64,000 bases of DNA from Haloterrigena alkaliphila (GCF_017352155.2 NZ_CP084319.1:62001-126000), one strand, 5' to 3'. Positions 1 to 64,000 are shown, counted from the first letter of the stretch. The notes: generated by a model not told the origin, from the letters alone. Numbers and translations are program-made.

Positions 1-1
1 G

Positions 2-529
2 TTCGGAAAAGAACTGTCCGATCTCTCCAAACGAGAGATCGTCGACCGGGGTCTCGTCCACTGCAGCGAGGAACACGATCTCTTCCCCTTCTTTTCCGTC
101 CACGAAAACCTCCTGATGGGCGCATACCCTCGGAAGGATCAGAAGGCCGCTATGGAGACGATCGACCGGGTTTACGAGCTGTTCCCCCGGTTAGACGAGC
201 GCAGAGAGCAGGACGCGGAGACGCTGAGCGGCGGTGAGCAGCAGATGCTCGCCATCGGTCGGGCACTGGTCAGCGATCCGGAACTGCTCATTCTGGACGA
301 GCCGACGCTCGGACTCGCGCCGGTCATCATCAACGACCTCGACGATACCTTCGAGCAACTCCAGCGGGAAGGGCTCACCATCCTGATCGCCGAACAGAAT
401 ACCACCTTCGCGATGCGTCACGCCGAACGGCTCTATCTGCTCGAGACCGGCGAAATCACCCTCGAAGGCCCGGCGGAAGAGCTCCAAGAGGATGAGTACG
501 TTCGCGACGCGTACATCGGCGTGACCTGA
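2..529 (+). CDS. livF: Branched-chain amino-acid-type ABC transporter ATPase, 3' part
   Basis: The reading frame is open from base 2, so the gene begins before the window and the Walker A lysine region is missing. What remains holds the second half of a LivF-like ATPase: the ABC signature LSGGEQQMLAIGRAL, a Walker B stretch LLILDEPTLGLAP, and the LivF-typical ILIAEQN just after it. LivF and LivG power high-affinity import of branched-chain amino acids, and related systems carry short organic acids or amides. The acid- and acyl-CoA-handling genes downstream make an organic-acid substrate possible, but this is inference. No permease or binding protein is visible in the window. Confidence 0.9.
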   Translation, partial: FGKELSDLSKREIVDRGLVHCSEEHDLFPFFSVHENLLMGAYPRKDQKAAMETIDRVYELFPRLDERREQDAETLSGGEQQMLAIGRALVSDPELLILDEPTLGLAPVIINDLDDTFEQLQREGLTILIAEQNTTFAMRHAERLYLLETGEITLEGPAEELQEDEYVRDAYIGVT

Positions 530-684
530 CGCATCGCCGTTTCCGTTCCGACCGCGGACTACAGCAAATCGTTTTTCGGCCGTACGCTCGAACTCTCGAA
601 GAATCTCTGTGTGACTCTAGAGACGTGGGACCGCGTTCGTGAACGCGTAGATTTACCATCGTGCGTGTGATACAACCACACAGG

Positions 685-1764
685 ATGATGAAGGCTGTAT
701 ACCTGCATGGACCGAGAGACCTCCGTGTCGAGGACGCCGACCGGCGGGACGTCGCTCCAGGAACGGTCGCGGTCGATATCGAGTACACAGGGATCTGCGG
801 CTCGGATCTCCACGAGTACGAGGCGGGACCGGTTCCGATCCGGGCAGAGGGAACCGATCACTCGATACCGGAGTCGGACTGGGACGAGCACTTGCCGAAA
901 CCGATGGGACACGAGATCGCCGGCACCGTCTCGACTGTCGGTGAGAACGTCGAGGGCATCGACGTCGGCGATCGCGTCACGTTGAACATGGTGGCCGGTT
1001 GCCACGATTGCCGCTACTGCGCGACGGGCAAGTACCACCTCTGCGAGCAGGGCGACGGCGGCGTCGTCTCTAGTCGCGGATTCGCCGATCGAATCGTCGT
1101 TCCCGAGTCGATGGCAGTGCCCATCCCGGACGAGGTATCGCTGCGTCACGCGACGCTGGCGGAACCGCTCGGTGTGTCCCTCCGTGGCGTCCGCCGATCG
1201 GGGCTCGATTCGACCGATCGCGTTGCAGTGTTCGGAGCTGGCCCTATCGGCCTGGGCGTCGTTGCGGCCGCGGCGGCAGGCGGGGCACGCGAGATCTACG
1301 TCAGCGAACCACGAGCGGCCCGTCGGGAGGCCGCAGAAGCGCTCGGCGCCGACGTTGTTATCGATCCGACCGCCATCGATGCGGTCGAACGCATTAAGCG
1401 CGAGACCGACCGCGTAGAGGTGTCCTTTGAGTGTGCTGGAACGGCGACGACGCTGACGGATGCTCTTCGAAGCACCGCGTACGGCGAAACGGTCGTCGTT
1501 CTCAGCGTATTCGAAGAGGAGGTTTCTATCCATCCGAACGATATTATGCAGGCAGAACGGCAACTCGTCGGGTCATTTGGCTTTCAGGGCGGACCGCTGG
1601 CCTCGCGGTCCGAATTTGCGACCGTGTTAGATCTGATCGGCGACGGCCGCATCAATCCTGAGCCGATGATCACCGATACGGTACCGCTCGACGGCGTCGA
1701 AGCGGCGTTCGAAGATCTTCGCGATCCCGATAGCGATCAAATCAAAGTGCTCGTCGAACCCTGA
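685..1764 (+). CDS. Zinc-dependent medium-chain alcohol/butanediol dehydrogenase
   Basis: A 359-residue member of the zinc MDR superfamily, closest in layout to 2,3-butanediol and sorbitol dehydrogenases. The catalytic zinc ligands are in GICGSD and PMGHE, and the four structural-zinc cysteines lie in the GCHDCRYCATGKYHLC lobe (residues about 104-119). A Rossmann nucleotide loop GAGPIGLG follows near residue 186. It should oxidise a secondary alcohol or polyol with NAD(P). The start is set at the double ATG (685/688), because the in-frame GTG at 661 would add eight residues not expected in the family. It is followed by the convergent lpdA gene. The substrate cannot be told from the sequence. 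Confidence 0.88.
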   Translation: MMKAVYLHGPRDLRVEDADRRDVAPGTVAVDIEYTGICGSDLHEYEAGPVPIRAEGTDHSIPESDWDEHLPKPMGHEIAGTVSTVGENVEGIDVGDRVTLNMVAGCHDCRYCATGKYHLCEQGDGGVVSSRGFADRIVVPESMAVPIPDEVSLRHATLAEPLGVSLRGVRRSGLDSTDRVAVFGAGPIGLGVVAAAAAGGAREIYVSEPRAARREAAEALGADVVIDPTAIDAVERIKRETDRVEVSFECAGTATTLTDALRSTAYGETVVVLSVFEEEVSIHPNDIMQAERQLVGSFGFQGGPLASRSEFATVLDLIGDGRINPEPMITDTVPLDGVEAAFEDLRDPDSDQIKVLVEP

Positions 1765-1795
1765 TCGACTTCTCCGGACGACCGTTTGCGATCGA

Positions 1796-3199
1796 TCATC
1801 TGTTTAGCGTGTGTATCGCCTGATCGAGCGCATTCTCGCACGCTTCCATGACCGCTTCGGAGAGCGTCGGATGCATGTGAACGGTTCCGGCGACGTTCTC
1901 GAGAGTCAGCCCTGTCTCGACCGCCAGCCCGAGTTCACCAATCAGCTCGGACGCGTCCGGACCGACGATTTGCGCCCCGAGGAGTCGGCCGGCGTCCTCC
2001 TCGGCGACGACGCGGACGAACCCCTCCGTCTCCGAGAGGGTAAGCGCTCGGCCGCTCGCGTCGAACGGGAACTCCCCGACAACCGGCGAGTGACCGACAG
2101 CGCGCGCTTCAGCCTCCGTTAGTCCGACGGTAGCAATCTCCGGATCGGTGAACACCGCAGTCGGAATCGCAGCCTCATTGAGTTCGGCATCGCCCCCGGA
2201 TACGACTTCCGCGGCGACGAGACCCTCCGCAGCCGCTTTGTGTGCCAGCATCGGCTCGCCGGCGACGTCACCGACTGCGAAGACATGGTCGCGAGTGGTC
2301 CGCATCTGGTCGTCGGTTTCGAGGAACCCACTCTCGTCCGGTTCGATTCCGATCGGTTCGAGATTGAGCGTCTCGGTAACGGGCTGTCGACCGATCGCGA
2401 CGAGGACTTGCTCCGCGACCGTCTCCTGTTCGTTCCCGTCCGTGTCTTCCGTCTGGAGGATAACGCTCCCGTCGTCCGCTCGAGACCACTCGGTCGCGAC
2501 CTGACCGAACTGGAAGTCGACGCCGAGCGATTCAGCGCGTTTCTGAACCGGCCGAGAGAGATCCGATTCGTACCCCGGCAGGATGTCGCCTTCCATCTCG
2601 ACGACCGTCACGTCCGTTCCGAGTTTCGCGAACACCGTCGAGAGTTCCATCCCGATGTATCCCGCACCGACGACGGCTAGCGACCGCGGCGCCGCCTCGA
2701 GCGCGAGTGCCTCCCGGGAGTTCAGAATCGGGTCGTCGTCAAACGAAAAGCCCGGAACGCTCATCGGACGGCTGCCGGTCGCGACGATTGCCGTTTCGAA
2801 CTCGAGTTCGTCGACGGTACCGTCTTCCGAGACGATTTCGACGGCGTGATCGCCCGCAAAGCGTGCCGTCCCCTCTCTCACGGTGACACCGTTCGCCTCA
2901 CAGAGGCTCTCAACACCGCCGGTGAGCCGTTCAACGACGTCGTCCTTCCACTCGACCATTTCACCGACGTCGACGAACGGTTCCGCATAAATCCCCATTT
3001 GCGAGGCGGACTCGAGTTCGGTGACGAGGTTCGAGGCCGTTAGCAGTGCCTTCGAGGGGATACAGCCGTGGTTGAGGCACGTCCCACCGACACCGTCTCG
3101 TTCGACCAGGGTGACGTCGCGGTCACGCTGTGCGGAACGAATCGCAGCGGTGTATCCGCCCGGACCACCGCCTATTACGAGAACGTCAGTCGATGACAT
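1796..3199 (-). CDS. lpdA: Dihydrolipoyl dehydrogenase
   Basis: A 467-residue flavoprotein disulfide reductase of full family length. It opens with the FAD-binding GGGPGGYTAAIRSAQ motif, followed by the redox-active disulfide GGTCLNHGCIPSK (Cys-x4-Cys), an NAD-binding GAGYIGMEL near residue 180, the second FAD motif VFAVGDVAG, and the dimer-domain HMHPTLSEA with the catalytic His-Glu region. It reoxidises lipoyl groups of 2-oxoacid dehydrogenase or glycine-cleavage complexes. No E1/E2 genes or glycine-cleavage genes accompany it here, so its partner complex is elsewhere. It is transcribed towards the alcohol dehydrogenase gene. Confidence 0.95.
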   Translation of the reverse strand: MSSTDVLVIGGGPGGYTAAIRSAQRDRDVTLVERDGVGGTCLNHGCIPSKALLTASNLVTELESASQMGIYAEPFVDVGEMVEWKDDVVERLTGGVESLCEANGVTVREGTARFAGDHAVEIVSEDGTVDELEFETAIVATGSRPMSVPGFSFDDDPILNSREALALEAAPRSLAVVGAGYIGMELSTVFAKLGTDVTVVEMEGDILPGYESDLSRPVQKRAESLGVDFQFGQVATEWSRADDGSVILQTEDTDGNEQETVAEQVLVAIGRQPVTETLNLEPIGIEPDESGFLETDDQMRTTRDHVFAVGDVAGEPMLAHKAAAEGLVAAEVVSGGDAELNEAAIPTAVFTDPEIATVGLTEAEARAVGHSPVVGEFPFDASGRALTLSETEGFVRVVAEEDAGRLLGAQIVGPDASELIGELGLAVETGLTLENVAGTVHMHPTLSEAVMEACENALDQAIHTLNR

Positions 3200-3539
3200 A
3201 GGAAGTACGTGGTCAGACTAGCTTATAATGATTTGGTGATCGATTCGGTGCCCAGCGGCCGTCTCGCCGGTAGTTTCCGCGACATCCGCGTCTCAGGACT
3301 TTCAACTCTTGTGGGTATCACTAACAGTTGTTTTTAGCATGCAACGACCTACTACTGAACATAATACCCTAAGTCCGTTATTTACCGTTGATCGATTATG
3401 GAGCGGTTGGGAAATCACAGCCGTTACCACGGTCGACTGATACTGTATCACGATATCGTGATAATTGGCTAATCCCGAACTTACTTAACCGGATTTCCCG
3501 TACCTTTAATCGTTATGAGGGCCCGTTCCACGAGCGGCA
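3200..3539. other. Divergent intergenic region
   Basis: About 340 bases between the divergent lpdA and phosphotransferase genes. It is AT-richer than the flanks, contains no credible reading frame, and should carry both promoters. It also contains an 18-base perfect palindrome, listed separately. Confidence 0.6.
3446..3463. promoter_or_regulatory. 18-bp perfect palindrome, candidate operator
   Basis: TATCACGATATCGTGATA reads identically on both strands. It sits about 77-94 bases upstream of the phosphotransferase start at 3540, within the divergent promoter region. A dyad this exact is typical of a dimeric repressor site. A shorter dyad sharing the TCACGAT half lies at 19156-19167, upstream of a CoA-transferase gene. 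The binding regulator is unknown. Confidence 0.45.
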
Positions 3540-4619
3540 GTGGTGATCACCGTGACGGATGAGGACCAGTATCTGAATCGACTCGTCGACGAGGACGCGT
3601 TACGGAGTTACCTCGGGGAGACCCTCGGCGAGGCCGAGTCGGTCTCGGTGCTGCGCCACGACGAAGGCCACTCGAACGAGACGCTGTTCATCGAGTGGGA
3701 CGACCGCGAGTACGTGTTGCGACGCCCACCCGCTGGAGAAACCGCAGACACGGCTCACGACGTCCTCAGAGAGTATCGTACAATCGACGCACTCCAGGAG
3801 ACGAGCGTCCCGGTTCCCGAAACCGTTCTCGCGTGCGAGGACGAGTCAGTGATCGGCAGTGAGTTCTACGTCATGGGTCGTGAGGCCGGAGACGTACTCC
3901 GAGACACAGAGCCCGAGCGGTTCGCGACGCCGGATCACCGGACTGCGATCGGCGAAGAACTGGTCGATGCGCTCGCGAGCATCCATTCCGTCGATTACGA
4001 GGCGGTCGGACTCGGCGACTTCGGACGTCCCGCCGGCTTTACCGAACGACAGGTCGATCGGTGGCAGCAACAACTCGAGTGGGCGTTCGAAGTAACCGAA
4101 GCCGAGCGTGAGGTCCCTGAACTCGACCGCGTCGGTGAGTGGTTGCAGGAGAACGTCCCGGCGGATCACGCACACACGCTAGTTCACGGTGATTACAAAC
4201 TTGACAACGTGCTGTTCGAACCGGGCGTGCCACCACGACTAGGTGCCATTTTCGACTGGGAACTGTCGACGCTCGGCGATCCGTTAACGGATCTTGGATG
4301 GATGCTGCTCTTCTGGCACGATCCGTCCGATCCGGCTCCGCCGATGCCGGAACTGATGAGTACGGTCATGGCTCAGGAGGGGTATCCAACTCGAGACGAA
4401 CTCGTCGCTCGATACGAACGGCAGACGGGCGTCGAATTCGAGAATCGACGGTTCTATCAGGTACTCGCGGCGTACAAGATGGCCGGACTCGGAGAGATGT
4501 TCTTCCGGCGATATCTGGAAGGAAACTCCGCCGATCCGTTGTATCCGAAGATGGAAAAGGGCGTGCCGCTGCTTGCCGAACAGACGGTCGCACTTATCGA
4601 GGGGGAACGAAACCTGTGA
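3540..4619 (+). CDS. APH-like phosphotransferase of the acyl-CoA-associated family
   Basis: A 359-residue protein kinase-like fold protein of the aminoglycoside-phosphotransferase superfamily, in the subgroup related to the kinase domain of ACAD10/ACAD11. The Brenner motif LVHGDYKLDN (catalytic Asp and Asn) lies near residue 217, and the metal-binding DFG-equivalent FDWELSTLGDPLTDLGW follows. In ACAD10/11 this domain phosphorylates 4-hydroxyacyl-CoAs before dehydrogenation. The next two genes encode an acyl-CoA ligase and a short-chain dehydrogenase, which fits a role in hydroxy-acid or branched fatty-acid breakdown. GTG at 3540 or GTG at 3552 could be the start. No acyl-CoA dehydrogenase gene lies beside it. 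Confidence 0.85.
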   Translation: MVITVTDEDQYLNRLVDEDALRSYLGETLGEAESVSVLRHDEGHSNETLFIEWDDREYVLRRPPAGETADTAHDVLREYRTIDALQETSVPVPETVLACEDESVIGSEFYVMGREAGDVLRDTEPERFATPDHRTAIGEELVDALASIHSVDYEAVGLGDFGRPAGFTERQVDRWQQQLEWAFEVTEAEREVPELDRVGEWLQENVPADHAHTLVHGDYKLDNVLFEPGVPPRLGAIFDWELSTLGDPLTDLGWMLLFWHDPSDPAPPMPELMSTVMAQEGYPTRDELVARYERQTGVEFENRRFYQVLAAYKMAGLGEMFFRRYLEGNSADPLYPKMEKGVPLLAEQTVALIEGERNL

Positions 4620-4841
4620 GCCGCCCGATTAGTACCGTTAGGTTGTCGTTCAGCTCCGTAGTTGAGAGAGGAGTCGACCGCATCCCACGACTGTGACCGC
4701 GCTAGATGGACCCGATGTTTCATAGTGATGAACGTCAATACTACGGAAACAGAGCATGGGAAAACCGAGCACACCATTGGGACTCGGAAACGTGAATGGA
4801 CTTCTGACAGACGACGGTTCATCGGCTAGCAAACCGGAACG

Positions 4842-6452
4842 ATGTCTGATCTGACTCTCCAACCGTTTTTCTGGCGCCCGACGGCGCTCTTCCCAGAGAA
4901 ACGGATTGTCTCGCGAACTGCCGATGGCGTCACGGACTACACGTATGGCGCGGTCGGTATCCGCGTCCGATCGCTGGTCGCTGCACTCCAGGACCGCGGC
5001 TTCGGTTCCGGCGATCGGATCGGTACGTTCGGGTGGAATCACCACCGCCACCTCGAGACCTACTTCGCAGCTCCGCTGTCTGGTGCCCAGTTGCACACGA
5101 TCAACGTTCAACTGGGCGACGACGATATCGTCTACATCGTCGAAGACGCCGCCGACGATATCCTGTTCGTCGATCCAGGCGAACCGTTCGAGACGATCGA
5201 GCGGTTGTGGGACGACCTACCGGTCGACGAAGTCATCGTGATGTCCGAATCGATCCCCGAGACCAACGTTAACGCCGTCGCCTACGAGGACCTCGTCGAC
5301 GAGTACGATCCGGTCGCGGAGACCGATCTCCCTGACCTCGAGGAAGACGATCCGGCCGGGATGTGCTATACGTCCGGCACAACTGGACGGCCAAAAGGCG
5401 TCGAATACTCCCACAAGATGATCTATGCCCACGCGATGATGGTAATGACGCCCGCCGGTCTCGACGTCAGCGAGCGCGACGTGGTGATGCCGGTCGTGCC
5501 GATGTTCCACGTCAACTCCTGGGAGTTTCCGTACGCCGCGACGATGGCCGGTACAACGCAGGTCTATCCTGGACCCGCACCGAGCGCGGCCGACCTGCTG
5601 GCGTTAATCGAAGAGGAAAGCGTCACCATGACCGCCGGCGTGCCGACGGTCTGGATCGACCTCCTCGAACACATCGACGAACACGGCGGGGACCTCTCTA
5701 GCTTAGAGCGGATTATCGTCGGAGGTAGTGCTGCTCCCGAGGAAATGATGCGGCGCTACGACGACGAGTTCGACGTCACCGTCGAGCACGCGTGGGGAAT
5801 GACTGAGACGATGAGTATCGGCTCGGTCTCCCGACCGAAGGCCCGGATGGACGAGTGGGACCGTAGCCGCAAGTATGAGAAACGCCGCAAGCAAGGGCTG
5901 CTCTCACCGGGCCTCGAGATGCGCGTCGTCGACGACGCCGGCGATGAGATCGATTGGGACGGCGAGTCCGCCGGCGAACTGCTGGTCCGCGGCCCGTCCG
6001 TCGTCACGGAATACTACAACCGTCCTGAAGCTAACGAGAAAGACTTTGACGGCGACTGGCTGAAGACCGGCGACATCGCTACTGTCGACGAGGACGGCTA
6101 CATCGAGATCGTCGACCGCGCAAAAGACATCATCAAGAGCGGCGGTGAGTGGATTTCCTCGATTGCGCTCGAGAATGCCCTGATGGCCCACGATGCGGTC
6201 GTCGAGGCGGCCGTAATTGGTGTCCCACACGAAAAGTGGCAGGAGCGGCCGTTCGCATGCGTCGTAACTGCTGAAGGAACGGAAACGAACGAGGATGAAT
6301 TACTGAACTTCCTCGACGACGAACTCGATCAGCCCGACTGGTGGTACCCTGATGAGATCAGGGAAGTCCAGATAATTCCGAAGACGGCGACCGGAAAGTT
6401 TGATAAGAAAGCCCTTCGCAACCAGATCAACAGAAATCCGACCAATGAGTGA
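4842..6452 (+). CDS. Fatty-acyl-CoA synthetase (AMP-forming ligase)
   Basis: A 536-residue ANL-superfamily adenylate-forming enzyme that activates a carboxylic acid to its CoA thioester with ATP. The ATP loop YTSGTTGRPKG is near residue 180, the A5 motif AWGMTE near 320, and the hinge with YIEIVDRAKDIIKSGGEWIS near 425. The C-terminal PKTATGKFDKK holds the catalytic lysine. Length and motifs fit the medium/long-chain AlkK-like group. The stop codon overlaps the next gene by 8 bases (ATGAGTGA), so ligase and dehydrogenase are translationally coupled. Chain-length preference cannot be inferred. Confidence 0.92.
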   Translation: MSDLTLQPFFWRPTALFPEKRIVSRTADGVTDYTYGAVGIRVRSLVAALQDRGFGSGDRIGTFGWNHHRHLETYFAAPLSGAQLHTINVQLGDDDIVYIVEDAADDILFVDPGEPFETIERLWDDLPVDEVIVMSESIPETNVNAVAYEDLVDEYDPVAETDLPDLEEDDPAGMCYTSGTTGRPKGVEYSHKMIYAHAMMVMTPAGLDVSERDVVMPVVPMFHVNSWEFPYAATMAGTTQVYPGPAPSAADLLALIEEESVTMTAGVPTVWIDLLEHIDEHGGDLSSLERIIVGGSAAPEEMMRRYDDEFDVTVEHAWGMTETMSIGSVSRPKARMDEWDRSRKYEKRRKQGLLSPGLEMRVVDDAGDEIDWDGESAGELLVRGPSVVTEYYNRPEANEKDFDGDWLKTGDIATVDEDGYIEIVDRAKDIIKSGGEWISSIALENALMAHDAVVEAAVIGVPHEKWQERPFACVVTAEGTETNEDELLNFLDDELDQPDWWYPDEIREVQIIPKTATGKFDKKALRNQINRNPTNE

Positions 6453-7212
6453 CCAATTTGACCTCTCTGAACGAGTCGCAGTGGTAACGGGCGGCGGGCG
6501 TGGCATCGGTCGCGCCATTGCCGTCGAACTAGCAAACGCCGGCGCAGCAGTTGTTCCGAGCGCCCGTTCGACTGGCGAGATCCAGGCGGTCGCAGACGAA
6601 ATCAGGAACGACGGCGGAGAAGCGCTCGCCGTTCCGGCGGACGTGACTGATCCGGACGCCGTTGCGAACGTGATCGACAAAACCGAAGACGAGTTCGGGG
6701 GTATCGATGTCGTCGTCAATAACGCCGGCTTCAACCCTGACGATGCGCTCGGCCGTCCGAACGACGTCCCGACTGAGAGTCTCGATCGCGTCCTCGACGT
6801 CAATCTGAACGGAGCCTACGAGGTGACGACCGCGGCCGCTGACGGGCTTCTCGAGAGCGACGGAGGCTCGGTGATCAACGTCGCCAGCGTCGGTGGCTTG
6901 GTCGGCCTCCCGCGACAGCATCCATACGTCGCCTCGAAACACGGCCTCGTCGGTCTTACGAAGAGCCTCTCACTCGATTGGGCGCCCGACGTCCGTGTTA
7001 ACGCCATCGCACCAGGATACGTCTCGACGGAACTCACCGATGACCTCGAATCGAACGAACAGCTTCGACAGTCAATCATCGACCGCACGCCGCTCGACCG
7101 ATTCGCTGACCCCGAGGAGATCGCCGGTCCGGCGGTCTTTCTCGCGAGTGATGCTGCGAGCTACGTGACTGGGACTGTTCTCGCAGCGGACGGTGGCTGG
7201 ACCGCACGATAA
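6445..7212 (+). CDS. SDR-family oxidoreductase (FabG-like)
   Basis: A 255-residue classical short-chain dehydrogenase. The cofactor loop TGGGRGIGRA is near residue 13, NNAG near 92, the catalytic Ser in INVASVGG, and the YxxxK pair in YVASKHG near residue 160, followed by the PGYV motif. It probably reduces or oxidises a 3-oxo/3-hydroxyacyl thioester made by the ligase encoded just upstream. The start at 6445 is preferred over upstream codons because it gives the usual short N-terminus and the coupled 8-base overlap with the ligase stop. Confidence 0.92.
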   Translation: MSDQFDLSERVAVVTGGGRGIGRAIAVELANAGAAVVPSARSTGEIQAVADEIRNDGGEALAVPADVTDPDAVANVIDKTEDEFGGIDVVVNNAGFNPDDALGRPNDVPTESLDRVLDVNLNGAYEVTTAAADGLLESDGGSVINVASVGGLVGLPRQHPYVASKHGLVGLTKSLSLDWAPDVRVNAIAPGYVSTELTDDLESNEQLRQSIIDRTPLDRFADPEEIAGPAVFLASDAASYVTGTVLAADGGWTAR

Positions 7213-7422
7213 CAATGGTTCTTTTCCTTACTGGGATTGATTCAACCTCTTTCGTCGGGCGAGCGTGCGAGAGAAATTCTGGCAGTTCGTACACTACTAG
7301 AACTCATAACGAAATATCATACACTCAATAACTGTGTGCCAGTGGCGACACTAAACTAGACAGTGCTACTCAGATAGCCGTGTTCAGATAACATCTAAAT
7401 GGATGGCTGTGGGATAGAACGT

Positions 7423-9390
7423 ATGAAGAACGAATTAACTGAGAAGAATCAAGAGCTCCCAGAAAGGGCAACACTTTCCGTCGACAACATTGGGGGAATT
7501 AACGAGACAGAGGTGACGTTTCAGGAGGGAGTAACGGTTCTCGCCGGACGGAACGCGACGAACCGAACATCGCTCCTCCAAGGACTCATGGCGGCACTCG
7601 GAAGCGATCGCGTCAGCCTAAAGGCCGACGCAGATAAGGGGCACGCGTCGCTTGAGTTCGGCGACGAGACCTATCACCGAACTCTCGAGCGACGAAACGG
7701 AACAATCGTCACCGACGGTGATCCGTACCTCGAAAATCACAAACTCGCGGACCTATTCGCCTTCTTACCCGAGACTAACGAGGCACGACAGGCTGTCGCT
7801 CGTGACGATGACCTTCAGGAACTGATCATGCGGCCGGTCGACACCGAGGAGATTCAGGCCGAAATCCAACGCCTCGAGCAGCGCAAACAGGAAATCGACG
7901 AACAACTCGAGGAATTGGACGAACTCGAGACGCAACTTCCCGATCTGGAGGCGAAACGAAAGCGCGTTACCGACGAGATTGAATCGCTAGAGGAGGAACT
8001 TGAGACCGCGCGCGACGAGCTCGAGGAGACGAACGTCGATGTCGAAGAGCACCGCGAGGAGCAGTCCGAACTCGAGGAGCGACTCGTAGAACTTCGCAGA
8101 ATGCGCTCGGAACTCGAACGCGTCCGCGATCGTATCGAGACCGAACGCGAGAGCATTGACGCCCTCAAGGACGAACGGGAAGAGGTCCAAGAGCAACTCG
8201 AGGAACTTTCGACAGGCAAGGACGAAGACATCGGGCGCATCGAGTCAGAAATCGAGACGCTACAGGATGAGAAAGCCGAACTCTCCGGCGAGATCTCCCA
8301 ACTCCAGAGTACCATACAGTTCAACAGACAACTCCTCGAGGAAGGGGAGTCAATTCTGCCGGAGAACGAACAGAGCGGAACCGGGAGCGACGGATCCATC
8401 ACGGATCGGCTGGCCGTGGACGAAGAGACGGTCACCTGTTGGACCTGTGGCTCGTCGGTCGTGCGCGAGGAGATCGAAACGACAGTCGAGCAGTTGCAGG
8501 ATGTGCACCAGGAGCGACTCGAGAAACGCTCGGAGATCAGTTCCGAACTCGAGGAGCGTCGCGAAACGCTCTCGGAGATCAACGAGAACCGAACCGAATA
8601 CCGGCAGACACAGCAGCGTCTCGATTCGATCGACGACGAGATCGACCGTCGTCGCAATCGGATCGAGGATCTGACGGCCGATCGCGAGGACCTCACCGGC
8701 GAGATCGACGACCTTGAGGCAGAGATCGATGACCTCGAGACGGCCGACCAGAATGATGTACTCGACCAACACAAGGAAGTCAACCGGCTGGAATTCGAAC
8801 TCGAGCGAAAGGAGCGCGAGCGCGACGAGATCGAAGACGAGATCGCGTCGATCGAACAGCGACTCGACGAGCGAGGAGGGCTCGAAAGCCGCCGTGAGAA
8901 GATCACTGACGAACTGACTGACCTCCGGACGCGGATTGACCAAATAGAGGCGACCGCCGTTGAGAGCTTCAACGAGCACATGGAAAACCTTCTCGAAATC
9001 CTCGGGTACGACAACCTCGACCGGATCTGGATCGACCGCACCACCCGGGAAGTCCGCGAGGGACGCCGGAAGGTTACGAAGTCGTCGTTCGACCTTAAGA
9101 TCGTCTGGAGTACTGATTCCGGCGTAGCCTACGAAGACACGATCACCCACCTAAGCGAAAGCGAACGCGAGGTAACCGGGCTCGTGTTCGCGCTGGCCGG
9201 CTATCTCGTCCATGACGTCTACGAAACGGTCTCCTTCATGCTGTTGGATTCACTTGAGGCGATCGACTCAGAGCGGATCGTGAATTTACTCGATTACTTC
9301 GAGACCCACGTGCCATACCTCGTCGTTGCGCTACTGGAAGAGGATGCGCAGGCGGTTGAGACAGAGCACGCCCGAATCACGGAGATATAG
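7423..9390 (+). CDS. Archaea-specific SMC-related (Rad50-like) coiled-coil ATPase
   Basis: A 655-residue protein with an N-terminal ATPase half (residues about 1-150), a long Glu/Arg/Leu-rich coiled coil (about 150-530) broken by a zinc-hook-like CWTCGSS near residue 345, and a C-terminal ATPase half. This is the layout of SMC/Rad50-type DNA-tethering ATPases and matches the haloarchaeal SMC-related family. The Walker A loop reads AGRNATNRTSLLQ, with Arg where the invariant Lys normally sits, and the C-terminal Walker B is FMLLDSLEAID, without the usual Asp-Glu pair. The start at 7423 is chosen over 7399 because it gives a shorter leader. It is probably involved in chromosome organisation or repair. 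Confidence 0.8.
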   Translation: MKNELTEKNQELPERATLSVDNIGGINETEVTFQEGVTVLAGRNATNRTSLLQGLMAALGSDRVSLKADADKGHASLEFGDETYHRTLERRNGTIVTDGDPYLENHKLADLFAFLPETNEARQAVARDDDLQELIMRPVDTEEIQAEIQRLEQRKQEIDEQLEELDELETQLPDLEAKRKRVTDEIESLEEELETARDELEETNVDVEEHREEQSELEERLVELRRMRSELERVRDRIETERESIDALKDEREEVQEQLEELSTGKDEDIGRIESEIETLQDEKAELSGEISQLQSTIQFNRQLLEEGESILPENEQSGTGSDGSITDRLAVDEETVTCWTCGSSVVREEIETTVEQLQDVHQERLEKRSEISSELEERRETLSEINENRTEYRQTQQRLDSIDDEIDRRRNRIEDLTADREDLTGEIDDLEAEIDDLETADQNDVLDQHKEVNRLEFELERKERERDEIEDEIASIEQRLDERGGLESRREKITDELTDLRTRIDQIEATAVESFNEHMENLLEILGYDNLDRIWIDRTTREVREGRRKVTKSSFDLKIVWSTDSGVAYEDTITHLSESEREVTGLVFALAGYLVHDVYETVSFMLLDSLEAIDSERIVNLLDYFETHVPYLVVALLEEDAQAVETEHARITEI

Positions 9391-9551
9391 GCGCCATCTG
9401 CGGTAGCGGTGCTAACTCGACCCCTTTTAGATATTCGGAACAACCTGTCGACGAATCGCTGACGGCAGAGTCTCCCTCCTCAAATCCAAGCACGGAATCG
9501 ACCTAGGAACCTATAGTCGATCAGAATTCTCCTGACGAACTCGGTGTTGAG

Positions 9552-9833
9552 TTGTCGTCATCTTCCGGTGCTGAGTCGCCATCGCCTGGAGAAAAGGGAC
9601 CAGCATCCGAGTACAGTGAAGTCAAACAGAAACCGTTCTATGCTCGGACCGAGACAGTACGGGCATTCGAGAACCAGATTCGGACGACGATCGGTCCGAA
9701 ACTCGCCGAGGCGTCGGTCATCGACGAGGAGACCCGTGAAATTCACGATGCTGTCCTTCGTCTCACTACCGAACAACTGGAACGAATTACCAAACTTGTA
9801 CTCGAGGAACGACGCCAGTCTGGAAACGAGTGA
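9552..9833 (+). CDS. Small conserved-looking protein, possibly N-terminally truncated
   Basis: A 93-residue frame starting at TTG. It is open upstream to a stop at 9504-9506 but contains no ATG or GTG there, so either TTG is used or the 5' end has been lost. The N-terminus is Ser/Pro-rich and disordered, and the C-terminal two-thirds (from KPFYARTETVRAF onwards) looks like a compact helical domain with regular hydrophobic spacing. It follows the SMC-related ATPase by 160 bases in the same direction and precedes an IS6 relic. The family is not recognised. Confidence 0.45.
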   Translation: MSSSSGAESPSPGEKGPASEYSEVKQKPFYARTETVRAFENQIRTTIGPKLAEASVIDEETREIHDAVLRLTTEQLERITKLVLEERRQSGNE

Positions 9834-10011
9834 GTCCATTGCGGCCGAAACTCAGCGTTTTCACCCACGATTTGATCACAACTCATAAATTGGAACTTAG
9901 AAGGACGACATAGGTGTTTTTACACCTCTCTGAGCTATGGGTTTAGAAACAGATATCGCAGTATCAACGTCAGAAACCGTATTATGATATACCCAACAGT
10001 ACCCATTCAAT

Positions 10012-10700
10012 GGCGCTGTTTCGTTAAGCGTGAAAAGTGAGGCGGTGTGATTTTTGGTGCTCTATGCTAAAAACCCACCGCTTCAGTCGGTGTATCGACT
10101 CGATCGATTTGAGTTTTGTGGAGCGAGAGCGGACACTGCGTCAGCTAATGGAGCCCGGTATTCGACTCTATCTTGCTGATCTCTCACTTTCGGACACTGT
10201 TCGAGAGTTAGAGAAGTTTGTTGTCGAACGCAGTTGCAAGGCAGTCCATGATTGGATCCACAAGTGGAATCTACGGCCGGCAGATGGCAAGAAGCCGAAT
10301 CACGTCGCGCCTGGAACAGTGATTCAACTCGACCAACATCGGTATTGACTGTACACTGCGGTCGATCTAGAAACGAATATAATCTTCCACATAAGGCTAT
10401 TTTTGACGATTACAACCACGTTGACAACGGTTTCTAGAGGAATTCACTGAGAAGCATGACCTCGACGATGCCGTCTTTCTCGTCGATGGCACAAAATATC
10501 TCCAGATGACACTCCGTCGACCTGGACTACGGTTTCGATACGAGAACATGGGAATTAGAACGCTGGTGAACGTATCTTTTACGAGATAAAACGACATACC
10601 TCTTCGCTCTCAAACTGTTTTAGCCACGCAGATCCGTCAACAGGTGAATCGTGACTCCAAGCCTTCGGCGTCTAGCACAATGCTACAAAATAAACACTAC
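10012..10700 (+). mobile_element. Decayed IS6-family insertion sequence, copy 1
   Basis: The left end GGCGCTGTTTCG begins at 10012 and is followed by GTGAAAAGTGAGGCGG. A transposase frame runs from about 10065. Residues match the second copy at 29.6-30.3 kb (SIDLSFVERERT, the region up to IQLDQHRY holding the first catalytic Asp). The frame is broken by TGA at 10346-10348, where the other copy has Trp. The remainder (second Asp in DAVFLVDGTKYLQ, then the final segment near 10650 to 10690) is spread over other frames. No intact right inverted repeat is visible. The element is dead. Confidence 0.8.
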
Positions 10701-10759
10701 TCTCATCGAAGAATCCGGAGAGACCGGAGAATTCACAGAATCCACAGCGCTCATCCCAA

Positions 10760-12706
10760 TTATTTTGGAACTACCATAATCACGATCCCGACGAGAATCA
10801 CCCCTATCTGAGCGAGATTGCCGACTACTGGCGTTGCTTTTGATGACAACCGAGAGCTGAATCCCTTCGAGTTGAGACCAATAGAGAGTATAGCCGTACC
10901 GATGACCACTGCTACCGCCGTTACGATGGTGTTCAGTGTGACATTTGGTGAAACCAGTTGAGGGTTATAAATGAATGCGAAGGGAAGGATAAATACAGGA
11001 ATTGCTATTTTCATCGCTTCGGCACAACTTTTCCAAAAGTCAGCATCAGCAATTCCACTGGCAATAACAATTCCTGGGGCAATTGGTGGAGTGATGGCAG
11101 CCAAAATCGCAAAGTAGAGCACGAAGAAGTGTGCTGGTAGTTCTGGGATACCGAACTCAATCAGGTTAGGCGCGATGAGTAGTGCAACGACGAGATATGA
11201 TGCACTTGTTGGCATACCCATCCCAAGGATGATACAGAGGACCATCGTCATGACTAGCAAAATAGGTAATACACCGCCAGATATGTCAATGAGAGCAAAC
11301 GCAAGAGTAGCAGGCAATCCGGTGGTGAACAACGTATCGACCATCAGTCCAATCGCCGCAACGACGACTGTAAGTGGGGCGAGCGACTCCATGCCATCTC
11401 GGATCCCGGTTCCGAACTGTGAAAGTGCTGATTGCGGAACTGCATTGAGTTCCGTTGTCGGGTCAAGGAGATTGCTTACAATCAGGAATACAAACCCAGT
11501 GAGAACCATTGTACCTGCAGCGAACATCCCTGCACGCATCACAGTCGTTCGAGCGACGCCTAATTGATAGAAGAGAACCCCAATTGGGATGAGGAATTGT
11601 AGAACCTCAAGAAGGCGATAACCAAATGCGTCCTGGCGGGGATGCTCTGTCTCCAGCCAATCCCGCATCTCGGGAATCTCTTCAATAACGCGGGATCGCG
11701 AGAGTAACTGGGTGTCTGTTTCTTGTTTGTTGATCTGGTAGACAGATATGGAGATTGTGAGGTAGAAGATCAATGCTGGGACAGCAGCGGCCACAAAAAT
11801 ATCCAGAAGGGGCCGGGCGAGGATGTCAGCCATAAGGAAGGCAGCGACACCCATCACTGGAGGCATAATCTGTCCACCCGAGGATGCGACAGCTTCTATT
11901 GCAGCAGCCTGTTCTTTCTTGATGCCCGTACTCTTCAGAACCGGGATCGTGAAGGATCCGGTGATTGTTGTGTTCGCCAAGGCGCTGCCATTGATCGATC
12001 CAATTAACAGACTGCTGACGACGGCCATCTGGCCGACGCCGGTTTTCACCCGACTTGAAAGCCAGAATGCGCCGCGGACAATCAGCCCGAAACCGCCGAA
12101 ACTACGGAGTAAGCCGGCTAGTAAAAGGAATGGTGCAACCATCGTTCCCATGATTTGAGTGAGGGACCCATAGATTCCTTGAAAGTCCAGCATTCCCACC
12201 TGAAGGCCACGTTCGATGCTTAGGCCACCGTGGTAGAGCCAAGATGGGAAGAGATACCCAAACTGACTGTAGAGAATGACTGCAATAATCATTCCTACAA
12301 ACGCTGTACCGTATGCGTCGTAGGTTAGGTAGAGAATGGTAGCGATAAACACAGCTGCAATGACATAATCGACCTGAGTACCGTATCCTACACGGACTGT
12401 CTGGAGCTCTTGGAAATTCGTAATCACATACACAGTGGTAATTATATTAGCTACTAGTGAGATAACCAGAGCTACAGTCCGACCAGTCTGTTCTTTCTGT
12501 CTAGCTTCGTGGGTATTTTCGATAGTATAAGCCGTAATTGCGCCCCCAAGCACGATAACACCGAATAGGGGCCTTGCAAGTCCCTGTTCAATTGTTTGCC
12601 AAGATACGAATGCCCAGAAGGCAATGGCAATTATATACTGAATTGCAGCAATCCGAGGTATCGATTGCAGGGATGCAAATTTTGCTGACTGTTTTGAGGA
12701 ACTCAT
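10760..12706 (-). CDS. TRAP transporter fused permease, TAXI type
   Basis: A 648-residue, very hydrophobic protein with some 17-19 predicted membrane spans: an N-terminal small-permease (DctQ-like) part of about 150 residues fused to a DctM-like large permease. The DctM part contains GSINGSALANTTITGSF and GMGMPTSASYLVV, segments typical of the Na+-coupled transport core. It works with the TAXI-type binding protein encoded 77 bases upstream in the same operon. TRAP systems import carboxylates (glutamate, C4-dicarboxylates, aromatic acids) using a sodium gradient. The coding DNA is clearly AT-richer than flanking chromosomal genes, suggesting acquisition together with its partner. Confidence 0.92.
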   Translation of the reverse strand: MSSSKQSAKFASLQSIPRIAAIQYIIAIAFWAFVSWQTIEQGLARPLFGVIVLGGAITAYTIENTHEARQKEQTGRTVALVISLVANIITTVYVITNFQELQTVRVGYGTQVDYVIAAVFIATILYLTYDAYGTAFVGMIIAVILYSQFGYLFPSWLYHGGLSIERGLQVGMLDFQGIYGSLTQIMGTMVAPFLLLAGLLRSFGGFGLIVRGAFWLSSRVKTGVGQMAVVSSLLIGSINGSALANTTITGSFTIPVLKSTGIKKEQAAAIEAVASSGGQIMPPVMGVAAFLMADILARPLLDIFVAAAVPALIFYLTISISVYQINKQETDTQLLSRSRVIEEIPEMRDWLETEHPRQDAFGYRLLEVLQFLIPIGVLFYQLGVARTTVMRAGMFAAGTMVLTGFVFLIVSNLLDPTTELNAVPQSALSQFGTGIRDGMESLAPLTVVVAAIGLMVDTLFTTGLPATLAFALIDISGGVLPILLVMTMVLCIILGMGMPTSASYLVVALLIAPNLIEFGIPELPAHFFVLYFAILAAITPPIAPGIVIASGIADADFWKSCAEAMKIAIPVFILPFAFIYNPQLVSPNVTLNTIVTAVAVVIGTAILSIGLNSKGFSSRLSSKATPVVGNLAQIGVILVGIVIMVVPK

Positions 12707-12783
12707 TATGTTATTACGGTTTAACCTCAGGCGGTATCATCTTATTTACTAATTTGGGATGTATACGATATGTAATTGAACAG

Positions 12784-13803
12784 TCACTGGGATCCAATTG
12801 ACCATTCGTCAAGAGAAATACCTCGGCTTTCGAGGTATGCCGCTGCACCAGGATGGATAGTAAAGTTGGGGAGGAAACCACTTACGAGGGCTTCGTCGGT
12901 TGCATCTAGAACACCACTGTAAGTTTCTTTGACTTGATCCCAGTTCTCAATCCAAGTCTCCGTCACATGTTCGACAAGATCCTCGGAAAGGTGGTTGCCA
13001 TAAATAATATTTGCAGTGTCGGTCCAAGCAGTAACTTCGTCTACATTTCCGAACGGTTCTGGTTGAATTGTTTCGATCGGTGGAGACGTGAGGCCAGAGA
13101 CCTGTTCCCGTTGTTCGTCAGTCATCTTGACAGCTTTCAGGTCAACTCGATTCATCAGTTCTTGCATACCACCGGATGCGGAAGTACCGCGGAGTGTGGT
13201 ATAACCACCACAGGCCTCAATACGGCCGTTTTCCAGCGCGGATCCAAATTCATTTAGTGGAATCTCACGATGCTCGTAGTCGCCTTGAATACCGAGCTCT
13301 TCGAACACGGTCATCGTCAATTGATAGAGCGCGGAACCAGTTCCGAAGGTTGTGATTGTTCGGCCCGTGAGGTCATCGTACGTTTCGATGTCACTGTCAG
13401 CAGTGGTCAGCATGAAACACTCTGCACCAGTAACGGAGAAACCGGTCCAAAGTGGATTACTTGGGGGTTGTTCCGCAAAGGGGCCCGTCTCCTGGAGGGC
13501 ATCATAATGAAGGTTATTCGAAATAATGGCCAGATCGTATTCATTCCCAAGCGATCGGGCATTGGCTACCTGTCCGCCCGAGGATTGGGCGGAGAGATTG
13601 ACTTGGTCGCTGTGCTCTCGAATAACGCTCTGGAGGGCCTGCCCTATCGAGAACGTTGAAGAACCCTGTTCACTTGTCCCCATCACCCAGTTCTCGGATC
13701 CCCCGCCGCCAGAACTGCAACCAGCGATGGAAGCGATACCAGCTGCACCTACTGTTCGAAGAGCGTTACGACGACTCACTAGTGAATAGTTATCGCGGTT
13801 CAT
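12784..13803 (-). CDS. TAXI-family TRAP transporter solute-binding lipoprotein
   Basis: A 339-residue extracytoplasmic binding protein. The start at 13803 gives a twin-arginine signal (SRRNALRTVGAAG) ending in a lipobox-like ASIAGC, followed by a Ser/Gly-rich linker. This is the standard arrangement for haloarchaeal Tat-exported lipoproteins; the upstream in-frame ATG at 13863 would bury it. The body contains TAXI hallmarks such as QGSSTFSIGQALQ near residue 45 and GTGSALYQLT near 165. It delivers substrate to the fused permease encoded downstream. The ligand is unknown. Base composition is lower in GC than its surroundings. Confidence 0.9.
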   Translation of the reverse strand: MNRDNYSLVSRRNALRTVGAAGIASIAGCSSGGGGSENWVMGTSEQGSSTFSIGQALQSVIREHSDQVNLSAQSSGGQVANARSLGNEYDLAIISNNLHYDALQETGPFAEQPPSNPLWTGFSVTGAECFMLTTADSDIETYDDLTGRTITTFGTGSALYQLTMTVFEELGIQGDYEHREIPLNEFGSALENGRIEACGGYTTLRGTSASGGMQELMNRVDLKAVKMTDEQREQVSGLTSPPIETIQPEPFGNVDEVTAWTDTANIIYGNHLSEDLVEHVTETWIENWDQVKETYSGVLDATDEALVSGFLPNFTIHPGAAAYLESRGISLDEWSIGSQ

Positions 13804-15122
13804 TGTATGCTCTACTGCTACTGTGATGATGTACCACAATAAATATTGTGATCGGTTGAACATGGTGTCTAATGACGGTATTCAGCCAGACATTTGCTGT
13901 TACATAGGTAACAACGATAGCGTTCTGAACGAGATCTCCGATAGCCTCAGTATCAAACCTGGCCCTCTAGAGGTTTCCTCGCAGCGTTCGCTGATTCCTA
14001 GTGACTATCGATTGATTTCAGGTTTAGAAACTGACACCATTAGGTAGAAGATGGTCGCGATGAACGCGGCTCGAAGACATGATCGGTCGTCTTGATAGAT
14101 CTAACGCGCACTTTTTGGAGTTTTTGGAAGCTGGAGACTACTTACACGGTCGTTCCGACACCGTAGACCAGCGTGACAGTGAACGCTGCTGCCCGATACG
14201 GCTGGTCAGCCTCGAGATTCTTACCGGTGACCTCGAACGAGACGTCACAACTGGACAGCAGACTGCCCAACAGAGTCTGCGCGATGCTCTCGGTCAAATG
14301 TAGCAAGCGGTGATCCCCTGATACGCACGCAAACGCGCGCGTACAAAATCAGTGCGCGGGTACCGTGAGGTGGAACTTCAACATCTTCTTCATTCACCAT
14401 TTCCCTGCAGTTCGTAGGCCCGCACTTCATACATTTCCATAGTGACAGTCGTCCTTGACTGCTCACCAACCATCTAGCCGTTTGCCAGCGTCCAGTACTT
14501 ACAGAAAATCCACAACCCCGGAGATGCACAGGGATCTCGATGAGGAACTGGCTCGTGAGGTTATCCTCTTCGTTGTCGAGTAATACCTGTCACGTATGGG
14601 TTTTCTAGTGGTGAATCCCCGAGGGGTACTTGACTCCCGTAACTCGAGGACCCCCTCGTCAGACCAGTAGGCCGGTGAATCTCCACGATTTGGATTCGAA
14701 CGTTCAAATCGGCACAAAGCTTGATGCTCAAGACAGTGATCCTCTTTCCAAGAAATGTAACGGAGTCCAACATATCCTAGTCGATTTTTACGAGGGGTAA
14801 ATCAATACGATGGTACGTTACTGAGTCCCAATTGGGTGAATTCCGACACCTTAACATCGTTATCATACAGCAATGCAAACTCTATACCAGATGAAGCGTA
14901 ACTGTATTACAGATGTATGTGTGTAAATGACTTCGAATCCGCTCGCTAGCTCTCCATGAGCGTTTTACCCATGGTGAATACTATTCAGGGATATCTGGTC
15001 GATGGGATTACCAGACTCTATTGAGAGCCGATGCGGATGTCGAGTCGGTACCGAGAAAGTCACCGGTCTCCTCAGCTTCTGGCCCCTCTCCGCACAGCGT
15101 GGTGACAGTGAGGGTACGAGCG
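13804..15122. other. Gene-poor, AT-richer stretch
   Basis: About 1.3 kb between the TAXI operon and the MATE gene. Only short, compositionally odd frames exist. One on the minus strand (14245-14529) contains CxxC and PHGTRALIL-like pieces reminiscent of small haloarchaeal zinc proteins, but its other parts look frameshifted, so it is at best a relic. No RNA gene or repeat was recognised. It reads as degenerating inserted DNA. Confidence 0.4.
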
Positions 15123-16619
15123 ATGGTAAATGCCCCAAACGACGTACCGAAAGTCGGCGACAACAGTGATACCAAAACCAAAATAATCAACTGGACTCCT
15201 CGTGAGCACACTGTAGTGACGGAAAGAGAGACTTGGCTTCGAATGCTCGGACAGCAGTGGCGACGCGTCTTCGCTCTTGCATCTCCGGTGATGGCCGAGC
15301 AGGTTCTCAGGACGTTGATGCGGACGACAGATATCGTCATCGCCGGATTCTTTTCTCCCGCAGCCATCTCCGCGGTCGGTCTTGCCGACCTATACGCGCG
15401 GATTTCGCTTCAGATCGGACTCGGAATCGGCGATAGTGCAATCGTCCTCTCGAGTCAGGACACAGGCAGCGACGCGACGACCAACCGTGACGAAGCGATC
15501 ACCCAGGCGCTGCTCCTCGGCACCGTCTTCGGGCTGCCGCTCTCATTATTCGGCCTCGCGTTCAGCGCAGAGGCAATCGCTGTGATGGGTTCCGAGGCTG
15601 ACGTGGTCCGGATTGGCGCGGCGTACCTCACGATTATCATGGCCGCTGCACCCGCGTCGATCGTGACGCTGATCGGTGCGCGCGCGATACAAGGAACGGG
15701 GGATACGTATACGGCAATGCTCGTCAACGCGTTCGCGAACGTCCTCAACATCATCGGATCGATGACACTGGCGTTCGGCGTCGGCCCAGCACCCGAATTG
15801 TCGATCGTCGGCGTCGCCGTCGCAAGCGCGGTGTCCGATATCGTCGCCGCGACGCTCTTTCTCGGCATCATCTATCGCCCGCAGAGTCCGTTCACGTTTG
15901 TGGCACCCACCCAGATGGTCTTGACAAAACAACTCCTTGTGCTCGCCTGCCCGCGTATCGCGGAGGGTTGTTCGGAGATTGCCGCCCAGTTCCCGTTCAA
16001 TGCGATCCTACTCGTCTTCGGTACAGAGGTGAACGCGGCCTACCACATAGGCCAACGACTGTACCAGCAGGTTGCTGCCCCACTGTCACGGGGGTACAGC
16101 GTCGCTGCGAACGTTCTCGTCGGCCAGGCTCTCGGCCGTGACGACCCCGTCCAAGCTTATGCCGATGGTCTGACGACGACGCTTTTGGCCGTCGGAACTA
16201 TTGGCCTCGTCGGAATCGGACTCTACTTCGGTGCCGAGGGGTTCGTGGGGGTGTTCTCGACCGACACCGGCACGTTCGACTACGCCGTCCAGTTTACTCG
16301 AATATACGCCATCACGGCCTTCCTCATCGCGGCCGCGGTCGTCATGGCCGGGTCGCTGCGAGGCGGCAGCGATACCGTGACGCCGTTTCTCTCACGGCTG
16401 ACCGGGACCAGCGTCTTTTTACTCGGCATCTCATACATTGGCGGCATCAGACTCGGATACGGTGTCACCGCTGTTTACGCGGCAATCGTGGCGGATTACA
16501 TCTGTCGGACGTGTCTCGTCGGCATCGTGTTCTACCGGCGACAGTGGGTTGGCCGCGCGCGATCGTTCATGGTCGAACGCGGCAGCATCTCGGGTGAGAC
16601 GGTGTGCGAGGAGGAGTAA
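15123..16619 (+). CDS. MATE-family efflux transporter
   Basis: A 498-residue integral membrane protein with about 12 spans and two repeated MatE domains. The first begins at ALASPVMAEQVLRTLMRTTD (about residue 55) with the GARAIQGTGDTYTAM segment following. The second begins near residue 255, with the paired ANVLVGQALGRDD and AGSLRGGSD loops typical of the family. It exports cationic or polyaromatic compounds by Na+ or H+ antiport. Start 15123 is chosen over 15021 because the extra 34 residues would be low-complexity. It is followed at 12 bases by a convergent CoA-transferase gene. Confidence 0.9.
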   Translation: MVNAPNDVPKVGDNSDTKTKIINWTPREHTVVTERETWLRMLGQQWRRVFALASPVMAEQVLRTLMRTTDIVIAGFFSPAAISAVGLADLYARISLQIGLGIGDSAIVLSSQDTGSDATTNRDEAITQALLLGTVFGLPLSLFGLAFSAEAIAVMGSEADVVRIGAAYLTIIMAAAPASIVTLIGARAIQGTGDTYTAMLVNAFANVLNIIGSMTLAFGVGPAPELSIVGVAVASAVSDIVAATLFLGIIYRPQSPFTFVAPTQMVLTKQLLVLACPRIAEGCSEIAAQFPFNAILLVFGTEVNAAYHIGQRLYQQVAAPLSRGYSVAANVLVGQALGRDDPVQAYADGLTTTLLAVGTIGLVGIGLYFGAEGFVGVFSTDTGTFDYAVQFTRIYAITAFLIAAAVVMAGSLRGGSDTVTPFLSRLTGTSVFLLGISYIGGIRLGYGVTAVYAAIVADYICRTCLVGIVFYRRQWVGRARSFMVERGSISGETVCEEE

Positions 16620-16631
16620 CTGGGATCGATC

Positions 16632-17810
16632 TTACTCTCCCTGTACAATTCCGTCGTCGAGCAAGCGGTCGATCTCCTCGTCGTTGTACGCGAACTCCGC
16701 CAACACCTCGCGGGTGTGTTCGCCTAGGTCTGGCGAGACCGACATCACCTCTCCCGGCGTCTCCGAGAGCTTGACGGGCGTTGTCGCGGCGATCACTTCG
16801 TCGCCGTCGCCGTCCTCGATCAGACGAAGGGTGCCTCGCTCGTGGAGGTGCTCGTCCATTGCGGCCTGGGCCACCGTCTGGAGCTCTGCGGCCGGCACAC
16901 CCGCCTCAAGTAACTGCTCCAGCAGCGTCGCGCGGTCTTGGGAGGCGAACTCTTCCTCGATCGCTTCGAAGAGGACCTCGCGATTCTCGAGTCGCTTCTC
17001 GTTTGTCTCAAATCGCGAGTCGTCGATCCAGTCGGGTCGGTCGATGGCGTTCGCGAACCGCTCCCACAGCGGCTGAGCCGGCGTGGCCAAGTAGATCGGG
17101 TCGGTGGCTGTCTCGAACACGCCTGAGGGCGCGTACTGCTCCCAAGAGTGACCACGCCGACTTGGGACGTCACCGTGCATGCTGTACTGGGTGTACCAGT
17201 CGCTCATGTACGTAGCTGCGGTGTCGAAGAGGGTCGCTTCGACTTTCTGGCCCTGACCGGTCTGGTTCGCGTGCCACAGCGCCATGACGATGGCAAAGGC
17301 GGCGTAGGTACCGGTCCCGGAATCAATCGTCGGGGGGCCGATACGTGAGGGCTTCCGGTCGGGTTCCCCTGTCGTCCACATCATCCCCGAGGCAGCTTGC
17401 GCCAGTGGATCGATTCCTGGTCGGTCGCGGTAGGGGCCCTCCTCTCCGTAGCCGGTGACCGAACAGTAGACTAGTTGAGGGTTGATCTCAGCGAGAGTCT
17501 CGTAGTCGGCACCGAGGTCAGCCATCTTCCCTGGCCGGTTATTGTGGATGAGGACGTCAGCATCCTCGACGAGGCGGTGGAGGACCTCAGTCCCCTCCTC
17601 GCTCTTGAGATCTAACACGATCGAGCGCTTGTTTCGACTGACGTTCGGAAATGCCGCGCCGCCAGAGAGTTTCCGTTCGGTCGCACCGCCCGGCGGTTCT
17701 ACGGAGACAACATCGGCGCCAAAATCGGCGAGCAGTGTCGCTGCCATCGGGCCGGCGATCCCCTGCGAGAGGTCAAGTACAGTCGTCGCTGTCAGTGGTG
17801 TCTGACCCAT
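16632..17810 (-). CDS. CaiB/BaiF-type CoA-transferase, paralogue 1
   Basis: A 392-residue family III CoA-transferase. The family's N-terminal signature LDLSQGIAGPMAATLLADFGADV is near residue 13, followed by EPPGG, RNKRSIVLDLKSEEG, and the central GYGEEGPY(R)DRPGID loop; the catalytic Asp is expected near residue 165 in this fold (in PTIDSGTGTYAA). These enzymes move CoA between carboxylic acids, as in formate/oxalate, carnitine, succinate/benzylsuccinate or mesaconate metabolism. Two more paralogues lie at 17.9-19.1 and 22.4-23.5 kb. Part of the DNA is nearly identical to paralogue 2. The acid substrate is unknown. Confidence 0.92.
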   Translation of the reverse strand: MGQTPLTATTVLDLSQGIAGPMAATLLADFGADVVSVEPPGGATERKLSGGAAFPNVSRNKRSIVLDLKSEEGTEVLHRLVEDADVLIHNNRPGKMADLGADYETLAEINPQLVYCSVTGYGEEGPYRDRPGIDPLAQAASGMMWTTGEPDRKPSRIGPPTIDSGTGTYAAFAIVMALWHANQTGQGQKVEATLFDTAATYMSDWYTQYSMHGDVPSRRGHSWEQYAPSGVFETATDPIYLATPAQPLWERFANAIDRPDWIDDSRFETNEKRLENREVLFEAIEEEFASQDRATLLEQLLEAGVPAAELQTVAQAAMDEHLHERGTLRLIEDGDGDEVIAATTPVKLSETPGEVMSVSPDLGEHTREVLAEFAYNDEEIDRLLDDGIVQGE

Positions 17811-17892
17811 ACCGTCGCTTTCATCCTAGCTGTCAAAATTGTTTGGGTGTGTTCCGTCAGTGATTTAATTTCTCGCGAGCCGTCAGCTATCC

Positions 17893-19086
17893 CTACTCGC
17901 CCCCGCGTTTCCCATCACGGATGACCTCCTGCTCGAGGAGCGTGTCGATTGTCTCGTCGTCAAAGCCGTACTCGAGCAGAATGTCTGCCGAATCCTCGCC
18001 GAGTGCTGGCGGGCCCCGCTCGATGGTACCCGGCGTCTCCGAGAGGACGACGGGCGTAGCGGTGGCGGTCACCTCCTCCCCGTCGACGTCCTCGATTTGC
18101 GTGAGCGTCCCACGTTGCTGTAGGTGTTCGTCTCTGGCGGCTTCGGCCACTGTCTGGAGTTCTGCTGCCGGCACCCCCTCCTCGAGAAGCGTGTCGATTA
18201 GTTCGTCGCGAGTGTAGTCGTGAAACTCCGACTCGAGTGCAGCGATTAGTTCGCTTCGGTTTTTTAACCGATCTTCGGTCGTCTCGAATCGTGGATCGTC
18301 GATCCAGTCTGGGCGGTCAACGGCGTGACAAACGCGCTCCCAGAGGTGTTGGAAAGGCGTTGATAGGTAGATCGGGTCGGTTCCAGTCTCGAAGATGCCA
18401 GAAGGGGCGTATAATTCCCAAGAGTGCCCCTGACGCTGGGGTTGCTCGCCGGTTTTGTCGTACTGGGTGTACCAGTGACCCATGAATACGGCCGCAGTAT
18501 CGAACAGCGAGGCTTCGATTTTCTGGCCTTCTCCAGTCTGACGCACATGTCGGAGTGCGGGCCAGATAGCGAAGGCAGCATAAATTCCGGTTCCGATGTC
18601 GATCGTCGACGCACCGATACGCGAAGGCTTCCGATCGGGTTCGCCAGTCACCCACATTAGTCCGGACATTGCCTGTGCGAGCGGATCGAACCCCGGTCGG
18701 TTGCGGTAGGGGCCCTCCTCGCCGTAGCCAGTGATCGAACAGTAGACTAGTTGGGGGTTGATCTCAGCGAGAGTCTCGTAGTCGGCACCGAGGTCAGCCA
18801 TCTTCCCCGGCCGGTTGTTATGGACGAGAACGTCGGCATCCTCGACGAGGCGGTGGAGGACATCGGTTCCCTCGGCAGTCTTGAGGTCCAACACGAGAGA
18901 CCGTTTGTTCCGGCCGAAGTTCGGCATCGTTGACCCGCCGCCGTATTCCCGTTCAGAACCGCCGCCCGGTGGTTCGATCGAAACAACGTCCGCGCCGAAA
19001 TCTGCCAGCAAACTTGTTGCACACGGGCCCGCAACGGCCTGTGTCAGATCGATAACTGTAATGTCCCCTAAAGGGTTCTCGGACAT
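17893..19086 (-). CDS. CaiB/BaiF-type CoA-transferase, paralogue 2
   Basis: A 397-residue family III CoA-transferase, co-directional with paralogue 1 and 82 bases upstream of it, so probably the first gene of a two-gene operon. It carries IDLTQAVAGPCATSLLADFG at the N-terminus, the RNKRSLVLDLKTAEG segment, GYGEEGPYRNRPGFD and STIDIGTGIYAA. The start at 19086 (MSENPLGD) is preferred to 19113, which adds nine hydrophobic residues. A candidate operator dyad lies 70 bases upstream. It may use a related acid, or form a heteromer with paralogue 1, as known for some family III enzymes such as benzylsuccinate CoA-transferase (inference). Confidence 0.92.
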   Translation of the reverse strand: MSENPLGDITVIDLTQAVAGPCATSLLADFGADVVSIEPPGGGSEREYGGGSTMPNFGRNKRSLVLDLKTAEGTDVLHRLVEDADVLVHNNRPGKMADLGADYETLAEINPQLVYCSITGYGEEGPYRNRPGFDPLAQAMSGLMWVTGEPDRKPSRIGASTIDIGTGIYAAFAIWPALRHVRQTGEGQKIEASLFDTAAVFMGHWYTQYDKTGEQPQRQGHSWELYAPSGIFETGTDPIYLSTPFQHLWERVCHAVDRPDWIDDPRFETTEDRLKNRSELIAALESEFHDYTRDELIDTLLEEGVPAAELQTVAEAARDEHLQQRGTLTQIEDVDGEEVTATATPVVLSETPGTIERGPPALGEDSADILLEYGFDDETIDTLLEQEVIRDGKRGGE

Positions 19087-19515
19087 GGCACGATATAGCT
19101 GATAGATCAACAAAACAGTTTGGATCAGTTGACCACATCGGGTGGCAGTAGATCATCACGATCGTGAGCAGCTCTCGACGCCGTGAAACGCGTCTATAAG
19201 CATGATACTGCTAACGGCTTGGTATTCTACTCTCAGGAGCGGGTTCAATCAGGGTAGTCATCTCGGTTGTGTACTGAGCACCGGGGCAATCAGACGCCGA
19301 TACGTTAGGTCCGGATGAGACAACGAAGGACCGCCTATCGAAACTCAAGCGTCGGAAATATATGAGAATCAATCGTCGTGCCGACCCCACCATTGGGAGA
19401 GCGCGATCAGTTCCAGCCCATATGAGTATCCAACCTAACAATCGGCTAACCCACAAAAGATCACAATCTGATAGTCCCCACAACAATTAATAGACAGAGC
19501 ATTCTCGAGTGTGAT
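19087..19515. other. Divergent intergenic region
   Basis: About 430 bases between CoA-transferase paralogue 2 and the esterase gene. No gene is seen. It should contain both promoters and includes the short dyad at 19156-19167. Confidence 0.5.
19156..19167. promoter_or_regulatory. Short perfect dyad upstream of CoA-transferase
   Basis: TCACGATCGTGA is a 12-base perfect palindrome, 70 bases upstream of the paralogue 2 start. It shares its half-site with the 18-base palindrome at 3446-3463, though the centre spacing differs by two bases. It may be a regulator site, but a 12-base dyad can also arise by chance. Confidence 0.3.
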
Positions 19516-20922
19516 ATGGGTGGACAAAACCCACATGCGGTTAGTAGAGACTATCGTATCGATCGACGACGGTTCATGGCAACTGCGAGTACCGTTGCAG
19601 GACTCGGCCTCGTGGGGTCCGTGTCCGCACGCAGCGGACCTCCCTCGGCCGGCGCCAAGGACGGAAATGACGACCCGGAGGCCCAATCGCTAGATGTAGT
19701 CGACGAAGAGTGGCTCAGTGACCGGCTCGTGGAATACACGTTCGATAACCCATTAGTTGACCCTCCACTCGACCAGACGAACACGAGAGTCTTCGTACCC
19801 TCCGGATACCACGAGTCAGAAGAAACGTATCCGACGTTGTACCTGTTCCACGGGGGACCGGGATCAGCTGCTGATTGGACAACAGATGACAGCGGCCCTG
19901 GACCGCTGCAAAATTACTTCGACGCCGATATCGTGGTCGTAATGCCGGATGGGACGGATGGCTGGCACTCCGACTGGTACAACGACGGAGCGTTTGGACC
20001 GCCGAAGTGGGAGACGTACCACGTCGAGCAACTCATCCCCTTCATCGAGAACGAGTTCAGGGTACGATCAACCCGGCAAGGCCGGATCGCGGCTGGGTTC
20101 TCGATGGGCGGGGTGGGTTCGTTGACGTTGGGGGCTCGCCACCCGGATCTGTACGCCGGCGTGTACGCCCTCTCTGGGACACCTTATCTCTTAGACTACG
20201 CGAAAGAGGTAGTCGAATCAGGCGATTGGGGGCCAGGAATGGAAGGGAGACTCGGAGCCTGGGGAGATCCACGCGAACAAGAGACGCGTTGGAAGGGCCA
20301 CAACGCGCAGTACATTACGGAAAACCTCCAAAATACCCGAGTCCATATCGCCGTTGGCAACGACGGGCCCATCGAACCGCGGGCGTATGAATTCGGCGTC
20401 GAACTCGTGGAACGGCTAGACGCTGCGAACGTCGAGCACGACTTCTACGTTAACCACGACCGTGGTCACAGCTACGAATGGACACACCAGGATATCAAAC
20501 GCTTACAGGACGACTTCCTGGATGTATTCCAGCGCGACCCCGTCGATCCGTCGGGCTTCAACTACCGATCCATCGAGCCATGCTTCGACGTGTGGGATTG
20601 GCAGGTCAATCGTCCAGCACTCACTCGAGAGACTGCCGAGTTTCTCGACCTTGAGAACGTGACTGCCGACAGGTTTACCGTCACTGGGAGAGGCAAGATT
20701 GAATTCGTTACACCAGGGTTCTACGAGCCCCAGGGCCGTTTTGCTATCACTGCCGACGGGAAGACATCGAGTGTTAATCCAGGTGTCGTTACGGCCGATG
20801 ATGAGGGCCGATTGTCGTTCACCGTGAAAGCGGGCCCACCGGGCAGACCGAATGGCGGCGTACCCGAAGAAAGTGCCGTTGGCGACCGAAAGAAGGTTGA
20901 GATTTCCATTATGCGTCGTTAG
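19516..20922 (+). CDS. Tat-exported alpha/beta-hydrolase esterase
   Basis: A 468-residue secreted hydrolase. The N-terminus has a twin-arginine signal (YRIDRRRFMATASTVAG) followed by a cleavable alanine/serine-rich stretch. Residues about 70-340 form an esterase-D/feruloyl-esterase type fold: the oxyanion region LFHGGPGSAADW, the nucleophile elbow GFSMGGVGS (Ser near residue 205), and the catalytic His in DRGHSYEW near residue 325. The last 110 residues are an additional beta-rich domain, perhaps for surface or substrate binding. It should cleave ester bonds of an extracellular substrate. The neighbouring IclR regulator and CoA-transferases suggest the released acid is then metabolised (inference). 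Confidence 0.85.
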   Translation: MGGQNPHAVSRDYRIDRRRFMATASTVAGLGLVGSVSARSGPPSAGAKDGNDDPEAQSLDVVDEEWLSDRLVEYTFDNPLVDPPLDQTNTRVFVPSGYHESEETYPTLYLFHGGPGSAADWTTDDSGPGPLQNYFDADIVVVMPDGTDGWHSDWYNDGAFGPPKWETYHVEQLIPFIENEFRVRSTRQGRIAAGFSMGGVGSLTLGARHPDLYAGVYALSGTPYLLDYAKEVVESGDWGPGMEGRLGAWGDPREQETRWKGHNAQYITENLQNTRVHIAVGNDGPIEPRAYEFGVELVERLDAANVEHDFYVNHDRGHSYEWTHQDIKRLQDDFLDVFQRDPVDPSGFNYRSIEPCFDVWDWQVNRPALTRETAEFLDLENVTADRFTVTGRGKIEFVTPGFYEPQGRFAITADGKTSSVNPGVVTADDEGRLSFTVKAGPPGRPNGGVPEESAVGDRKKVEISIMRR

Positions 20923-21140
20923 CTAATCACACAGAGAACGAGAGTCGGTCGCAAAGTCACTGCAGCTCTCGAGGGGGCCCATGTGAAACCCCTCTCGTCG
21001 AGCTCTACTTCTGGATATCGTTCAGAGTGGCCTGTTTGCGGGGCAGAATTCCATTATCCGAACGATATTCGATTCTCTCTTCTGACGTATGGTTTTTACC
21101 ACACGAAAATATATGGTCGATGCGGCCTATTACTCTTCCA

Positions 21141-21929
21141 ATGACCAGCACTCCCCCAAAAACGATCAAAGCCGTCGAACACACCTGTACGATCCTCAAT
21201 GAACTCCGGGGGTCTGGTGGTCTGACGGTCACAGAACTATCTGACCGCGTCGGGCTTACTCCCGGCGGTGTGCACAATCATCTGACAACTCTGAAACAGC
21301 AGAATATGGTTCAACAAGACGGGACAACCTACCGACTCGGTCCTGACTTTCTGCTATACGGCGCACATATCCGCAACAACAGCGGTCTGATACAGGCCGG
21401 GAAAGGAGTTGCCGATAAACTCGCCCACGAAACCGGTGAAATTGCTAGCCTACACCTCGAACACGACCGGAAACTGTTCGTCATTCACGAGCGATTCGGT
21501 GATAACGCGATCGGTCGATCATACCACATCGAGAAGCGGGCAGAGGCGACGAAGTATCTCCACTGCACCGCCAGCGGAAAAGCGATCCTCGCTCACTTGC
21601 CCGAGGAACACCTCGAGACGATCCTCGAGGAGCAGGACCTCGTCGAGTTTACGTCGAACACGATCACGGATCCGGACGAGTTACGGAGCGAGCTGGAAGT
21701 CGTCCGAGAGCAGGGCTTCGCGTTGAGCCGAGAAGAAGAGATGAACGGAGTCCGCACTATCGGTGCGCCCGTTCTGGGTGCCGATGACGGTGTCGTGGGG
21801 GCGATCAGTCTCGTTGGGCCAACGAGCCGACTCAAGGGCGACACGTTCGAGCAAGAGTATCCGGAACGAATGGTAGAGGCTGCAAACATGATCGAAATCA
21901 ATCTTCAGACTGGTGATGCGGAATTGTGA
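21141..21929 (+). CDS. IclR-family transcriptional regulator
   Basis: A 262-residue regulator with an N-terminal winged helix (residues about 8-70, including LTVTELSDRVGLTPGGVHNHLTTL) and a C-terminal IclR effector domain (about 80-255) with the ATKYLHCTASGKAILAHLPEE region and a SRLKGDTFEQEY tail. The start at 21141 (MTSTPPKT) is chosen because 38 additional residues from 21027 do not fit the family. IclR proteins usually sense aromatic or short carboxylic acids and control nearby catabolic genes. Likely targets are the esterase upstream and the CoA-transferase downstream. Confidence 0.93.
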   Translation: MTSTPPKTIKAVEHTCTILNELRGSGGLTVTELSDRVGLTPGGVHNHLTTLKQQNMVQQDGTTYRLGPDFLLYGAHIRNNSGLIQAGKGVADKLAHETGEIASLHLEHDRKLFVIHERFGDNAIGRSYHIEKRAEATKYLHCTASGKAILAHLPEEHLETILEEQDLVEFTSNTITDPDELRSELEVVREQGFALSREEEMNGVRTIGAPVLGADDGVVGAISLVGPTSRLKGDTFEQEYPERMVEAANMIEINLQTGDAEL

Positions 21930-22376
21930 ACCGCAAACCACCGCTATCGGCTAGTCCCGTTTCCAGCAAGCACCACGATACCGTATATGGATTCCAGTGA
22001 ATTAATTCATTACCATTACCTCAATGGGCATGGCAACTTGAGACAATCTCCGGCCATCTCGTCGTTTAGAGCAAGTATCATTCTGTCAGCAGGTCTTGCT
22101 GAAAAGGTTTGCTGAACACGACTGCTTCGATACTATCTGAAACGGTGGTTCGTTTCGACTTGCTGAGAGTACTGACCGATCAGTGACACGAGGAAGGAAA
22201 TTTGCCAAATAGCGAAACGGTAAACGCGGAATAAGCCTGCTGGAGAAATGCTCATCCAGCCGTCGTTCTCTGGAGTACGAACCTACTCATCACCATAACC
22301 GTGGCCGGTTATAATCGAAGAGTCTCGGGTCAATTCTCACTCTCCGGATTTTCTTCTCGATCTCCCGCATTCGGTC
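21930..22376. other. Intergenic region between convergent genes
   Basis: About 450 bases between the IclR gene and CoA-transferase paralogue 3, which converge. It is AT-richer than the genes. No reading frame, RNA or clear repeat was recognised. Confidence 0.4.
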
Positions 22377-23543
22377 TCAGTCATCGGACTCGAGCAACCG
22401 GTCGATTTCCTCCTCGGAAAGCCCGTGCTCCGAGAGCACCTCATGGGTGTGTTCGCCGACCTGGGGCGGCCCATGCTCGACTTCGACCGGAGTCTTGCTA
22501 TACCGCACTGGACTGATTGTGGCGATCACCTCCTTGCCGTCGACATCCTCGATCCGCTTGAGCGTTCCGCGCTCGTGAAGATGTTCGTCATGGGTGGCCT
22601 CGGCTACCGTCTTGAGTTCCGATGCGGGGACGTCCGCCGCCAGCAGTCGCTCCAGCAGTTCTTCGCGGTCGTACTCGACGAATGCCGACTCGAGTTCCTC
22701 GGTGAGAACGTCGCGGTGCTCAAGGCGCTTCTCATTCGAGGCAAATCGAGGATCTTCGAGCAAGTCTGGTCGGTCGATCGCCTCGGGAACCCGCTCCCAG
22801 AGGAACTGGAACGGCGTGGCGAGGTAGATTGGCCCTGTTGCGGTCTCAAAGATGCCGGCAGGGGCGTAGGTGTCCCACGAATCGCCCTGGCGGTGTGGTT
22901 GCTCGCCCGTCTTATCGTAGAGCGTGTACCAGTGGCCCATGAAGCCCGCGGCGGTGTCGAACAACGAGGTCTCGACTTTTTGCCCTTGGCCGGTTCGTCG
23001 TGCGTGGCGGATGGCCGTGAGCATCGCGAACGCCGCGTAGATACCGGTCGCGTAGTCGGCGACGGAGACGCTAATCCGGGATGGGGTCCGGTCAGGCTCA
23101 CCGGTCGACCACATCATACCAGAGATCGCCTGGGCGAGCGGATCCACCGCAGGTCGGTCGCTGTAGAGCCCAGCCTCGCCGTAGCCGGTAACTGAGCAGT
23201 AGACCAGCTGGGGGTTGATATCGGCGAGCGTACCGTAGTCACAGCCCAGTTCAGCGTTCTTCTCTGGACGGTTGTTGTGGATGAATGCATCGGCGTCTTC
23301 AACAAGGTCGTGGAGGGCTGCGACCCCTTCAGGTGTCTTCAGGTCGAGGACCACCGATCGCTTGTTTCGGGCGACGTTCGGCATTGGGATTCCACCGCGA
23401 TAGTGTCGTGCGGTCTTTCCGCCTGGCGGTTCTACAGCGATGACGTCTGCACCGAGATCTGCAAAGATGACACCAGCTGTCGGACCAGCGACTCCCTGTG
23501 AGGCATCTACGAGCGTAATATCTGCTAACGGTCGAGCGTCCAT
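22377..23543 (-). CDS. CaiB/BaiF-type CoA-transferase, paralogue 3
   Basis: A 388-residue family III CoA-transferase with LVDASQGVAGPTAGVIFADLG at the N-terminus, RNKRSVVLDLKTPEG, GYGEAGLYSDRPAVD and SVADYATGIYAA. It is more divergent from paralogues 1 and 2 than they are from each other. It stands alone, convergent with the IclR gene. The start at 23543 (MDARPLAD) is taken over 23549, two codons earlier. The catalytic Asp is expected in the SVADYATG segment. The substrate acid is unknown. Confidence 0.92.
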   Translation of the reverse strand: MDARPLADITLVDASQGVAGPTAGVIFADLGADVIAVEPPGGKTARHYRGGIPMPNVARNKRSVVLDLKTPEGVAALHDLVEDADAFIHNNRPEKNAELGCDYGTLADINPQLVYCSVTGYGEAGLYSDRPAVDPLAQAISGMMWSTGEPDRTPSRISVSVADYATGIYAAFAMLTAIRHARRTGQGQKVETSLFDTAAGFMGHWYTLYDKTGEQPHRQGDSWDTYAPAGIFETATGPIYLATPFQFLWERVPEAIDRPDLLEDPRFASNEKRLEHRDVLTEELESAFVEYDREELLERLLAADVPASELKTVAEATHDEHLHERGTLKRIEDVDGKEVIATISPVRYSKTPVEVEHGPPQVGEHTHEVLSEHGLSEEEIDRLLESDD

Positions 23544-24209
23544 ACACAACTCGAACCCGTCCCATGTAGTTATCGTTTCTGGTCACGAGGCCCAATATTC
23601 GATTGATTGGACCGGGTGACGTTCGATTCATAGCTGACTCTCCTCACCGTCGTACGCTCGTTTCACTCCGATCCCGAACGCCAACTTTCACCAGAGAAAA
23701 ATATCTATTGGTTACTCCCGCTGGAGGCAATGCAGTGATTAGATCGCCGAAAGCAGTTGTTGCACCGGTTTAGATGGGATATCTGTGTAGCCCGCGCGTC
23801 CTCATTGAGGAATCAATCGCTTCTAGTTCTGTATCACTGATTCCGAAACTCGCGGTATGGTTCCGGTGGAGATCCATTTCTGTACCGATTGTCTAGTGTA
23901 GCAACTCAGCGATGTTCATCAAGTGAATCCCCGTCCCATCAAGTGTGATGTGATACAGATCATCTTAACTGTCGCCTGTAGATCGGACTTATAAACCTAA
24001 TCGTGGACATCTTTTCGGCTGGATCGAGCCTAACTTCTCTAACTATAGAACGAGATACGAAATCAAGGGGCAGAAAAATGGAGGCGAATACCGGGTTCCA
24101 TCTGTTAAGACAGTATCTGAAATTGTGCCGTCTCACTTTTCACGCTTCAACGAAGCAGCGCTATTGCGTCGATCCAAACATCTTAGTAGATATCAGCTAA
24201 TGATAGCAC
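23544..24209. other. Intergenic region with IS6 relic
   Basis: About 670 bases upstream of the universal stress protein gene. It contains a TATA-like CTTATAAAC at 23988-23996 and an IS6 terminal relic at about 24070-24161 (listed separately). No gene is supported. The relic lies between the TATA-like box and the downstream gene. Confidence 0.5.
24070..24161 (-). mobile_element. Terminal relic of the IS6-family element, copy 3
   Basis: The sequence TCTCACTTTTCACGCTT at 24131-24147 followed by AACGAAGCAGCGC matches, in inverse orientation, the left end of IS6 copy 1. Just before it, GGCGAATACCGGGTTCCATC encodes on the minus strand the transposase segment MEPGIRL seen in copy 1. About 100 bases between these two blocks are missing compared with the larger copies, so this is an internally deleted end fragment. 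Confidence 0.7.
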
Positions 24210-24638
24210 ATGACTGTCGTATTATTACCGGTCGGCGAAGATGTGGATCGCGCCCGACAGGTCGCTGAGGCAGTATTGGATCTCCCTGGAGAGACCAGCG
24301 AACTCGAGGTAATCGTTCTGAACGTCTTCACCGAGTTCGATGTTGCCGACGAGGGAACGAAGGTTTCTTCGGACCAGTTCTACGACGAAACTGATTTCCC
24401 GGAGAGCATGGAGACGGTGATCTCACTCCTCAAAGAGGGCGGAGCAACAATTCGACCGAAACGAGCGCACGGAGAACCAGCCGAGGAGATCATCGCAGAG
24501 GCTAACTCCGTCAACGCCGATTATATTGCTATCAGTGGTCGAAAACGCAGCCCAACCGGAAAGGTACTCTTCGGTAGTGTCACGCAGTCCGTCCTGCTCA
24601 GTGCTGAAACGCCGGTAATCGTTACAATGGCTGAATGA
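24210..24638 (+). CDS. UspA-family universal stress protein
   Basis: A 142-residue single-domain protein. The first strand reads MTVVLLPVGEDVDRARQ, and the ATP-binding loop near the C-terminus is ISGRKRSPTGKVLFGSVTQS, matching the family pattern Gly-x2-Gly-x9-Gly-Ser. Universal stress proteins bind ATP and modulate partner proteins or survive-starvation responses; the exact role is unknown. It stands alone and has no obvious promoter within 40 bases, the nearest TATA-like element being beyond the IS6 relic. Confidence 0.9.
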   Translation: MTVVLLPVGEDVDRARQVAEAVLDLPGETSELEVIVLNVFTEFDVADEGTKVSSDQFYDETDFPESMETVISLLKEGGATIRPKRAHGEPAEEIIAEANSVNADYIAISGRKRSPTGKVLFGSVTQSVLLSAETPVIVTMAE

Positions 24639-25239
24639 GAAGGAAACGACACTGACAAATCACACTATAAACATTCTCTAGTGTCTTCAACTGGGTAGTT
24701 GAGCAAGCGTCGGTTGCATACAAAGCATAACACACACCGTCGATTGTGACTACGATGAGGTCTATAGCCAGTGATTCCAGTTTAAACTTCAGTGCTGATG
24801 CCGGGAGTATGATACGTGCGCTCATAGCGAGCAGTATCACCGTAGTGGCGAACTGACCACAGTACTTACTTTGGGGAGCAGGGCTATACAGGTTGAGTTG
24901 GCCGCGAGTATAACTATCACCGCTAATTACCGCAGACAACACGCATCCGTTATTGAAGAGGGAGTCCCCTATATCGTGCAGATAGTCGCTCAGCATGGGT
25001 AATAGCCGAATTCCGAGTGAAGCATTATCGAAAGTCGAAGGAACATTCGCCGAAAGGTTGAAACTGCAACAAGATCACCTACTTGAGAAGGCTCCGAGGC
25101 ACTTCTGACTACGGATTTGTCCAAAACTCTCACATCACAGATCTGTTGAACCTACTGTAGGGTCTCCCTTCACCGGAATCAGAAGTTGAGGCTGGTGTTC
25201 TCAATGCATAGCTGGTAGCAATTCAATTCACTTCGATCG
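24639..25239. other. Gene-poor stretch
   Basis: About 600 AT-richer bases between the universal stress protein gene and the ATPase gene. The longest frame (minus strand, 24622-24996) overlaps the end of the stress protein gene and shows no recognisable family or haloarchaeal composition. Nothing else was identified. Confidence 0.4.
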
Positions 25240-26649
25240 CTACTCCGTGATCAGTCCGACGACGTCATTGACAGTGAACAGGTGAAGATCGTCCCGTTCC
25301 GATTCGGCTTCCTTGACTGCGGACGAGAATCCAGACCGACTGAATAGCGCATACGTGTACTCTGGGTCACCACCGCTGTCTGGATGCCAGTCTACTTTCG
25401 GGGCTTCAGATTCGAGTTGACTGAGGACATCGTATCCAACCGCGTCCTGTCGGAACTTCACCTCACCGACGAGGAGTATCTCTCCATTCGTCGGAGCCAC
25501 GATGTCGATCTCGCTTCCACTACCATCCCACCAGTTCCCAGGTTCCTCTACGAAGCGATACTCGTCGCCGAACGCGTACAGGACAGCATGCTGGCATAAC
25601 TGCTCGAACGTCCCACTGACGAAGTCCGGCAGTTCTGGGTCGATGAGGTCGGTGTAAGCGTCCTCGCCATATACCTCGTACCGCGCTGTCCGCCCATAGA
25701 CGAATCTGAACCAGAACCGGAACAATGGATCTGTGATCGAATACTGACCTTTCCGGCTCCGATCCGGATCGACGGTGACTGGGTAGTTTCGTTCGATAAT
25801 GCGCAAGTCATTCAGTCGGTCGAGATAATAGCCGACACTACTATTACTGATTCCGGCACCCTGGGCGACTTCGTTCTTGACTCGGTTTCCTTCCGCAAGC
25901 GACTTCAATATCGCAAAATAACGGTCGACCTCGTCCAGTTCCCGGTGGAGCACGTTTTCGGGCTCCTCGTGGAGCCCTCCGTCACGCCGTAACAGCGTTC
26001 TCGTGACGTTCTTCTCGAGCGTCTCGTCGTCTTCGACGGCTCGCAAATACTCTGGCGTCCCGCCGAAGACACCGTAGGTCATCACCTGTTCAACGGGGGA
26101 ATAGTCGGGGAAAAACGACATCGCCGCCCCGAAGCGGAGCGGGCCAACTTCAATCTCCCCGTTCGGGTTCTTGGCGACGCGACCGTACAACGGCGCTGTT
26201 CCTTCAAGGGCGTACTCGTGCATCATTCCGATAGCGGACCCGGTCAGCACGAAGGTCGTTGCAGTTTTCTCAGCGGTATGATCCCAGACGCGCTGCAAGA
26301 TCGACGGGAGTGCGTCCGTTTGCTCGACGAGGTACGGGAACTCGTCGACGATGATGACTGCATCCTGCTCGGCAAGAAATTCGAAGAGGGGTTCCCACTC
26401 TTCACGGATCCGCGTGATCCCTGGATACACTTCGGCAGCGTCGTTGATGAACGAGGAAATCTGCTGGTCTGCAGTCCCTCTAGTCGCCTGGTAGTAGACG
26501 GCGTCGTTGCGATCTCGGATCGACTCGATCGCAAGCGTCGTTTTTCCCATCCGCCGTCGTCCCCAAACTACCGCCAGTGCTGCGGTATCGCTCTCGTAGA
26601 GTTTACCGAGGCGTTTCAGTTCCCGTTTCCGATTTACAAATCCAGTCAT
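25240..26649 (-). CDS. Archaeal P-loop ATPase with C-terminal DUF234 nuclease-like domain
   Basis: A 469-residue protein of the archaeal ATPase family found as lineage-specific expansions. The Walker A loop VWGRRRMGKTTLA is near residue 30, and Walker B is VIIVDEFPYL near 100. A winged helix follows around residues 255-310 (NEVAQGAGISNSSVGYYLDRL). The C-terminal DUF234 region includes EIDIVAPTNGEILLVGEVKF, resembling a PD-(D/E)xK nuclease core. Suggested roles include mobile-element control or DNA processing, but no function is proven. It sits next to the IS4-superfamily transposase in the mosaic region. Confidence 0.88.
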   Translation of the reverse strand: MTGFVNRKRELKRLGKLYESDTAALAVVWGRRRMGKTTLAIESIRDRNDAVYYQATRGTADQQISSFINDAAEVYPGITRIREEWEPLFEFLAEQDAVIIVDEFPYLVEQTDALPSILQRVWDHTAEKTATTFVLTGSAIGMMHEYALEGTAPLYGRVAKNPNGEIEVGPLRFGAAMSFFPDYSPVEQVMTYGVFGGTPEYLRAVEDDETLEKNVTRTLLRRDGGLHEEPENVLHRELDEVDRYFAILKSLAEGNRVKNEVAQGAGISNSSVGYYLDRLNDLRIIERNYPVTVDPDRSRKGQYSITDPLFRFWFRFVYGRTARYEVYGEDAYTDLIDPELPDFVSGTFEQLCQHAVLYAFGDEYRFVEEPGNWWDGSGSEIDIVAPTNGEILLVGEVKFRQDAVGYDVLSQLESEAPKVDWHPDSGGDPEYTYALFSRSGFSSAVKEAESERDDLHLFTVNDVVGLITE

Positions 26650-26742
26650 TGTGCCCGCTTCGAAGGGGACACGTAAAACTGTTCCTCTAAAGGGGTCTGA
26701 ACTAACTTAGTTTAGACTAACGTATCTCGGGCACCCTTAGAC

Positions 26743-28553
26743 GAGTTCTTGATGCTGTAGTGTTTTAGTGCCAGCTAGTGCCATCAACGCAGGTATCTCG
26801 ACGCGCAATCTTCCGGACCATCGCACAGACGCCCTACTCCGAGTGGCCTGTCTACAATTCATCACCGCTGTACGACCAGAGCTCACTCGATGGTCTCGAA
26901 GCGGACATTCGAACCGTTGCACCGGTCTGGTTTGATCATGATACTCACGAGTCGGTCGAGGAATTCGTTTGCCACTACCCGCTGGCATACGTCGATTTCC
27001 AGCCGAAAGACCGATATTCTGGTGCAACGCGGTACGAGATGTCTCAGCTCTTTCGGGTGTTTCTGCTCAAAGAACTCTACGGCTGGAATCACGAAACAGC
27101 ATTCGTCGAGTACCTCAATCACCACGCTGACCTCGGTGAGCAACTGGGTCTGGATACAGTACCCGACCAATCGACGCTGTGGCGCAGTTGGCACAAGCGG
27201 TTCGAAGCTGACCTTCGCAAGACAGTTGAGGCGGCTGCGCGGACGATTCTCATCAAAGCCCAGGATGCGGGGGTCGAGGTTCCGCGTGATCCTGAGCGGA
27301 CGGTCCGTCACCTAGACAGCGACGACGGAGATTCGACCCCGGACGAGCAGGGCATCTTGGAGCAGGCGAAGACGATCACGGACCACGTCAGTCGGGTCGT
27401 CTTCCCAGTATTCTCGCTGGACCGTGGTGAGGGCTGTGAAATCCACGAGAACGCCTACTGGGGCTTACAGACCCATCTGGGGCTCCGTGAGAATCTCGCT
27501 GCCAACGAGGGCGCTCGCAGTTTCGTCTACGAATCGACGCGTGACCGGACACCGTTAGGGCACATCCATCGCGACCAGATTCGTGACCTTTCCATCGCGA
27601 AAATTCGCGTGATGTACCGACAGGCCGTCAGGAGGCTCCTAAACGAAGTTGGTAGGACAGAGGAGTTCTTCCGAGCGGGGATCGTCGCAATTGACATCAC
27701 CGAAGCTGACCCGTTTACCGGTGATAGAACGGGCTACGAAGACGAGATCATCGGAACAAAGGAGAAGACCGACGAGTACACCTACCAGTGGGCGACAGTC
27801 CAGTTAGTCGGCAATACAGTGCCGATTGTGCTGGACGCGCGGCCAGTTCGGAAAGGAGAGTCCCGACTAGAAATCGTTGAGGACCTCTTGGATTCGGCTG
27901 AGGAGATGATTCACGTCGATAACGTGCTAATGGACCGGGAGTTCGACAGCCAGCATGTCCTGGAGATGCTTAGCCAGCGTGGGCTCTCGTACGTCGTGCC
28001 CAAGCGGATGCAGACCAGTGAGAAAGCTCAGGCGAAACGACTGCTCCAGCGCGGAAAGGATCGGTACGAGACCGAGCGGAAGCTGCATCTCGGCGACAAC
28101 GAGTGGCACCACACGTCGCTGATCTACCGCCGGAAAGAGAACTTTGAACACGACGATCACCGGCAGTATTCGGTGTTCATGACGAATCGGGGGAGCGGGC
28201 ACCTCACTGAGTACGGCTATCGCTGGGAGATCGAGAGCGGGTACAAATCGATCAAGCGGTTCATGGCTGCGACGACCTCGAAGAATTTTGGGCTCCGGTT
28301 CTTCTACTTCGCGTTCGCCTGTCTGTTGTACTCGATCTGGCGAGCAGTGGATTTGCTCGTGCAGGTCGAATTAACTGGAGAGTACGAACATGCGCCGATC
28401 GTGACGGCAGATAATATGCTGACGCTGTTGAAGAAAAAGACGGGAATCGGGTAGAAAGACGCTTTAGCTCGGTGAGCGCTGATGTTTGAGTGGCAACGCT
28501 GCTGCTGGTCTCAGAAAGTCGCCCGAATAGTTTCTAAAACAACAGGAACTGGT
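26743..28553 (+). mobile_element. IS4-superfamily insertion sequence (boundaries tentative)
   Basis: A 1.8 kb element around the transposase at 26778-28454. Candidate ends are AGTTCTTGATGCTG at about 26744 and, on the other strand, AGTTCCTGTTGTTTTAG ending at about 28553. They are only partly similar. A second possible pair shares TCGGGC at 26727-26732 and 28521-28526. No clean target-site duplication was found, so the borders are uncertain. Confidence 0.35.
26778..28454 (+). CDS. DDE transposase, IS4 superfamily
   Basis: A 558-residue intact transposase. The catalytic triad is visible: first Asp in VAIDITEADP (about residue 300), second in VLMDREFDS (about 385), and Glu within TEYGYRWEIESGYKSIK (about 485). 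This last segment fits the IS4-type Y(2)R(3)E(6)K signature exactly. The start is GTG at 26778. The protein is longer than common ISH8-type transposases, with an N-terminal domain of about 250 residues. The frame is uninterrupted, so the element may still be active, unlike the IS6 relics nearby. Confidence 0.85.
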   Translation: MPSTQVSRRAIFRTIAQTPYSEWPVYNSSPLYDQSSLDGLEADIRTVAPVWFDHDTHESVEEFVCHYPLAYVDFQPKDRYSGATRYEMSQLFRVFLLKELYGWNHETAFVEYLNHHADLGEQLGLDTVPDQSTLWRSWHKRFEADLRKTVEAAARTILIKAQDAGVEVPRDPERTVRHLDSDDGDSTPDEQGILEQAKTITDHVSRVVFPVFSLDRGEGCEIHENAYWGLQTHLGLRENLAANEGARSFVYESTRDRTPLGHIHRDQIRDLSIAKIRVMYRQAVRRLLNEVGRTEEFFRAGIVAIDITEADPFTGDRTGYEDEIIGTKEKTDEYTYQWATVQLVGNTVPIVLDARPVRKGESRLEIVEDLLDSAEEMIHVDNVLMDREFDSQHVLEMLSQRGLSYVVPKRMQTSEKAQAKRLLQRGKDRYETERKLHLGDNEWHHTSLIYRRKENFEHDDHRQYSVFMTNRGSGHLTEYGYRWEIESGYKSIKRFMAATTSKNFGLRFFYFAFACLLYSIWRAVDLLVQVELTGEYEHAPIVTADNMLTLLKKKTGIG

Positions 28554-28748
28554 GGGTGAGAAACGGTTCGGAGCAGTTTCCGTTCACTAATTCGGCCGAA
28601 TCCACGCATCACAGCTCCGCGAAACCAGTTGTAGTCTCAACTTCACCCGTATGCGTTCTATATAGCACCCAATGGTTTATTGAGTCAAGATTCTATCTCT
28701 AACGCCCTGAAACGGCTAACATTGGCAGAATACACCATAATGGACTAC

Positions 28749-28776
28749 ACACTTGATTAGCTCAATAATCAAGTGT
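28749..28776. terminator. 11-bp perfect hairpin with T-rich tail
   Basis: ACACTTGATTA and TAATCAAGTGT pair perfectly around a 6-base loop, followed by TATTTT. It could end transcription from the decayed plus-strand region or act as an operator. No intact gene ends immediately before it. Confidence 0.3.
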
Positions 28777-28814
28777 TATTTTGCAAGAGTCCGTCCCCTC
28801 TCCGAATCACGAAC

Positions 28815-29440
28815 GATGAACTTCGCACGGACGCGGGCTCTCGAGCGGGATGTAGGCGTACTCCTCGGCGCGCAGCTCTCCCGGAAGATTGTCGAAGAAC
28901 GCTTCGGTGCGTTCTTCGTCGTCACTGGCAGGAGTCACGCCTTGCCGAGCGCATAGTCCTCGGCGAACTCGTGAACCTGTGAGCCGAAATCCATCCTTCT
29001 TCTGCCCGAAACTTCCTCGAAGATGCTGTCAACCATGAGCGAAGGTGGCGAGTACCGTCTGGTCCCGCTGGATCGGGAACGTCGACGTCGAATTGCGTGT
29101 GACTCTCCTCATCGACATCGACTAACGAAATGGACGGCTCGTGGGATTCGACGTCGACTGGCAACTCCTCGAGAATCTGAATACGGCCACCTACGTGGTC
29201 AATCCTGGACAGCCGTTGCAGGAGGCGATGCCGAACTTCACTCGGATCACGGCTGAAGAGTTCGACGCGGTCGACGCCGGTGAAACGACGCCGCCGAAGC
29301 CAGGAACCCTCACCGATCGATTCATCCGGCGGATTATCGTCCCCACCGTCCGCGAACGGTTCGCTTCCGGTTCCACTCTTCATCGCTCGCTCACCACCTC
29401 GGTCGTCGTCGACAGCCGACTTCTCTTCTCGAGCATTTCG
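28815..29440 (-). pseudogene. Relic of a UvrD/Rep-like helicase C-terminal nuclease region
   Basis: Reading the minus strand across two frames gives a recognisable haloarchaeal helicase tail: FSRDPSEVRHRL, then GGRIQILEELPVDV, FDVDVPDPAGPDGTR, then after a frame change FGSQVHEFAEDYALGKA, a stop, and after another shift ASDDEERTEAFFDNLPGEL with EEYAYIPLE. The GSxxHEFAE segment is typical of the PD-(D/E)xK nuclease part of UvrD-family helicases. The helicase motor domains are absent. It is a dead fragment between two mobile elements. Confidence 0.5.
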
Positions 29441-29559
29441 ATAATCGGTCCCATCGTCGGTCGCCAATGTCGAGAAAATAACTGTTTCTCTTGATTGGCG
29501 GTCCTGTTAGACCTACTGCTGAGGAGGTAGCTATCGCACCTATTGCCGCCATCTCCAAC

Positions 29560-30266
29560 CTCACGAAAATGGTCGTGTTTAGTTTGTAGCATTGTGCCAG
29601 ACGGCGAAGGCTTGGAGCCATGATTCGGCTGTCGACGGTTGTGCGTGTCTGAAACAGTTTGAGAACGAGGAGGTTCGTTGTTTTATCTCTCGAAAGACAC
29701 GTTCAACAGCGTTCCGATTTCCATGTTTTTCGTATCGAAATCGGAGCCCAGATCGACGGAGTGCAGTCTGAAGATGTTTTGCTCCATCGACGAGAAACAC
29801 GGCATCGTCGAGGTCATGTTTCTCAGTAAGTTCGTGGAGAAACCGTTCCGCCAATGGGTAGTAGTCGTCGAATACAGCCGTATATGGAGAATATTGTTCG
29901 TATCCAGGATCGACGGCAGTGTACAACCAATAGCGATGTTCGTCAAGTTGAATCACCGTTTCGTCGGACGCGACGTGATTCGGATTCTCATCAACTGCCG
30001 GCTTAGATTGCACTTGTGAACCCAGTATTGGACTGCTTTACGACTACGTTTGACACCGAACTCCTCTAATTCCCGAACGGTATTCGAAAGCGGGAGATCA
30101 GCGAGATGGAGTCGAATACCGAGCTCCATCAGTTGAAGCGGTGTCCGCTCTCGCTCCACAAAACTCAAATCGATCCAATCGCTACACCCACTGAGGCGGT
30201 GAATTTTTGGCATAGAGAACCACAAAATCGTACCGCCTCACTTTTCACGCTTACCGAAACAGCGCC
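29560..30266 (-). mobile_element. Decayed IS6-family insertion sequence, copy 2
   Basis: The left end on the minus strand begins at 30266 with GGCGCTGTTTCGGTAAGCG, matching copy 1. The transposase N-terminal half occupies 29953-30225 and the C-terminal half 29579-30013 in a different frame, so a single frameshift near 30000 splits it. The C-terminal half keeps the catalytic residues (IQLDEHRYWLY, DAVFLVDGAKHLQ, ERVFREIKQRT). It is inverted relative to copy 1, 19 kb away. The right inverted repeat was not found. Confidence 0.8.
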
Positions 30267-30749
30267 ACGAAAATATGCACAACTATTAGAATGAGCGTCT
30301 CACGTCCGGTGAATATCGCTATCATACTAGCCTAAAATGAGTCTTTTAAACGATCATTTTGCCAGTGTTTCTACCTCTATAGATTTTGCCACACACCTCA
30401 CATCAATCTGCAACCACGTTTCGGTAGTCGTTGATTAGCATTCTCAAACTCTTTCTGTACTAGGTAGTATACGGATACATATACAAGAGTACATGTAATT
30501 TAGATAATTGATAGACATGCCCTGCGTCCTGCAATCGGAATCTGTGATGGTGAAGTCCAACCTCGAGCCTGGGCCAGATCGACGAGCGTCGCGGGAATTG
30601 TGATGGCGTGATCCGGTATGATCCATAGCCTTCGGTGCTGTCAGTCGTAACACTCTTGGGAAATTTGTCGATTAAATCGCAAAAGACGCAGGACAGATTT
30701 TCCCTCTGAATCGCCTGAATCCGATCGGGAGTGACCAGCGGCGATCGTA
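30267..30749. other. Gene-poor stretch
   Basis: About 480 AT-rich bases between IS6 copy 2 and the first S17e-like gene. Short frames only; no recognised gene, RNA or repeat. Confidence 0.4.
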
Positions 30750-30938
30750 CTATAAGTTGCGCTCTTTCATCTTTCTGGTAATGTAACCAGCGATTCGATT
30801 TCTCACCCGCTTGGCTTCTACGCTGGTTAATTGTTCGACACGAACCTTGTTCTCCTCGAAGTCGTCGGTAAAAGTGCTGGGATGTTGTTCGACTAACGAA
30901 TCACCGATAGACATGATTTCGTTGGCGTTCGAGGGCAT
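30750..30938 (-). CDS. Short S17e-like ribosomal protein paralogue A
   Basis: A 62-residue protein. The C-terminal [16 protein letters not shown] matches the hallmark of archaeal/eukaryotic ribosomal protein S17e, and residues about 12-40 ([20 protein letters not shown], then QLTSVE) also follow the S17e helix pattern. The usual archaeal N-terminus with the IKPxYVKKTG motif is replaced by NEIMSIG. The start at 30938 is the ATG giving the S17e-like length; upstream in-frame codons extend into unrelated sequence. It may be an accessory or replacement small-subunit protein. The genuine housekeeping rps17e is expected elsewhere in the genome. Confidence 0.75.
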
Positions 30939-31143
30939 AGTGATAGCACGATAGCATTGACAATAGTTCTTTGGCAAACTTTGTGTTGGTAGTTGATAAC
31001 GAGTGACTTTGCGAGCAGACGCAGTTGTGATTCCGATTGTGGAATCCAACTCTTCGCAGCCAGGGATTGTCGATCTTCGGAGTGGCATGTGTCGCCGGTA
31101 TATTAATTGCCCTCTAGTCAGAAGGAGGATGTGAGAAATTCCC

Positions 31144-31386
31144 ATGACACGAAGCGTCACGATAACTAGTAGAGAAACGCCCACCGAACAGACTCGGGTC
31201 TGCCACTTCGACGAACTGTCGGAACGAGCGAAAGACTGTCTTCTACGGACGATCGAGAACGAGATCACGGCCGGGGTTGATCCCGAAATCGCTACAGAGC
31301 TCGTACAGTACGACCTGATCAAATTCGTCGAATACTACGACGTCCGACTCACTGATCACAGAGCCAGCGGCTCGGTTTCCGCCTAA
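31144..31386 (+). CDS. 80-residue haloarchaeal protein between the S17e paralogues
   Basis: A small acidic protein with [19 protein letters not shown] near residue 24 and [12 protein letters not shown] near residue 60. The pattern resembles small haloarchaeal proteins of the DUF7979 type, but this is a weak recall-based match. It is preceded by a TATA-like GTATATTAATTG (31098-31109) and a strong Shine-Dalgarno-like GGAGG about 15 bases before the ATG, uncommon in haloarchaea. It is divergent from S17e paralogue A and co-directional with paralogue B. Function unknown. Confidence 0.6.
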
Positions 31387-31519
31387 CGATTCCGGCAATA
31401 ACTATAAAACTCCTTATGATTGTCGCCAACGTGAAGAGCCATACACAGGCTATCGAAAATAACGGGAATGTGTCGATTTCCGCTTGAAGAACCGGTAAGA
31501 CGCCCGTTCGACCAAAGGA

Positions 31520-31532
31520 CTTAAGAATAAAA
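31520..31532 (+). promoter_or_regulatory. TATA-like promoter of S17e paralogue B
   Basis: CTTAAGAATAAAA lies about 20-32 bases before the ATG at 31552, the spacing expected for a leaderless haloarchaeal transcript. Confidence 0.4.
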
Positions 31533-31551
31533 TGACCGAAGACGGTAACTG

Positions 31552-31734
31552 ATGACGGCAGACCCAGAAGATATTATCAGCATCGGAGATCGCCTGTTAC
31601 GTCAGCATCCCGAATCGTTCACGAACGACTTCAGTACGAATAATCAGGTAGTAGCGAAGATGACCAACGTCGGGTCGACACGGATCAGAAACAGGATAGC
31701 TGGGTACATAACCCGAAAGCGGGCCGAAAACTAA
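31552..31734 (+). CDS. Short S17e-like ribosomal protein paralogue B
   Basis: A 60-residue protein with the same plan as paralogue A: DIISIGDRLLRQHPESFTND at the N-terminus and [17 protein letters not shown] at the C-terminus. The RNRIAGYxTRK block is the S17e hallmark. Like A it lacks the standard S17e N-terminus and has ISIGD instead. The two paralogues are on opposite strands, 0.6 kb apart, and have diverged strongly between their conserved blocks, so the duplication is old or they came from different sources. The intact frame and promoter argue it is expressed. Confidence 0.75.
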   Translation: MTADPEDIISIGDRLLRQHPESFTNDFSTNNQVVAKMTNVGSTRIRNRIAGYITRKRAEN

Positions 31735-32195
31735 TCCGACGCCACTTGTTTTCGGAGTTCGATTCTGGATCTGACTTTCGTCCAGTTCGCGTCCTGTGCC
31801 GATTTTGTGCACGTATTCGTGAACTGCTCCACCCTTCAGAATCGGCGCAGTCGTGCGTATATCAATGCTGTCCACCATCGGTTTCGCTCGCTCGTTCGGG
31901 AGAATTTGCGCTGACGGACGACTGCGTATCAACGTCCGATCGAGAACGGAACATCCAATCGCGGTCCGTACGCGCCGACCACTGTTTAATAGACTAAGCA
32001 TGTTAATCCACGGTATCAGGAGAACAGTTTCCACGGGTCACGAGTACACGACGGCGAAGCCACACATTCGATACGAAACAGCTACACACTCTATACGTTC
32101 GATCCCTTGGGATCCGGCCGCGTCATCGAGACTCGACCGTCTCGAAGAGAAAAGGAAGAAAGATTTTTGGAGATATATGTGGTTGCTGCTAACAG
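31735..32195. other. Intergenic region before the amidohydrolase
   Basis: About 460 bases. No gene recognised. A TATA-like GATATATG at 32172-32179 lies about 20 bases before the amidohydrolase ATG and is probably its promoter. Confidence 0.45.
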
Positions 32196-33524
32196 ATGTT
32201 AATCACTGGCACGGTAATCGTCGACTCCAGTACCATCATCCGTGACGGTGCCGTCGTCGTGGATGATTCGGTCATCGAGAGCGTCGGAAACCGAGATAAT
32301 CTCGTTGACCGGTATCCCGATCACGAGCAACGGGAGTACGACGTTCTTCTGCCCGGCCTCGTCGGGGGGCACATTCACTCCGTACAGAGTCTCGGTCGTG
32401 GAATCGCCGACGATACGGAACTCCTCGACTGGTTGTTCGACTATATTCTACCGATGGAAGCGTCGCTTTCGGCCGAGGAGATGGAAGTGGCGGCGAAGCT
32501 CGGATACCTCGAGATGATCGAAAGCGGAACGACGACGTGCGTGGACCACCTCTCGGTCGACCACGCGGACGAGGCGTTCGAGGCCGCGGGAGAGATCGGC
32601 ATTCGGGGGGTCCTCGGCAAAGTACTGATGGATCGTCGCTCACCGAAGGGCCTCTTGGAAGACACGTCGGAGGCACTAGCGGAGTCGGAACGCCTCATCG
32701 AGAAGTACCACGGTTCGTTCGACGACCGCATTCGGTATGCCGTCACCCCGCGGTTCGCCGTCTCCTGTACCGAGGAGTGTCTGCGCGGCGCTCGCGAACT
32801 CGCCGACGAGTACGAGGGCGTCAGAATTCACACGCACGCGAGCGAGAATCAGAGTGAAATCGAAACCGTCAAGAAAGATACCGGAATGCGAAACATTCAC
32901 TGGCTAGACGAGGTCGGCCTCACCGGTGACGATGTCGTCCTCGCCCACTGCGTCTGGACGGACGAAAGCGAACGACGGGTCCTCGAAGAAACGGGGACTC
33001 ACGTCACCCACTGTCCGTCCTCGAATATGAAACTCGCGAGCGGCATCGCCCCAATCTGGGACTACCTCGACCGAGATATCAACGTCGCACTCGGCAACGA
33101 CGGGCCGCCCTGTAACAACACTCTCGATCCGTTCACGGAAATGCGACAGGCGAGCCTCCTGCAGAAAGTGGATCGCCTCGATCCAACTGCCACTCCTGCC
33201 AGCGAAATATTCGAAATGGCCACGATAAACGGCGCGAAAGCGGCTGGCTTCGACCGTCTCGGAGCACTCCGAGAAGGATGGCGAGCCGATATCGTTGGCA
33301 TTCGGACGGACATCACGCGTGCGACGCCGTTACACGATGTTCTCTCTCATCTCGTGTTCGGCGCTCACGGGGAGGACGTGATGTTCACGATGGTCGATGG
33401 CGACGTCCTCGTCGAAAACGGCGAAGTAACGACCGTCGATGCAGAAACCATTCGCCAGCAGGCAGACGATGTCGGACTCTCGCTCGAGTCTCACCGGGAG
33501 GCGGCAAAGGAAGTGAAACCGTGA
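32196..33524 (+). CDS. Amidohydrolase, guanine-deaminase/SsnA-like
   Basis: A 442-residue metal-dependent TIM-barrel hydrolase of the chlorohydrolase/guanine deaminase group. Metal ligands are visible in GGHIHS (near residue 58), HTHASENQSE (about 210), VLAHCVWT (about 248) and GNDGPPCNN (about 300). TPRFAVSCT near 187 is reminiscent of guanine deaminases. It probably deaminates an N-heterocycle; guanine to xanthine is the best guess given adenine deaminase, purine permeases and molybdenum hydroxylases downstream. The E. coli purine locus has two such genes (ssnA, guaD). Other members act on S-adenosylhomocysteine, 5'-deoxyadenosine or cytosine, so specificity stays open. Confidence 0.82.
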   Translation: MLITGTVIVDSSTIIRDGAVVVDDSVIESVGNRDNLVDRYPDHEQREYDVLLPGLVGGHIHSVQSLGRGIADDTELLDWLFDYILPMEASLSAEEMEVAAKLGYLEMIESGTTTCVDHLSVDHADEAFEAAGEIGIRGVLGKVLMDRRSPKGLLEDTSEALAESERLIEKYHGSFDDRIRYAVTPRFAVSCTEECLRGARELADEYEGVRIHTHASENQSEIETVKKDTGMRNIHWLDEVGLTGDDVVLAHCVWTDESERRVLEETGTHVTHCPSSNMKLASGIAPIWDYLDRDINVALGNDGPPCNNTLDPFTEMRQASLLQKVDRLDPTATPASEIFEMATINGAKAAGFDRLGALREGWRADIVGIRTDITRATPLHDVLSHLVFGAHGEDVMFTMVDGDVLVENGEVTTVDAETIRQQADDVGLSLESHREAAKEVKP

Positions 33525-33540
33525 CTCCGGACGACTGTTT

Positions 33541-33640
33541 CCGCTGTGGGTTGCTCTCGACCGCTGTGGGTTGCTCTCGACCGCTGTGGGTTGCTCTCGA
33601 CCGCTGTGGGTTGCTCTCGACCGCTGTGGGTCGCTCTCGA
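33541..33640. repeat. Five tandem copies of a 20-bp unit
   Basis: The unit CCGCTGTGGGTTGCTCTCGA occurs four times without change, and a fifth copy differs by one base (TT to TC at 33631-33632). It begins 16 bases after the amidohydrolase stop and lies between convergent genes. The period is not a multiple of three. Adjacent units have no spacers. Confidence 0.95.
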
Positions 33641-33749
33641 TCGCGACTAAACTAGCCTCCTGGTCGAGTACGTGACACCGTGGCAGCCGGCCACGAATCG
33701 GGGATCGTCGAGTTTCGCGGCGACAAACGCACCGCGTCGCGCTTAACCG

Positions 33750-34580
33750 TTATTTCCAGTATCTCGCTGGCCCGGACCACTTCTCCGTACCCTGTTTCGG
33801 CGCATTTGCGTCTGCGAGCGACCGATTTTCGGTAGCGTAAACTGCAGGCGTGTTCGCATCGTCCCGGGCGGTCAACTCCTCCAATTCGGCGGCTGTGGTG
33901 CTCCCCGTCGGACGATCGAATCGAACCGAGCCGTCGACGATTCCGACGATCCGGTCGTAGTGAGCGACTGCGAGGTCCATGTCGTGGAGGACGGTAATCA
34001 CAGTCCGGCTCCCCGCGACATCCTCGAGGACGCCGAGGACGGTGGTGCTCGACGACGGGTCGAGATTGGCCGTCGGCTCGTCCGCGACGATGACGGGTGC
34101 GTCCTGCATCAGCGCTCGAGCGAACGCTACTCGCTGGCGCTCGCCCGCACTGAGCGTATCAGCTCGCGCGTCTGCCTTCTCGCCGATCCCAACGCGGTCG
34201 AGCAACTCGAGTGCGGGGGTCGGATCTCGCGGCGCGAGCGGTTCGAGCAACCCGCGCCACCAGGAGCGAGACGAACTACTGCCGACAAGCACGTTGGCCA
34301 GCGCAGTCCGCCGGTCGACGAGCGTGTGACCGGGATAGACGTGTGCGACGTCTGCGGAACGTAGGTAGTCGTCGTCGAGTCGAATGGTACCACTGTCCGG
34401 GGCCACTGCACCGCTCACGAGTCGAAGCAGCGTCGTCTTTCCGGCGCCCGAGGGACCGACGATGGCGACCCGCTCTCCGGCAGTGACGCTGAGCGTCACG
34501 TCGTCGACTACGACGTCGCTGTCGAATGTTTTGGTCACCCCGTCGAATCGTAACTCGCGGTATTGCTCAGTCGCTGTCAT
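33750..34580 (-). CDS. phnC: Phosphonate-type ABC transporter ATPase
   Basis: A 276-residue ABC ATPase. Walker A is GPSGAGKTTLL near residue 42, signature LSAGERQRVAFARAL near 150, Walker B VIVADEPTANLD near 172, switch His in TVLHDMDLA. Length and the layout match PhnC. It is translated with the binding-protein gene (14-base overlap). No permease gene adjoins it; the only PhnE-like permease in the window is at 60.1-61.0 kb. The family imports phosphonates, phosphite or other oxyanion/organophosphorus ligands. Confidence 0.88.
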   Translation of the reverse strand: MTATEQYRELRFDGVTKTFDSDVVVDDVTLSVTAGERVAIVGPSGAGKTTLLRLVSGAVAPDSGTIRLDDDYLRSADVAHVYPGHTLVDRRTALANVLVGSSSSRSWWRGLLEPLAPRDPTPALELLDRVGIGEKADARADTLSAGERQRVAFARALMQDAPVIVADEPTANLDPSSSTTVLGVLEDVAGSRTVITVLHDMDLAVAHYDRIVGIVDGSVRFDRPTGSTTAAELEELTARDDANTPAVYATENRSLADANAPKQGTEKWSGPARYWK

Positions 34581-35457
34581 CGTTCAGCAGCCCCATCATC
34601 CTGACAGCGTCATCTAACGCCTCGAAATCCTCGTGCCCGGTCGTAACGTACTTGTCGACGTTCTGCTGGTCTAGGATGGCGTCTCTCCCTTTCTCATCGA
34701 GACTGATGAAGGCGTCACTGATTCCCGAAACGGTTTCCTCGTCCAGGGTGTCGTTGACTGCCCACGGGTAGTCGGCGAACCCGGGCGTCCGCCACACTTC
34801 GGTGACCGTCTCGTCGACGGAACTCGTCTCGACGAGTCGGTCGTAAATACGGGCGTTGAGCGCGCCGATATCGCTGTTACCGCCGGACACCGTTTCCGCG
34901 ACGGCATCGTGGGCTCCGACGTGGGTGACCGATTTAAATGCTCGATCCGGAAAGAGGTCGTGACGCCTGCGCAGATAATAGGTCGGCATCACCGTTCCGC
35001 TAGTACTGAGGGGGTCGCCGAAAACCAGGTCTACCGAATCGGCGGTCCGCTTCACGTCGTCCATCGAGGTGACGGCCGTCGACTCGTGTGCGAGGAACAC
35101 GGAGTGCCAGTCGGTCCTCCCGCTTTTGCTCCCCACGACGATCGGTGTCGCGTTCACCCGCTGGTGAGCGAGAATATAGGAGACGCCCCCAAAGTAGCCG
35201 AGGTCGACCTGTTCAGCCGTCATCGCCTGGACGAGGCCGGCGTAATCCGACGTCGTGCGCAGGTCGACTGACACGTCCAGTTCGGACTCGAGATACGCGG
35301 CGAGTTCGGTATTTTGCTCGATAGCCGTGTCGGGGTCGACGTCCGGAATGACTCCCATAGTGAGCGTCGGGGAGCGCTGTCCGGTTTGGAGGCAACCGCC
35401 GACGAGGCCGGTCCCAACCGATCCGAGAACTGCCCGTCTCGTTCTAACAGTGGTCAC
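34567..35457 (-). CDS. phnD: PhnD-like solute-binding lipoprotein
   Basis: A 296-residue binding protein with a Tat/lipoprotein leader (TRRAVLGSVGTGLVGGC, lipobox Cys near residue 22). The PhnD fold is indicated by VDLGYFGGVSYILAHQ near residue 90 and the anion-binding DPLSTSGTVMPTYYL loop near 145, where Ser-Thr-Ser-Gly normally grips the phosphonate or phosphite group. It captures the ligand outside the cell for PhnC and a permease. It is the first gene of the phnD-phnC operon. The anion-binding loop is conserved, but the ligand could be any of several oxyanions. Confidence 0.85.
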   Translation of the reverse strand: MTTVRTRRAVLGSVGTGLVGGCLQTGQRSPTLTMGVIPDVDPDTAIEQNTELAAYLESELDVSVDLRTTSDYAGLVQAMTAEQVDLGYFGGVSYILAHQRVNATPIVVGSKSGRTDWHSVFLAHESTAVTSMDDVKRTADSVDLVFGDPLSTSGTVMPTYYLRRRHDLFPDRAFKSVTHVGAHDAVAETVSGGNSDIGALNARIYDRLVETSSVDETVTEVWRTPGFADYPWAVNDTLDEETVSGISDAFISLDEKGRDAILDQQNVDKYVTTGHEDFEALDDAVRMMGLLNDDSD

Positions 35458-35602
35458 AGATCCTATCTATCTCGAGCGGAGTATGAATAGGTTGCCGTGA
35501 CAGCAATCTTCCGGAGGAGACCCCAGCGGATAGTCGGTGTGCCACTTCGTGCCGTTTCGGTGCTGGGACAACGTTATGGGTGTGTGTGCGCTGTCGTGTC
35601 AT

Positions 35603-35839
35603 ATGGAGATCGACGTGAGTGGCACAGTGTGCCCCCGGACGGTGCTAATCGTGAAACGGTGTCTGGAGGAACTCGAGCCCGGTGACGAACTCACGGTCGT
35701 CGGGGATTATCCGCCGGCAGAGCGGAGCATCCGACGCTCGTGTCACAAACACGGGTACGGCGTATCGACGGCGTCCACCACGGACTCCGAGTCGGAGTTC
35801 GCGCTGCGAATCCGCGTGACCAGCGCGGCAAAATCGTGA
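35603..35839 (+). CDS. TusA-like sulfur/selenium carrier, copy 1
   Basis: A 78-residue TusA/SirA-fold protein starting MEIDVSGTVCPRTVLIVK. The nucleophilic Cys is at residue 10, but the family motif CPxP reads CPRT here. GDYPPAERSIRRSCHK adds a second conserved Cys near residue 50, also present in copy 2 at 47.5 kb. TusA proteins carry persulfide sulfur, and related proteins are tied to selenium metabolism. The start at 35603 is chosen because upstream in-frame codons precede an unrelated stretch. It stands alone between phnD (divergent) and ridA (convergent). Confidence 0.82.
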   Translation: MEIDVSGTVCPRTVLIVKRCLEELEPGDELTVVGDYPPAERSIRRSCHKHGYGVSTASTTDSESEFALRIRVTSAAKS

Positions 35840-35912
35840 CGAACCGGCACGGAATCAGTTCGGGTCCTCGAGCCGGAAGCGGGGTTCCGCGAGCGGGTCT
35901 CTGACCGTCAGT

Positions 35913-36293
35913 TCACTCGCTCGACGCGATCGCTTCGATCTCGACACCGACTCCTTTGGGGAGGTTTGCAACCTCGACTGCACTACGGGCAGGAGGTTCG
36001 TCGTCGAAGAATTCGCTGTAGGTGTCGTTCATCTCGTCGAAATCGTCGATATCGTCCAGGAACACGGTCACCTTCAGGATATCGCTCATATCCAGTCCCT
36101 CAGCCGATAGAACGCCCTGGATGTTGGACAGAGACTGTTCGGCCTGCGTGGCGATCGGTTCGTCGGAGAGCAACTCACCGTCGGGCGTCATCGGTATCTG
36201 ACCGGCGGTAAACACGAGGTCGCCATCGGTCGTCGCCTGACTGTACGCACCGACTGCCTCTGGAGCATCGTTCGAGCTGATAACTCGCTTCAT
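35913..36293 (-). CDS. ridA: RidA-family enamine/imine deaminase
   Basis: A 126-residue member of the RidA/YjgF/UK114 family. MKRVISSNDAPEAVGAYSQA at the start, FTAGQIPMTPDG, and the C-terminal ARSAVEVANLPKGVGVEIEAIA with the substrate-clamping Arg are all standard. RidA hydrolyses reactive enamine/imine intermediates to ketones and ammonia, and relatives (RutC) serve nucleobase breakdown. Within a purine-catabolism island it may detoxify ring-opening or amino-acrylate products. The start at 36293 is the usual family start; 15 extra residues from 36338 are unlikely. It lies downstream of the CofC-like gene in the same direction. Confidence 0.9.
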   Translation of the reverse strand: MKRVISSNDAPEAVGAYSQATTDGDLVFTAGQIPMTPDGELLSDEPIATQAEQSLSNIQGVLSAEGLDMSDILKVTVFLDDIDDFDEMNDTYSEFFDDEPPARSAVEVANLPKGVGVEIEAIASSE

Positions 36294-36347
36294 ACGGAGA
36301 GAGTCCCAGGCTTGCCTCTTAATAGTATTCTCCGACAAGGGAGACGA

Positions 36348-36986
36348 CTACTGGGATGGCTCGTGTGTGGCGTTTGTGCGCCGAACGGTGGTCCGGCCGG
36401 CTCCCGATGCGAGCCGAAAACCCTGATCGCGCAGCCACTGGGTCGCGTGTCCCTCTCCGTGAAGCAGTACTTCTGCGAGATCGTCCGGTTCATCGACGTC
36501 GGTCGCGAGACGGTACGAATCGATCTCCGCCACCGCGGCGCCTATTTCGCGCGCTGCGGACCGATGGGCGAGATAGGAGGTACCGTGATAATCGACTTCG
36601 AAGTCGGACGTACGGGATACGAGCGCGTTCGTCCCGCCCCCGATGCCGCGCGCGAGCACGACATCCCCCTCCCTGGTGCACAGTCGCTCGAGCGCTGCGT
36701 CTGTAATCAACGGCAGATCGGCCATGACGACAGCTACCGCTGACGAAGCGGCCTGCAGTCGTTCGTTGACGGCACGCGAAAGCGACCGTTCGTCGACGGA
36801 TACGGGACAGTTCCCGATCTCGAGGGGCGTCGAAGAGAGAACGAGTGGGTCCCGTCCGGTGTCCCGAACGACGGAGACGACGTCTCGTAGCATTGCCCGC
36901 GCGAACTCGTTCCGGTCGCCGTAATCGAGGAGCGCCGACAGCCTCGTTTTCGGGTCCCGACCGTCGAAGGGTACGATGACTCGCAT
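36348..36986 (-). CDS. cofC: CofC-like 2-phospho-L-lactate guanylyltransferase
   Basis: A 212-residue nucleotidyltransferase. MRVIVPFDGRDPKTRLS is the nucleotide-binding start of CofC, VVMADLPLI near residue 92 holds the metal-binding Asp, and GGGTNALVSRTSDFEV with YHGTSYLAH completes the archaeal CofC pattern. CofC makes the activated lactyl donor in coenzyme F420 synthesis. The position is unusual: it is co-directional with ridA and shares a promoter region with the azgA-type permease, not with other F420 genes. A changed substrate, for example in molybdopterin nucleotide metabolism, cannot be excluded. Confidence 0.82.
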   Translation of the reverse strand: MRVIVPFDGRDPKTRLSALLDYGDRNEFARAMLRDVVSVVRDTGRDPLVLSSTPLEIGNCPVSVDERSLSRAVNERLQAASSAVAVVMADLPLITDAALERLCTREGDVVLARGIGGGTNALVSRTSDFEVDYHGTSYLAHRSAAREIGAAVAEIDSYRLATDVDEPDDLAEVLLHGEGHATQWLRDQGFRLASGAGRTTVRRTNATHEPSQ

Positions 36987-37038
36987 GGCGATTCACTCTC
37001 GTGGTTACCGGTACGACACCATCAATCTCCGCGTTCTG

Positions 37039-37139
37039 GTGTCGGGTGGCTCCCGACACAATTTGCGGCTGTGGTTCGAACCCAGCACACAGATCTGGCA
37101 AACTGTGGCACTGCGACGACGGCGGTTGTCCGTCGTTGC
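37039..37139. promoter_or_regulatory. Cluster of inverted repeats in the cofC-azgA divergent region
   Basis: Three dyads lie close together: GTGTCGGG/CCCGACAC (37039-37059, 5-base loop), GCTG-t-GGTTCGAACC-CAGC (37068-37086), and GCGACGACGG/CCGTCGTTGC (37113-37139, 7-base loop, one GU pair). They sit 53-150 bases from the cofC start and 50-150 from the azgA start. They could be operators for shared control of the divergent genes, or leader hairpins. Confidence 0.4.
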
Positions 37140-37189
37140 TAGTTATGTTATCCGGAAGTACTATCAGTTCGTGTCACACCACCCCACGT

Positions 37190-38581
37190 ATGACACAATC
37201 TAACGAGCAACAGTCGACGGTGGCATCGTTCTTCGGCTACGAGGAGTACGGCACCGACACGAAAACGGAGGTCATTGCCGGGGTAACGACGTTTCTGACG
37301 ATGTCGTACATCATCGTCGTCAATCCGGTGATCCTCTCAGCGGCGATCAGCATCGACGGCTACTCCGACGGAGAGGTGTTCCAGATGATCGCGATCGCGA
37401 CGATTCTCGCAGCGGTCGTGGGAACGGCCGTCATGGCCTTCTACGCGAACCGCCCGTTCGGACTCGCACCCGGAATGGGACTCAACGCGTACTTCGCGTT
37501 CACCGTCGTCATCACGCTCGGTGTCCCGTGGCAAACTGCGCTCGCGGCGGTGTTCGTCGAGGGACTCATCTTCATGGCGATGTCCTCGGTCGGCGCGCGG
37601 CGGTACATCATCGAGTTCTTCCCGAAACCGGTCAAGTTCGCCGTCGGGGCTGGTATCGGGCTGTTCCTCCTTTTGCTGGGACTCATCGAGATGAACGTCG
37701 CGGCCGCACACGATTCGACGTTGGTTACCTTGGGGGACGTCGCCTCCGATCCGGTCGCTATCCTCTCCCTCGTGGGCCTGGCGTTTACGCTCATCCTTTA
37801 TTCGCGTGACGTGACCGGTTCGATTATCATCGGGATCCTCACCACGGCCGTTGCCGGCTGGGGGCTGACGATCTCCGGCGTGGTCAACGATGGTCTCCTC
37901 ACCCCTGGTTCCGTCCCCGAACCACATTACGATATTACGCCGCTGTTCGGCGCATTCCTGCAAGGGTTCCAGAACATCGAACCGGTCACGTTCGTGATCG
38001 TCGTATTCACGTTCTTCTTCGTAGACTTCTTCGACACGGCTGGAACGCTCATCGGCGTCTCCCAGTTCGGCGGGTTTCTGGACGACGACGGGAACCTACC
38101 GGAGATGGAAAAGCCGCTGATGGCGGACGCGATCGCGACGACCTTCGGAGCGATAGTCGGAACGACGACTGTCACGACCTACGTCGAGAGTTCCACGGGG
38201 ATCGAAGAGGGAGGCCGGACCGGGATGACCGCTCTCGTCGTCAGCCTCCTGTTCCTACTCTCGCTCGTCGCGATTCCGATCGTCGCTGCCATTCCGACGT
38301 ACGCGTCGTACTTAGCACTGGTCGTCGTCGGTCTGATCATGCTCGAGGGCATCACCGAAGTGAACTGGGAACAGTCCGATTGGCTGATCCCCGGTGGCCT
38401 GACGATGGTGATGATGCCGCTGACGGCGTCGATCGCCAACGGTATCGCGGCGGGGATCATCAGTTATCCGATCGTCAAAGCGGCCCAAGGGGACCACCAA
38501 GACATCCACACTGCACAGTGGGTGCTCGCGGGAGCGTTTATCCTCTATTTCTACGTGACTGCCGGAGGTGTGATGGGATAG
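37190..38581 (+). CDS. AzgA-type purine permease (NCS2 family)
   Basis: A 463-residue membrane transporter of about 12-14 spans, belonging to the AzgA/GhxP branch of NCS2 (adenine, guanine, hypoxanthine uptake). Signature regions are MSYIIVVNPVILSAA near residue 40, GLAPGMGLNAYFAF near 90, FVDFFDTAGTLIG near 280 and TTTVTTYVESSTGIEEGGRTG near 325. The start at 37190 (MTQSNEQQ) excludes a 63-residue low-quality leader. In E. coli the homologue ghxQ lies in the purine gene cluster, supporting a supply role for the deaminases and hydroxylases here. Confidence 0.92.
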   Translation: MTQSNEQQSTVASFFGYEEYGTDTKTEVIAGVTTFLTMSYIIVVNPVILSAAISIDGYSDGEVFQMIAIATILAAVVGTAVMAFYANRPFGLAPGMGLNAYFAFTVVITLGVPWQTALAAVFVEGLIFMAMSSVGARRYIIEFFPKPVKFAVGAGIGLFLLLLGLIEMNVAAAHDSTLVTLGDVASDPVAILSLVGLAFTLILYSRDVTGSIIIGILTTAVAGWGLTISGVVNDGLLTPGSVPEPHYDITPLFGAFLQGFQNIEPVTFVIVVFTFFFVDFFDTAGTLIGVSQFGGFLDDDGNLPEMEKPLMADAIATTFGAIVGTTTVTTYVESSTGIEEGGRTGMTALVVSLLFLLSLVAIPIVAAIPTYASYLALVVVGLIMLEGITEVNWEQSDWLIPGGLTMVMMPLTASIANGIAAGIISYPIVKAAQGDHQDIHTAQWVLAGAFILYFYVTAGGVMG

Positions 38582-38676
38582 CTATCGCGGCGCTCGTTTC
38601 GGACGGTTGAGAGCGATGTCCCGGGAAGACGACAGACGACCCCACCACCTCGATAGCGCGGATATCTCGGCCTTAC

Positions 38677-39885
38677 ATGACACCTGTGTCCTCACGGCAA
38701 ACACGAGGAGACGTTCCGTGGACCTCTACGATCTTTCAGACGGTGCTGGCGTGTTCGCTCATCGGCGTGATGGGTGTTCCCCTAATCAGTCCCATTCTAC
38801 CGGACCTCCGCTCAGTATTCGAGATCAGCGACGCGCAAATTGGGTTCGTGATCACAGCGTATACGCTCCCCGGCGTGTTTCTGACGCCGTTTATCGGCCT
38901 GTTATCCGACCGTCTGGGACGCCGGACGGTCGTTCTCCCTCTGTTGGTCCTCTTCGGCCTCGCCGGCGGTGGTATCGCGCTCGGGCCGTCGTTTCGTGGA
39001 GTGCTGGCCCTTCGGTTCATTCAGGGGATCGGCGGCAGCGGACTGATGGTACTGGCGATAACGCTCATCGGCGATTTCTACGGGGGAAAACGACGGCATA
39101 AGATCATGGGCGTAAACGGCAGTGCCATCGGCATCGGTGCCGCCACGTATCCGCTGCTCGGTGGAGCGCTAGCCGCTATCCGCTGGAACATTCCGTTCGC
39201 GTTCTTCGGCCTCAGTCTCGTCGTCGGTACTATCGCTCTCTTCACCCTCGAAGAACCCGCGATAGCCGATCCGCCCGCGATCGGAACGTACGTATCGCGG
39301 GTGATCTCTGCGGTCCTCATCTCGAGAGCGCTCGGTCTCTGGGCCGCAGCGTTTCTCACGTTTTTCCTGTTCTACGGGTGCATTCTAACCGTTCTCTCTC
39401 TGCTTTTGAGCGACGTTCACGGCCTTTCCGCTGGACAGATCGGCTTGCTATTCAGCATGGTTTCCATCGCCAACGCGACCACGGCGTCTCAGTACGGGCG
39501 CATCTCCCAGTACTTCGACGCACGGCAGTTGATCGCCCTCGGTTTCGTCGGATTCGGTGTCAGCCTCCTCGGCGTCTGGGCTGCTTCCACGCCGATACTG
39601 ATCGGTGCGATGTTACTCTGTTTCGGCCTGGGATTCGGGCTCGTGCTACCCTCCCTCGATACGACTGTCGTGAGCCTCGTCTCGGGCCAGCTCCGCGCGA
39701 GCATGATGGGGGTCCTGACGAGTATGCTCTGGCTCGGACAGACCGTCGGACCGATCGCGTTCACCGGTTTCGCGGGCGCCGCTTTCGACGAACCGGTGAC
39801 CGGGTATCGCTTTTCGTTGCTGTTCTGGGGGGCGGCCACGCTCGTCGGCGGTGTACTCGCGTTTCTAGTTCTCAATCGCCGATAG
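38677..39885 (+). CDS. MFS transporter, DHA1-like
   Basis: A 402-residue major facilitator protein with 12 spans. LSDRLGRRTVVLP between spans 2 and 3 is the family loop motif (Asp-Arg-x-Gly-Arg-Arg), and ILPDLRSVFEISDAQIGF precedes span 2. The RFIQGIGGSG segment marks span 4. It follows the purine permease by 95 bases in the same direction. It may export a degradation product or a toxic analogue, or take up another substrate. The direction of transport is not determinable. Confidence 0.85.
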   Translation: MTPVSSRQTRGDVPWTSTIFQTVLACSLIGVMGVPLISPILPDLRSVFEISDAQIGFVITAYTLPGVFLTPFIGLLSDRLGRRTVVLPLLVLFGLAGGGIALGPSFRGVLALRFIQGIGGSGLMVLAITLIGDFYGGKRRHKIMGVNGSAIGIGAATYPLLGGALAAIRWNIPFAFFGLSLVVGTIALFTLEEPAIADPPAIGTYVSRVISAVLISRALGLWAAAFLTFFLFYGCILTVLSLLLSDVHGLSAGQIGLLFSMVSIANATTASQYGRISQYFDARQLIALGFVGFGVSLLGVWAASTPILIGAMLLCFGLGFGLVLPSLDTTVVSLVSGQLRASMMGVLTSMLWLGQTVGPIAFTGFAGAAFDEPVTGYRFSLLFWGAATLVGGVLAFLVLNRR

Positions 39886-39931
39886 CGACGAAGAGATCAC
39901 ACGGTTCCCCATCGTTCGGTCACGGCACCGT

Positions 39932-41152
39932 CTACTCGATGACCGGATACGGTATCACGCGTACCGACTCCCCGGCCGCGAGATCCGACTCCGTTATGAC
40001 GATACCGTCGGCTCGCGTCGCGCGCGTACTCGAAGAGAGGACGCTCGGATCGAACGTCTCCTCGTACACTTCGAGCGGGGAATCAACGTGGCCCAAGGGG
40101 ATAGCGTTCCCGTCGTCAACCGTCACCGGCACTGCGTATTCGAATCCGGCCGTTCCGATACCGACGTCGCTCGTGAGGGTCGCATCGATCGTCGGGACCG
40201 GTTCCGTCTCGCCGACGAAGAACGAACGCATGACGAGTGTCGCAACCGTGTGCGCGCCGACTGGTTTTCCCGGAATCGCGAAGGCGACCGCATCGTGACC
40301 GGGGAGTCGCGCGACTGCGATCGGTTTGCCGGGACGAATCCGGACGCGGTGGAACGCTACCTCGCCCAACGCCTCGAGGGCTCGGATAACGTAATCCTTC
40401 TTGCCGACGCTCGTTCCGCCGGTCGTGATGACCACATCGTGTTCGTCGGCCAACTGCGCGATTCGGTCTCTCGTCCTCTCGTATTCGTCGGGAACCGTTC
40501 CCTCTATCGTAGCACTGTGCCCCCACGAACGGACGAGCGCGGCCAGCATCGGGGAGTCGAGATCGGCGGTCTTCCCCTCGTGAATCTCGGATCCGGTTGC
40601 CAGTAACCCCGCTGAGAATGGTTCGTACACGCTGACGCGTTCGATACCGAGGTCTCTGAGCAGAATCAGATCCTTCGCAGAAATCCGTTCACCGGGCCGA
40701 AACAGCACTTCACCAGCTGACACGTTGCTTCCCCGTTCGTAAGTGTACGTACCCGGCAGGAGAGTACTCCCCCTGAGTTCACCCGCTTCGACGGATGCCT
40801 CCTCGATCTTCAGCACGGCGTTTGCGCGCTCTGGGAGCGGTGCCCCCGTGGCGATGCGGACAGCTTCCCCGGCCGCTAGCGACGGTGGCTCGTCCTCCGG
40901 GAATATCTCTCCGTCACTGACCGTGAGGGGATACGACTCGGTCGCGTCGACGGCGAATCCGTCCATGGTCGCGTGGTCGTGAGGCGGAAGGTCTCGGGGA
41001 GCAGTTATCGACTCTGCGAGAAACCGTTCGGCGACGCCGTCTCCGACGCTCAACTCTCTCGTCTCGCGGTTCGACAGCGCTCGGTCGAGGATGTCGAGAA
41101 CCTCCCGCACGGCCTCGGAACGAGATAGCATCGATTCGTGGTCGTGAGCCAT
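39932..41152 (-). CDS. moeA: MoeA-type molybdopterin molybdotransferase
   Basis: A 406-residue protein of full MoeA length. PPHDHATMDGFAVDA near residue 58 is the conserved substrate loop, GTYTYERGSNVSAGEVLF follows in domain II, and the central MogA-like domain contains TTGGTSVGKKDYV near residue 242 and RPGKPIAVAR near 275. MoeA inserts molybdate into adenylated molybdopterin. Its placement in a molybdenum-hydroxylase island suggests a dedicated or extra copy serving these enzymes. It is divergent from the NCS2 permease gene. It starts at ATG 41152. Confidence 0.9.
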   Translation of the reverse strand: MAHDHESMLSRSEAVREVLDILDRALSNRETRELSVGDGVAERFLAESITAPRDLPPHDHATMDGFAVDATESYPLTVSDGEIFPEDEPPSLAAGEAVRIATGAPLPERANAVLKIEEASVEAGELRGSTLLPGTYTYERGSNVSAGEVLFRPGERISAKDLILLRDLGIERVSVYEPFSAGLLATGSEIHEGKTADLDSPMLAALVRSWGHSATIEGTVPDEYERTRDRIAQLADEHDVVITTGGTSVGKKDYVIRALEALGEVAFHRVRIRPGKPIAVARLPGHDAVAFAIPGKPVGAHTVATLVMRSFFVGETEPVPTIDATLTSDVGIGTAGFEYAVPVTVDDGNAIPLGHVDSPLEVYEETFDPSVLSSSTRATRADGIVITESDLAAGESVRVIPYPVIE

Positions 41153-41382
41153 ACCAATGAGTTGGGTATATTATCACAAACCCCTTTCGTCCGTTTTCCA
41201 GCCGAACGGGAACTCTCTCCTAACGGGAGCCACTCCTCGAAACGGGAAGAGAGGCCGCCAACAGGTCATTCAATTACCATCGCACTCGCCACGTTTGATT
41301 CGAGCCAGCGTACCGTTATCGACCATTCGCACGATTTCGTCGTGCCGAACCGCTATCTAAAGACAGGAGCCACTTATGTACG

Positions 41383-41394
41383 AAAATATATATT
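41383..41394 (+). promoter_or_regulatory. TATA-like element upstream of the XanQ-type permease
   Basis: AAAATATATATT lies about 48-59 bases before the chosen ATG at 41442 in the divergent moeA/permease region. It is the strongest AT-box there and probably drives the permease gene with a short leader. Confidence 0.4.
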
Positions 41395-41441
41395 CAATAA
41401 GCTATTTATGCCAAACCCATGTCTATGTGAATCGACAGCAC

Positions 41442-42827
41442 ATGTCAGAGAGTGACGGATCCATCGAACTGGCGTACGGATTAGAAGACAAACCACCGGC
41501 GATCAAGGCGCTCTTTCTCGGTGTCCAGCACGTAGCGGCCATGATCGTTCCGGCGACGGCGGTAGCACTCATCGTCGGAGGAAGCGTCGGGGTCGGTTCA
41601 GCTGACACGGCGTTCCTGGTTCAGATGGTGCTCGTGTTCTCTGGACTCGCGACGCTCGTGCAGGTGTTCCCTATCGGTCCCGTCGGGTCCCGCTTACCCG
41701 TCGTGATGGGGACGAGCTTCGCGTTCGTCGGCGCGGCGATAGCCATCGGAAGCCAATACGGTCTCGATGCCGTCTTCGGCGCGATCGTCATCGCGGCGCT
41801 GGTAGAGGTACTGATCGGATGGCAGTTCAGTCGGGTCAAACGGTTCTTCCCGCCGCTGGTGTCCGGCCTTATCGTCATGATCATCGGCCTCTACCTGATT
41901 CCGGTGGGGATGGATTACCTCGCGGGTGGCGTTGGCGCCTCCGACTACGGCGCGTACCACAACCTCGGGCTGGGCTTGCTCGTCATAGCCGTAACCGTCG
42001 GACTGAATCTCTTCACGGACGGCGCCTTACGGACACTGAGTATCCTGGCCGGGCTCATGGTCGGGTACGTGGCTGCGATCGCGATCGGTATCGTCGACTT
42101 CTCGCCGGTCGCGGATGCGGGCTGGTTCGCCGTTCCCGTCCCGGGTCGGTTCGGGTTCTCCTTCGAACCGGTGGCCATCCTGACGTTCACCGCCATTCAC
42201 ATCACCGCAGCGATCGAATCCGTCGGGGACATCTCCGGCATCACGTCCGCCGAAGGGCGCACCCCGACCGAAGACGAGGTGACGGGCGGACTCTTCGTCG
42301 ACGGAATCGGCAGCTCGATCGGCGCACTGTTCGGCGCGTTCCCGCTCACGACGTTCTCTCAGAACGTCGGCCTCATCAACTTCACCGGCGTTATGAGTCG
42401 CTACGTCGTCGGCATCAGCGGTGCCGTACTGCTGATTCTCGGTTTCGTGCCAAAAATCAGCGCCATCGTGACGACCATTCCGAGTGCGGTACTCGGCGGC
42501 GCCGTGCTGGTTATGTTCGGAATGGTGATGGCGAGCGGGCTCCGGCTCATCTTCCTGAACGAACGGATGAACCGACGGAACATGGTCATCATCGCGACTT
42601 CGATCGGGGCCGGACTGGGCGTCGAGGTCCGACCCGACGCGCTCAGCGCGTTGCCGGACCAGGCGACGATCTTCTTCGGAAACGCGATCATCATGACTGC
42701 CATCACGGCGGTCCTGCTCAACACGCTGGTCCCGCGCGAGACGGAAGCCGATCTCCAGGATGCAGCCACGACGGGTGATCTCGACGAAGGCCTGGGTACC
42801 GATGCAGTTGGACCCTCAGAAGATTAA
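41442..42827 (+). CDS. XanQ/UraA-type nucleobase permease (NCS2 family)
   Basis: A 461-residue permease with about 14 spans. PAIKALFLGVQHVAAM at residues 18-33 is the standard NCS2 N-terminus. AIESVGDISGITSAEGR near 255 contains the conserved Glu of the substrate site. FSQNVGLINFTGVMSRYVV near 305 contains the NxG transport motif followed by the second conserved segment. NCS2 members of this branch carry xanthine, uric acid or uracil with H+ or Na+. The neighbours argue for xanthine or urate. Start 41442 (MSESDG) is preferred to 41376, which would overlap the TATA-like box. Confidence 0.9.
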   Translation: MSESDGSIELAYGLEDKPPAIKALFLGVQHVAAMIVPATAVALIVGGSVGVGSADTAFLVQMVLVFSGLATLVQVFPIGPVGSRLPVVMGTSFAFVGAAIAIGSQYGLDAVFGAIVIAALVEVLIGWQFSRVKRFFPPLVSGLIVMIIGLYLIPVGMDYLAGGVGASDYGAYHNLGLGLLVIAVTVGLNLFTDGALRTLSILAGLMVGYVAAIAIGIVDFSPVADAGWFAVPVPGRFGFSFEPVAILTFTAIHITAAIESVGDISGITSAEGRTPTEDEVTGGLFVDGIGSSIGALFGAFPLTTFSQNVGLINFTGVMSRYVVGISGAVLLILGFVPKISAIVTTIPSAVLGGAVLVMFGMVMASGLRLIFLNERMNRRNMVIIATSIGAGLGVEVRPDALSALPDQATIFFGNAIIMTAITAVLLNTLVPRETEADLQDAATTGDLDEGLGTDAVGPSED

Positions 42828-42921
42828 TACGACAATTTCGTTTCTTTGAAACAGGGGTTCTTTGCCATCTACTGCCGTCTAGGCGGCATATCGCTTCCGT
42901 TCGCAATAGTCTGGTGTGCTC

Positions 42922-42934
42922 ACACGTAACGTGT
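42922..42934. promoter_or_regulatory. Inverted repeat upstream of adenine deaminase
   Basis: ACACGT-A-ACGTGT is a perfect 6-base dyad with a one-base centre, about 160 bases upstream of the adenine deaminase start and 68 bases upstream of the small frame at 43001. It is a candidate regulator site. Confidence 0.25.
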
Positions 42935-43000
42935 ACCGCCAGTCGGCCAGTCATGCCACACCATGGCAATCTATTTCACGATCGCACTGGACATTCCGCT

Positions 43001-43111
43001 ATGCAGTTCAACCCGTACGCAGTCACCGAACGGTCTCATCGCCGATTCCGCGAAGACGCGGCGGATGAAATGTTCTGGAACGGGGTGATGTATCGTGACC
43101 GAACGCGTTGA
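43001..43111 (+). CDS. Possible 36-residue leader peptide overlapping adenine deaminase
   Basis: A short frame starting at ATG 43001 encodes a basic/aromatic peptide (begins MQFNPYAVTERSHRRF) and runs 17 bases into the adenine deaminase gene in another frame. The overlap could couple translation of the two. Nothing else supports it, and no family is recognised. Confidence 0.2.
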   Translation: MQFNPYAVTERSHRRFREDAADEMFWNGVMYRDRTR

Positions 43112-44831
43112 CACCCTCGTCCGCGGGACGTTAGTCAACGTGAACACCGGAAACGTGGAGGATCGCGCCGTAGCGATCGACGACGGGATCATCGTCGCGC
43201 TGGAAGAGCGCCCGGCCGAACGTGAACTCCACGCGAACTACGTCACGCCCGGACTCATCGACGCTCACATGCACGTCGAATCGAGCATGGTGACGCTTCC
43301 ACAGTACGCGGAAGCGGTCGTCCCGAACGGCGTGACGAGCATCGTCCACGATCCCCACGAAATAGCAAACGTGGTCGGTGCCGCGGGCGTGCGCGCCGTC
43401 ATTCAAGACGCCGAACAGACGCCGTTGAAGGCTCGATTCACCGTCCCTTCCAGCGTCCCAGCGTCGGACCTCCAGGACTGCGGGGCGATACTCCCCGCCG
43501 AAATGGTGACCGATCTACTCGAGGAACCGAACGTCATCGCGCTCGGCGAAGTAATGGACGTCCCCGGATTGGTCGCGGGGGACGAGGAAATCCACGCGAA
43601 GATCCGCGCCGCACGGGAGCGCGGACTGACTGTGGACGGACACATGCCACAGGTCACGGGCGACGAACTACACGAGGCTGCACGGTATCTGGACAACGAC
43701 CACGAGAGTATCACGCTCGCCGAAGCCCGCGAGAAAGCGGATGTCGGTCTCCGCGTCTACCTGCGCGAGGGGTCGTCCAGCAAGAATCTCGTCGAGCTCT
43801 TGCCGCTCACCGAAGAGGTCGATACACGCCGGCTCTCGCTCTGTACGGATGACCGTGAAGTCACAGATATTGTCGACGAAGGCGGCGTCGACTTCGCCGT
43901 TCGGAAAGCGATCCGGGAAGGTGCGGACCCGGTCGACGCCGTACAGATGGCGACGATAAACACGGCGGAGAGTTACGACCTCCCGTTCGGAAGAGTGGAA
44001 CCGGGTGCACCGGCGGATCTCGTGTTGCTCGAGGATCTGGACTCCTGGCGCGTCGACGACGTGCTCATCGACGGCGAACTGAATCCGACCGAGGACGGGA
44101 CTACCCCGTCCCCGACCAACATCCCGACGGACACGGTCGAGTTCCCCTCGGTCTCGGCGTCAGACCTCGCGATCACGGCTCCCGACGGCCGCGGTCGCAC
44201 CGCCCGCGTTCGTGTCATCGACGCCATCGGCGGCCTCCAGACCGAACCCATGATCGCCGAGGTCCCCGTACGGGAGGGGACGCTACAGCCGGATCCGGAC
44301 GAAGACCTGCTCTCGCTCGCTGTCATCGAACGACACGGTGGGAACGGAGAGATCGGCCGCGGCTTCGTTCACGGGTTAGGACTCGACCGCGGTGCTATCG
44401 GGTCGACGATCGCTCACGACGCGCACAACTGCGTCGTCGCCGGTGCCGATCACGCCTCTATGGCGGCGGTGGCAAACAGACTCGAAGAATTAGACGGCGG
44501 CATCGTCGCGTACGACCCAGTCGGCGACGAATTCGCTTCGCTCGCGCTCCCGGTCGCGGGTCTGATGTCGAGCGAGCCGATAGAAACCGTCTACGATCAG
44601 TTCGAAACCGTAGAGTCCCACGCTTCGCGGATCGGAATGGCGGAAACCGGGCTGATGGAACTCTCTTTCCTCGCTCTCGAGGTAATTCCGACGTATCGGC
44701 TCACGAACAACGGCCTCGTTGACGTCACGGACGGCCAGTACGTGGACGTGACGGTGTCGGAGCAAGCCGGGGAGCAGGGCCCTGACGTCGACCGGAGGTC
44801 GGTTCCCGACGATAGCGTCAGTGAGCTCTGA
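43095..44831 (+). CDS. ade: Adenine deaminase
   Basis: A 578-residue amidohydrolase of full bacterial/archaeal Ade length. IDAHMHVESSMVTLPQYAE near residue 54 gives the metal-binding His pair, VHDPHEIANVVG near 86 is family-specific, DGHMPQVTGDEL near 182 and LCTDDRE near 253 complete the active site. A C-terminal domain (about 360-550) includes FVHGLGLDRGAIGSTIAHDAHN, typical of Ade. It converts adenine to hypoxanthine plus ammonia, feeding the hydroxylases. It is likely co-transcribed with the XanQ-type permease, 267 bases upstream. The start is GTG at 43095. Confidence 0.93.
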   Translation: MTERVDTLVRGTLVNVNTGNVEDRAVAIDDGIIVALEERPAERELHANYVTPGLIDAHMHVESSMVTLPQYAEAVVPNGVTSIVHDPHEIANVVGAAGVRAVIQDAEQTPLKARFTVPSSVPASDLQDCGAILPAEMVTDLLEEPNVIALGEVMDVPGLVAGDEEIHAKIRAARERGLTVDGHMPQVTGDELHEAARYLDNDHESITLAEAREKADVGLRVYLREGSSSKNLVELLPLTEEVDTRRLSLCTDDREVTDIVDEGGVDFAVRKAIREGADPVDAVQMATINTAESYDLPFGRVEPGAPADLVLLEDLDSWRVDDVLIDGELNPTEDGTTPSPTNIPTDTVEFPSVSASDLAITAPDGRGRTARVRVIDAIGGLQTEPMIAEVPVREGTLQPDPDEDLLSLAVIERHGGNGEIGRGFVHGLGLDRGAIGSTIAHDAHNCVVAGADHASMAAVANRLEELDGGIVAYDPVGDEFASLALPVAGLMSSEPIETVYDQFETVESHASRIGMAETGLMELSFLALEVIPTYRLTNNGLVDVTDGQYVDVTVSEQAGEQGPDVDRRSVPDDSVSEL

Positions 44832-44842
44832 CGCGCTGTCGC

Positions 44843-45637
44843 TCACCGGTCGACCGCAGCGGACAGGATCACGTCGTCCACGTAGGTTCCGTCCAGCAGA
44901 TAGTGATCGTCGCGCGTGGCTTCGACGGTCCAGCCCCGATCGACGAGGAAATCGATTCCCGCCTGATTCGTTTCGGGGAGGTGCTGATACAGTTTCTCGT
45001 AGCCACAGCGGTCGACACACTGCCGTGTGTACGCCAACAGTCTGGTCCCGAGTCCCGCCTCGCGTCGCGATTCCGCGACGCCACCGGTCACCGTCGCCGT
45101 GTGGGCGGTTTGCGCTCTGTCCGTCGCCTCGATGTGAACCCACCCACAGACCGCGTCCTCGATGGTTGCCACGTAGACTGCGCACTCGCCCGTCGAGTCA
45201 CGACAGTGGAGCGTCCCGTCATCCGTCACCGTTGCCCCGGTCGACGTCGTTTCGACAGACGGCTGTTCGTCGGTCATCGACCGCATGACGTCGACCAGTT
45301 CCGCCTCATCGTTCTCGGTCGCTGGTCGAAACTCGACGGGCGAATCGAAACTCGCGAGGCCGACCGTTTTCGGCTCCGCCGCGCGCTTCAGATCGGCGGT
45401 CACACGGACCCGGTCGTCAGTCTCGACCAGCAATCCGTTTTGCTCGAGGAGCGCTAGATGATGATCGATTGCGCGCCTGTCGTTGGGGTACAGTGCCTCC
45501 TGCAGGCGACGAGGACGAACTGGACCGTGTTCGACGACGTACTCGTAGACGGTCCGTCGCTCCTCGTCGTCGATTTCGGTTACCGACGCTGTACTCGACC
45601 GTACCACGCCGCTAGTTGGACTCGAGTTTTCGCGCAT
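44843..45637 (-). CDS. Winged-helix/GNAT fusion protein, candidate regulator
   Basis: A 264-residue two-domain protein. Residues about 20-80 form a winged helix (RRTVYEYVVEHGPVRPRRL through HHLALLEQNGLLVETDD). Residues about 105-255 are a GNAT acetyltransferase with an acetyl-CoA loop SRREAGLGTRLLAY and a C-terminal ETNQAGIDFLVDRGW. The start at 45637 (MRENSSP) drops a 45-residue extension with poor composition. It lies downstream of mocA in the same direction, convergent with ade. A DNA-binding domain fused to an acetyltransferase suggests transcriptional control that responds to acetyl-CoA or modifies a partner. A link to the purine genes is only by position. Confidence 0.75.
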   Translation of the reverse strand: MRENSSPTSGVVRSSTASVTEIDDEERRTVYEYVVEHGPVRPRRLQEALYPNDRRAIDHHLALLEQNGLLVETDDRVRVTADLKRAAEPKTVGLASFDSPVEFRPATENDEAELVDVMRSMTDEQPSVETTSTGATVTDDGTLHCRDSTGECAVYVATIEDAVCGWVHIEATDRAQTAHTATVTGGVAESRREAGLGTRLLAYTRQCVDRCGYEKLYQHLPETNQAGIDFLVDRGWTVEATRDDHYLLDGTYVDDVILSAAVDR

Positions 45638-45885
45638 AGTTTCTCCTGACGCCACGGTTTGCAGTCCGGACGCTGCCGGGAATCCGCGGCTGTCGACAGT
45701 ACAGTCGGAATCGAGGTATATAGTTACTCGAACGGACACGCCGCCAGACGCTCGTGGCAACGCCTGACACATGCGGCCAATGGCGCTCTACCGGCAGTCG
45801 TTACTGTGGTCCCGGACGGTTTCCCCGTCTGATGCTGGACCGCCGTCCCCCTCGGGTGCCGAATCGTTTTCATCTAGAAGAGGCG

Positions 45886-46530
45886 TCAGTCGGTGGTCCG
45901 CTCCAAATCCGTCTGGGAATCGATGTCTCTCGTCACGCCGGGATCGTCTACATCGACGAAGACGGTTCCTTCGTGGTTCTCGATGATGTCTCGACCGCCT
46001 CGATCGCCGGAAACGGTCGACAGCGCGTCGTAGTGCTGTCGACCGAACAGGACGGGATTCCCACGCCGACCCTCGTACGTGGGGGCGACGATGCTCCCGT
46101 CGCCGGTCGCGTACGCTGTTCGCAACGCGTCCACGGTCTGTGGACGAACGAACGGCATATCACCGAGCATGAAAACGGTAGCGTCCCAGTCCGCGTCGCG
46201 TGCGGCGTCGACGCCGATTCGGACCGACGCGCTCTGTCCCGACGCGAAGTTCTCGTTCGAGTGGATCGAGAGATCGAGATCGGCGAGAGCCGCCGCCACA
46301 CGGTCTTCCTCGTGACCGACGACGGCGACGATATCGTCGACGGACGACCGACACAGCGTCTCCGCCGCACGTCTCACGATGGGTGTCCCCTCGACGTCCG
46401 CAAGGAGTTTGTTCCCTCCCTCGAACCGGGTCCCCTTCCCCGCCGCGAGGATCACACCACCGATAGTATCGGCTTCATTACCGCCATCCGGCCCGTCGAC
46501 AGCCCGAGCCGTGTCTGACCGATCTGCCAT
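45886..46530 (-). CDS. mocA: MocA-type molybdenum cofactor cytidylyltransferase
   Basis: A 214-residue nucleotidyltransferase. GGVILAAGKGTRFEGGNKLL (residues about 24-43) is the nucleotide-binding motif of MobA/MocA enzymes, FMLGDMPFVRP near 120 has the metal-binding Asp, and TYEGRRGNPVLF near 151 is MocA-like. It would make molybdopterin cytosine dinucleotide for the hydroxylases encoded nearby; the E. coli counterpart in a YqeB/YqeC context is ygfJ. The start at 46530 (MADRSDT) is favoured over the much longer, arginine-rich upstream frame, which is a shadow of yqeC. It sits between the GNAT gene and yqeC, all on the minus strand. Confidence 0.88.
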   Translation of the reverse strand: MADRSDTARAVDGPDGGNEADTIGGVILAAGKGTRFEGGNKLLADVEGTPIVRRAAETLCRSSVDDIVAVVGHEEDRVAAALADLDLSIHSNENFASGQSASVRIGVDAARDADWDATVFMLGDMPFVRPQTVDALRTAYATGDGSIVAPTYEGRRGNPVLFGRQHYDALSTVSGDRGGRDIIENHEGTVFVDVDDPGVTRDIDSQTDLERTTD

Positions 46531-46643
46531 ACGACCATTTCGTGACGGACCGTACTGGTTCTTTTCCCGTCGCCATCTCTGTCGACTTGCACCCTGACAG
46601 CGAGTACGCTCGAGAGACGCAGCACCGATAGTTCGACCCTCTC

Positions 46644-47405
46644 TCACGACGACTCGCTCTCGACGGGGAGGCAGACGTCTCGGTCGAACGACGTCACGAG
46701 GCCTCGGGTGAATCGAGTCGTTTCCTCGAGCGCGTGCTCGAGTACCGCTCGCGCCGTCTCTTGGTGGTCCGGCGTGTCCGCCTTGTTGATTACGGGTGTG
46801 ACGACTGCGGTATCGGGCACGTGTCGTAGTCCCCCGTCGGGACTTGCGAGCACGGTGCCGATCGTTTCGGGCGTGATCGTGTCGCCGACGGAGAGGTCGG
46901 TGATCGCGGCGACGCGTTCGGGACGGTGAACGACGGCTTCGGCGAGCGGTTCGCCGACGGCGTGCACTGAGGCAACGGGGACGACGTGAGTCGCCTCGTC
47001 TGGAACCACCGGCTCGTCGGTTCCGGGGGCCTTGAACTCCCGCCGTCGAGCTCCATCGGCTTTGACGAGGAGCCAGTCGACGAACCCACGATCGAGAACC
47101 GACGTCAGCGGCTCGGGATCGAACCCGCGAACTTTCCGGTCGACTCGTTCGGGATCGGCGACCCATTCGCTCGCGAACGCGACCGGTGGCTCGACTTCGA
47201 GCAGCGCGTCCGGCAGTCGCTCGGCGTTCGTGACCGTCAGCGGCAGATCGGGTGGCGGCATCTGTGTCGTCGTCGTGAACCCGACGCCGTACCCCTGCTC
47301 GGTTCCTTCTGTCGCGAGTCGGTGCATGGCGGTCTTCTTGCCGCCGGCACCGACGAACGCGACGAGCGCTCGGTCGCCGAGGCCCAGCGCGGTCGACAGT
47401 TCCAT
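46644..47405 (-). CDS. yqeC: Selenium-dependent hydroxylase accessory protein YqeC
   Basis: A 253-residue P-loop protein. The nucleotide loop FVGAGGKKTAMHRLA is near residue 17, and LLVKADGARRREFKAPGTDEPVV near 115 is the conserved central motif; VITPVINKAD near 203 resembles a GTPase NKxD element. YqeC is one of the marker proteins proposed for selenium-dependent molybdenum hydroxylase systems because it co-occurs with orphan selD and yqeB. Its biochemical role is unproven. It is co-directional with mocA, and divergent from the tusA-selD pair across a 107-base gap. Confidence 0.88.
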   Translation of the reverse strand: MELSTALGLGDRALVAFVGAGGKKTAMHRLATEGTEQGYGVGFTTTTQMPPPDLPLTVTNAERLPDALLEVEPPVAFASEWVADPERVDRKVRGFDPEPLTSVLDRGFVDWLLVKADGARRREFKAPGTDEPVVPDEATHVVPVASVHAVGEPLAEAVVHRPERVAAITDLSVGDTITPETIGTVLASPDGGLRHVPDTAVVTPVINKADTPDHQETARAVLEHALEETTRFTRGLVTSFDRDVCLPVESESS

Positions 47406-47512
47406 ACCGTCACTGTGCGACGAGAGCGAAAATAGATTTGCCTCATCGGAGTGCGAGCCGCGGAGTAGATCGAGCCGATACTGTTTTGCGACTCACTCGC
47501 ATACGTCGACGC

Positions 47513-47761
47513 ATGACGCGAGTAGACGTGCGCGGAGAAATCTGTCCGCGGCCGGCGCTGATCGTCCGCCAGCAGCTCGCCGAACTGGAGACGGGCGACG
47601 AGTTACTCGTGCGAGGCGATTACCCCCCGGCGGAACGGAACCTCTGTCGAATGTGTCGCAAACGCGGGTTCACCGTCGCGAAGACCGAGGACGGAAGCGA
47701 CGAGAACGCGTTCGAGTTGCGCATCGAAGTGACCGACGACGCCGAGATTCCGGAGGCGTAG
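47513..47761 (+). CDS. TusA-like sulfur/selenium carrier, copy 2
   Basis: An 82-residue TusA/SirA-fold protein, MTRVDVRGEICPRPALIVRQ at the start with the nucleophilic Cys at residue 11 in a normal CPxP motif. The GDYPPAERNLCRMCRKRGF segment adds two further cysteines, one shared with copy 1. The gene ends three bases before selD begins, so the two are one transcript, which implicates this carrier directly in delivering selenium or sulfur to the SelD pathway. The start at 47513 avoids a basic upstream extension. Confidence 0.88.
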   Translation: MTRVDVRGEICPRPALIVRQQLAELETGDELLVRGDYPPAERNLCRMCRKRGFTVAKTEDGSDENAFELRIEVTDDAEIPEA

Positions 47762-47764
47762 TCG

Positions 47765-48808
47765 ATGAGCGACCGTTCCGACGACGGCACCGTACAGCTC
47801 ACCGAGTACGCCGACCTCCACGGCTGCTCCTGCAAGGTCGGTCAGAGCGATCTCGACGATCTCCTTCGGGACGCGGGGCTGACCGAATCTCGAGACGAAC
47901 TGCTGTTCGGCGTCGGCGAGGACGCCGCCGCGCGGCGACTGACCGACGATCTGGCGCTCGTTTCGACGGTCGATTTCTTCACGCCGATCATCGACGACCC
48001 CTACGACTTCGGTCGCGTCGCAGCGTGTAACGCCGCGAGCGACGCGTTCGCGACGGGGGCCGTCGACAACCTCGACTGTCTCGTCGTCCTCGGGCTCCCA
48101 CAGGAATTGACGGACACCGCCCCGAGGATCTTGGCCGGTATCGCCGATGCGATCGACGACATGGGCGGCGTGATCGCGGGCGGCCACACGATCGTCAGCC
48201 CGTGGCCGTTCGCCGGCGGTGCCATCTCTGCGACTGCACCGCCAGAGGCGCTGTTGCCGTCGCGGCAGGCGACGGCCGGAGACTCTCTCTACCTCACGAA
48301 ACCGCTCGGAACGCAGTCGGCGATGGGAGGACTGCGCGTTTCGGACGACGAGTTCGCCGACGTCGTCGCAGCGGCCACGGAACGGTCGGTTCAAACGATC
48401 GGCGACGAAGCGCTCGCCTGGATGACGACCCCGAACCGGGCCGCTGCAATGGCCAGTCGCGACGTCGCGACCGCGGCAACCGATATAACCGGGTTCGGTC
48501 TCGTCGGACAGGTGCAGGTCCTCGCCGACAACGCCGACGTGGGGATCGAGGTAACTAAGCTGCCGATCATCGAGGGAACCGACGACCTCTCGAGGCTGTT
48601 CGGGTACGGCCTCGAGGACGGCGAGAGCGCGGAAACCAGCGGCGGCTTGCTCCTGTCGGTCCCCGAGTCGCGGACTCCGACGCTCGAGTCCCGTCTCGAC
48701 GACGCTGACGTCTTCTACCGTCGTATCGGACGCGTCACCGACGGCGACGACGTGACGTTGCGCGATCCGACGATAGAACCGATCAGCCGGGAGAAACGAG
48801 ACAACTGA
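47765..48808 (+). CDS. selD: Selenide, water dikinase (selenophosphate synthase)
   Basis: A 347-residue AIR-synthase-superfamily enzyme. HGCSCKVGQSDL near residue 19 is the SelD catalytic loop, with Cys at 21 and 23 and Lys at 24 (Cys, not selenocysteine). DLALVSTVDFFTPIIDDPY near 60 and GGVIAGGHTIVSP near 137 are standard. It makes selenophosphate from selenide and ATP. No selA, selB, tRNA-Sec or selenouridine synthase gene is visible nearby. The surroundings (YqeC, YqeB, molybdenum hydroxylases) place it in the orphan-selD class devoted to a labile selenium cofactor. It converges on the xdhC-yqeB gene with a six-base gap. Confidence 0.94.
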   Translation: MSDRSDDGTVQLTEYADLHGCSCKVGQSDLDDLLRDAGLTESRDELLFGVGEDAAARRLTDDLALVSTVDFFTPIIDDPYDFGRVAACNAASDAFATGAVDNLDCLVVLGLPQELTDTAPRILAGIADAIDDMGGVIAGGHTIVSPWPFAGGAISATAPPEALLPSRQATAGDSLYLTKPLGTQSAMGGLRVSDDEFADVVAAATERSVQTIGDEALAWMTTPNRAAAMASRDVATAATDITGFGLVGQVQVLADNADVGIEVTKLPIIEGTDDLSRLFGYGLEDGESAETSGGLLLSVPESRTPTLESRLDDADVFYRRIGRVTDGDDVTLRDPTIEPISREKRDN

Positions 48809-48814
48809 CCGCCC

Positions 48815-50395
48815 TTAGCGGAGTTTCAGGACGGCCTCGAGGACGCCGCCGCCGAGACAGAGCGCTTTATCCGAAATTTTCGCCGGGTCGACGTCGTCGC
48901 CGCGCGGATCGATATCGCCGAGTTTCGTCCCTTCGTTGACCTCGAGTCCGCCGTGGACGAGACCGCGAACGAGGCCGTCGATTTCCGCGACCACGTCGGC
49001 GTTGCCGACGTGACCCACGGTCTCGCCCGCCGAAACGAGATCGCCGATTTCGACCACGGGCTCCCACAGCCCCTCATCCGGCGCGCGGAGGACCCGTTCG
49101 TGCGTGTAGCCGCGCCGTTCGCCCGGTTCGCCGTCGTACGGACTCGCCCGGCCGTCGTAGAAAACGCGACCTAACTCGTGGCCTCTGTCCGTCTCGACGA
49201 CGGTGTCGACGTCCTCGCCGGCTTCGAATCCGGGACCGAGACCGACGACCACGTCCGCGTCGTCGCGGCGGGTGCCCGTATCGGTCCGACCTTTCGCCAG
49301 TATCGCGTCGACGACCACGGCCGCATCGAGCGTCGCCGCGATCGAAGCCTCCGGGTCCTCGAGGACCGGTACCGCATCGTCCTCGAGTATCTCGATCGCC
49401 TCGTCCACGTCGGCCGCTCGGCGGCCGACGACGCCTTCGATCGAAACCTCGTCTTCGTACATCGCAGCCGCGAACGCCACCTTCCGTCGAACGACGGTCG
49501 GTCGCTCGACCTCGGTCACCACGACCGGATACCCGGCCTGGTGCAGTCGGTAGACGACGCCGCTTCCGAGGTCGCCGCCGCCCCGGACGACGACGAGGTC
49601 GTCGAGATTCAGTCGCGTCGCGCGCTGTCCGTCAGCACCGTACCGATCCATGTTCACCTCCGAGAGGATCGCCAGCGCGACGTCTTCCGGGCCGCTCCCG
49701 CCGAGATCGAGCCCGACTGGTGCCCTGACCCGCGCGAGTTGTCGCCGGCTGTACCCCTCCTCGGCGAGCGAATCGACGACGTGTTCCGCCTTCGTGTCGC
49801 TGGCGACGAGGCCGACGTAGCCGGCGTTTCCGTCGAGCGCCGCCGCGACGGCGCGCTGATCGAACGTCCCGCTGCGCGTCGCCACCGCGACCGATGTTTC
49901 GGCCGTCATCGGGAGCTCGGACAGCGTTTCCCCGTACTCTCCGTGGATGACGTTCGTGTCGTTCGGGAACGCATCAGGGTCGGCGTACTCCTCGCGGTCG
50001 TCGATCACCGTAACGTCGTACCCCAACTGCTCCGCCAGCGCCGCGAGTTCGACGCTGATGTGGCCGCCACCGGCGATGTAGAGGCGTGCCCGTCCGCGAA
50101 TTCGTTCGATGAAGACGTCCATCGAGCCGCCACAGACCATGCCGGTGTTCCCGCCGGGCTCGAGTTCGTACGTTCGAACGCCGGAGTCGACCTCACCGTC
50201 CAGCACTGCTCGCGCGTCCTCGACGGCGAGGTGTTCGACCGTTCCGCCGCCGATCGTGCCGTAGTCGCCGTCCGCGGTGACGAGCATTCGATCCCCGACG
50301 TCCCTGGGTGCGCTCCCGTCCTTGTCGACGATCGTCAGCATCGCAGCCGGCTCGCCGTCGTCGACCAGTTCGGTGACTCGTTCGAACACGCTCAT
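48815..50395 (-). CDS. yqeB: XdhC-YqeB fusion, selenium-dependent molybdenum hydroxylase maturation protein
   Basis: A 526-residue fusion. The N-terminal 250 residues are XdhC/CoxI-like: MLTIVDKDGSAPRDVGDRML, GTIGGGTVEH, and an NAD-like loop LYIAGGGHISVELA near residue 131. From about residue 260 the YqeB/EF2563 family follows: LVVVRGGGDLGSGVVYRLHQ, EVERPTVVRRKVAFA, and a C-terminal GLGPGFEAG plus the DKALCLGGGVLEAVL tail. XdhC sulfurates and inserts the molybdenum cofactor, and YqeB is a marker of selenium-dependent hydroxylases, so the fusion suggests one protein handles both cofactor insertion and selenium loading. It is translationally coupled to the DsrH-like gene upstream (ATGA overlap). 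Confidence 0.9.
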   Translation of the reverse strand: MSVFERVTELVDDGEPAAMLTIVDKDGSAPRDVGDRMLVTADGDYGTIGGGTVEHLAVEDARAVLDGEVDSGVRTYELEPGGNTGMVCGGSMDVFIERIRGRARLYIAGGGHISVELAALAEQLGYDVTVIDDREEYADPDAFPNDTNVIHGEYGETLSELPMTAETSVAVATRSGTFDQRAVAAALDGNAGYVGLVASDTKAEHVVDSLAEEGYSRRQLARVRAPVGLDLGGSGPEDVALAILSEVNMDRYGADGQRATRLNLDDLVVVRGGGDLGSGVVYRLHQAGYPVVVTEVERPTVVRRKVAFAAAMYEDEVSIEGVVGRRAADVDEAIEILEDDAVPVLEDPEASIAATLDAAVVVDAILAKGRTDTGTRRDDADVVVGLGPGFEAGEDVDTVVETDRGHELGRVFYDGRASPYDGEPGERRGYTHERVLRAPDEGLWEPVVEIGDLVSAGETVGHVGNADVVAEIDGLVRGLVHGGLEVNEGTKLGDIDPRGDDVDPAKISDKALCLGGGVLEAVLKLR

Positions 50396-50637
50396 ACGAA
50401 GTTTTTCACCTCGTTCTCGACTATCAGGTCGATTAAATCGTCGTACGTGATCTCCTCGATTTCCTCGGGGAGGTCGACGCCGCGGACGGCGACGTCTTTC
50501 TCGACGGCGTAGAGTTCCGCGTCGAGCGCCGGAGACAGGAACACGCCGTCCTGTACGAGGACGACGCGTGCCTCCGGGTCGTCCGCCGCAGTTCGAAGTC
50601 CGATATCCGCCATGGGTTCGTCTATCAGGTATAGCAT
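50392..50637 (-). CDS. DsrH/TusB-like small protein
   Basis: An 81-residue protein starting MLYLIDEPMADIGLRTAA, with VLVQDGVFLSPAL near residue 27 and a C-terminal helix YDDLIDLIVENEVKNFV. This matches the short DsrH/TusB fold that forms a hexamer with DsrE and DsrF in sulfur-relay complexes. It has no cysteine in the DsrH active-site position, so it may be structural. It is the last of three consecutive DsrE-fold genes and overlaps the yqeB start by four bases. Confidence 0.75.
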   Translation of the reverse strand: MLYLIDEPMADIGLRTAADDPEARVVLVQDGVFLSPALDAELYAVEKDVAVRGVDLPEEIEEITYDDLIDLIVENEVKNFV

Positions 50638-50639
50638 GG

Positions 50640-50993
50640 TTAGAAGTCCAGAACGCAATCGGCGTCCCGAATGCGCGCCGAAACCTCGTCGCCGGCGCGA
50701 ACGGTCACGTCGTCGGCGATCTCGTCGGCGGAGATACCGCGCTCCGTCATCGCGGCGGCGTCGGCGATCATCGTTCCGTCCTGTTCCCGCAGATCGGCGA
50801 CGTGGCCCGGCATGTTCAGCGCGTCTCGGTCGACGTCGCTTCGGGCGGCGTAGGTGCCGTCTTCCGTGAAGACGACCGTGACGTCGTGCTGGTCGAACCC
50901 CGCGGCGACGCCCCGCGCCGCTCGCAGCCCCTCCGGGACGTGCACGCGTCCGTACGGCGCTCGAGTCAGTAACACGACGACGTCGCGTTTCAT
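50640..50993 (-). CDS. DsrF/TusC-like protein
   Basis: A 117-residue DsrE-fold protein: MKRDVVVLLTRAPYGRVHVP at the N-terminus, VTVVFTEDGTYAARSDVDRD in the middle and a C-terminal ARIRDADCVLDF. The RAPYG element is shared with DsrF/TusC. It is translated directly after the DsrE-like gene (ATGA overlap) and two bases before the DsrH-like gene. Together the three give an operon equivalent to dsrEFH/tusDCB, encoded between yqeB and the first hydroxylase. Confidence 0.78.
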   Translation of the reverse strand: MKRDVVVLLTRAPYGRVHVPEGLRAARGVAAGFDQHDVTVVFTEDGTYAARSDVDRDALNMPGHVADLREQDGTMIADAAAMTERGISADEIADDVTVRAGDEVSARIRDADCVLDF

Positions 50994-51361
50994 AGCGATA
51001 TCACTCGGTCCGCGTCGCCGATCATGTCCGCCAGATCCGGGAGGAGTCCGACCTCGACGCCGTCCGGATAGTCGTCCGGCGCGTCGATACCGCGGGCGTC
51101 GACGCAGAGGCCACAACAGATCACTTCGGCTCCATCAGCGATGAGTTCCTGAAACTTCTCCGTCGGCATCTCGTCGTAGAGGCCGGTGTCCGAACAGTCG
51201 GGAAACGTCTGTCCGTCGACGGGCACGAGTGCCCCGTCGAGGTAGTGAAAGAACGAAACTTCGTGGCCTTTCCCGAGCGCCGCCTTTCCGAGTTCGTACG
51301 CCGTTCGCCAGCGCTCGCTGTCGAAGGGCCCGCCGGTCAGTAGAATCCCGATGGAAGCCAT
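50990..51361 (-). CDS. DsrE/TusD-like protein
   Basis: A 123-residue DsrE-fold protein. MASIGILLTGGPFDSERWRT leads into the family fold, and EVICCGLCVDARGI near residue 82 has three cysteines, the last of which aligns with the TusD/DsrE sulfur-accepting Cys (CxxxRG context). It is the first gene of the trio. In TusBCD and DsrEFH this subunit receives sulfur from TusA or hands it on. Beside selD and tusA it is a candidate selenium/sulfur acceptor. Confidence 0.8.
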   Translation of the reverse strand: MASIGILLTGGPFDSERWRTAYELGKAALGKGHEVSFFHYLDGALVPVDGQTFPDCSDTGLYDEMPTEKFQELIADGAEVICCGLCVDARGIDAPDDYPDGVEVGLLPDLADMIGDADRVISL

Positions 51362-51471
51362 GCTCTACCATAGCGGAGTAGCGATAATAATAGTTCGGAC
51401 GACTCCGGTACGCCTCGAGAGATTCGGGGCGGGAGACGGTATTTCGGAAGACAGCGTCGTACTAACGGCGA

Positions 51472-53931
51472 CTAGTCGTCGCGTTCGTCGAGGGCCCGTT
51501 TGATGTCGTCGGCCGTGACGGGAAGGGAGTCGACGCGGACGCCGACGGCGTCACGGATCGCGTTGCTGAGCGCCGGCGGAACGCCGTTCGTGGGGAGCTC
51601 GGCGATCGACTTCGCGCCGAACGGCCCGGTCGGTTCGTGCGTTTCGACGATAATCGTCTCCATCGGCGGGTGATCGGTCGTTCGCGGCATTCCGTACTGC
51701 CGGAAACCGAGCACCTCCGGATTCCCCTCGTCGTCGAACTCCAGTCCGCCGCTGGTGGCGTACTCGAGGCTCATGTGCTCACCACCCTCGATCTGCCCTT
51801 CGACGAGCGCGGGGTTGATTGCAACGCCGCAGTCGGCGGCGAACGCCATTTCGTTGATCTCGTACTCGCCGGTTTCTTCGTTCACGGTCACGTCGACGAA
51901 CTGGGCGCCGTACGGCGGCGGACTTTCGTCCGTCGAGTGATTACCCTTGCCGAGGATGTGTTCGCGGTCGTCGTGGCCGTACGTCGCTTCGTACCCGATC
52001 TCCTCCAGCGACACGCCGTCGCCGGTCACCTCGCTGTACACCTGCCCGTCGCCCGTCTTCAGGTTCTCGACGGATTCGTCGAGCATCTTCGACCCCCAGT
52101 GAACGAGCCGCTCCCGCGCGTCCTCGGCCGCTTCCTTGACGGCTTGACCGCTGATGTAGGTCGTCGAGGAGGCGTACGCGCCGTAGTCGAACGGCGTCAG
52201 GTCGGTGTCCGAGGAGATGACGACGATATCCGCGGGCTCACAGCCCAGAACCTCCGCGGCGACCTGGCTGAACATCGTGTCGGAGCCGGTGCCGGTGTCG
52301 ACGCCGCCGACCTGGAGGTGGAACGAGCCGTCCTCGTTCATCTTGATCTGGGCCGCGCCGAGTTCCCGCCCGGCGACGCCGCTGCCCTGGGCGATCATCG
52401 CCATTCCGACGCCACGGTGGCGGTGTGGCTCCGCGGGCTGCTCGATATCGTCGTAGCCGATGGCCTCCTTCCCGCGCTCGATGCACTCGCGGAGTCCGCA
52501 CGACCGTATCTCCCGGCTGAACCGCTCGCCGTCTTTCAGTATGGTGACGTTCCGGTCGATATCGCCCTCTCGAACGGCGTTGCGTTTGCGGAACTCGATC
52601 GGATCGAAGTCCAGCCGGCGCGCGACCTCGTCCATGTGCGACTCGACCGCGAAATGGCCCTGCGGGGCGCCGTATCCGCGCATCGCCGCACCCATCGGCA
52701 GGTTCGTGTGGACGACGTCGCCCTCGAACCTGACGTTCGGAACGCGCGGATACAGCGGGAGCGGTTTCGTTCCGACGTTGGTCGCGACGGTCATCCCGTG
52801 GGTGCCGTACGCCCCCGAGTTCGACAGCGTGTACAGCTCCATCGCCTCGAGCGTTCCGTCCTCGTCCACCGCTGTCCGCATGCGCATCTGCATCGGATGG
52901 CGAAACCGGAGCGCGTAGAACTCCTCGCGGCGGGTCATCTCCAGCTTGACCGGCCGGTCGGCCGCCAGATGGAGTGCGAACGCGATCGGTTCGATCGCCA
53001 TCTCCTGTTTCGCGCCGAACCCGGCCCCGATGCGCGGTTTCGTGACGCGGACGTCGCGAATGGGAACGTCGAACAGATGCGCGATCTGCCGACGGGTGTG
53101 GAACGGAACCTGCGTCGCGGTGATGAACGAGTACCGGTCGTCCTCGTCCGTGTGGACGATCGTCGTGTGGGGTTCGGGGACACAGTGTGACTGGTACGGT
53201 GTTTCCCATTCCGTCTCGATCACCCGGTCGTCGTCCGTTCGATCGAACGCCCGTTCGACGTCGCCTCGCTCGCCCTCGAAGTGAGACTCGAGGTTCCGCT
53301 CGTAGTCGGCACCGCGCTGTTTGTTCTCGACCTCGTCGGGATCGAATAACTGTGGCGCGTCCGGATCCGTCGCCGTCTCGGGGTCGAGGACGGGTTCCAG
53401 TTCCTCGTATTCGACGTCGATCGTCCGCGCGGCGCGGTCGGCCGTCTCCGCGTCCGTTGCGGCGATCGCTGCGATGGGATCGCCGACGTATCGAACGTGT
53501 TCCCTGAGCACGCGCAGATCCCACGGACTCGGTTCGGGGTAGGACTGGCCCGAACTCGAGTACGCTTTGTCGGGCACGACGTCGTCCCACGGCGTGATCA
53601 CAGCGTGCACGCCGTCCATCGCTTCGGCCTCGCTCGTATCGAGGTCACGGACGTAGCCGTGTGCGATTTCGCTTCGGATCACTTTCCCTTCGGCGAGCTC
53701 CGGGAATCGATCGCGGTAATCGGCCGTGTAACGGGCCTCCCCGGTGACGATCTTTCGAGCGTCGTCTTTCTCGACGTCCTCGGTCAGATGTTCGCGCTCG
53801 TCCCGGGATTTCCGGTCGTCCGCAGCCACCTCACTCTCCCCCGGAAACGCGTCCGCTTCCGTGGCCTCCTCCTCCGCCCGATCGCCGTCGGGTCTCTCGT
53901 TCCGTCCCGGTGTCTCTTCCAGATTGCTCAT
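51472..53931 (-). CDS. Molybdenum hydroxylase large subunit (XDH family), paralogue 1
   Basis: An 819-residue molybdopterin-binding subunit of the xanthine dehydrogenase family, in the selenium-dependent group by context. An acidic linker of about 55 residues precedes the DARKIVTGEARYTADY start of the a/b-hammerhead domain. VTKPRIGAGFGAKQEMA near residue 290 is the first cofactor loop, AMRGYGAPQGHFAVE near 415 the second, and GAKSIAELPTNGVPPA near 775 carries the catalytic Glu (about residue 778). It should hydroxylate a purine or related N-heterocycle. It is coupled by ATGA overlap to its [2Fe-2S] subunit gene. No FAD subunit gene accompanies it. Confidence 0.92.
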   Translation of the reverse strand: MSNLEETPGRNERPDGDRAEEEATEADAFPGESEVAADDRKSRDEREHLTEDVEKDDARKIVTGEARYTADYRDRFPELAEGKVIRSEIAHGYVRDLDTSEAEAMDGVHAVITPWDDVVPDKAYSSSGQSYPEPSPWDLRVLREHVRYVGDPIAAIAATDAETADRAARTIDVEYEELEPVLDPETATDPDAPQLFDPDEVENKQRGADYERNLESHFEGERGDVERAFDRTDDDRVIETEWETPYQSHCVPEPHTTIVHTDEDDRYSFITATQVPFHTRRQIAHLFDVPIRDVRVTKPRIGAGFGAKQEMAIEPIAFALHLAADRPVKLEMTRREEFYALRFRHPMQMRMRTAVDEDGTLEAMELYTLSNSGAYGTHGMTVATNVGTKPLPLYPRVPNVRFEGDVVHTNLPMGAAMRGYGAPQGHFAVESHMDEVARRLDFDPIEFRKRNAVREGDIDRNVTILKDGERFSREIRSCGLRECIERGKEAIGYDDIEQPAEPHRHRGVGMAMIAQGSGVAGRELGAAQIKMNEDGSFHLQVGGVDTGTGSDTMFSQVAAEVLGCEPADIVVISSDTDLTPFDYGAYASSTTYISGQAVKEAAEDARERLVHWGSKMLDESVENLKTGDGQVYSEVTGDGVSLEEIGYEATYGHDDREHILGKGNHSTDESPPPYGAQFVDVTVNEETGEYEINEMAFAADCGVAINPALVEGQIEGGEHMSLEYATSGGLEFDDEGNPEVLGFRQYGMPRTTDHPPMETIIVETHEPTGPFGAKSIAELPTNGVPPALSNAIRDAVGVRVDSLPVTADDIKRALDERDD

Positions 53932-54473
53932 TTCGATCGGCCCTCCTCACGGGGGCAAGTCGAGGGGAACTCCTCGCAGCGGCTTTCCCCGCCGTCTGCC
54001 GCCACGGTCTGCTCACCGTCCATCCGGTCCGCGGCGTCGAGAACCGCTTCGACGATCTTCTTGTAGCCGGTACACCGGCAGAGGTTGTCCGCCAGCGCTT
54101 CCCGCACCTCCGTCTCGGTCGGATCCGGGTTCGTCTCCAGTAGCGCCTTCGAACGCATGATCATGCCCGGGATACAGAAGCCACATTGGAGCGCCGAGTT
54201 GTCAACGAACGCCTGCTGAAGCGGGTGGAGATCGCTCTGCGACCCCAGTCCTTCGATCGTTTCCACCGTCGATCCGGCGACTTTCGCGGCCGGCGTGACA
54301 CAGGACATCGCCGGTTCGCCGTCGATTTGGACCGTGCACATCCCGCACGCGCCCGTATCACAGCCGCGTTTCGGGCCGGTGTAGCCGTTTCGCCGCAGTA
54401 CGTCCAGCAAGACGTCCGATTTCTCCGCTTCGAACGTCCGTCGTTGGCCGTTTAGCTCTAGTTCGAGTTGCAT
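53928..54473 (-). CDS. Hydroxylase [2Fe-2S] subunit, paralogue 1
   Basis: A 181-residue CoxS/XdhC-type small subunit. The plant-type cluster has Cys at 38, 43, 46 and 58 (GCDTGACGMC and later SC). The second cluster has Cys at 97, 100, 132 and 134 (QCGFCIPGM, LCRCTGY). The start at 54473 (MQLELELNG) is chosen over 54482, three codons upstream. It carries electrons away from the molybdenum centre of paralogue 1. It has a Ser/Cys-rich acidic tail after residue 155. It is the first gene of the two-gene operon. Confidence 0.93.
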   Translation of the reverse strand: MQLELELNGQRRTFEAEKSDVLLDVLRRNGYTGPKRGCDTGACGMCTVQIDGEPAMSCVTPAAKVAGSTVETIEGLGSQSDLHPLQQAFVDNSALQCGFCIPGMIMRSKALLETNPDPTETEVREALADNLCRCTGYKKIVEAVLDAADRMDGEQTVAADGGESRCEEFPSTCPREEGRSK

Positions 54474-54807
54474 GAGTCTCATCGTGGGAGAGAGACCCTC
54501 CCTTCCTCCGAGTATCGGTCTCGAGAACCTAAATAGCTACTCCGAAGTGTGACGATAGCGGTCGGAAGCGAAAGAGAGAATCGCCGGCGAACGGACGATA
54601 TCGCGAATCAGCGGCCATTTGCGAGTGAATCGGTCGTCCGAGCGGGCGTACTCGTCGACAGTGCCGAACTGCCAAGCGAACGCGGCCGAGACAACGTCGC
54701 GTGGAACGGGGACCGATCCTCCCACAGCGGGCAAACGCCGCCACATTTTCCACGCGAACGGGACACACCAGTACGTTAATCCCGAGCCGTCGAAAACTCG
54801 AGACGGT
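54474..54807. other. Divergent intergenic region
   Basis: About 330 bases between the [2Fe-2S] gene 1 (minus) and pdxS (plus). No gene recognised; it should hold both promoters. Confidence 0.5.
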
Positions 54808-55722
54808 ATGACGAGCGACGATCGAACCGACCTGACGGAGCTCGAGCGAGGCACTGAACTCGTCAAACAGGGGTTCGCTCGCATGCAGAAAGGCGGCGTC
54901 ATCATGGACGTCGTCAATCGCGAGCAGGCCCGCATTGCGGAAGACGCCGGCGCCGTCGCAGTGATGGCGCTGGAGGCCGTCCCGGCGGACATTCGTAAAC
55001 GCGGTGGCGTCGCCCGGATGCCCGACCCCGCCGACATCGAGGCCATCCTCGACGAGGTGTCGATCCCGGTGATGGGCAAAGCGCGGATCGGCCACACGAT
55101 GGAGGCACGGATTCTGGAGGCAGTTGGCGTCGACATGATCGACGAAAGCGAAGTGCTGACGCCCGCCGACGACGCCTACCACATCGACAAACGGGAGTTC
55201 TCCGCCCCCTTCGTTTGCGGGGCGCGCAACCTCGGCGAGGCGCTGCGCAGAATCGACGAAGGCGCGGCCATGATCCGCACGAAGGGCGAGGCCGGGACCG
55301 GCGACGTAAACCAGGCGGTTCACCACCAGCGCACCATCAAGGGCTCGATCCGCAAATTGGAGGGAATGGCCCACGAAGAGCGCGAACGGTGGGCCCGCGA
55401 GAACGACGCACCCGCAGAGCTGGTCCACGAAACGGCCGACCTGGGACGGCTGCCGGTCGTCAACTTCGCCGCCGGCGGCATCGCGACGCCCGCCGACGCC
55501 GCGCTGATGATGCATCACGGCTGTGACGGTATCTTCGTCGGCAGCGGCATCTTCGGCGCCGAGGAACCGGCGTCGATGGCCGATGCCATCGTCCGAGCGA
55601 CGAACAACTGGGACGCCCCCGACCGGCTCGCCGAAATCAGCAAAGATATCGGGAACGGGATGCGCGGCGACGCGAACGCTTCGCTCTCCGACGAAGAGAA
55701 ACTGCAGGGTCGCGGCGTGTAG
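54808..55722 (+). CDS. pdxS: Pyridoxal 5'-phosphate synthase lyase subunit
   Basis: A 304-residue PdxS/SNZ protein, starting at 54808 (MTSDDRTD), the codon that gives the usual length. GGVIMDVVN near residue 30, [18 protein letters not shown] near 90 (catalytic Lys region) and [15 protein letters not shown] near 220 are all standard. It combines ribose 5-phosphate, glyceraldehyde 3-phosphate and ammonia into PLP together with PdxT, which is not in view. It separates the two hydroxylase operons and is probably a housekeeping gene between them. Confidence 0.95.
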
Positions 55723-55809
55723 TACGGTGTCTCGGTAGGCGTGTCGCACAGACACCCGGCGGCCACGACGACTGGTTAGCGGATAAGATCGAAGTCGAAA
55801 GCAGACGCT

Positions 55810-58257
55810 CTACTTCTCGTCGAGCGCCGTCTTGATCTTCTCGGCGGTAACGGGCATCTCGTTGATGCGCACGCCGACGGCCTCTCGAATCGCGTTACTG
55901 AGCGCCGGCGGCACCGTGTTGGTCGGCACCTCCGCGACGGATTTCGCGCCGAACGGCCCCGTCGGCTCGTGGGTCTCGACGAGAATGCTCTCGATCGGCG
56001 GCGTCTCCGTCGCCGACGGAAGCCCGTACTCGTCGAAGTCCGAGACTTCCGCGCGGCCCCGCTCGTCGACGGTGATACCCTCACTGACGGCCATCTCGAA
56101 GCTCATGTGATTGGCGCCCTCGACCTGCCCCTCCGCCATTCCGGGGTTGATCGCGACCCCGCAGTCGACGGCGACGACGAGTTGATTGACCTCGAACTCG
56201 CCCGTCTGCTCGTCGACGGTCACGTCCACGAACTGCGCGGCGAACGGCGGCGGACTCTCCTCCGTGGAGTGCGTTCCCTTGCCGAGGATGTGCTCTCGAT
56301 CGTCGTGACCGTACACCGACTCGTAGCCGACGTCTTCGAGCGTCACCGTCTCACCGGTCTCCTCGCTGTACACCTCGCCGTCGCGCGTCTCCAGGTTTTC
56401 CGCGGATTCGTCGAGCATCCGCGACGCCCACTCGAGGATGCGCTCTTTGGCGTCCTCGGCGGCCTTCTTCACCGCCATCCCGCTGATGTAGGTCGTCGAG
56501 GAGGCGTACGCGCCGTAGTCGAACGGCGTGTTATCGGTGTCGGAGGATTTGACGATGATATCATCCTCGTCACAGCCGAGCACCTCGGCGGCGATCTGGA
56601 TGAACGCCGTATCCGCGCCCGTGCCGATGTCGACGCCGCCGACCTGGAGGTGGAACGAGCCGTCCTCGTTCATCATGATCTGTGCGGCGCCGAGTTCGTC
56701 GCCGGCGACGCCGGTCCCCTGGGCCGACAGGGCCATGCCGATGCCGCGGTGGCGGTGTGGCTCCGAAGGTTGCTCGAGGTCGTCCCAGCCGATGGCTTCC
56801 TTGCCGCGCTCGATGCACTCGTCGAGACCGCAGGAACGGATACGACGCTCCGCGCCCTCGCCGCCCATCATGCCGGCGATCTCGTCCAGATCGCCGACCT
56901 CCATGTAGTGTCGCCGGCGGAATTCGATCGGATCGAGGTCGAGATCCCGCGCGACCTCGTCCAGGTGACCTTCGAGAGCGAGCGTCCCCTGAGGGGCGCC
57001 GTACCCCCGCATCGCACCGGTCTGTGGCGTGTTCGTGTGGACGATGTCGGCCTCGAAGCGAGCGTTCGGTACCTTCGAGTACAGCGGCATCGGCTTGCTG
57101 CCGACGTTCCCGGCGACGGTCATCCCGTGGCTTCCGTACGCGCCGGTGTTCGAGAGCGCGTAGAGGTCGATCGCTTCGATCGTCCCGTCGTCGGTGACTG
57201 CCGTCCGCGCACGAACCTTCATCGGGTGACGCGAGCGCATCGCGTAGAACTCTTCGTCGCGGGAGGCTTCGTACATGACGGGACGATCCGCCGCGAGCGA
57301 CAGCGCGAGCGGAATCGGTTCGACGACCATCGCCTGTTTGCCGCCGAAACCACCACCAACGCGAGGTTTCTTCACTCTGATGTCCCGAATCGGAATATCG
57401 AACAGGTGTGCCAGTTGGCGGCGAGTGTGGTTCGGGACCTGCGTACTCGTGATGAGCACTTTTCGGTCGTCTTCGTCGGTGTAGGCGAGCGACGTGTGTT
57501 TCTCGATCTGTGCGTGGGACTGCCGGATGGTTTCCCACTCGGTCTCGTGGACGTGCGCGTCCTCGCGCTCGAGCGCGGCGTCGACGTCCCCGATCTCGCC
57601 CTCGATGTTGGACATCCGGTTGCGGTCGTAGTCGTGGCCGACGATCTTGTTCTCGACCTCGTCGTCGCCGAACAGTTGCGGCGCGTCCTCGTCGAACGCT
57701 TCCTCCGGGTCGACGACGTGGTCGTACTCCTCGTACTCGACCTCGATGGCGTCGACCGCGGCCGCAGCCGTAGTCGCGTCCTCGGCCGCGACCGCCGCGA
57801 GCGGATCGCCGACGTAGCGGACGTGCTCGTTGAGCACGTTCATGTCCCACGGGCTCGGTTCGGGGTACGACTGGCCGGCGCTCGTGTACTTCGCGTCCGG
57901 CACGTCGTCGGACCACGGGGTGAGAACGGCGTAGACGCCGTCCAGTTCCTCGGCCTCGGCCGTGTCGATGGCCGTCACGCGGCCGTGTGGAACCTCGCTG
58001 CGGACGACCGCGGCGTGAGCGAGATCCGGGAACCGTTCCTCGTAGTCCGCGGTGTACTTGGCCTGGCCGGTGACGAGCTTTCGGTCGTCGAACTTTTCGG
58101 CCGTCTGGGAAACGCTCTTTCGCTCCCCTGGAGCCTTGTTGTTGTTCGCCGGTTCGTCCCACTCGAGTGGGTGGTCTTCGTACTCCTGTGGCTCTTCCGA
58201 GGTCGGCTTCGACGCGGTACCGCCGTCGGTCTGCGGATCGTTCGGGTCGTCACTCAT
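55810..58257 (-). CDS. Molybdenum hydroxylase large subunit (XDH family), paralogue 2
   Basis: An 815-residue paralogue of the 51.5-53.9 kb subunit, with a 65-residue acidic/Asn-rich linker before KFDDRKLVTGQAKYTADY. VKKPRVGGGFGGKQAMVVE near residue 295 is the usual cofactor loop (Gly-Gly-Gly-Phe-Gly-Gly-Lys-Gln), AMRGYGAPQGTLALE the second, and GAKSVAEVPTNTVPPALSNA near 775 carries the catalytic Glu (about 776). The conserved cofactor loop is closer to the standard XDH form than in paralogue 1. The start at 58257 gives an eight-base overlap with the [2Fe-2S] gene 2. Two paralogues suggest two substrates, for instance hypoxanthine/xanthine and a second purine. Confidence 0.92.
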   Translation of the reverse strand: MSDDPNDPQTDGGTASKPTSEEPQEYEDHPLEWDEPANNNKAPGERKSVSQTAEKFDDRKLVTGQAKYTADYEERFPDLAHAAVVRSEVPHGRVTAIDTAEAEELDGVYAVLTPWSDDVPDAKYTSAGQSYPEPSPWDMNVLNEHVRYVGDPLAAVAAEDATTAAAAVDAIEVEYEEYDHVVDPEEAFDEDAPQLFGDDEVENKIVGHDYDRNRMSNIEGEIGDVDAALEREDAHVHETEWETIRQSHAQIEKHTSLAYTDEDDRKVLITSTQVPNHTRRQLAHLFDIPIRDIRVKKPRVGGGFGGKQAMVVEPIPLALSLAADRPVMYEASRDEEFYAMRSRHPMKVRARTAVTDDGTIEAIDLYALSNTGAYGSHGMTVAGNVGSKPMPLYSKVPNARFEADIVHTNTPQTGAMRGYGAPQGTLALEGHLDEVARDLDLDPIEFRRRHYMEVGDLDEIAGMMGGEGAERRIRSCGLDECIERGKEAIGWDDLEQPSEPHRHRGIGMALSAQGTGVAGDELGAAQIMMNEDGSFHLQVGGVDIGTGADTAFIQIAAEVLGCDEDDIIVKSSDTDNTPFDYGAYASSTTYISGMAVKKAAEDAKERILEWASRMLDESAENLETRDGEVYSEETGETVTLEDVGYESVYGHDDREHILGKGTHSTEESPPPFAAQFVDVTVDEQTGEFEVNQLVVAVDCGVAINPGMAEGQVEGANHMSFEMAVSEGITVDERGRAEVSDFDEYGLPSATETPPIESILVETHEPTGPFGAKSVAEVPTNTVPPALSNAIREAVGVRINEMPVTAEKIKTALDEK

Positions 58258-58795
58258 TGGAATCACCGTCGTAAGCAGTGTCGTCGGGTCGGTGTGAGTC
58301 AATCCGTGAGCCGCCGTCGGCCGCGACCGATCGATCGCCGCGCATTCGGTCGGCGGCGTCGAGGATCGCTTCGACGGGTTTCTGATAGCCGGTACACCGG
58401 CAGAGGTTATCGTCGATGGCCTGGCGTACCTCGGCTTCGGTCGGATCGGGATTGGTCGCGAGTAGCGATTTGGCCTCGATTATCATGCCGGGAATACAGA
58501 AGCCACATTGGACGGCGAAGTGATCGACGAACGCCTCCTGAATCGGATGGAGGTCGTCTTGCGTCCCGAGCGCCTCGATCGTTTCGACCTCTGCACCGTC
58601 GACGTTCTGAGCGTCCACGCCGCAGGCCATCTTCACGTCGCCGTCGACGAACACTTTCGATGCGCCACAGACGCCACTATCGCAGCCACACTTCACGCCC
58701 GTGTAGCCGTTCCGTCGCAGTACCGTCGCCAGGTCGTCGTCCGATTCGACCGCCACAGTCGTCGATTCGTCGTTGATCGTTAGTTCGATTTCCAC
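58250..58795 (-). CDS. Hydroxylase [2Fe-2S] subunit, paralogue 2, altered cluster motif
   Basis: A 181-residue small subunit, same length as paralogue 1, starting at GTG 58795. The second cluster is normal (Cys 97, 100, 132, 134). The first cluster reads VKCGCDSGVCGASKVF: Cys 38, 43 and 58 align with the ligands, but the third ligand, Cys 46 in paralogue 1, is Ser 46, and an extra Cys appears at 36. The nucleotide sequence supports this directly. The cluster may use Cys 36 or Ser 46 as a ligand, or be altered in potential. It is coupled to the large-subunit gene by an eight-base overlap. Confidence 0.9.
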   Translation of the reverse strand: MEIELTINDESTTVAVESDDDLATVLRRNGYTGVKCGCDSGVCGASKVFVDGDVKMACGVDAQNVDGAEVETIEALGTQDDLHPIQEAFVDHFAVQCGFCIPGMIIEAKSLLATNPDPTEAEVRQAIDDNLCRCTGYQKPVEAILDAADRMRGDRSVAADGGSRIDSHRPDDTAYDGDSNE

Positions 58796-59098
58796 GGAAA
58801 TCCCTCCATTAGTGCAGGTGTGCCTCACGCACACGCACGTCGTGGTGTAGGATGCGAGACAACAACACATATATCTATGGGTGACTGCCTCAACGCCGGC
58901 CCGAGACGGCCCAGAACCAGCGAACCGACTGCCCAGGCTCGTCGGACAGATGCGGCGTCCCACGGCGTTCGAGGTCCGGTTCGGCAACCGTCGAATCGTC
59001 CGTTGGCACAGCGATGTGGCAGTGAGGGCTGTGTCTCCGATTTGTTCGATCGCTGTGTGACGAATACAGTTTTGAAGGCCACTCTGCATTGTCGCTGT
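58796..59098. other. Divergent intergenic region
   Basis: About 300 bases between the [2Fe-2S] gene 2 and npdG. AGATATATG on the minus strand about 70 bases upstream of the small-subunit start may be its TATA element. No gene recognised. Confidence 0.45.
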
Positions 59099-59767
59099 AT
59101 GGAGATTGCACTCCTCGGAGGAACTGGTGATATCGGTCAAGGACTCGCACTGCGCTGGGCGCGCGACACCGATCACTCGGTCATCATCGGATCGCGGGAC
59201 GCCGACAAGGCCGAGCGGAAGGCGAACGAGTACTACTCGTCACTGAAAGATACCGGCGTCACTCCCGACATCGCCGGCTATAGTAACGAAACGGCCGCCG
59301 ATTCCGCCGAAGTCGTCGTCGTCAGCGTCCCGCCCGAATACGCGCCGCAGACGGTCGATACGGTCGCGCCCGTCCTCGGCGAGGACGACGTACTCGTCAG
59401 TCCGGCGGTCCAGATGTCGCGTGACGCGAGCGGCTTCCACTACGATCCGCCCGAAATCGGGTCCGTCGCCGAAGCGATCGACCACGTGGCTCCCGACAGC
59501 GTACCGGTCGTGAGTGCGTTCCAGAACCTCGCTGCGGGCGCACTCAGTGACCTCGAGAACGATCTCGAGGCCGACGTCGTCGTTACCGGTGACGATAGCG
59601 AGGCGAAGGAGACGGTCACGGCGCTGGCCGAGGATATCGATGGCCTCCGGGCGCTCGACGGCGGCCCGCTCGCGAACACCGGCGTCGTCGAGAGCGTGAC
59701 GCCGCTTCTGATCAACCTCGCGATGAACAACGACGGCATGCACGACATCGGCGTTCGGTTCGAGTAA
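59099..59767 (+). CDS. npdG: NADPH-dependent F420 reductase
   Basis: A 222-residue Rossmann protein starting at 59099. LLGGTGDIGQGLALRWA at residues 5-21 is the NADP loop of F420:NADP oxidoreductases, IIGSRDADKAERKA near 30 supplies the 2'-phosphate-binding Ser-Arg, and the C-terminal VESVTPLLINLAMNN is typical. It moves hydride between NADPH and F420. It lies next to the second hydroxylase operon and divergent from it. Confidence 0.9.
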   Translation: MEIALLGGTGDIGQGLALRWARDTDHSVIIGSRDADKAERKANEYYSSLKDTGVTPDIAGYSNETAADSAEVVVVSVPPEYAPQTVDTVAPVLGEDDVLVSPAVQMSRDASGFHYDPPEIGSVAEAIDHVAPDSVPVVSAFQNLAAGALSDLENDLEADVVVTGDDSEAKETVTALAEDIDGLRALDGGPLANTGVVESVTPLLINLAMNNDGMHDIGVRFE

Positions 59768-60124
59768 CGAGCGAGGACGATCCCCGTCGCGGTCGGTATC
59801 GATCACTCGGTCGAACAGTCGGCTGCGATCCATCGACGGACCGCCGACGGCGAGTTTCGTGTATCGCCATCGGCCTTTCTGCCCGACGAACCGCGACAGG
59901 GATACCAGTAGCACGAACTCGGTCTCGAGGCCTCATTCCATCGTCGGAGCAATACACTATCAGTAAATCCGACATCGGGGCCGTTTCGGCGTCGGGGTAA
60001 CATTGATACATTCTCACGTACGAGTGACAACGGAGACGAAATCATCACCGATCCCCGCGAGGTGGTATCTGTTACCCCGTTCCATCCGCGATCCCGGGAT
60101 CACCGATCGTCAGAGGCGATAGCC
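59768..60124. other. Intergenic region between npdG and phnE
   Basis: About 360 bases. Minus-strand frames here are compositional shadows. No gene, RNA or repeat was recognised. It may contain the phnE promoter. Confidence 0.4.
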
Positions 60125-61009
60125 ATGACCGAAGATACCCAACGGCACGCCGGGGCCGATCTACACGGTAGTCGTACGCTTCTCTCGAAACGATCACTAT
60201 CGTACGTGTTCGCGGTGACGGTAGTTCTCGCAGTAGTCGGGTGGATCGTCGGCGTTGATCCGTTCCTCCTGCTGTCGTCGGACGCTCGCGGCCAGATGTG
60301 GTCGCTCGTCATCGAAGGATACCCGCCGGACGTCAGCCGCGATTTTCTGCTCGGCAGAACGCTCCGAGGAGGATTGCTGTGGGCGATCGTCGAAACGTTC
60401 GCGATCAGTATCGTCGGCACCTCCTTCGCCGTCGTCTTCGCGATCCCGCTCGCGCTCGCGAGCGCATCGACCGTTACACATCAGGGACCGCTGTATGCTG
60501 GTGCGTCCTCCTCGCGAATCGTCCTCGGATACGCACTCCAACGCGGTGCTAGACTCCTGTTGAGTTTTCTCCGATCGGTCCCCGGTCTCGTCTGGGGATT
60601 TCTCTTCGTCACCGCCGTGGGACTGGGACCGTTCGCCGGCGCGCTCGCGCTCGGCGTTCACAACACGGGCGTGCTCGGTAAACTGTACGCGGACTTCCTC
60701 GAGGATACGGATCCGATGACGACCGAAGCGGTCGCGTCGAGCGGGGCGACGCGGTTCCAGGCCGTCTGTCACGGGATGGTCCCGCAGATATCGGCGACGG
60801 TGGCGTCGTACACGCTCTATAGGTGGGAGTGTACCATCCGCTCGGCGACGATACTCGGCTTCGTCGGCGCCGGCGGGATCGGTTACTACCTCGTCATCTC
60901 GATTCAGCGGTTACAGTATCAGAAACTCGTCACCGCGATCGTCGCGGTGTTCGCGCTCGTGGTGATGTCCGACGCGCTCGCATCGCGACTTCGCGCCCGG
61001 ATGGTGTGA
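60125..61009 (+). CDS. phnE: Phosphonate-type ABC transporter permease
   Basis: A 294-residue inner-membrane permease with about six spans. AVASSGATRFQAVCHGMVPQ near residue 205 is the EAA-type coupling loop with the family Gly. GFVGAGGIGYYLVISIQRLQ near 250 is the conserved PhnE tail. It starts at 60125 (MTEDTQRH). It should pair with PhnC and PhnD encoded 25 kb away, since no ATPase or binding-protein gene is adjacent. The long cytoplasmic N-terminus (about 30 residues) is normal. The permease, ATPase and binding protein are thus split by the hydroxylase island. Confidence 0.85.
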   Translation: MTEDTQRHAGADLHGSRTLLSKRSLSYVFAVTVVLAVVGWIVGVDPFLLLSSDARGQMWSLVIEGYPPDVSRDFLLGRTLRGGLLWAIVETFAISIVGTSFAVVFAIPLALASASTVTHQGPLYAGASSSRIVLGYALQRGARLLLSFLRSVPGLVWGFLFVTAVGLGPFAGALALGVHNTGVLGKLYADFLEDTDPMTTEAVASSGATRFQAVCHGMVPQISATVASYTLYRWECTIRSATILGFVGAGGIGYYLVISIQRLQYQKLVTAIVAVFALVVMSDALASRLRARMV

Positions 61010-61073
61010 ACGCAGCAGCCGGCGGTCGCAACGACGCCGAACGGAACTGACACGAGGCCGTCCCGGACGTCGC

Positions 61074-62306
61074 CTACGCCGACGCCTTCGACCGGACGGC
61101 CTCGAGGAGCACTTCGGTTCCGGTCACGACGTCGTCCCACTCCGTGTACTCGCTCTCGCGGTGGCTAATGCCGTCGACGCTCGGGACGAAGATCATGCTC
61201 GTCGGCGTGATCTTGTTGAGGTAGTTGGCATCGTGGCCGGCGCCGCTGACGAGGCGAGTGTAGTCACAGCCGACCGTTTCGGCGGCGTCGACGACCGTCT
61301 CGATACAGCTCTGGTCGAAGGGGTCGGCGTCGACGCGCATGATCTCTTCGAACTCGTACTCGAGGCCCTCTCGTTCGGCCGCGTGGGCGATCTCACGCTG
61401 GATCTGTTCGACCGCCGCGTCGACGACCTCGTCGTCGTACGACCGGAAGTCGATCGTGAACTCGACTTTCTCGGGAATCACGTTGATCGCGTTCGGCCAG
61501 ACGTCGACGCTGCCGACGGTGCCGACGAGGTCGGTGCCTTCGGTCGCGGTGATCCGCCGGACGCTGTCGGTCACGTCGGCCGTCGCGACGAAGGCGTCGT
61601 GGCGCATGTCCATCGGCGTCGGGCCGGCGTGGTTCGCCTGCCCCTCGAACGTGACGTTCATCCAGGAGAAGCCGAACACGCCTTCGACGGCCGCGACGGG
61701 CAGGTCGGCCTGCTCGAGGAACGGCCCTTGTTCGACGTGCATCTCGAAATAGCAGTGGATGTCGTGAGGTTCGCAGGGCTCGTCGCCCTTGTAGCCGATC
61801 CGTTCGAGTTCGTCACCGAACGTCTTCCCGTCCTTGTCCTCGCGCTCGTACGCGTAGTCGAGGTCGAAAATGTCACAGAAGACGCCGCTGCCGAGCATGT
61901 CCGGCTGGAACCGGACGCCCTCTTCGTTACTCCACGCGACGACCTCGAGCGGGCGCGTCGTCGTCTCGTCGGCGTCGTTGAGGGCTTCGACGGCTTCGAG
62001 ACCGCCGAGGACGCCGATCACACCGTCGTATCGACCACCGTTGTACTGGCTATCGATGTGGGAGCCGAACATGACCGGGTCTGCGTCCTGCTCCGCCCCG
62101 GGTCGCCGTCCGAAGATGTTCCCCATCTCGTCGATACGGACCGTCAGACCGGCCTCTCGAAACCAGTCGACGATGGTGTCTCGGGCCTCCTTGTTCTCGT
62201 CGGACAAACTCGGGCGGTTCACCCCGCCGTTTTCGGTCGCCCCGATTTCGTTGAACTCGTCGAACCGTCGGCGGAATCGCTGCTCGTCGATACTCACTTT
62301 GGCCAT
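61074..62306 (-). CDS. M20-family Zn hydrolase (allantoate/ureido amidohydrolase type)
   Basis: A 410-residue binuclear-zinc amidase of the allantoate amidohydrolase / beta-ureidopropionase / N-carbamoyl-L-amino acid hydrolase group. Ligands are visible in GSHIDSQYNGGRYDGVIG (His, Asp), SNEEGVRF (Glu pair), EMHVEQGPFLE (His) and SGAGHDANYL (His). The start at 62306 (MAKVSID) removes an extension overlapping the IS1341-type left end. It would hydrolyse ureido or carbamoyl products of nucleobase breakdown. Substrate choice between allantoate, ureidoglycolate and carbamoyl amino acids cannot be made. Confidence 0.88.
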   Translation of the reverse strand: MAKVSIDEQRFRRRFDEFNEIGATENGGVNRPSLSDENKEARDTIVDWFREAGLTVRIDEMGNIFGRRPGAEQDADPVMFGSHIDSQYNGGRYDGVIGVLGGLEAVEALNDADETTTRPLEVVAWSNEEGVRFQPDMLGSGVFCDIFDLDYAYEREDKDGKTFGDELERIGYKGDEPCEPHDIHCYFEMHVEQGPFLEQADLPVAAVEGVFGFSWMNVTFEGQANHAGPTPMDMRHDAFVATADVTDSVRRITATEGTDLVGTVGSVDVWPNAINVIPEKVEFTIDFRSYDDEVVDAAVEQIQREIAHAAEREGLEYEFEEIMRVDADPFDQSCIETVVDAAETVGCDYTRLVSGAGHDANYLNKITPTSMIFVPSVDGISHRESEYTEWDDVVTGTEVLLEAVRSKASA

Positions 62307-62472
62307 GCGAGAACGCACCAGCGGGGCGAACTTTAACTTTTGCAAGCTAAGTCCTCGTCCTCAAGGAGCAACGCAGTGAGCGGAGCGACCGAGTAGCGCA
62401 ATAGGGCGGGGATACAGCGTACGCTCGTTGCAACCAAAACATTAAAATATTGATACGACTAACCAGCAAACA

Positions 62473-63786
62473 GTGGTCGAAGAAGCGTTCAAATACGCTG
62501 CCGAGCCCGAGGACGCGACCACTGCCGAGAGTGCGTGGAAAGCGATTCAAACCTGTCGCGAAGTGTACAACCACGCACTCACCCAAGAGTACAAACCTGC
62601 TCCTGATTACGACAAGCCATCGTACACGGCAATGCAGAACAAGCTTCCCGAGTGGAAGCGTGAGTGGTCTGAATGGGGCAACGTGTACTCGAAATGCCTT
62701 CAAATGGCAGTGAGGCGCATCAAGCATTCGGGGACCATCCTCGGCAAACTGAAAGAACGTGGATTCGACGTAGGTAAACTCAGGTGGAAAGCACCGCGGG
62801 GCTACCGTAGCATCACGTACAACCAGTCTGGCTTCGACGTGGATAGTAACACGGGTCAGATTGACCACGCTACGGTCGAACTCTCTAAAATCGGTACGTT
62901 CCACGTGAATTTTCACCGACCCCTCCCAGACGACGCAGATATCAAAGAGGTCATCCTGAAAAAGCAGAAAACTGGTGACTGGACGGTCAGCATCATGGTT
63001 GAATACGATGCTGACTATCCAGAGAAACCTGCTGTCGCAGACATCGACGTTGAGGATACCGTTGGGATCGACCTCGGTATCACGAAGTTCATTCACGACT
63101 CGGACGGGCGAGCGTTCGCCCCGTTAGACGAAGAGGATGAGCGCGAACGTATCGACAAACGCCACCAATCTGTTTCTCGCAAGGAACACGAGTCGAACAA
63201 CTGGAACAAGGCGCGCCAACGCTTAGCGCGAGCATACGAGCGGTTATCGAACAAGCGCAAAGCGTATCGGGAAGCTCTTGCCAACTCGTATACAAAGCAA
63301 TACGATGCCGTGTTCCTCGAAGACCTGAACGTTGGTAGCATGATGCAACAGAACGGTAATAGTCGGACCATCGCGTCGATGTCGTGGTACGAGACACTGC
63401 AAACGTTCCAACGCTTCGGGAAGAAGAACGGCTGTCACGTTGTACTCGTCCCGCCTGAGGGGACGACGAAGCGGTGCGTTCAGTGTGGTGTCGAGTCGGA
63501 GAAACCGTTGTGGGTGCGCGAGCACTCATGCCCGTCGTGTGGGTTCACGACTGATCGTGACCAGAACGCTGCGTTGGAAGTACAGCGTCTTGGATTGCTC
63601 GAACTGGGAGTGGTTGAGAATGAGTCAGGATTAGGTCAGGAACTGGCCGAATCAACGCCTGCTGAGACTGGTACCTCTGCGGGGTCGCGCTCTAGCTCGT
63701 CTGGAGACGTGGTTCCTGCAAGTGCCGTCGTTGACACGGGAAGCCCCACCCTCAAGGAACGACCGGCGTTAGTCGTGAGCGAGTAG
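62473..63786 (+). CDS. tnpB: TnpB, RNA-guided nuclease homologue
   Basis: A 437-residue TnpB/OrfB of the IS200/IS605 group. A helical N-terminal half (about 1-190) is followed by a RuvC-like nuclease: Asp in VGIDLGITKF near residue 200, Glu in AVFLEDLNVGS near 285, and the final Asp in TTDRDQNAALEV near 365. A zinc ribbon with two Cys-x2-Cys pairs (CVQCG ... CPSCG) lies between the last two catalytic positions. The C-terminal 60 residues are Ser/Thr-rich and coded by the right-end hairpin DNA. The start is GTG at 62473. TnpB proteins cut DNA guided by a transcript from the element's right end. All catalytic residues are present. Confidence 0.9.
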   Translation: MVEEAFKYAAEPEDATTAESAWKAIQTCREVYNHALTQEYKPAPDYDKPSYTAMQNKLPEWKREWSEWGNVYSKCLQMAVRRIKHSGTILGKLKERGFDVGKLRWKAPRGYRSITYNQSGFDVDSNTGQIDHATVELSKIGTFHVNFHRPLPDDADIKEVILKKQKTGDWTVSIMVEYDADYPEKPAVADIDVEDTVGIDLGITKFIHDSDGRAFAPLDEEDERERIDKRHQSVSRKEHESNNWNKARQRLARAYERLSNKRKAYREALANSYTKQYDAVFLEDLNVGSMMQQNGNSRTIASMSWYETLQTFQRFGKKNGCHVVLVPPEGTTKRCVQCGVESEKPLWVREHSCPSCGFTTDRDQNAALEVQRLGLLELGVVENESGLGQELAESTPAETGTSAGSRSSSSGDVVPASAVVDTGSPTLKERPALVVSE

Positions 63787-63795
63787 GGTGGGGTA
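63735..63795 (+). ncRNA. Right-end hairpin of the TnpB element, candidate guide RNA 3' scaffold
   Basis: CCCCACCC (63744-63751) pairs with GGGTGGGG (63786-63793), enclosing smaller pairable blocks. It overlaps the tnpB stop codon (63784-63786), as in IS605-type elements whose guide RNA (reRNA) derives from the 3' end of tnpB. The guide segment would continue past 63794 into flanking DNA (begins TAGTTCACC). The RNA itself is inferred. Confidence 0.45.
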
Positions 63796-63898
63796 GTTCA
63801 CCATTCCGGAGAGGTCCACCGCGGTGGGCGGCCGAGCGCTACCAGACGCGGCGCAACCCACCGAAAGAATCAAACGGCCCATCCTCGAGAGTCGATAC

Positions 63899-64000
63899 AT
63901 GTCGTCTGTTAGCACGGGGTCCGTAGAGTTCCGGAACGCACGCGTTCTCGATGGCACCGGTGGGCCGGTCTTTACCGCACACGTCCTGGTCGATGACGGT
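63899..64000 (+). CDS. Amidohydrolase-family protein, 5' part only
   Basis: The gene starts at ATG 63899 and runs off the window end, showing 34 residues. VEFRNARVLDGTGGPVF is the first beta strand and turn of a composite-domain amidohydrolase, of the kind seen in D-aminoacylase-like and imidazolonepropionase-related enzymes. Its metal-binding motifs lie beyond the window. It is a further candidate for purine-derived ring or amide hydrolysis, but the family cannot be fixed. Confidence 0.6.
   Translation, partial: MSSVSTGSVEFRNARVLDGTGGPVFTAHVLVDDG

Follow-up and report, generated by a model that had tools for sequence, protein, structure and literature searches.

A TusA/DsrEFH-type gene set in the selenium-cofactor locus of haloarchaea: a candidate selenium carrier

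Results

Gene content of the selD locus of Haloterrigena alkaliphila

The window analyzed here is a 64-kb stretch of DNA (64,000 nucleotides) from Haloterrigena alkaliphila, in which genes were called by six-frame reading and profile searches. It lies on a 285-kb contig of this haloarchaeal genome, probably a secondary replicon. The features, by position in the window, are as follows.

33750-34580, minus strand: PhnC-like ABC ATPase, partner of the adjoining putative selenate-type binding protein
34567-35457, minus strand: substrate-binding protein of an ABC transporter, matched best by "putative selenate ABC transporter" (TIGR04553, 196 bits, under the cut-off of 250)
35606-35839, plus strand: tusA2, a second TusA paralog, adjoining the selenate-type ABC transporter genes
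45886-46530, minus strand: mocA/ygfJ-like nucleotidyltransferase (TIGR03310, 149 bits, under the curated cut-off of 186)
46644-47405, minus strand: yqeC, selenium-cofactor biosynthesis protein (TIGR03172, 191 bits)
47513-47761, plus strand: tusA1, TusA-family carrier (PF01206, 8e-18) with a CPRP motif (Cys11) and a second invariant Cys48
47765-48808, plus strand: selD, selenophosphate synthetase with a C-S-C-K active-site motif (TIGR00476, 264 bits; cut-off 125)
48815-50395, minus strand: xdhC-yqeB fusion (TIGR03309, 360 bits; cut-off 220) with XdhC_CoxI and XdhC_C domains
50392-50637, minus strand: dsrH-like (TusB-like), 81 aa, 0 Cys (PF04077, 26.8 bits; cut-off 24.4; TM0979 match, 1.4e-7)
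50640-50993, minus strand: dsrF-like (TusC-like), 117 aa (PF02635, 42 bits; cut-off 22.7; 1.4e-10; 2hy5_B DsrF, 1.6e-6)
50990-51361, minus strand: dsrE-like (TusD-like), 123 aa (PF02635, 74 bits; cut-off 22.7; 1.7e-20)
51472-53931, minus strand: xdhA_1, molybdenum hydroxylase large subunit (profile searches)
53928-54482, minus strand: [2Fe-2S] subunit of the hydroxylase (profile search)
55810-58302, minus strand: xdhA_2, second molybdenum hydroxylase large subunit (profile search and tree)
60137-61003, plus strand: PhnE-like permease with 67% identity to phnE, the neighbor of phnD/phnC in the selenium locus of Haloarcula pNG700

The same locus also encodes an adenine deaminase, a xanthine permease and moeA. 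The xdhC-yqeB fusion joins an XdhC domain for Moco binding/maturation to the selenium-cofactor protein YqeB, and the xdhA_1 product is probably a client of the selenium cofactor. With selD, yqeB, yqeC and a molybdenum hydroxylase present and genes for Sec or SeU missing, the gene content is that of the selenium-cofactor (SDMH) trait.

The gene calls bore out the observation of an earlier note on this DNA that tusA stops three bases ahead of selD (spacing, 3 nt). The earlier note also described three overlapping DsrE-fold genes adjoining yqeB. The adjacency was confirmed, as were 4-nt overlaps at the dsrE/dsrF and dsrH/xdhC-yqeB junctions; however, dsrF and dsrH are separated by a 2-nt gap. The dsrE-dsrF-dsrH-yqeB run on the minus strand is convergent to tusA-selD on the plus strand. 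Selection on the tusA, selD, trio and yqeB genes is purifying (dN well below dS for all). DsrE of the window is 92% identical to the plasmid copy of Haloterrigena turkmenica and 99% identical to that of Natrinema sp. DC36.

Three side observations concern gene arrangement. The ABC transporter genes are split between opposite ends of the locus (ATPase/binding protein, 33750-35457; permease, 60137-61003); in Haloarcula pNG700, they form one contiguous run. The tusA2 paralog is present in 7/22 SelD-containing genomes of the survey below. A putative PdxS-like (pyridoxal 5'-phosphate synthase) ORF lies at 54619-55722 on the plus strand, opposite to the hydroxylase genes that it separates, and has a match in 2/34 related loci, the window counted.

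Family membership and conserved cysteines

The three adjacent genes of the trio belong to the DsrE, DsrF and DsrH families (Pfam PF02635/PF02635/PF04077), an identity established directly by the profile matches. Scores for the trio were under the curated NCBIfam cut-offs for TusB, TusC and TusD (30.2 vs 49.2, 32.4 vs 94.2 and 21.6 vs 89.3); the trio is therefore DsrEFH-like and non-canonical as TusBCD. The reading of the genes as DsrE/TusD-, DsrF/TusC- and DsrH/TusB-like thus holds at the level of Pfam families and falls short at the level of curated TusB/C/D families. The single-polypeptide YedF profile (TIGR03527) was matched by the TusA domain alone, at ~33 bits against a cut-off of 110.

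Alignment of the 22 SelD-containing genomes revealed four invariant cysteines in DsrE: C56, C82, C83 and C86. The CCGLC cluster recognized earlier in this protein is C82-C83-G-L-C86, unchanged in 22/22 genomes. Cys78 of Allochromatium DsrE carries sulfur, and Cys78 of E. coli TusD is its equivalent (PMC3397948). C83 of the haloarchaeal protein aligns with TusD Cys78 and takes the place of the active-site Cys; Cys86 is its invariant partner, and the two form a CGXC motif (C83-G-L-C86). TusA1 has the CPxP Cys (Cys11) and a second invariant Cys. No invariant Cys was found in DsrF or DsrH in the 22 aligned genomes. Sulfur oxidation in A. vinosum requires Cys20 of DsrH; haloarchaeal DsrH proteins have no Cys at that position, and E. 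coli TusB also lacks one there.

The CCGLC cluster was considered as a selenium-specific signature, and this idea was weakened by the presence of CxxC in SelD-unlinked haloarchaeal DsrE (CGTC) and methanogen DsrE (CPRC/CSRC). Because CxxC occurs in both of these groups, it is the extra C82 alone that sets selD-linked DsrE apart among the sequences compared. In the methanogen loci (L133-L140), the DsrE with CxxC is encoded in a dsrE-dsrF-dsrH trio, which in several of them adjoins helix-turn-helix regulator-like and arsenate-reductase-like ORFs. Confidence in the AlphaFold models was low, with a pLDDT of 53 for DsrE and 61 for DsrH. A Foldseek search with the low-confidence DsrE model placed YchN, TusD and DsrE near the top, which agrees with the sequence calls and carries little weight.

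Co-occurrence of the trio with SelD

We surveyed 292 genomes of the class Halobacteria, with E < 1e-100 taken as true SelD, and found SelD in 22. Full-length DsrE (63-100% identity), DsrF (61-100%) and DsrH (58-100%) were present in exactly these 22 genomes, at the selD locus every time, and the selD-adjacent TusA was found in 22/22. Intact DsrE, DsrF or DsrH occurred in 0/270 SelD-less genomes, and the 292 genomes contained no intact copy of the selD-linked TusA outside the 22. This SelD-exclusive co-occurrence, a trait also of YedF, is directly observed. The earlier note had assigned the trio to the selenium module and asked whether it is equally frequent without selD; the distribution (22/22 vs 0/270) strongly supports the assignment and shows no such equality. 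Because all four proteins are present in every SelD-containing genome sampled and intact in no SelD-less genome, they probably perform a dedicated selenium-handling step for the selenium-containing enzyme cofactor.

A naive Fisher test of the co-occurrence gave 1e-33, a value that treats genomes as independent and overstates the support, because the genes are inherited as one block and the 22 co-occurrences are not independent events. The cluster moves and disappears as one unit, and it lies mostly on secondary replicons. More informative than the Fisher value are four genera (g1, g2, g43 and g70) that include both SelD-containing and SelD-less genomes, and in which the trio tracks SelD. A reverse search through DsrE in named GTDB genomes retrieved a single fossil besides 20 intact loci. 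Without exception, the intact loci, from Haloarcula, Halostella, Halorussus, Haladaptatus, Natrinema, Actinarchaeum and others, carry selD in the same locus, and 12 are additional to the 22.

Gene coupling and decay of the module

The 22 loci found through SelD and the 12 found through DsrE gave 34 non-redundant loci of 7-20 kb. All 34 hold tusA, selD, yqeB, dsrE, dsrF and dsrH; the presence of DsrE in the 12 loci is by construction, since DsrE was the query that found them. tusA adjoins selD in 34/34 loci, with a spacing within about 17 nt in 33. The -4 junction of dsrE/dsrF and the +2 junction of dsrF/dsrH are each kept in 31/34 loci, and the -4 overlap of dsrH/yqeB in 33/34. The tusA-selD and dsrH-yqeB couplings are thus established directly by gene order. 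Neighboring genes (adenine deaminase, permease, moeA, pdxS and cofC) differ in occurrence among the 34 loci (counts are lower bounds, because the loci span only 7-20 kb, some of them just 7-12 kb). The place of the hydroxylase beside the trio is taken by adenine deaminase in G118 and L123 and by a selenate-type transporter in L127; the trio stays with yqeB-selD in all three, although the hydroxylase sits elsewhere. In L130, ~7 kb separate the trio from yqeB, both on one contig.

Outside the SelD-containing genomes, the only traces of the trio among the 292 genomes were fossils in two SelD-less genomes. In Natronococcus jeotgali, the first 34 dsrE codons persist beside a hydroxylase gene of the SelD-less type. 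G073 retains the tail of dsrE, dsrF in damaged form and fragments of yqeB, and selD is gone. These two loci therefore indicate that the module decays as a unit, a loss that can be read directly from the remnants. The fossil dsrE/dsrF/yqeB pieces lie at L111 8020-8600 and L110 2260-2480.

Hydroxylases of SelD-less relatives

Eight SelD-less genomes encode hydroxylases 60-67% identical to XdhA_1, and searches for DsrE, DsrF and DsrH showed that the trio is absent from all eight. In a tree with midpoint rooting, the SelD-less hydroxylases formed a sister clade to SelD-linked XdhA_1 plus XdhA_2. Because the hydroxylase can be elsewhere, and because SelD-less hydroxylases occur without the trio, the trio follows SelD/YqeB and not the hydroxylase fold. 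The SelD-less hydroxylases likewise weakened the idea of the trio as a hydroxylase partner. Residues that split the SelD-less clade (L165-L171, L110) from the enzymes at 51472-58302 of the window may be markers of selenium dependence.

tRNA thiolation, selenouridine and Sec as targets

The DsrC/TusE acceptor was found in 0/22 SelD-containing genomes (the E. coli control was positive), as were the selenouridine synthase MnmH and, above their cut-offs, SelB and YedF. The SelB-like matches were all under cut-off and fit other translation-factor GTPases. Formation of tRNA s2U in Haloferax uses NcsA and SAMP2 (PMC4048286). tRNA thiolation via TusBCD was therefore rejected, on the absence of TusE/DsrC from the 22 genomes and the use of NcsA/SAMP2 for haloarchaeal s2U, and selenouridine and Sec were set aside in view of the missing MnmH and the sub-threshold SelB-like matches. 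With TusE/DsrC, MnmH, SelB and full-length YedF all absent, these three targets are unlikely.

Discussion

The DsrEFH/TusBCD complex is an alpha2-beta2-gamma2 hexamer that transfers persulfide. The haloarchaeal trio shares with it the gene order E-F-H, the three Pfam assignments and the active-site Cys at C83. It differs in scoring under the TusB/C/D cut-offs, in lacking DsrC/TusE and DsrH Cys20, in the additional Cys86 and Cys82 of DsrE, and in the tie of its genes to selD/yqeB. YedF fuses TusA to DsrE, contains a CGXC motif and is a recognized selenium marker that is reported absent in archaea (PMC5322559), and the comparison with it in the earlier note was apt. Both systems link a TusA-type unit and a DsrE-type unit to SelD, with CPxP and CGxC motifs, and YedF itself adjoins selD in several orphan-selD bacteria; however, the haloarchaeal units are separate genes, DsrF and DsrH are added, and the host is an archaeon.

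Two further archaeal systems are relevant. Transcripts of TusAD in Methanococcus maripaludis (MMJJ_07490-50) rise 4.5-4.6 log2 on selenium depletion, and the authors related these genes to tRNA thiolation, which could not readily explain the selenium response (PMC11097638). This selenium-regulated TusA plus TusD/DsrE, likened here by description and not by sequence, is a pair, whereas the haloarchaeal set has a trio. In Metallosphaera, DsrE3A-DsrE2B-TusA, an archaeal DsrE hands groups to TusA in vitro (PMC4175335); there the cargo is thiosulfate, the process is sulfur oxidation, and the genes are linked to hdr genes.

The orphan-selD locus is already known. That of Haloarcula marismortui pNG700, fusion protein included, was described by Haft and Self 2008 and Zhang et al. 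2008, and it has in common with the window the XdhC-YqeB fusion, SelD, YqeC, hydroxylases and a TusA (SirA-like) gene, which Zhang et al. entered as a distant homolog. The parts of these two papers that were consulted do not discuss the neighboring DsrE/F/H genes. In the pNG700 record, dsrE and dsrF are annotated as "DsrE family" and dsrH as "hypothetical protein". For a selenium role of the archaeal DsrEFH trio, we found no earlier proposal in the literature searched.

We consider it probable that the four genes encode a selenium-dedicated TusA/DsrEFH-type carrier, a split, multi-subunit archaeal counterpart of YedF in the selenium-cofactor locus. The best reading of the sequence data is that this carrier would serve SelD and/or selenium insertion by XdhC-YqeB. 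On balance, we lean toward a DsrEFH-type heterohexamer whose cargo has changed from sulfur to selenium and which together with TusA would be obligatory in the archaeal selenium-cofactor pathway and would provide a protein-bound selenium route to or from SelD. We infer selenium as the cargo and the following order of transfer. TusA1 would hold zero-valent selenium as a Cys11 seleno-persulfide and hand it to Cys83 of DsrE within a DsrE2F2H2 complex. Attack by Cys86 of the CGxC pair would free the selenium reductively as selenide, straight to SelD, which would convert it to selenophosphate. XdhC-YqeB would then use selenophosphate to put labile selenium on the Moco of XdhA enzymes. Delivery upstream of SelD is favored over delivery downstream because YedF/TusA-DsrE proteins track SelD across several selenium traits, also without YqeB, and because the M. 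maripaludis tusAD transcripts rise on selenium starvation. Several points count against the proposed carrier: it could instead transport sulfur, invariant Cys residues are missing from DsrF and DsrH, and SelD-unlinked archaeal DsrE also has CxxC.

Translational coupling ties the trio to yqeB instead of selD and may be a sign that it acts after SelD: DsrEFH would take selenium from selenophosphate or TusA to the Moco on XdhC-YqeB, acting as an insertion factor. The 4-nt dsrH/yqeB overlap in 33/34 loci and the persistence of the trio beside yqeB when the hydroxylase moves are consistent with such a role, and Se-dependent purine use in C. difficile needs YqeB by a mechanism that is unexplained (PMC11448449). 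However, no need for a DsrEFH trio has been reported in bacteria with YqeB and the selenium cofactor, the distribution of YedF/TusA-DsrE proteins follows that of SelD also where YqeB is absent, and the L130 trio is distant from yqeB; we regard a role after SelD as a rather unlikely alternative. A relay that carries sulfur, parallel to the selenium pathway, and supplies the adjoining hydroxylases with their sulfido ligand or with the dithiolene sulfur of Moco appears still less probable. DsrEFH/TusBCD are established persulfide carriers (PMC3397948) and E. coli TusA supplies Moco sulfur (PMC4175335), but eight SelD-less haloarchaea keep related hydroxylases without the trio, and the trio is lost together with selD and can sit apart from the hydroxylase. 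The first of these points is tempered by the separate sister clade of the SelD-less hydroxylases, whose needs could differ.

It is very improbable that the trio is a bystander, an ordinary haloarchaeal sulfur-relay or redox operon hitch-hiking by linkage on the selenium block. The whole block is inherited together, and methanogen DsrEFH trios have no visible selenium link in the short flanks read; however, flanking genes vary over the 34 loci while tusA, selD, yqeB and dsrEFH are constant, and no intact trio outlives selD in the 270 SelD-less haloarchaea. Sulfur supply to the hydroxylase and hitch-hiking are thus both less likely than the selenium path. Marginally more improbable than hitch-hiking is a module for detoxification or storage of selenite/selenide instead of biosynthetic delivery. 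A role in selenium redox/detoxification has been proposed for the CGXC motif of YedF (PMC5322559), but the haloarchaeal trio is coupled to, and lost with, the biosynthetic selD and yqeB genes.

The selenium-cofactor route has been called the least understood use of selenium (PMC11448449). At stake is the route by which selenium travels to SelD, avoiding free toxic selenide, and then onto the molybdenum cofactor. The selD-tied, yqeB-coupled trio is a named and testable candidate carrier, and it occurs in genera, Haloarcula among them, for which genetic tools already exist. The findings hint at an archaeal equivalent of YedF and may help to explain the response of methanogen tusAD to selenium.
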